A DNA stretch of 17,527 bases from Acidimicrobiia bacterium. Lineage in GTDB: Bacteria; Actinomycetota; Acidimicrobiia; Spongiisociales; JAENVV01. The first letter of the stretch is position 1. Each line of letters opens with the position of its first letter. Positions 1-17,527 of the stretch are shown piece by piece. The stretch is taken from NCBI GenBank assembly GCA_020352575.1, contig CP070681.1, positions 1,342,767 to 1,360,293 on the forward strand. The letters are read 5' to 3'. Position numbers and translations under genes: made by a program. The notes under the pieces are model-generated. The model did no database searches, was not told the DNA's origin, and worked only from the letters and a program-made list of their open reading frames with translations.

Positions 1-1063
1 CCCAACCGGGGATCAGGAGGCCGGATTCCTCATCGGCGACACCGAACACGAGACCTCCCACCTTGGCGGCGATCACCGGCGTCGCGCACGCCTGGGCCTC
101 GACGGCTACGAGCCCGAAGGATTCCGACCGAGATGGGCAGAGCACGACATCGGCCGCGCGGTAGAAGTCCACGAGGTCGGCATGGGGTTGGGCCGGCCAG
201 AACGTGACGGCGCCGGCCAGGTCCGCTTCCTCGGCCCGAGCGTGGAGGCGTTCCGCCTCCACGTGCCCGGCGATCCCCGACGGGCCGCCCACGACGAGGA
301 GCCGAAGGTCGGGCATCCGCTGCCTCGAAAGTGCCACAGCCTCGAGCGCCACATCGGCGCCCTTGAGCGGTTGGATCCTGCCGACGAAGAGGGCGATCGG
401 TCCCTCCCCGAGGCCGAGCCGCTCCCTCGCAGCCTCGTTGTCACCGGGGTGGAAGACTTCGTGTGAGATCCCCGGTGGGTTCATGCACAGGCGGGTCGGG
501 TCGGCGCCGTAGTGCTCGAGGAGGTCCTTCGCCTCGGCCGGTGTGGAGGAGATGACGCAGTCGGATCCCGCGATCACTTCCTGCTCCGTGCGGATGCGCA
601 CCGACGACGAGGGCTGGTCGTCGGGACGGCGGGTGAGGTCCTTCACACGTCCGAGCGTGTGGAACGAGTTCGCAAGTGGTACGCCGAGCGCTTCCTTCAT
701 GCCGAGCCCGACCCGACCGGACAACCAGTAGTGGCTGTGGAGCAGGTCGTAGGCATAGCCCGCCTCGGCCGCGAAGCGCAGCGCGTCGTCCGTGAACGCG
801 AGGACGTACTCGGCGAGCGCTCCGATCGGGAGCCGCTCGGCGGGCCCGGCGTCGATGTGCACGACCCGGTAGCGGTCCGTCACGCGCACCTCGTCCGGGA
901 GGCCGGGGTCGTCGCGCCGCGTGTAGACGTCGACGGACACACCGCGGGCGCCGATCTCGCGGGCGAGCTCATCGATGTACACGTTCATCCCACCCGCGTC
1001 GCCGCTTCCCGGCGTGAGGAGTGGGGAGGTGTGGACACTGAGGTAGCCGACCGAGGAGATCAC
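1..1063 (-). CDS. mshA: MshA-like GT4 glycosyltransferase (D-inositol-3-phosphate glycosyltransferase), C-terminus cut by window edge
   Basis: MshA transfers GlcNAc from UDP-GlcNAc to 1L-inositol-1-phosphate, the first step of mycothiol synthesis in the cytoplasm. The visible 354 residues show a GT-B fold. The N-terminal domain carries HTSPLLTPGSGDAGGMNVY (residues 11-29) and HSHYWLSG (109-116), both close to mycobacterial MshA. The C-terminal domain carries FVGRIQPLKG and the GT4 signature SESFGLVAVEAQAC. The start is GTG at 1063-1061, giving a GTGA 4-base overlap with the stop of the upstream acetyltransferase gene, so the two are probably translationally coupled. The protein continues past base 1; MshA proteins are usually about 420-480 residues, so roughly the last 60-120 are missing. 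No mshB, mshC or mshD is in the window. A related sucrose-phosphate-synthase-like or other GT4 enzyme is the main alternative. Confidence 0.8.
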   Translation of the reverse strand, partial: MISSVGYLSVHTSPLLTPGSGDAGGMNVYIDELAREIGARGVSVDVYTRRDDPGLPDEVRVTDRYRVVHIDAGPAERLPIGALAEYVLAFTDDALRFAAEAGYAYDLLHSHYWLSGRVGLGMKEALGVPLANSFHTLGRVKDLTRRPDDQPSSSVRIRTEQEVIAGSDCVISSTPAEAKDLLEHYGADPTRLCMNPPGISHEVFHPGDNEAARERLGLGEGPIALFVGRIQPLKGADVALEAVALSRQRMPDLRLLVVGGPSGIAGHVEAERLHARAEEADLAGAVTFWPAQPHADLVDFYRAADVVLCPSRSESFGLVAVEAQACATPVIAAKVGGLVFGVADEESGLLIPGW

Positions 1064-1920
1064 GGCGACGCCACCTCGAAGAGCGGCCTCGGCTCCGCGC
1101 CGAGCCGGAACTTGTACGGCTCGTCGCCCTTGAGGAAGTCGAAGAGCATCTGCCCCTCCTCGATGGCGAACTCGATGAGCGAGGCGATGAGGACGACCCC
1201 GGGCGACGCCTCCCAGAACGACCGGTCGAAGGCAGAGTTGTAGAGGTAGTACCCGTCGTCGCCGTGGAACGAAAGACCCGCCGCGGCCATGGCGCCGTCC
1301 GGCGTGAGGATGGCGTCGAGGCCCCATCCCTCCAGCGCCATGACGTCGGCGAAGTAGTCCGCCATGGCGTCCGTCATGAACGCGCCCTTCTCACCCGCAC
1401 TCGTGCGGTGGAGCGCAACGAACTCTGACAAGCGGTCGGCATCATCCTCGAACCGTGCGATGCGAGCAGGGCCGACGAGCTCCTCGTAGCGGCGACGCTT
1501 GCGTCGGGTCTCGTGCCGCTCCTTCTTGCCGATCGATGCAAGCCACTCGTCGAACGAACCGGGGAGGGTCAGGACCGCCGCAACGTCCTGTTCCTGGGTG
1601 GTGACGTCCCGGCCACTCGCCCGGAGGGCGTCGGCAAGCGAGTCGGCGAGCTCGCCGGGGAGGGAATCGATCCGTACCGGTCGATCACCGACCAACCGCA
1701 CCAGCACCTCCACGCCCGAGGGCCCCCTGGGCGACCGGTAGTCGACGAGGTCGCGGTGACCGACGCCCATCGCCACCCCCTCGACGACCTCGACACTTGC
1801 GCCACCGTCTCCGTCGTCCAACGATTCGACGGTGCCGCGCGGCCAATGCCGGTGCAGCACGTCGAGGAACCCGGGGCGGCCGAAGGGCCCCACATGGGTC
1901 GCCGTCGGCGTCACCTCCAT
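1060..1920 (-). CDS. CelD/BcsL-like GNAT acyltransferase
   Basis: This is a 286-residue soluble protein of the Acetyltransf_6 (CelD/BcsL, FemAB-like GNAT) type. Such enzymes move acyl or aminoacyl groups in cell-envelope or glycan pathways; the substrate here is not known. The N-terminal half is poorly conserved and is followed by a very basic helix (KKERHETRRKRRR, about 132-144). The C-terminal half holds the GNAT-like core and ends in FDFLKGDEPYKFRLGAE, a typical motif of this family. ATG at 1920 is preferred because GGAAG lies about 10 bases upstream. A GTG at 1941 would add 7 residues but has no ribosome-binding site. The start overlaps the end of the asparaginase gene by 10 bases, and the stop overlaps the glycosyltransferase start. 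The position next to an MshA-like enzyme suggests a sugar or thiol conjugate as substrate, but that is inference. Confidence 0.7.
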   Translation of the reverse strand: MEVTPTATHVGPFGRPGFLDVLHRHWPRGTVESLDDGDGGASVEVVEGVAMGVGHRDLVDYRSPRGPSGVEVLVRLVGDRPVRIDSLPGELADSLADALRASGRDVTTQEQDVAAVLTLPGSFDEWLASIGKKERHETRRKRRRYEELVGPARIARFEDDADRLSEFVALHRTSAGEKGAFMTDAMADYFADVMALEGWGLDAILTPDGAMAAAGLSFHGDDGYYLYNSAFDRSFWEASPGVVLIASLIEFAIEEGQMLFDFLKGDEPYKFRLGAEPRPLFEVASP

Positions 1921-2846
1921 GTCACGTCCGCTTCCAGCCACCCGACCGTGCGGCCGCCGCCGAGCACCGGCTCCTCGAGCCCGGCGCGCAATCCGTCGGT
2001 GAGCAGGCCGAGCTCATCCAGGGCAGCAGCCGCAAGGGACGCCACCCCCCGGACCGAGCCATCCCACACCTTCAGGGCCACGCCGATTCCCTCGGAGGCG
2101 ACCGCGATGCCGAGGCACGCCTCGGCGCCGTACTTGGCAGCCCCGACCGCCGTGCCGATCAGCCCGTCCTCACGACCCTCACCACCGATGAGCACCGGGT
2201 TCGCCCCCATCGTGGCCCTCACCTCAGCCCGATCGGGGTCGGTGGCCAGCGCCGCAAACATCGTCGCGAGTTCGGTCGTGGACACCGTGTAGACGGGCGC
2301 CCCGCACCCATCCACGCCGGGCGTGCCCGCATCGCGGCGGAGGAGCCCCTCGACCTCCTCCCGGACGGCCACCTGCAGGGGATGGGCCGGGGACACGTAC
2401 GTCTCGATCGGAAGGTCCGAGGCAACGCAGCCCCGCAGCATCCCTGCGTGCTTCCCGGAGCAGTTGTGGAAGATGCGCTGTGGCAGCCGCGCCCCGGAAC
2501 GGACTGCCGCATCACGGCCTTCCGGCGAACTCGGCCAGGAGAGGGGCGTGGCGAGGACCGACTCGTCGATACCGACCTCTTCGAGCATCCGTCGCACCAC
2601 CTCGAGATGACGGGGCGTCGCGGCGTGGGAGGCGCAGGCGAGGGCCAGCGTCTCACCTTCGAGGGCGGCGCCGAACCGCTGGGAGACCTGCGCCTGGAAC
2701 GGCTTCAGCGACGAGCGGGCGAAGAAGGCCCTGTCCACGTCGCCCGCAGCACGAAGGAGGTTGCCGTCGGCATCGACGATGGCGATCGATCCCTGGTGGA
2801 CCGCTTCCACCCGACCGCTCCGGACGACCCGGACCTCGGCGTTCAC
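1911..2846 (-). CDS. Type II asparaginase (Rhizobium ReAV-like family, PF06089)
   Basis: The 311-residue protein belongs to the ReAV-like asparaginase family, unrelated to the E. coli enzymes, which hydrolyses L-asparagine to aspartate and ammonia. All family motifs are present: RSSLKPFQ (44-51) with the Ser45/Lys48 pair, SH at 73-74, NCSGKH (128-133) with Cys129 and Lys132, and DGCGAP (179-184) with Cys181. These match the zinc and catalytic residues described for the Rhizobium etli enzyme (Ser48, Lys51, Cys135, Lys138, Cys189). There is no signal peptide, so it should be cytoplasmic. The start is GTG at 2846, overlapping the stop of the RsiG-like gene as GTGA, which fixes the start and implies coupling. 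Its role in an operon with wall and sigma-control genes is not obvious. Confidence 0.9.
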   Translation of the reverse strand: MNAEVRVVRSGRVEAVHQGSIAIVDADGNLLRAAGDVDRAFFARSSLKPFQAQVSQRFGAALEGETLALACASHAATPRHLEVVRRMLEEVGIDESVLATPLSWPSSPEGRDAAVRSGARLPQRIFHNCSGKHAGMLRGCVASDLPIETYVSPAHPLQVAVREEVEGLLRRDAGTPGVDGCGAPVYTVSTTELATMFAALATDPDRAEVRATMGANPVLIGGEGREDGLIGTAVGAAKYGAEACLGIAVASEGIGVALKVWDGSVRGVASLAAAALDELGLLTDGLRAGLEEPVLGGGRTVGWLEADVTWR

Positions 2847-3352
2847 GCCGGGTCGGACGCGACGTGCCGTCCTGCGATCTCCGTGACGAGCGCGTCATGG
2901 ATCCCATGGAGCGCAGAGCGCTGCCCGGAGATCTGCTCCTCCAGGGCGCCGAGCTCCTCGAGCGCGAGCGAGAGCTCGTCGTCCCCGAGCTCGGGGAGGC
3001 GGGTCAGGACGTCGTCGTCCATGACCCGGGCGAAGCGTCGCTCGACCTCTGGCAGCTCGGGTGCGAAGTCCGCGTGGAGGCGGTCGAGCGCGTTGCCGTT
3101 GCCACCCCCGGTGCCGGAGGCAAGCAGTTCGGGAAGCGCCTCGATGATGGAGCGGGAGTCCTCACCGTTCCGACGACGCTGCTCGAACCGCAGCACGTCG
3201 AGGCGACCATGGAGCACCCGGCGGTAGAACGAGAGCTCGTTCTCCAGGTCGTCCACCTCGTGTCGCATGTCGCCGAGTTCCTCGAGCGAACGGGCGTCGA
3301 GCGCGTCGAGGTACTCGGGGTCGAGGACGACATCGATCCGGCGGCGCATCAT
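2843..3352 (-). CDS. rsiG: RsiG-like anti-sigma factor with two c-di-GMP signature motifs
   Basis: This 169-residue helical protein resembles RsiG, which in Streptomyces holds sigma factor WhiG inactive when loaded with cyclic di-GMP. The RsiG c-di-GMP signature is E-x3-S-x2-R-x3-Q-x3-D, two copies per chain in Streptomyces. Here copy 1 is E37, S41, R44, H48, D52 and copy 2 is E138, S142, R145, H149, D153. The spacing is exact in both, with His in place of Gln both times. A linker rich in Gly and acidic residues (about 77-125) separates the two helical hairpins. There is no membrane segment. The first of two adjacent ATGs (3352) is used, 5 bases after the stop of the peptidase gene; the end overlaps the asparaginase start (GTGA). 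No whiG-like sigma gene is visible. Family assignment is fairly sure; ligand binding is inferred. Confidence 0.75.
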   Translation of the reverse strand: MMRRRIDVVLDPEYLDALDARSLEELGDMRHEVDDLENELSFYRRVLHGRLDVLRFEQRRRNGEDSRSIIEALPELLASGTGGGNGNALDRLHADFAPELPEVERRFARVMDDDVLTRLPELGDDELSLALEELGALEEQISGQRSALHGIHDALVTEIAGRHVASDPA

Positions 3353-3357
3353 GGCGA

Positions 3358-4446
3358 TCAGCAGTTCCTGGAGAGCGTGGGGTACGGGTTCACCCAGTTG
3401 GAGACCCAGATGCCGAAGTGTAGGTGGGGACGCCCCCCCCTCGCATTCCCCGTGTCGCCGTTGTACCCGACGATGTCGCCCTTGTCGACGCGTGCGCCGG
3501 TCTGGATCCCGGGACCGAGCGCCGAGAGGTGGGCGTAGTAGAAGTTGACCCCGTAGTCGCTGTTGATCCAGACGGTGATCCCGCCGAGGCCGCCGTTGCC
3601 GGTCCGCACGGTGCCACTCGCCACCGCCTGCAATGGCTGGCCCATCGGGGCGAAGAGGTCCGTGCCCTTGTGCGAACGACCTCCCGAACGGGGGAAGCCC
3701 CAGTCGTTGATGAACGAGTGGGTGCTCGTCATCGGACAGATGAATCCCGGGGTGGCATTGGACGGCAACCCGCCCGCTGCACCGGCCCGGCGAGCTGCCT
3801 CGAGCGCACGACGGCGGGCGAGTTCGGCCTCGTACTCGGCCTGTGCCGATCGGCACTCCGAAGAGAGCTCGGAACGCTTCTCCTCCGCCTGCTCCAGCAG
3901 GGTGTAGATGATGTCGTACCGCTCGGCGATCTCGCCCTCGAGGTCCTCCAGGTCGACCCGGGTGGCCTTCAACTCCTCCTGCAGCTCGAGCGTGTTCGCA
4001 GAGAGCGCGTTGAGTCGATCGATCGAGCCGATGTCCTCCTCGGCGGCGCTGGCAAGCATCTCCTGTCCGGCGATGACCTGGCTGACGTCGTTCGCGACGA
4101 AGAACACCCCGGTGAACGACTGCCCACCCGCCATGTAGAGGTCAACCGCCCGATCGAGCACCGACTCGCGCATGTCCCGGATCTCCGCCTGGTACTCGTC
4201 GACCTGGGCACGGAGGGTGACGTCCTTGGCGAGGGCGGTCTCGACGCGTCCCCGGATCTCCGCGAGTTCCCCCGTGACCACATCAGCCCGGCCCTTGGCC
4301 GCCAGGTAATCCTGATAGGCCTCGCGCGAGGCAGCACAGGCCTCATCGACCTCTGCTTTCGTGATCGAGCGAGCGGGCGAGGCGATCGAGAACGTCCCGG
4401 CCAGGACGAGCAGGGCCACCGATGCCGCAACCACCTTGCGCACCAT
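3358..4446 (-). CDS. Secreted coiled-coil M23 metallopeptidase (EnvC/NlpD-like)
   Basis: The 362-residue protein is an exported peptidoglycan endopeptidase or amidase activator of the LytM/M23 type. Residues 1-26 form a signal peptide (basic start, hydrophobic core, cleavage near SPARS). Residues about 30-105 and 140-220 are charged helical coiled coils as in EnvC. The M23 domain fills the C-terminus with the full zinc set: HKGTD (His259, Asp263), His306 in YYAHLS, and HLH (His341, His343). It should therefore be enzymatically active rather than a degenerate activator. It is the first gene of the minus-strand operon that continues with the RsiG-like gene. A TAGCCT -10 element lies 7 bases before the ATG with no ribosome-binding site, suggesting a leaderless mRNA. 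The role in wall turnover or division is inferred from the family. Confidence 0.9.
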   Translation of the reverse strand: MVRKVVAASVALLVLAGTFSIASPARSITKAEVDEACAASREAYQDYLAAKGRADVVTGELAEIRGRVETALAKDVTLRAQVDEYQAEIRDMRESVLDRAVDLYMAGGQSFTGVFFVANDVSQVIAGQEMLASAAEEDIGSIDRLNALSANTLELQEELKATRVDLEDLEGEIAERYDIIYTLLEQAEEKRSELSSECRSAQAEYEAELARRRALEAARRAGAAGGLPSNATPGFICPMTSTHSFINDWGFPRSGGRSHKGTDLFAPMGQPLQAVASGTVRTGNGGLGGITVWINSDYGVNFYYAHLSALGPGIQTGARVDKGDIVGYNGDTGNARGGRPHLHFGIWVSNWVNPYPTLSRNC

Positions 4447-4453
4447 GGGGTGC

Positions 4454-4459
4454 AGGCTA
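4454..4459 (-). promoter_or_regulatory. -10 element TAGCCT of a leaderless promoter for the M23 operon
   Basis: On the minus strand TAGCCT is followed by 7 bases and then the ATG at 4446. That spacing places the transcription start at or next to the start codon. No Shine-Dalgarno sequence is present. A short inverted repeat GGCTAC (4455-4460) / GTAGCC (4474-4479) overlaps the element. Confidence 0.6.
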
Positions 4460-4518
4460 CCGACGGGGGTGGTGTAGCCAGGGGAGGCAGGGCTCTGCGC
4501 CGCCCATCAGAGGCGCCC

Positions 4519-4524
4519 TACCCT
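4519..4524 (+). promoter_or_regulatory. -10 element TACCCT of a leaderless promoter for the class V aminotransferase
   Basis: TACCCT is followed by 6 bases (GCTGTC) and the ATG at 4531. There is no Shine-Dalgarno sequence, so the mRNA probably starts at the start codon. The 84-base gap from 4447 to 4530 is a divergent promoter shared with the M23 operon. Confidence 0.6.
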
Positions 4525-4530
4525 GCTGTC

Positions 4531-6195
4531 ATGTCCTCGCTCATCGAGACGATTCGCCGGTCCGTGATCGGGTCGCGGGAGATCGTGCAGGGCCCCTTCG
4601 GCCCGACCCCGGTCATCTACGCCGACTACACCGCATCGGGCCGCGCCCTGTCGTTCATCGAGGACTACATCCGCGACGCCGTCCTGCCGCTGTACGCCAA
4701 CACGCACACCGAGTCATCGGGGACCGGGCTGCAAACGACGCGGTTCCGGGAGGAGGCTCGCGAGATCATCCGACGCTGCTTCGGGGCCACCGACGAACAC
4801 GCCGTGCTGTTCACCGGGAGTGGGAGCACCGGGGCGATCGACCGGCTCGTCGGGGTCATGGGCCTCCGCGTGCCGTCGGAGCTCGAGGACCGCTACGGGT
4901 TCGGCGCCAGCATCCCCGACGAGCAACGCCCGGTCGTCTTCATCGGTCCGTTCGAGCACCACTCGAACGAACTGCCGTGGCGAGAGTCCATCGCCGACGT
5001 CGTGCAGATCCATGAAGACCGAGACGGCCACATCGACCTCGACGAGCTCGAGCGGCAGCTGGTCGCCCACGCCGACCGGCCGCTGAAGATCGGTTCGTTC
5101 TCCGCCGCTTCGAACGTGACCGGGATCATCTCGGACACGACCGCCATTTCGAAGTTGCTCCACGAGCACGGCGCCCTCTCGTTCTGGGACTTCGCCGCCG
5201 CCGCTCCGTACGTGGGCATCGAGATGCGCAGCCCGGAGGGTGGCAACCTCGACTACAAGGACGCCGTATTCGTGTCCCCCCACAAGCTGATCGGCGGACC
5301 CGGGACCCCTGGCCTACTGGTGGCCCGCAAGGACCTGTTCCGGAACCGAGTCCCCGACGTCCCGGGTGGCGGGACGGTCTGGTACGTGAACCCCGACGAC
5401 CACCACTACTTCGATGACATCGAACACCGGGAAGAGGGCGGTACGCCGGCGATCGTCGAGTCGATCCGTGCGGGCCTCATCTTCCAACTCAAGGAGGCGG
5501 TCGGACCAGAGGTCATCCAGGCCCGGGAGGAACGCCTCGTCCACCGGGCGATCCACGAGTGGGAACAGCAGCCTGCGATCGAGGTGCTCGGGAGCCATGA
5601 AGCGGAGCGCCTGTCGATCGTCTCGTTCGTCATCCGGCACGAGAAGGGGTACCTCCACCACAACTTCGTGGTCGCCCTCCTCAACGACCTGTTCGGCATC
5701 CAGTCACGCGGTGGGTGCTCCTGCGCCGGGCCCTACGGCCATCGCCTCCTGGGCATCGACATCGAGACGTCCCACGAGTTCGAGCGGGAGATCGGCCGCG
5801 GGTGCGAAGGCATCAAGCCCGGCTGGGTGCGGGTGAACTTCAACTACTTCATCGACGAACAGACCTACGAGTACATCGTGAAGGCGGTGTCCCTCATCGC
5901 CGAGCACGGGGCGAACCTCCTGCCCGCCTACGACTTCGACCCCGCAACCGGCCTCTGGCGGCACCGCGGTGGGACCGCCGAGCCCCCGCTCAGCCTCCAT
6001 GACATCGACTACTCCGGGGGCGCCATGGAGTACCGGGCCCGTCGACACGAGTTCGCAGGGGAAGACCTCGCTGGCTACCTCGCGGCCGCCGAGGCGACCC
6101 TCCTCGCCGGTGCCACCACGACCCAACCGATGGACCTCGAGGTGACGGAGGACTTCGAGACGCTCCGTTGGTTCCCGCTCCCCGCCGATTCGTAG
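4531..6195 (+). CDS. Large class V aminotransferase / cysteine-desulfurase-like PLP enzyme
   Basis: This 554-residue enzyme has the PLP-dependent aminotransferase class V fold (NifS/SufS superfamily). Visible motifs are TASGRALSFIEDYI and NTHTESS near the N-terminus, FTGSGSTGAIDRL for phosphate binding, EHHSNELPW, WDFAAAAPYVGI with the PLP-ring Asp, and the Schiff-base lysine Lys252 in SPHKLIGGPGTPG. Near the SufS catalytic cysteine position it has SRGGCSCAGPYGH with Cys396 and Cys398 rather than a single Cys. About 100 C-terminal residues follow the usual end of the fold and make it longer than typical 400-residue desulfurases. The reaction may be cysteine or selenocysteine lyase-like, but the substrate is unknown. 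It stands alone, with no scaffold (IscU/SufU) or sulfur-acceptor gene beside it. Its stop is only 6 bases from the convergent crcB stop. The ATG at 4531 is set by the leaderless -10 element. Confidence 0.85.
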   Translation: MSSLIETIRRSVIGSREIVQGPFGPTPVIYADYTASGRALSFIEDYIRDAVLPLYANTHTESSGTGLQTTRFREEAREIIRRCFGATDEHAVLFTGSGSTGAIDRLVGVMGLRVPSELEDRYGFGASIPDEQRPVVFIGPFEHHSNELPWRESIADVVQIHEDRDGHIDLDELERQLVAHADRPLKIGSFSAASNVTGIISDTTAISKLLHEHGALSFWDFAAAAPYVGIEMRSPEGGNLDYKDAVFVSPHKLIGGPGTPGLLVARKDLFRNRVPDVPGGGTVWYVNPDDHHYFDDIEHREEGGTPAIVESIRAGLIFQLKEAVGPEVIQAREERLVHRAIHEWEQQPAIEVLGSHEAERLSIVSFVIRHEKGYLHHNFVVALLNDLFGIQSRGGCSCAGPYGHRLLGIDIETSHEFEREIGRGCEGIKPGWVRVNFNYFIDEQTYEYIVKAVSLIAEHGANLLPAYDFDPATGLWRHRGGTAEPPLSLHDIDYSGGAMEYRARRHEFAGEDLAGYLAAAEATLLAGATTTQPMDLEVTEDFETLRWFPLPADS

Positions 6196-6201
6196 GCGGG
6201 A

Positions 6202-6576
6202 TCAGCGGGCGGCGCGGCCGAGCGCCAGACCCGCAGCCACGGCGATGATGCCGAGCAGCACGGGGGCAACGAGGTTGAGTGCTGCCAGCATCGTCCGACC
6301 CTCGTCCCAGAGCCCGGCACTCTCGACGACCCACGTGGAGAACGTGGTGAAACCCCCGAGCAGCCCCGTCGTCAGCCCGATCCGCATGGGGTTGTCGAGG
6401 CCCTCGTGGGACGCCCACCACCCGGCGAGGAAGCCGAGCGCGCCTGCACCGACGACGTTGACGAGGGCTGTGGCCACCCACCCCTCCCCTCCGACCGAAA
6501 GCACGAGTCGCGACGCCCCGTAGCGGAGGGATGCGCCGAGTGCGCCGCCGAGGGCCACCGCCGCAGCGGTCACCAT
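6202..6576 (-). CDS. crcB: CrcB/FluC fluoride channel subunit
   Basis: CrcB (FluC) is a small four-helix membrane protein that forms a dual-topology dimer exporting fluoride. The 124-residue length fits. Family motifs are GGALGASLRYG (10-20), Asn40 in ATALVN, and GGFTTFSTW (74-82), which holds the Phe-box and polar-track residues. Four hydrophobic segments can be seen. The start codon overlaps the stop of the upstream fusion gene by one base (TGATG), so the two are one transcription and translation unit. Only one crcB copy is present, so it should be a homodimer unless a partner lies elsewhere. Because the unit appears leaderless, no fluoride riboswitch can precede it. Confidence 0.93.
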   Translation of the reverse strand: MVTAAAVALGGALGASLRYGASRLVLSVGGEGWVATALVNVVGAGALGFLAGWWASHEGLDNPMRIGLTTGLLGGFTTFSTWVVESAGLWDEGRTMLAALNLVAPVLLGIIAVAAGLALGRAAR

Positions 6577-7598
6577 CAGGTGAAGAAGGTGACGGCGAAC
6601 AGGTAGACGGCGCCCGCGATGACCGCGCCGTCGAGCGCAGGGAGGTAGCCGGGCAGGTCCTCTGCGAGGTAGAGCTCACCGGTGCGCCCCAGGGCACCCA
6701 GCGCCCGTCCCGCGATCACGGCGAGGGCGAGCAGGATCGAGACGAGGAGGAACCCCACGACCTGGATGTCCAGGAGGAGGGCCGAAACGAGGCCACCGAG
6801 GATGGTGCCGATCGCCCCCGCCACGAGCGGATCGAGCACGGCGATCGTGCGCACCGAGCGACTCGCCCCCGCGGCGATCGCGCCGAGGGCCACCATCACG
6901 AGGTACAGCCAGATGAGTGTCTGGCCACCCTCGGCCAACCGTACGGCCGCGAGGCTGCCGCCGCCGACCGCTGCCAGGGCCGAGACCATCATCGTCGTCG
7001 AGACGCTCGTGATCGATCGCGTGTCGGGGCGGAATGAGGCCAGGACGAGCGTGACCACGACGGAGAGCACGGCGGCGACCCCGATGCCCGTTGCGCCGGA
7101 ACCCCGGGCGGCGAACCACCAGCCCGCCGAGGTGCCGAGGAACACGACGGTCACCAGCGGCAATGCCCGCAAGCCGGTTCCGGTGTACCTCCCCTGCTCG
7201 ACCAGGTCCAGGGCCCACAGGCCGAGCACGCCGACGAGGACTGCGATGAACCATGCGGGAGAGTCGAAGGCGTTCGCCACTGCCAGCACCAGGCCCGCGG
7301 ACGCTGCCGCAACCGCAGGGAGCGGGACGCCCTGCGACGAGCTCTCGGCCTCGGGGAAGCCCGAGCCACCCGATACCGGCGGGATGATCGCCACCTCGTC
7401 GTCCGGCCCGACCGCCATCTCCGGCTCGGCTGGGTCGCCGTTGCGCCACACCCGGGCCACGTCGAGACCCTGCCGGAACGGGGCACCGTGCTCGGAGACG
7501 AGGACGTCGAGCACCTCGCCGACGGTCCCGGCGTCGACCTCGAGTCGACCGGATCCCGCGAGTTCACGGAGGTTGGCGAACAGCCGCACGGTTGCCAC
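6576..7598 (-). CDS. MoaD-like ubiquitin-fold domain fused to a polytopic membrane domain
   Basis: The 340-residue protein joins two parts in one reading frame. Residues 1-78 look like MoaD/ThiS: VRLFANLREL at the start, AGTVGEVLDVLV, then DDEVAIIPPVSGG ending in the Gly-Gly pair (77-78) that is the C-terminus in MoaD. After a short polar linker (79-91) come 8-9 hydrophobic segments to residue 337. The end of the membrane part (AEDLPGYLPALDGA) faintly resembles the CdsA cytidylyltransferase signature but lacks its PGHGG and DR residues, so it is probably not an active CdsA. The start is GTG at 7598, 7 bases after a TATCCT -10 element. It is coupled to crcB by a TGATG overlap. In the fusion Gly-Gly is internal, so sulfur transfer would need cleavage. 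The function is unknown. Confidence 0.8.
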   Translation of the reverse strand: MATVRLFANLRELAGSGRLEVDAGTVGEVLDVLVSEHGAPFRQGLDVARVWRNGDPAEPEMAVGPDDEVAIIPPVSGGSGFPEAESSSQGVPLPAVAAASAGLVLAVANAFDSPAWFIAVLVGVLGLWALDLVEQGRYTGTGLRALPLVTVVFLGTSAGWWFAARGSGATGIGVAAVLSVVVTLVLASFRPDTRSITSVSTTMMVSALAAVGGGSLAAVRLAEGGQTLIWLYLVMVALGAIAAGASRSVRTIAVLDPLVAGAIGTILGGLVSALLLDIQVVGFLLVSILLALAVIAGRALGALGRTGELYLAEDLPGYLPALDGAVIAGAVYLFAVTFFT

Positions 7599-7605
7599 GG
7601 CGAGG

Positions 7606-7611
7606 AGGATA
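7606..7611 (-). promoter_or_regulatory. -10 element TATCCT of a leaderless promoter for the MoaD-fusion/crcB unit
   Basis: On the minus strand TATCCT is followed by 7 bases and the GTG at 7598, with no ribosome-binding site. This supports the GTG start over longer upstream readings of the frame. Confidence 0.6.
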
Positions 7612-7650
7612 CAGGTCGTCGGCTCTCGCCTCCTCCCACGTCGGACCTCA

Positions 7651-7711
7651 CACCTCGAACCCCGAGCCGTTCCGGGCACGGCTGGAAGCCTGGAGCTCGG
7701 GGCTCGAGGTG
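7651..7711. repeat. 17-bp inverted repeat between divergent promoters (possible operator)
   Basis: The left arm CACCTCGAACCCCGAGC (7651-7667) and the right arm GCTCGGGGCTCGAGGTG (7695-7711) are complementary at 16 of 17 positions, with a 27-base spacer. The spacer holds a smaller GCCG/CGGC pair. The right arm covers the expected -35 region of the peptidase promoter. If both flanking genes are leaderless the repeat is not in either mRNA, so a DNA-binding site is more likely than an RNA attenuator. Confidence 0.6.
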
Positions 7712-7722
7712 CCGATAGGCCC

Positions 7723-7728
7723 TAGCCT
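7723..7728 (+). promoter_or_regulatory. -10 element TAGCCT of a leaderless promoter for the M20-nucS-trmL operon
   Basis: TAGCCT is followed by 7 bases and the ATG at 7736; there is no Shine-Dalgarno sequence. The expected -35 position falls in the right arm of the inverted repeat at 7695-7711. Confidence 0.6.
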
Positions 7729-7735
7729 GCTCGCC

Positions 7736-9064
7736 ATGTCCGATCTCGCCGCACGCATCGACTCGTTGTTCCCCTGGATGGTCTCCACCCTCGAAGACCT
7801 CATCCGCATCCCGTCCATCTCGTTCATCGAGGACCACGCCGACGACGTGCGCCGCTCCGCGGAGGCCGTGGCCGGCCTGCTGGCCGAATCCGGGGGCACC
7901 GGTGTGCGGCTCCTCGAGATCGAGGGATCGCACCCCGCCGTGTACGGCGAGTTCGCCGGACCCGAGGGCGCCCCGACAGTGCTGCTCTACGCCCACCACG
8001 ACGTCCAGCCCGCCGGCCCGGGATGGGGCGCGGATCCGTTCGAGCCACGCATCGAGGGCGGCCGCCTCTACGGCCGGGGTTCCGGCGACGACAAGGCGGG
8101 CATCCTCATGCACCTCGGCGCCATCAAGGCGTTCGATGGTGCCCTTCCGGTCAATGTGAAGTGCTTCGTCGAGGGCGAGGAGGAAATCGGCTCGGAGCAC
8201 CTCCCCGACTTCCTCGAGGCCTACGGCGACCTGCTCGAGGCCGACGTGATCGTCATCGGCGACTCGAGCAACTGGCGCGTCGGCGTTCCCACCCTCACGA
8301 CCTCCTTGCGCGGCCTGGCCGACTGCTTCGTCGAGGTCCGCACGCTCGAGAACGCCGTCCACTCGGGCATCTTCGGCGGCGTGTATCCCGATGCCCTCAT
8401 GGTCATGAGCCGGCTCCTCGGCACCCTCCACGACGACGAGGGGAACGTCGCCGTCGAGGGCCTCGTCTCCTTCGACAGCCCAGGGCTCGACCTCACCGAG
8501 GCCGAGCTCGACGCGGCCGCGGGCGTGGTGGCCGGGGTGCAGAAGGTCGGGACCGGGAACCTCACAACGCGCATGTGGTCGAAACCGGCCATCTCCATCC
8601 TGGCCATCGACGCACCCCGCATCCGCGACTCCGTGAACGCCCTCGTCCCCTCGGCGCGGGCCCACGTGAGCATGCGCCTCGCCCCGGGGCAGGACCCGGA
8701 GGCGGCAATGGGTGCGCTCGTGGACCATCTCGAGTCACACGCCCCATGGGGGGCACGGGTCACCGTCGAGCGTGGCGCGTCCGGCGAGGCCTTCGCGCTC
8801 GAGACGAACGGGCCCGCCTACGACGCATGGCGGGAAGCGTTCGCCGAGGCGTTCGCCACCGAGTCCGTCGAGACCGGCGTCGGTGGCTCGATCCCCTTCG
8901 TTGCGGCCTTCAACGCGGCCATGCCCGACGCCGAGATCCTGCTCACCGGAGTGATTGATCCGACGTCGGCGATGCACGGCCCGAACGAGTCGGTGGAACT
9001 CGAGGACCTGCGCAAGTCGGCCCTGGCCGAGGCGCTGGCGCTCGCCGCGCTCGGCAGCGCCTAG
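7736..9064 (+). CDS. M20 family metallopeptidase (dipeptidase/deacylase)
   Basis: This is a 442-residue cytoplasmic zinc hydrolase of the M20/ArgE/DapE/CPG2 family, probably a dipeptidase or N-acyl amino acid hydrolase. The two-metal site is complete: YAHHDVQP (His88, Asp89-type motif), GRGSGDDKAG (Asp118/119), EGEEEIGSEHL (catalytic Glu148 and metal Glu149), and His414 in SAMHGPNES near the C-terminus. The dimerisation (lid) domain sits between about residues 205 and 325. There is no signal peptide. The start is the ATG 7 bases after a TAGCCT element. It is the first gene of a unit with nucS, which begins 6 bases after its stop. The exact substrate cannot be told from the sequence. Confidence 0.9.
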   Translation: MSDLAARIDSLFPWMVSTLEDLIRIPSISFIEDHADDVRRSAEAVAGLLAESGGTGVRLLEIEGSHPAVYGEFAGPEGAPTVLLYAHHDVQPAGPGWGADPFEPRIEGGRLYGRGSGDDKAGILMHLGAIKAFDGALPVNVKCFVEGEEEIGSEHLPDFLEAYGDLLEADVIVIGDSSNWRVGVPTLTTSLRGLADCFVEVRTLENAVHSGIFGGVYPDALMVMSRLLGTLHDDEGNVAVEGLVSFDSPGLDLTEAELDAAAGVVAGVQKVGTGNLTTRMWSKPAISILAIDAPRIRDSVNALVPSARAHVSMRLAPGQDPEAAMGALVDHLESHAPWGARVTVERGASGEAFALETNGPAYDAWREAFAEAFATESVETGVGGSIPFVAAFNAAMPDAEILLTGVIDPTSAMHGPNESVELEDLRKSALAEALALAALGSA

Positions 9065-9070
9065 GGATCC

Positions 9071-9730
9071 ATGCGACTCGTCATCGCCCGCTGCTCCGTC
9101 ACCTACGAGGGACGCTTGACCGCGTACCTCCCCTCGGCGATCCGACTCCTCATGGTGAAGGCCGACGGGTGCGTGGCGGTCCACGCCGATGGCGGCGCCT
9201 ACAAGCCGCTCAACTGGATGAATGCACCGAACCACCTCGAGGAGTCCGACGGATCCTGGGTGGTGACGAACACGAAGGGTGAGCGCCTCGAGATCGAGAT
9301 CGAGGAGGTCCTCCACGAGTTCGACCATTCGATGGGGCTCGACCCCGGACTCCAGAAGGACGGCGTCGAGGCCCACCTCCAAGTGCTGCTCGCCGAGCGG
9401 CCCGAGGAGATCGAGGCGGGACTCCGACTCATCCGGCGCGAATACCCCACCGACATCGGGCCCGTCGACCTGCTCTGCGAGGACGGCGAGGGGAACACCG
9501 TCGCCGTCGAGATCAAGCGGAACGGCGGCATCGACGGAGTGGAACAGCTCGCCAGGTACGTGGAGCGGCTGGACCGCGACCCTCGCCTCCAGCCGGTGCG
9601 CGGCATCTTCGTCGCCCAGTCGATCACCCCGCAGGCCAAGACCTTGGCCGAGTCCCGCGCGGTCGGCTGCGTCGAGGTCGACTACGACGCGCTGCGGGGC
9701 ATCGAGTCCTCGGTGCCCACCCTCTTCTGA
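9071..9730 (+). CDS. nucS: NucS/EndoMS mismatch-specific endonuclease
   Basis: NucS (EndoMS) cuts both strands at mismatches and provides non-canonical mismatch repair in most actinobacteria and some archaea, which lack MutS/MutL. The 219-residue length is normal for the bacterial form. The RecB-like nuclease core shows Asp133 in GPVDLL, then Glu147 and Lys149 in VAVEIKR, with the same 14-residue Asp-to-Glu spacing as the Thermococcus enzyme. The N-terminal DNA-binding domain holds [11 protein letters not shown]. The protein ends in PTLF, which may act as a sliding-clamp-binding tail, as known for this family. AGGGA lies just before the ATG. The stop overlaps the trmL start by one base (TGATG), and the M20 gene ends 6 bases upstream. 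Confidence 0.95.
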
Positions 9731-10194
9731 TGCGCATCGTCCTCTTCCGGCCCGAGATCCCGCCGAACACCGGCAACGTCATGCGCCTCTCTGCCAACAC
9801 CGGGAGCGACCTCCACCTCATCCACCCCCTCGGCTTCGACCTCGACGAGGCGAAGCTGCGCCGGGCGGGGCTCGACTACCGCGAGTGGGCCACGGTCCAC
9901 GAGCACGATTCGTTCGACGCATTCCTCGACGCCACCGGCCACCCCCGGGTCCTGGCATTCACCCGCAACGGCTCGGAGACGCACACGGAGGTCGAGTGGC
10001 GTGCGGACGATGCGCTCCTGTTCGGTCCCGAGTCCGACGGGCTCCCCGAGGAGGTCCTCACCCACGAAGGAATACACGCCACCGTCCGCATCCCCATGCA
10101 CCCCCGGTCGCGCAGCCTCAACCTCGCCAACTCCGTTGCGATCGGGGTCTACGAAGCACTCCGCCAACAGGGGTTCCCGGACCTCAGCCGCTGA
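9730..10194 (+). CDS. trmL: tRNA (cytidine/uridine-34 2'-O)-methyltransferase TrmL
   Basis: TrmL methylates the ribose of nucleotide 34 in tRNA-Leu anticodons using S-adenosylmethionine. The 154-residue protein is a minimal SPOUT (SpoU) methyltransferase. Motif 1 is PEIPPNTGNVMRL (8-20), motif 2 is FGPESDGLP (98-106), and motif 3 is RSLNLANSVAIGVYEA (128-143), which form the trefoil-knot cofactor pocket. It begins at the last base of the nucS stop codon (TGATG), so it is translated with nucS. Its last 11 bases overlap the end of the convergent NnrE-like gene. Confidence 0.93.
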   Translation: MRIVLFRPEIPPNTGNVMRLSANTGSDLHLIHPLGFDLDEAKLRRAGLDYREWATVHEHDSFDAFLDATGHPRVLAFTRNGSETHTEVEWRADDALLFGPESDGLPEEVLTHEGIHATVRIPMHPRSRSLNLANSVAIGVYEALRQQGFPDLSR

Positions 10195-10867
10195 CCCACC
10201 CGCCGGCCGACGGTCGTATCGGCACCACGCGTTCGCCGCCGAAGGGGTCCTCGGGGACCTCCACGCCGATGCGGTCCCACACGAGCGGGGGAATGCCGAT
10301 GTCGGCGAGCCAGTGGTCCGCCTCCACCTCCAGGAGTCCCGGTTTCGGCAGCGCAAGGGTCACCACATCGGTGGCGGCCACCCTCAGCCCCCCGCCGCCG
10401 TCAGGGTCAAGTCCCGAGGGGAGGTCCACCGAGACCACTGGCACCCCTCCCCCGTTCATCCACCTGATGAGGTCGGACGCACGTCCACGCGGCGGTCCGG
10501 AGAGCGAGTACCCGAGCACCCCGTCGATGACGACGTCGGCCTCCAAGGGTGTATCGGTCGGGGTCGCGCCGAGCCGTCCGAGCACCTCGGACTGGTGCCT
10601 CGTCTCAGGGCGGCGGGGTGGGGAGGAATGGAGGACGGATATCGAGACACCACGGTTCGCGAGGTGGCGCCCGGCGGCGAGAGCGCCACCTCCATTCCCG
10701 CCGGACCCCGCCAGCACCAGCGCGGTCCGGGGCATTCGCCTCGACGCGACCCGAGCCACCGCCGACCCGGCGAGCTCCATCATCTGTAGGAGTGCGATCC
10801 CGAGGTCCTCGACCATGACACGGTCGGCCTCCTCCATCTGAACCCTGGTGACCGACGGGAGCAGCAT
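10184..10867 (-). CDS. NnrE/YjeF_N-type NAD(P)HX epimerase-like protein with altered glycine loop
   Basis: NnrE epimerises the R form of damaged NAD(P)H hydrate for repair. The 227-residue protein matches the YjeF_N domain: EADRVMVEDLGI and LLQMMELAG near the N-terminus, GSGGNGGGALAAGRHL (54-69), DGVLGYSLSGPPRG (115-128) and VDLPSGLDPDGG (147-158). The C-terminal NnrD dehydratase domain, often fused in bacteria, is absent. The loop that normally reads GNNGGDG reads GGNGGGA, so one Asn and the Asp are replaced. This may mark a divergent subfamily whose activity should not be assumed. The ATG at 10867 lies 6 bases after a TAGCGT -10 element (leaderless). The 3' end overlaps trmL by 11 bases. 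Confidence 0.75.
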   Translation of the reverse strand: MLLPSVTRVQMEEADRVMVEDLGIALLQMMELAGSAVARVASRRMPRTALVLAGSGGNGGGALAAGRHLANRGVSISVLHSSPPRRPETRHQSEVLGRLGATPTDTPLEADVVIDGVLGYSLSGPPRGRASDLIRWMNGGGVPVVSVDLPSGLDPDGGGGLRVAATDVVTLALPKPGLLEVEADHWLADIGIPPLVWDRIGVEVPEDPFGGERVVPIRPSAGGWVSG

Positions 10868-10873
10868 CCAGCA

Positions 10874-10879
10874 ACGCTA
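10874..10879 (-). promoter_or_regulatory. -10 element TAGCGT of a leaderless promoter for the NnrE-like gene
   Basis: On the minus strand TAGCGT is followed by TGCTGG and then ATG at 10867, with no ribosome-binding site. It lies in the 71-base divergent gap shared with the ABC exporter operon. Confidence 0.6.
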
Positions 10880-10908
10880 CCGGGCGTCCGGTTCGTGCCG
10901 GTGCGTCG

Positions 10909-10914
10909 TACCAT
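10909..10914 (+). promoter_or_regulatory. Candidate -10 element TACCAT for the ABC exporter operon
   Basis: TACCAT would place transcription near 10921, giving a leader of about 18 bases. The leader holds GGAG at 10931-10934, 4 bases before the ATG at 10939. This differs from the leaderless neighbours and supports that start codon. Confidence 0.45.
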
Positions 10915-10938
10915 CGCGTCGGTCCCGACTGGAGTCCC

Positions 10939-11667
10939 ATGGAAGTCGCAGCACACGTCGTCGATGCCCGCAAGGTGTACGGCGAAGGCACCACCGCCGA
11001 GGTGGTCGCGCTCGATGGGGTGACCCTCGACCTCGAGAAGGGTCGTTTCGGGGCGATCATGGGACCGTCGGGCTCCGGCAAGTCGACGCTCATGCACTGC
11101 ATGGCGGGTCTCGACTCCCTCACGGAGGGCTCGGCGTGGATCGGTGACGTCGAGCTCGGCTCACTCACCGACAAGGAGCTCACGATCCTCCGCCGGGACA
11201 AGGTGGGCTTCGTCTTCCAGGCGTTCAACCTCGTCCCGACCCTCACGGCTGCCGAGAACATCGACCTCCCCGTCCGCATCGCCGGGCACGAGCCCGATGC
11301 CGCCTGGCGCGACCAGGTCATCGAGATCCTCGACCTCGGCGACCGCCTCACCCACCGTCCGAGTGAGATGTCCGGCGGCCAGCAGCAGCGGGTCGCCGCT
11401 GCCCGGGCACTCGCCCGGAAGCCCGACATCGTCTTCGCGGACGAACCCTCCGGCAACCTGGACACCACCTCGGCGCACGAGTTGCTCTCGTTCCTCCGCC
11501 GCGCCGTGGACGAGTTCGGGCAGACGATCGTGATGGTGACCCACGATCCCGCCGCCGCGTCCTACGCCGACCGTGTCGTCTTCCTCCGCGATGGCCTGCC
11601 GGTCGCCGAGCTCGCCGATCCCGACGCCAACCAGGTGCTCGACCAGATCAAGCAGCTCGAGGCCTGA
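10939..11667 (+). CDS. ABC transporter ATP-binding protein (LolD/MacB-like)
   Basis: The 242-residue ATPase powers the membrane partner encoded directly downstream. All ABC motifs are intact: Walker A GPSGSGKST (42-50), Q-loop Gln94 in FVFQAFNLVP, signature SGGQQQR (145-151), Walker B IVFADEP (164-170) with Glu169, and switch His202 in VTHD. The VFQxFNLxPxLTAxENI stretch is typical of the MacB/LolD/FtsE branch that couples to FtsX-type permeases. GGAG precedes the ATG by 4 bases. The stop overlaps the permease start by one base (TGATG). Confidence 0.95.
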   Translation: MEVAAHVVDARKVYGEGTTAEVVALDGVTLDLEKGRFGAIMGPSGSGKSTLMHCMAGLDSLTEGSAWIGDVELGSLTDKELTILRRDKVGFVFQAFNLVPTLTAAENIDLPVRIAGHEPDAAWRDQVIEILDLGDRLTHRPSEMSGGQQQRVAAARALARKPDIVFADEPSGNLDTTSAHELLSFLRRAVDEFGQTIVMVTHDPAAASYADRVVFLRDGLPVAELADPDANQVLDQIKQLEA

Positions 11668-14228
11668 TGCTCACCATCTCGCTCCGCAATCTGTGGGAGC
11701 ACAAGCTGAGGAGCTTCCTCCTCGGTGGCGCCATCGTGACCGGCGTTGCCTTCGTGGTGGCCGCCTTCGTCTTCACCGACTCCCTGCGCGCCGGGTTCAC
11801 CAGCGTCTTCCAGAGCGCGTTCGCGGCGGTCGACATCCAGGTGACCCCGATCCAGCCCGAAGACCTCAATGAGTTCAACTTCGAGCTGCCCACGATCCCC
11901 GAGGACGTGGCCGACGAGCTACTCGCCATCGACGGCGTCGAGGCGGTGAGCCCCCAGATCCAGGGCTTCGTGATCCTCGAGCCCCTGGAGGGGGAGCTCC
12001 CCGGCTTCGGTCCACCCACGTTCGGTGTGGCCTGGGAGGGCGGCCCCTCCGCATTCGAGGTCGTCGACGGACGAGCGCCCGAGACCGACCTGGAAGTCCT
12101 CCTCGACGCCGCCACCCTGGAGGAACGCGAACTCGCCATCGGCGACACGATCCGGGTCGCGACGGCAGGCGCGTTCGAGGAGTACGAGATCGTCGGTGAG
12201 CTCGGTTTCGCCTTCGGCGACATCGGCTTCGGACCGACGTTCGTGGGCCTCGAATTCGAGCGGGCCCAGGAACTGCTCGGGATGGACGGCGAAGTGAGCA
12301 ACTTCGGCGTCACCGTGGTGCCGGGCGAGGACGTCGATCGCGTCAACGCCGACATCAACGCGGCGCTCGACGGCGTCGGGGAAGCCATCACCTCCCAGTC
12401 AGCGGCCGAGCAGAGCGCAGAGGACCTGCAGGAGGGCCTCGGGTTCTTCAACACCTTCCTCCTCATCTTCGCCGGCATCTCCCTCGTCACGGGTTCGTTC
12501 GTGGTCTACAACGCCTTCCGGGTCGTCGTTGCCCAGCGCACCCGCGAACTCGGCCTCCTCCGCGTCCTCGGGGCCACTCGGGCAGAGTTGCTCCGAATGG
12601 TCCTCACCGAGGCGGTCATCGTCGGCGTGGTCGCATCGCTGATCGGTGCCGTCTTCGGCATCGCCGCGGCCGCGTTCATCCGCTGGGTGATCGAGTTCTC
12701 CGGCGTCGGGTCGCTCCCCGATTCCGGCCTCGTCGTCGAGTTCGACACATTGGTGATCGGGCTCGTCGTCGGTACGACCACCGCCGCGCTGTCGGCGCTC
12801 ATCCCCGCGTTCCGGGCGACCGGCATCAGCCCGATGGCTGCCCTCCGAGACCAGGTCGAGGTGAAGCGGGCCAGTCGCTGGTGGCTGTGGACCGGCCTCG
12901 GGCTGACCACCGCATCGGTGGTCGCCGTGGTGCTTGCCACGATGCAGGCACGCGACACCGCCGGGGCGGTGCAGGGCAACGTCGACCCGATCCAACTCGC
13001 GGGTATCGGGGCCCTCGGCCTCTTCGTGGGGCTCTTCCTGCTCGCTCGGGCGCTCGCCCGACCGGTCATCGCAGGCCTCGGCCGCCCGCTTCGCAGGCTC
13101 ACCAGCGTCATCGCCCGCGAGAACGCCCGCCGCACCCCCCGTCGGACGGCGACGACGGCTGCATCGCTCATGATCGGCCTCGGCCTCGTGGCGACGGTCG
13201 CGATCCTCTCCACGTCCGTGGAGGACACGATCCTCGAAGCGGTCGAGGAGGCATTCACCGGCGACGCCATCGTCCAACCGACCGGTTTCAACGTGTTCAG
13301 TGGTTTCTCCACCGAGGTCGGCGACCGGGTCGAGACCCTCCCCGAGGTCGACCGGGTGGCCCGCCTCACCTACCTCCCCATCACGGACGCCAGTGGCATC
13401 CCGAACGTGGCCGTGGGGATCGAGCCCGACACCATCGACCTGGCGATCAACTTCGAGGACGTCGAGGGCTCGTGGTCCGACGTGGTCGGCGATGGCCTCG
13501 CCCTCCAGCGCATCGAGGCCGACAACACCGGCCTCGGCATCGGCGACGAGGTGACGCTCGACATCATCGGTGCCGGTGAGCGCACGTTCGTCGTGCGCGC
13601 CATCTTCGACATCGGCGGCGGCGTGAGCGACAGCCAGAGTTGGTACATCAACTACGAGACGGTCCGGGAGATCAACGACCAGACCACCGACAACAGCCTC
13701 ATCGTGGCCGCCGCCGAAGGGGTCGACCCCGACGCCCTCGTCGAAGCGATCAACGCCGAGCTCGAGGACTTCGCCGGGGTCACGGCCACCAACATCGCCC
13801 AGCTGATCGAGCAGATCCGCCAGCCACTCCTCGCGCTGACGGGGATGATCGCCGGACTGCTGTTCCTGTCCGTGATCGTGGCAGTGGTGGGCATCGTGCT
13901 CACGCTCTACCTCGCGGTGAACGAGCGGACCAGGGAGATCGGCCTCGTCAGGGCCATCGGCATGACCAGGCCGCAGGTACGCCAGATGGTGCGATGGGAG
14001 GCAATCCTCATCGCGCTCTACGGCGCGGTGCTCGGACTGGCGATCGGGATCTTCCTCGGGTGGGGCCTCACGGTGACGACGATCGGCGAGGGCTCCTCAC
14101 TCACGATTCCGTGGAGTTGGGTCGTGGCCGGCTTCTTCGGCTCCGGCATCGCCGGGGTGTTGGCGTCACTGCTGCCGGCGAACCAGGCAGCGAAGCTCGA
14201 CGTGCTCAGGGCGATTGCGTACGAGTAG
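11667..14228 (+). CDS. FtsX/MacB-type ABC transporter permease with two extracytoplasmic domains
   Basis: This 853-residue membrane protein pairs with the upstream ATPase. It has two repeats of the MacB_PCD plus FtsX arrangement. The first transmembrane helix (about 16-38) is followed by an extracytoplasmic domain to about 255. FtsX-type helices lie at about 258-282, 314-340 and 365-385. Three further helices (about 405-427, 443-463, 490-515) include the lead-in to the second extracytoplasmic domain (about 515-720), and the last three helices are at about 722-753, 775-800 and 810-833. Conserved FtsX stretches occur twice (RTRELGLLRVLGATRAELLR; RTREIGLVRAIGMTRPQVRQ). Such two-repeat permeases export lipids, lipoproteins or peptides. 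There is no adjacent efflux adaptor or two-component system, so the cargo is unknown. A hairpin follows 28 bases after the stop. Confidence 0.92.
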   Translation: MLTISLRNLWEHKLRSFLLGGAIVTGVAFVVAAFVFTDSLRAGFTSVFQSAFAAVDIQVTPIQPEDLNEFNFELPTIPEDVADELLAIDGVEAVSPQIQGFVILEPLEGELPGFGPPTFGVAWEGGPSAFEVVDGRAPETDLEVLLDAATLEERELAIGDTIRVATAGAFEEYEIVGELGFAFGDIGFGPTFVGLEFERAQELLGMDGEVSNFGVTVVPGEDVDRVNADINAALDGVGEAITSQSAAEQSAEDLQEGLGFFNTFLLIFAGISLVTGSFVVYNAFRVVVAQRTRELGLLRVLGATRAELLRMVLTEAVIVGVVASLIGAVFGIAAAAFIRWVIEFSGVGSLPDSGLVVEFDTLVIGLVVGTTTAALSALIPAFRATGISPMAALRDQVEVKRASRWWLWTGLGLTTASVVAVVLATMQARDTAGAVQGNVDPIQLAGIGALGLFVGLFLLARALARPVIAGLGRPLRRLTSVIARENARRTPRRTATTAASLMIGLGLVATVAILSTSVEDTILEAVEEAFTGDAIVQPTGFNVFSGFSTEVGDRVETLPEVDRVARLTYLPITDASGIPNVAVGIEPDTIDLAINFEDVEGSWSDVVGDGLALQRIEADNTGLGIGDEVTLDIIGAGERTFVVRAIFDIGGGVSDSQSWYINYETVREINDQTTDNSLIVAAAEGVDPDALVEAINAELEDFAGVTATNIAQLIEQIRQPLLALTGMIAGLLFLSVIVAVVGIVLTLYLAVNERTREIGLVRAIGMTRPQVRQMVRWEAILIALYGAVLGLAIGIFLGWGLTVTTIGEGSSLTIPWSWVVAGFFGSGIAGVLASLLPANQAAKLDVLRAIAYE

Positions 14229-14256
14229 GTCTGGCCGGAGCCCAGCCCGTCATGTG

Positions 14257-14275
14257 GGACCGCCGAGGGCGGTCC
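14257..14275 (+). terminator. Hairpin terminator after the ABC exporter operon
   Basis: The arms GGACCGCC and GGCGGTCC form a perfect 8-bp stem with loop GAG, followed by GTTCTC. The T-run is short, so Rho-independent strength is uncertain. The heptad repeats of the four-helix-bundle unit start 2 bases after the stem. Confidence 0.6.
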
Positions 14276-14276
14276 G

Positions 14277-14297
14277 TTCTCAGTTGTCAGTTCTCGG
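14277..14297 (+). repeat. Left heptad array: three 7-bp repeats (TTSTCRG)
   Basis: The three units are TTCTCAG (14277-14283), TTGTCAG (14284-14290) and TTCTCGG (14291-14297). The array runs through the stop codon and encodes the last residues of the four-helix-bundle protein on the other strand. Confidence 0.65.
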
Positions 14298-14643
14298 TCA
14301 CTCGGCGCCGGAGGCTTGCCAGCATGCGCCGCACCGCAATGCACTCACCACGAAGGCGAGCGGCAACGGCAGATGTCAGGAACCCTTGTGCAGCGGCAAA
14401 GAGGAGCTGGGACTCCAGTTCGCTCGCCGAACCCGAAGCGATCGCAAGGAATCGGGCGAACTCCCGCGGCGACTCGCGCCCCGCTCCCTCGGCGATGTTC
14501 GATGGGATCGACGTCGCGGCCCGTTTCATCTGGCGGGTCAGTCCGAAGCGCTCGTCGGTCGGGAGTCGATCGGCTGCCTCATACACGCTGCGAGCGAGCG
14601 CATCTGCCCGCAGCCACACGTGGAGTCGGGTGAAGTCCTGCAC
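14287..14643 (-). CDS. Four-helix-bundle protein (23S rRNA intervening-sequence protein / S23 family)
   Basis: The 118-residue protein matches the TIGR02436-type family found in 23S rRNA intervening sequences and related to Avd of diversity-generating retroelements. Members are small, basic, pentameric helical bundles thought to bind nucleic acid. Family landmarks are DFTRLHVW at the start, ERFGLTRQMKRAATSIPSNIAEGAGR (31-56), EFARFLAIASGSASELESQL and LRGECIAVRRMLASL. The GTG at 14643 is chosen because it gives the usual N-terminus. A longer frame reaches a TTG at 14718, but that start lies inside a hairpin and would translate the right repeat array. The last residues (VTEN) come from the left heptad array. 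It is not inside an rRNA gene here. Confidence 0.75.
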   Translation of the reverse strand: MQDFTRLHVWLRADALARSVYEAADRLPTDERFGLTRQMKRAATSIPSNIAEGAGRESPREFARFLAIASGSASELESQLLFAAAQGFLTSAVAARLRGECIAVRRMLASLRRRVTEN

Positions 14644-14684
14644 ACCCCTCGTCGTACCGAACGCGGGCCCAGATTGGAACCCCA

Positions 14685-14705
14685 CCGACGACTGATCACT
14701 GACAA
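14685..14705 (-). repeat. Right heptad array: three 7-bp repeats, inverted relative to the left array
   Basis: Read on the minus strand the units are TTGTCAG, TGATCAG and TCGTCGG. They have the same 7-bp period and orientation toward the gene as the left array. The first unit abuts the hairpin at 14707-14728. Confidence 0.6.
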
Positions 14706-14706
14706 C

Positions 14707-14728
14707 GGGCCCGCTCAAGGGCGGGCCC
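14707..14728 (-). terminator. Hairpin terminator after the DUF454 gene
   Basis: The arms GGGCCCGC and GCGGGCCC form a perfect 8-bp stem with a 6-base loop, 29 bases downstream of the DUF454 stop on the minus strand. The bases after it on that strand are GTTGTC, only weakly T-rich. Confidence 0.55.
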
Positions 14729-14757
14729 CACAGAACTGGCGCAGCGAAGCGATGCCG

Positions 14758-15207
14758 CTACGCCATCACCTCTTCGTAGGTCATCGCCATGAGGCTCTCC
14801 CGGTCCTCGTTGCTCACCGTCGGGCGGGTGACGATCCACCAGGTGAGGAGGACGGCGAACCCGTTGAAGGCCACATAGGCCCACACCGGCCACGGGGTAC
14901 CCCAGGTCGCAGTCGCGAAGGTCGTGAACCCGAAGCTGAGTGCGATGAAGATCGCCGCCAGACGCTTCACCCGCACGGTGAAGCCGCGGTGGAGGCGCCA
15001 GCTCCGCACGACTGGGCCGAAGGTCCGGTGCGAGACCATCCAACGGTCGAAACGCTCCGAGGACTTGGAGAAGGCGAAGGCTGCGAGCAGGACGGGTCCG
15101 GTCGTCGGGATTCCCGGGACGAGCGCGCCGACGATGGCGATGCCGAGCATCGAGAGGCCGAGGGCGAAGTAGAGGCCGCGAACGAGGCGTGAGCGAGCAT
15201 GAGCCAT
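14758..15207 (-). CDS. DUF454 (YbaN-like) small inner-membrane protein
   Basis: The 149-residue protein belongs to DUF454, whose function is not established. Typical family text is present: GLSMLGIAIVGALVPGIPTTGPVLLAAFAFSKSS (17-50) with the PTTGP hairpin, then SERFDRWMVSHRTFGPVVRSW (50-70), a basic segment and two more helices (about 85-102 and 108-126). This gives about four membrane spans with a charged tail. The ATG at 15207 lies 9 bases after a TACAGT element, so the leader is 3 bases or less. It is divergent from the zinc-ribbon gene, with a 65-base shared gap. It ends near a hairpin at 14707-14728. Confidence 0.85.
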   Translation of the reverse strand: MAHARSRLVRGLYFALGLSMLGIAIVGALVPGIPTTGPVLLAAFAFSKSSERFDRWMVSHRTFGPVVRSWRLHRGFTVRVKRLAAIFIALSFGFTTFATATWGTPWPVWAYVAFNGFAVLLTWWIVTRPTVSNEDRESLMAMTYEEVMA

Positions 15208-15216
15208 GGAGGTGGC

Positions 15217-15222
15217 ACTGTA
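15217..15222 (-). promoter_or_regulatory. Candidate -10 element TACAGT for the DUF454 gene
   Basis: On the minus strand TACAGT is followed by 9 bases (GCCACCTCC) and the ATG at 15207. This predicts a leader of only 2-3 bases. It is weaker support than the 6-7-base spacings seen at the other genes. Confidence 0.4.
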
Positions 15223-15233
15223 TGGCTGCGCCC

Positions 15234-15253
15234 GATCGACAGCATGTCGGATC
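15234..15253. repeat. Imperfect palindrome in the divergent DUF454/zinc-ribbon promoter gap
   Basis: GATCGAC (15234-15240) and GTCGGATC (15246-15253) are complementary apart from one extra base, around the centre AGCAT. The site covers the expected -35 region of the zinc-ribbon promoter. It may be an operator, but chance cannot be excluded at this length. Confidence 0.3.
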
Positions 15254-15260
15254 CACCCGG

Positions 15261-15266
15261 TACGCT
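15261..15266 (+). promoter_or_regulatory. -10 element TACGCT of a leaderless promoter for the zinc-ribbon gene
   Basis: TACGCT is followed by 6 bases (CGCCCC) and the ATG at 15273; there is no ribosome-binding site. This decides the start of the small protein. Confidence 0.6.
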
Positions 15267-15272
15267 CGCCCC

Positions 15273-15455
15273 ATGGACGAGTCCCGCCCCGCCCCCACGA
15301 TCACGTGTGTCGATTGCCTCGGGACGTGCCACCTCATCTCGTTCGAGCCGCACGAGGGCTGGGAGCCGGGCGACGTGCTCGTCTACCGGTGTGCCGACTG
15401 CCTCGATCGCTGGGACCTCGTGTGGGAGCCCGAGGCCGACGAGGCCGCTGACTAG
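15273..15455 (+). CDS. Small zinc-ribbon-like protein
   Basis: The 60-residue acidic protein has two Cys pairs, CVDC (12-15) and CADC (40-43), with Cys19 and His20 nearby. They are spaced as in a zinc ribbon or knuckle. The middle is short and hydrophobic and the tail is acidic (EPEADEAAD). No catalytic motif is seen. The start is supported by a TACGCT -10 element 6 bases upstream, and codon use is like the neighbours. It lies 56 bases before a thioredoxin gene on the same strand. It may be an RNA-, DNA- or protein-binding accessory, and no named family was recognised. Confidence 0.75.
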   Translation: MDESRPAPTITCVDCLGTCHLISFEPHEGWEPGDVLVYRCADCLDRWDLVWEPEADEAAD

Positions 15456-15476
15456 GGGTTGCGTCACCGCCGGGAA

Positions 15477-15482
15477 TACCCT
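15477..15482 (+). promoter_or_regulatory. Candidate -10 element TACCCT for the thioredoxin gene
   Basis: TACCCT would start transcription near 15489 and leave a leader of about 23 bases. The leader contains AAGGAA (15501-15506), a good ribosome-binding site 5 bases before the ATG at 15512. The gene could also be read from the zinc-ribbon promoter. Confidence 0.45.
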
Positions 15483-15511
15483 CAGGGGTGCCACGGGTTC
15501 AAGGAAGCGAT

Positions 15512-15886
15512 ATGGGCCTCTTCAAGAAGAACAAGCGCCGAAAGGCGACCCCGGTCGGGTCCTCCCAGGAACTCGCACAGATCGCCGCCGAGGGCAAACC
15601 AGTCCTCGTCGACTTCATGCAGCATGGTTGCGCGCCCTGCAAGGTCATGGACGGCATCGTCGACGAGCTCGCCGATGAATACGGCGACTCCGCCCACGTC
15701 GTGAAGGTGAACGCAGCGCACGCTCCCGATGCCTTCGCCGAGTTCAAGGTGATGTCCACCCCGACCTTCGTGCTGCTCACGAACGGCCGGTCCAAGCCCC
15801 GCTGGCGCCAGTCCGGCCTGGTGAAGAAGGACCAGCTCCAGCGCATGCTCGAGCGCGAAGGCGCCGAGCGCGTCGAAGCCGTCTAG
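15512..15886 (+). CDS. Thioredoxin-like protein with CAPC active site
   Basis: The 124-residue protein has the thioredoxin fold: VLVDFMQHGCAPCKVM (31-46) with active-site Cys40 and Cys43, and the cis-proline Pro84 in MSTPTFVLL. The classic WCGPC is HGCAPC here, so the Trp is lost and Gly is replaced by Ala, which should change the redox potential. The N-terminus (LFKKNKRRK) is strongly basic and has no hydrophobic stretch, so the protein is cytoplasmic, perhaps held to a membrane or nucleic acid by charge. AAGGAA 5 bases upstream fixes the start. It may act as a reductase or as a mycothiol-linked redoxin. Confidence 0.85.
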   Translation: MGLFKKNKRRKATPVGSSQELAQIAAEGKPVLVDFMQHGCAPCKVMDGIVDELADEYGDSAHVVKVNAAHAPDAFAEFKVMSTPTFVLLTNGRSKPRWRQSGLVKKDQLQRMLEREGAERVEAV

Positions 15887-15897
15887 GCGCGCCGATC

Positions 15898-15916
15898 CCG
15901 GGCCCATCGGACCCGG
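15898..15916 (-). terminator. Hairpin between convergent thioredoxin and acyl-CoA dehydrogenase genes
   Basis: In minus-strand RNA CCGGGTCC pairs with GGGCCCGG (8 bp with one T-G wobble, loop GAT), 21 bases after the dehydrogenase stop. In plus-strand RNA the same site has a C-A mismatch. There is no T-run, so it may only protect 3' ends. Confidence 0.45.
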
Positions 15917-15937
15917 CATCGATCGGACATCGGAGGG

Positions 15938-17086
15938 TTAGGCGAGGACCGACCGGCCCACGATCTCCTTCATGATCTCGTTCGTGCCGCCGTAGATCCG
16001 CTGCACGCGGGCATCGGCGAAGGCACGGGCGATCGGGTACTCCATCATGTAGCCGTAGCCACCATGGAGCTGGAGGCAGCGGTCCATGACCTTGCCCTGC
16101 AGGTCGGTGGTCCACCACTTGCCCATGGCGGCATCCTCGACGCTGAGCGTCCCATTGGTGAGTGCCTCGATCTGGCGGTCGACGTACGCCCGACCGATCT
16201 CGATCTCGGTCTTCATCTCGGCAATCTCGAACCGGGTGTTCTGGAATGAGGCGATCGAACGACCGAACGCGTTCCGCTCCTTCACGTAGTCGATCGTCAT
16301 GTCGAGGGCGGCCTCGCAGGAGGCAATCGCACTCACCGAGATCGACAGCCGCTCCTGGGGCAGGTTGTGGACGAGGGCGAAGAAGCCCGCCCCCTCGGCA
16401 CCGAGCAGGTTCTCGGCCGGCACCCGCACGTCGTTGAAGAACAACTCGGCCGTGTCCTGGGAGTGCATGCCGAGCTTGTCGAGGTTGCGACCCCGTTCGA
16501 AGCCCTCCATCCCCTCCTCCACGACGAGCAGGCTCATGCCGGCGTGGCTCTGGGTGGGGTCGGTCTTCGCCACCACGATCACGACGTCGGCGTTGATGCC
16601 GTTGGTGATGAACGTCTTGGACCCGTTGAGGATGTAGGAGTCGCCGTCCTTGATGGCGGTGGTCTTCACCCCGGCGAGGTCGGAGCCGGTCCCCGGCTCG
16701 GTCATGGCGATGGCGGTCATGTGGTCACCGTTCACCATGCCGGGGAGCCAGCGCTGCTTCTGCTCCTCGTTCGCGATGTCGAGGAAGTACGGCAGGCAGA
16801 CGTCGTTGTGGAGCACGATGCCCGCGCCCGCAGCACCGATGCCGGCGTACATCATCCGCTCGGCGACGATGGCGTTCCACCGGAAGTCGGGCATGCCGGG
16901 GCCGCCGTACTCCTCGGGCACCGCCATGCCGAGCAGGCCCATCTCGCCCGCCTTCTTGAAGACCTCCTTCGGGACGATCCCGTCCTCCTCCCACTGCAGC
17001 CAGTGGGGCTTCATCTCTGCATCGACGAACGCGTCGACCGACTTGGCGAACAGGTCGTGGTCGCTGTCATAGAGGGTGCGTTCCAT
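15938..17086 (-). CDS. Acyl-CoA dehydrogenase, long-chain (LCAD)-like
   Basis: The 382-residue flavoenzyme oxidises acyl-CoA to trans-2-enoyl-CoA, passing electrons to ETF. It shows AMTEPGTGSDLAGVKTTA for FAD binding, the family stretch KLGMHSQDTAELFFNDVRVP, and QLHGGYGYMMEYPIARAFAD. The late motif reads IYGGTNEIMKEIVGR; the Glu of the medium-chain YEGT motif is Gly. The catalytic base is therefore probably Glu245 in LPQERL, as in LCAD and isovaleryl-CoA dehydrogenase. The ATG at 17086 is chosen because AGGAG lies 5 bases upstream; a GTG at 17092 is too close to it. The gene follows an SDR gene by 34 bases in the same operon, which suggests fatty-acyl-CoA breakdown. Confidence 0.93.
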   Translation of the reverse strand: MERTLYDSDHDLFAKSVDAFVDAEMKPHWLQWEEDGIVPKEVFKKAGEMGLLGMAVPEEYGGPGMPDFRWNAIVAERMMYAGIGAAGAGIVLHNDVCLPYFLDIANEEQKQRWLPGMVNGDHMTAIAMTEPGTGSDLAGVKTTAIKDGDSYILNGSKTFITNGINADVVIVVAKTDPTQSHAGMSLLVVEEGMEGFERGRNLDKLGMHSQDTAELFFNDVRVPAENLLGAEGAGFFALVHNLPQERLSISVSAIASCEAALDMTIDYVKERNAFGRSIASFQNTRFEIAEMKTEIEIGRAYVDRQIEALTNGTLSVEDAAMGKWWTTDLQGKVMDRCLQLHGGYGYMMEYPIARAFADARVQRIYGGTNEIMKEIVGRSVLA

Positions 17087-17091
17087 GGTCA

Positions 17092-17096
17092 CTCCT
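17092..17096 (-). promoter_or_regulatory. Ribosome-binding site AGGAG that sets the acyl-CoA dehydrogenase start
   Basis: On the minus strand AGGAG is followed by TGACC and the ATG at 17086. The site overlaps the alternative GTG at 17092 and so excludes it. Confidence 0.7.
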
Positions 17097-17120
17097 GGAT
17101 CTGATCGGATGGGGGACGCA

Positions 17121-17527
17121 TCAGGCGTCCTGGAAGAGCGGAAGCATGAGTTCTTGGATCTCCTGCATGGAGTTCACGCAGACGAGGTAGTCCTCCTCGG
17201 ACATCACCTCCTCGAGGTGGGAGGCCACGTCCTCGGCGGTGGGGACGACGCCGGGTCCGGCGAACCAACCCTGGTTCACGCCGAGGAACATCCGGCCGAT
17301 ACGGCCTCCACCGACGGTGAGACACTCGCCGGTGAGCGTGCAGCCCTCCGAGGCCAGGAACACCACGGCGGGCGTCACCTGCTCGGGGGCGAAGAAGTCC
17401 ATCATCGGCCCGAACAACTCCTCGGTCATCCGGGTCTTGGCGATCGGGGCGATCGTGTTCGCAGTGATGCCGTGTTTGGCGCCCTCCTGGGCGAGGACGT
17501 TCGTGAGGCCCCACAGGCCGGCCTTCG
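17121..17527 (-). CDS. SDR-family (3R)-hydroxyacyl-CoA dehydrogenase-like protein, N-terminus beyond window
   Basis: The last 134 residues of a short-chain dehydrogenase/reductase are visible. The frame enters at the right edge with a Lys and AGLWGLTNVLAQEGA, which follows the catalytic Tyr-x3-Lys. Next come ITANTIAPIAKTRMTEELF and PAVVFLASEGCTLTGECLTVGGG. The long tail (GRIGRMFLGVNQGW, then an acidic helical region ending in MLPLFQDA) resembles the SDR domain of peroxisomal multifunctional enzyme 2/HSD17B4, which oxidises 3-hydroxyacyl-CoA. An ATG at 17429 is internal and not the true start. The Rossmann nucleotide-binding half is outside the window. It is the upstream partner of the acyl-CoA dehydrogenase gene. 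Confidence 0.85.
   Translation of the reverse strand, partial: KAGLWGLTNVLAQEGAKHGITANTIAPIAKTRMTEELFGPMMDFFAPEQVTPAVVFLASEGCTLTGECLTVGGGRIGRMFLGVNQGWFAGPGVVPTAEDVASHLEEVMSEEDYLVCVNSMQEIQELMLPLFQDA

Follow-up and report, generated by a model that had tools for sequence, protein, structure and literature searches.

The 17,527-nucleotide stretch of DNA analyzed here (the window) encodes an RsiG-type anti-sigma factor, a family membership that we regard as firm. We assign a probability of roughly 0.75 to the model as a whole, in which RsiG together with c-di-GMP would hold the sigma factor WhiG and freed WhiG would drive a motility and envelope programme via variant promoters. Family, fold prediction, partner sigma factor, co-occurrence, promoter enrichment, and downstream genes are observations on which this model draws; all of its regulatory steps are what we infer.

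Family, fold, and operon of RsiG

The open reading frame from 3352 to 2843 comprises 169 aa when counted from the first of two ATG codons and 168 aa from the second, with the two motifs starting at residues 37 and 138 in the longer form and at 36 and 137 in the shorter one (Table 1). Its RsiG-like nature, as claimed by the initial annotation of this DNA, was borne out by Pfam, phmmer, and Foldseek. The Pfam profile PF22802 (RsiG) matched the query in two stretches at 6e-18 (64.7 bits, cut-off 27), and phmmer returned Streptomyces venezuelae RsiG as the best solved relative (6pfj_T, 3.3e-11), with three further RsiG entries (7LQ2-7LQ4) among the solved relatives. An unrelated coiled-coil family, which had been named as the outcome speaking against this assignment, was rejected, the match to PF24270 reaching 18 bits and thus staying below the cut-off of 27.

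Table 1. Features of the window and sites elsewhere in the genome (window positions unless a contig or locus is named; motif residues in 169-aa numbering, helices in 168-aa numbering)
Feature	Position	Strand	Support or remark
rsiG, twin-motif c-di-GMP-dependent anti-sigma factor (predicted)	2843..3352	(-)	Pfam PF22802, phmmer, Foldseek
c-di-GMP motif 1 (alpha1), E-x3-S-x2-R-x3-H-x3-D, ENELSFYRRVLHGRLD	residues 37-52; 3197-3244	(-)	in predicted helix 22-60
c-di-GMP motif 2 (alpha5), E-x3-S-x2-R-x3-H-x3-D, EEQISGQRSALHGIHD	residues 138-153; 2894-2941	(-)	in predicted helix 123-165
M23 peptidase, first gene of M23-rsiG-ansII operon	3358..4446	(-)	PF01551 1.7e-19
Asparaginase II family protein	1911..2846	(-)	PF06089 8.9e-87; GTG start
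GNAT-type Acetyltransf_6 protein, last gene of likely operon	1060..1941	(-)	PF13480 1.1e-24
NucS endonuclease	9071-9730	(+)	ordinary neighbor
ABC/FtsX-type exporter pair	10939-14228	(+)	ordinary neighbors
Acyl-CoA dehydrogenase	15938-17092	(-)	ordinary neighbor
REC-GGDEF gene, GGDDF at active site	G000:C1:1365337-1366322	(-)	about 5-6 kb right of window (L210, L320)
Predicted promoter of REC-GGDEF gene	C1:1366297-1366322	(-)	9 nt before ATG
Weaker predicted site (TCAAC, GCCGATAC)	C1:376832-376859	(-)	26 nt before CAP gene (L168 530-1474 (-))

An AlphaFold2 model of the protein (mean pLDDT 84.2) consists of two long helices joined by a poorly predicted linker. Foldseek searches with this model (E <= 0.001) gave four matches, every one a chain of 6PFV/6PFJ (including 6pfv_T and 6pfj_T), with TMq of 0.63-0.64, rmsd of 6.1-6.4, and 30-31% identity over the structural alignment, placing the predicted model in the antiparallel coiled-coil fold of RsiG. 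The motif E(X)3S(X)2R(X)3[Q/H](X)3D is present in two copies, both with His, as in the twin-motif form, and the same genome encodes a cognate WhiG, a FliA/WhiG-family sigma factor over its family cut-off. Judged by its residues, the query is predicted to bind c-di-GMP, which it probably uses to hold back WhiG. It shares with S. venezuelae RsiG the twin motifs on two antiparallel helices, a similar size, and a cognate WhiG carrying Lys57/Gly61/Arg62, and differs from it by an identity of only the 30-31% given above and by His at both stacking positions, which are Gln in the Streptomyces protein.

The genes for the M23 peptidase, RsiG, asparaginase II, and the GNAT protein follow one another in the same direction, separated by 5 nt at the first junction and overlapping by 4 and 31 nt at the next two. 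This order was compared among 80 related loci, mostly MAGs of Acidimicrobiia or other Actinobacteria and some titled "Acidobacteria" or "bacterium". The M23 peptidase adjoins rsiG in all 80 of them and asparaginase II in 79, the remaining locus (L029) ending within rsiG; the GNAT protein is present in 59. Outside the class, asparaginase II stands beside rsiG in four of seven genomes of a large-genome phylum group (f71) and in four other phylum loci (overall L107-L110, L117, L122, L128, and L130). No such neighbor was found, within stretches of ~3 kb, among 16 phylum loci where RsiG gives a short match or none and which likely have single-motif forms. Relatives of a further gene of the window (6576-7679 (-)), in which a ThiS/MoaD-like domain is fused to a longer hydrophobic part, precede the M23-rsiG operon in 69 of the 80 loci.

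The initial annotation had described rsiG as coupled to a cell-wall peptidase and an MshA-like enzyme rather than to development genes. The peptidase was confirmed as M23, but the MshA-like neighbor had to be rejected in favor of the asparaginase II and GNAT proteins, as no glycosyltransferase family match of the kind MshA would give was obtained among the genes tested between 1060 and 6195 of the window. The contrast drawn with development genes is a fair one, although the relatives generally share this operon. Its conservation, together with the asparaginase II neighbors beyond the class, could be taken to mean that RsiG acts locally in a cell-wall module formed with the M23 peptidase and asparaginase II, sigma control being secondary or lost. 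We hold this to be highly improbable, as every c-di-GMP residue is retained in the query and RsiG tracks WhiG across the genomes of the class.

Histidines of the two c-di-GMP motifs

Both motifs had been recorded by the initial annotation with His at each stacking position, and they were found again at the same positions, 101 residues separating their starts; the strand, which that annotation did not give, is minus. Across 200,000 composition shuffles of the query, a single motif (with Q or H) arose at a frequency of 0.00076 and two motifs never did. A homologue alignment of 212 rows was built from the query, 131 database proteins, and the 80 loci; counts from it include near-copies and one fragment (P0011). 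The motif positions are conserved in the relatives, and the query keeps Glu, Ser, Arg, and Asp at both motifs. The stacking residue of motif 1 is His in 204 rows, with Tyr in four, Gln in three, and another residue in one, and that of motif 2 is Gln in 117, His in 55, Tyr in 32, and Phe in seven rows, with one gap. Consequently, the conservation of His that had been proposed for checking applies to motif 1 and fails for motif 2. His occupies both positions in 52 of the 212 rows. On the tree, the query falls into a 16-row clade (support 100) that is uniformly His/His, and the Glu-His/Glu-His state (44 rows) requires four changes, at least two of them forced by supported branches.

Based on the prevalence of His at motif 1, the mixture at motif 2, and the recurrence on the tree, we read the motif-1 His as the inherited background of the relatives and the motif-2 position as one that appears to drift independently among residues able to stack on guanine. 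The twin His is an ordinary variant of the RsiG motif. PMC8325347 writes the stacking position as [Q/H] and describes His as able to make the same guanine stacking; in the available part of this source, the frequent His in motif 1 is the only exception noted. The motif as published there is widened by the second stacking residue, which in these homologues can also be His, Tyr, or Phe.

The suggestion that the twin histidines mark a subfamily in which both sites were altered together, with a changed ligand or affinity, did not stand. The uniform His/His state of the query's clade would fit it, as would the about two-fold weaker c-di-GMP binding of the His-bearing Conexibacter RsiG compared with the Gln-bearing Rubrobacter RsiG (25 vs 12 uM; PMC8325347, available part). 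We nevertheless rate it as very unlikely, given that the motif-1 His is general, that motif 2 varies alone among Q/H/Y/F, and that the query retains Arg and Asp, the guanine-reading residues of the motif, at both sites along with Glu and Ser. For Conexibacter RsiG, PMC8325347 reports a c-di-GMP Kd of 25 uM for the protein by itself and of 1.7 uM in the presence of WhiG, and no binding of c-di-AMP. As this His-bearing protein binds c-di-GMP and His can stack likewise, a ligand change from His/His is, by analogy, unlikely, and a modest effect on affinity is possible. The Conexibacter woesei protein is like the query in that both halves of its site carry His, and unlike it in having one motif per chain and forming a homodimer, whereas both motifs lie in one chain here (PMC8325347, as available).

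A truly coupled change does exist in the homologues and concerns residues 36, 148, and 152 (168-aa numbering) instead of the two histidines. Asp replaces Glu at residue 36 in 47 of the 212 rows, forming a subfamily. Gln at residue 148 is found in none of these 47 rows, which have Tyr, Phe, or His, compared with 117 of the 164 rows with E36; D152 is exchanged for Glu in 20 of the 47 rows versus 0 of 164. From the antiparallel pairing, the ends carrying residue 36 and residues 148/152 should face each other, and a compensatory swap across the helix pair is possible.

WhiG partner, predicted promoter form, and downstream genes

The surveyed genome consists of one contig of 1.70 Mb and is 69% complete. 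It contains one FliA/WhiG sigma factor over the family cut-off (264.7 bits vs 189.6), besides three weaker sigma matches, and eight matches to GGDEF domains. The best NCBIfam model of this sigma factor is WhiG PRK06288 (3.5e-99), the score of 331.8 bits on a 248-aa stretch being below the equivalog cut-off of 343; with the broader model passed, it was filed as a WhiG-like member of the FliA/WhiG family. In comparison with S. venezuelae WhiG (6pfv_A, 5.9e-87), Lys57, Gly61, and Arg62, which contact c-di-GMP in the Streptomyces protein, are identical. The gene adjoins dprA near rpsB-tsf-pyrH (neighbor names read from translations), which agrees with the whiG synteny reported in PMC4255298. RsiG (E <= 0.001) and WhiG (E <= 1e-60) were scored in 247 genomes of the class; 150 have both, 85 have neither, and 12 are discordant (5 and 7), corresponding to a Fisher value of 5e-51, uncorrected for the relatedness of the genomes.

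The textbook FliA form TAAAN{14,16}CCGATA gave no match in this genome. The form TAAAN{14,16}GCCGATAA occurs in 46 of the 247 class genomes, including many small, WhiG-less ones from one family (f12), and two of the class matches adjoined rsiG and pointed to a CAP gene. Allowing one mismatch to TAAA-N14..16-GCCGATAA, we found eight sites in the 80 loci versus 0 and 1 in two controls, six of the eight belonging to the CAP gene beside the rsiG operon (see below); with two mismatches allowed, this genome yielded 14 sites versus 0 in a biased control, most of them within longer frames.

A variant, TCAAG-N14/15-GCCGATA, is enriched where WhiG is present. Within the query's own order, a count that takes in this genome and its own family, 59 genomes with WhiG contain 188 sites versus 31 controls, and 12 genomes without it, which are phylogenetically clustered, contain seven versus six. 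In the remaining 176 genomes of the class, 183 sites versus 37 were counted in 98 genomes with WhiG and 20 versus 10 in 78 without. The control is the reversed pattern, in which the stop codon TAG may lower the number of matches within coding sequence; for this reason, the comparison of genomes with and without WhiG carries more weight. The -10 element GCCGATA matches the flagellar consensus GCCGATAA, which is used for WhiG in Rubrobacter (PMC8325347, available part), and the spacing fits a WhiG/FliA promoter; on these grounds, TCAAG-N14/15-GCCGATA is predicted to be a variant WhiG/FliA promoter. Of 80 sites, 21 are followed after 7-9 nt (17 after exactly 8 nt) by the start codon of a frame that is at least 120 aa long, compared with 2.6% for random positions of the same loci, and among the matches listed this holds for 42 of 148 fetched sites. 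As this spacing puts the start codon where transcription is expected to begin, many of the transcripts would lack a leader. A WhiG-type promoter on the rsiG operon itself was rejected, as no such site occurs in any of the 380 regions upstream of operon and neighbor genes.

Target analysis covered 150 sites from 42 genomes among the matches listed, two of them from a genome without WhiG (G137). Within this set, the downstream frame belongs to one of eight groups in 50 cases, and 100 sites are without an assigned target. PilT was found in 10 genomes of three families (f2, f3, f6) and CheA in nine genomes of four (f2, f3, f5, f6), followed by histidine kinases (10 sites in seven genomes), CAP proteins (8 sites in seven genomes), CheY (5), M23 (4), pilins (3), and GGDEF (1, from this genome), all among the matches listed. 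As the groups were first recognized from the same sites, the evidence lies in their recurrence across families and not in the grouping. Domains were checked on representatives: the PilT representative scored 2.6e-131, over its cut-off; those of CheA have CheA-type Hpt/HATPase domains and in one case CheW, staying below the CheA equivalog cut-offs with frames that end with the fetched stretch; the others carry N_methyl (pilins), CAP, M23, Response_reg, or GGDEF domains. Elsewhere in the class, outside this order, 30 site-bearing loci inspected by eye gave no clear set of targets.

The secreted CAP-domain proteins with WhiG-type promoters have Thr-rich tails, and in six loci (L009, L013, L017, L023, L030, L056) the site lies 7-8 nt before a secreted CAP gene beside the rsiG operon. 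Of 19 CAP genes, seven were found via the promoter and 12 by sequence alone; eight of these 12 have a site with at most two mismatches (7/12 without L020, where the site stands away from the start codon) versus 0.5% of resampled upstream regions. The genes following sites in this genome are only the REC-GGDEF gene, a CAP gene behind a weaker site (Table 1), and, 30 nt downstream of another site, one for a 94-aa protein with CxxC pairs; a site in L208 is without a convincing gene, and PilT, CheA, and pilin sites are known from related genomes. In a separate observation, a heliorhodopsin frame (L298 1128-1673 (-)) begins 27 nt after a TCAAG-N14-GCCGATA match; this site may be chance, since the heliorhodopsin match covers only profile positions 66-242.

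The sites might instead belong to another sigma factor or regulator sharing the distribution of WhiG, the RsiG-WhiG regulon being a different one. Since the WhiG-less genomes of the order cluster in few families, the correlation of promoter and WhiG comprises few independent events; the three weaker sigma matches and a genome with three sites and no detected WhiG (G236) point the same way. This explanation is nonetheless unlikely, considering the flagellar-type -10 element with fitting spacing, the type IV pili among the targets as in Rubrobacter, the recurring excess of sites in the rest of the class, and the six CAP genes next to rsiG.

Proposed switch and its biological meaning

In the favored model of WhiG held by c-di-GMP-loaded RsiG, the antiparallel helix pair, with an E-S-R-H-D motif on either helix, would bind an intercalated c-di-GMP dimer, both His taking the guanine-stacking role of Gln with the ligand unchanged. 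The loaded RsiG would keep WhiG off RNA polymerase, and a fall in c-di-GMP would free WhiG to read short T(C/A)AAG-N14/15-GCCGATA promoters, with transcription from many of them beginning at the start codon. In the query's order, the programme would comprise PilT (the pilus retraction ATPase), type IV pilins, CheA, CheY, sensor kinases, and secreted CAP and M23 proteins. In this genome, WhiG would drive the REC-GGDEF gene and the CAP gene, and the REC-GGDEF protein could feed back on c-di-GMP. A 2026 paper reports that in Streptomyces WhiG is bound by the GGDEF domain of RmdB, which keeps RsiG from binding (PMC13232838); that the REC-GGDEF protein acts on WhiG like RmdB would be speculation.

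The promoters in related genomes suggest that the switch controls surface movement rather than sporulation. S. venezuelae RsiG gates sporulation, whereas the targets predicted here are pili, chemosensory, and envelope genes. A parallel is the (RsiG)2-(c-di-GMP)2-WhiG complex of Rubrobacter radiotolerans, for which PMC8325347 describes WhiG-type promoters, predicted and supported by mapped start sites, before type IV pilus genes and DGC/PDE genes, so that this class of output is already known. The Rubrobacter switch differs in its Gln, its single motif, and its -35 element TAAA, which is mostly T(C/A)AAG here, and the available part of PMC8325347 holds no mention of chemosensory, CAP, or M23 targets for it. 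Judged from titles and the beginnings of abstracts, we recognized nothing in the literature searched that describes an RsiG-WhiG regulon such as the present one. What the present analysis adds is the twin-motif lineage, the variant promoter, and PilT, chemosensory, CAP, and M23 genes as predicted targets.

We lean, with some reserve, toward the view that the switch served motility before it was co-opted for sporulation in Streptomyces, the second stacking residue having drifted freely among Gln, His, Tyr, and Phe. According to PMC8325347, c-di-GMP is known to target no sigma/anti-sigma complex other than RsiG-WhiG. The predicted promoter form, with its sites and downstream genes in 42 genomes, would tie this switch to pilus retraction and chemosensory signaling in the twin-motif lineage.
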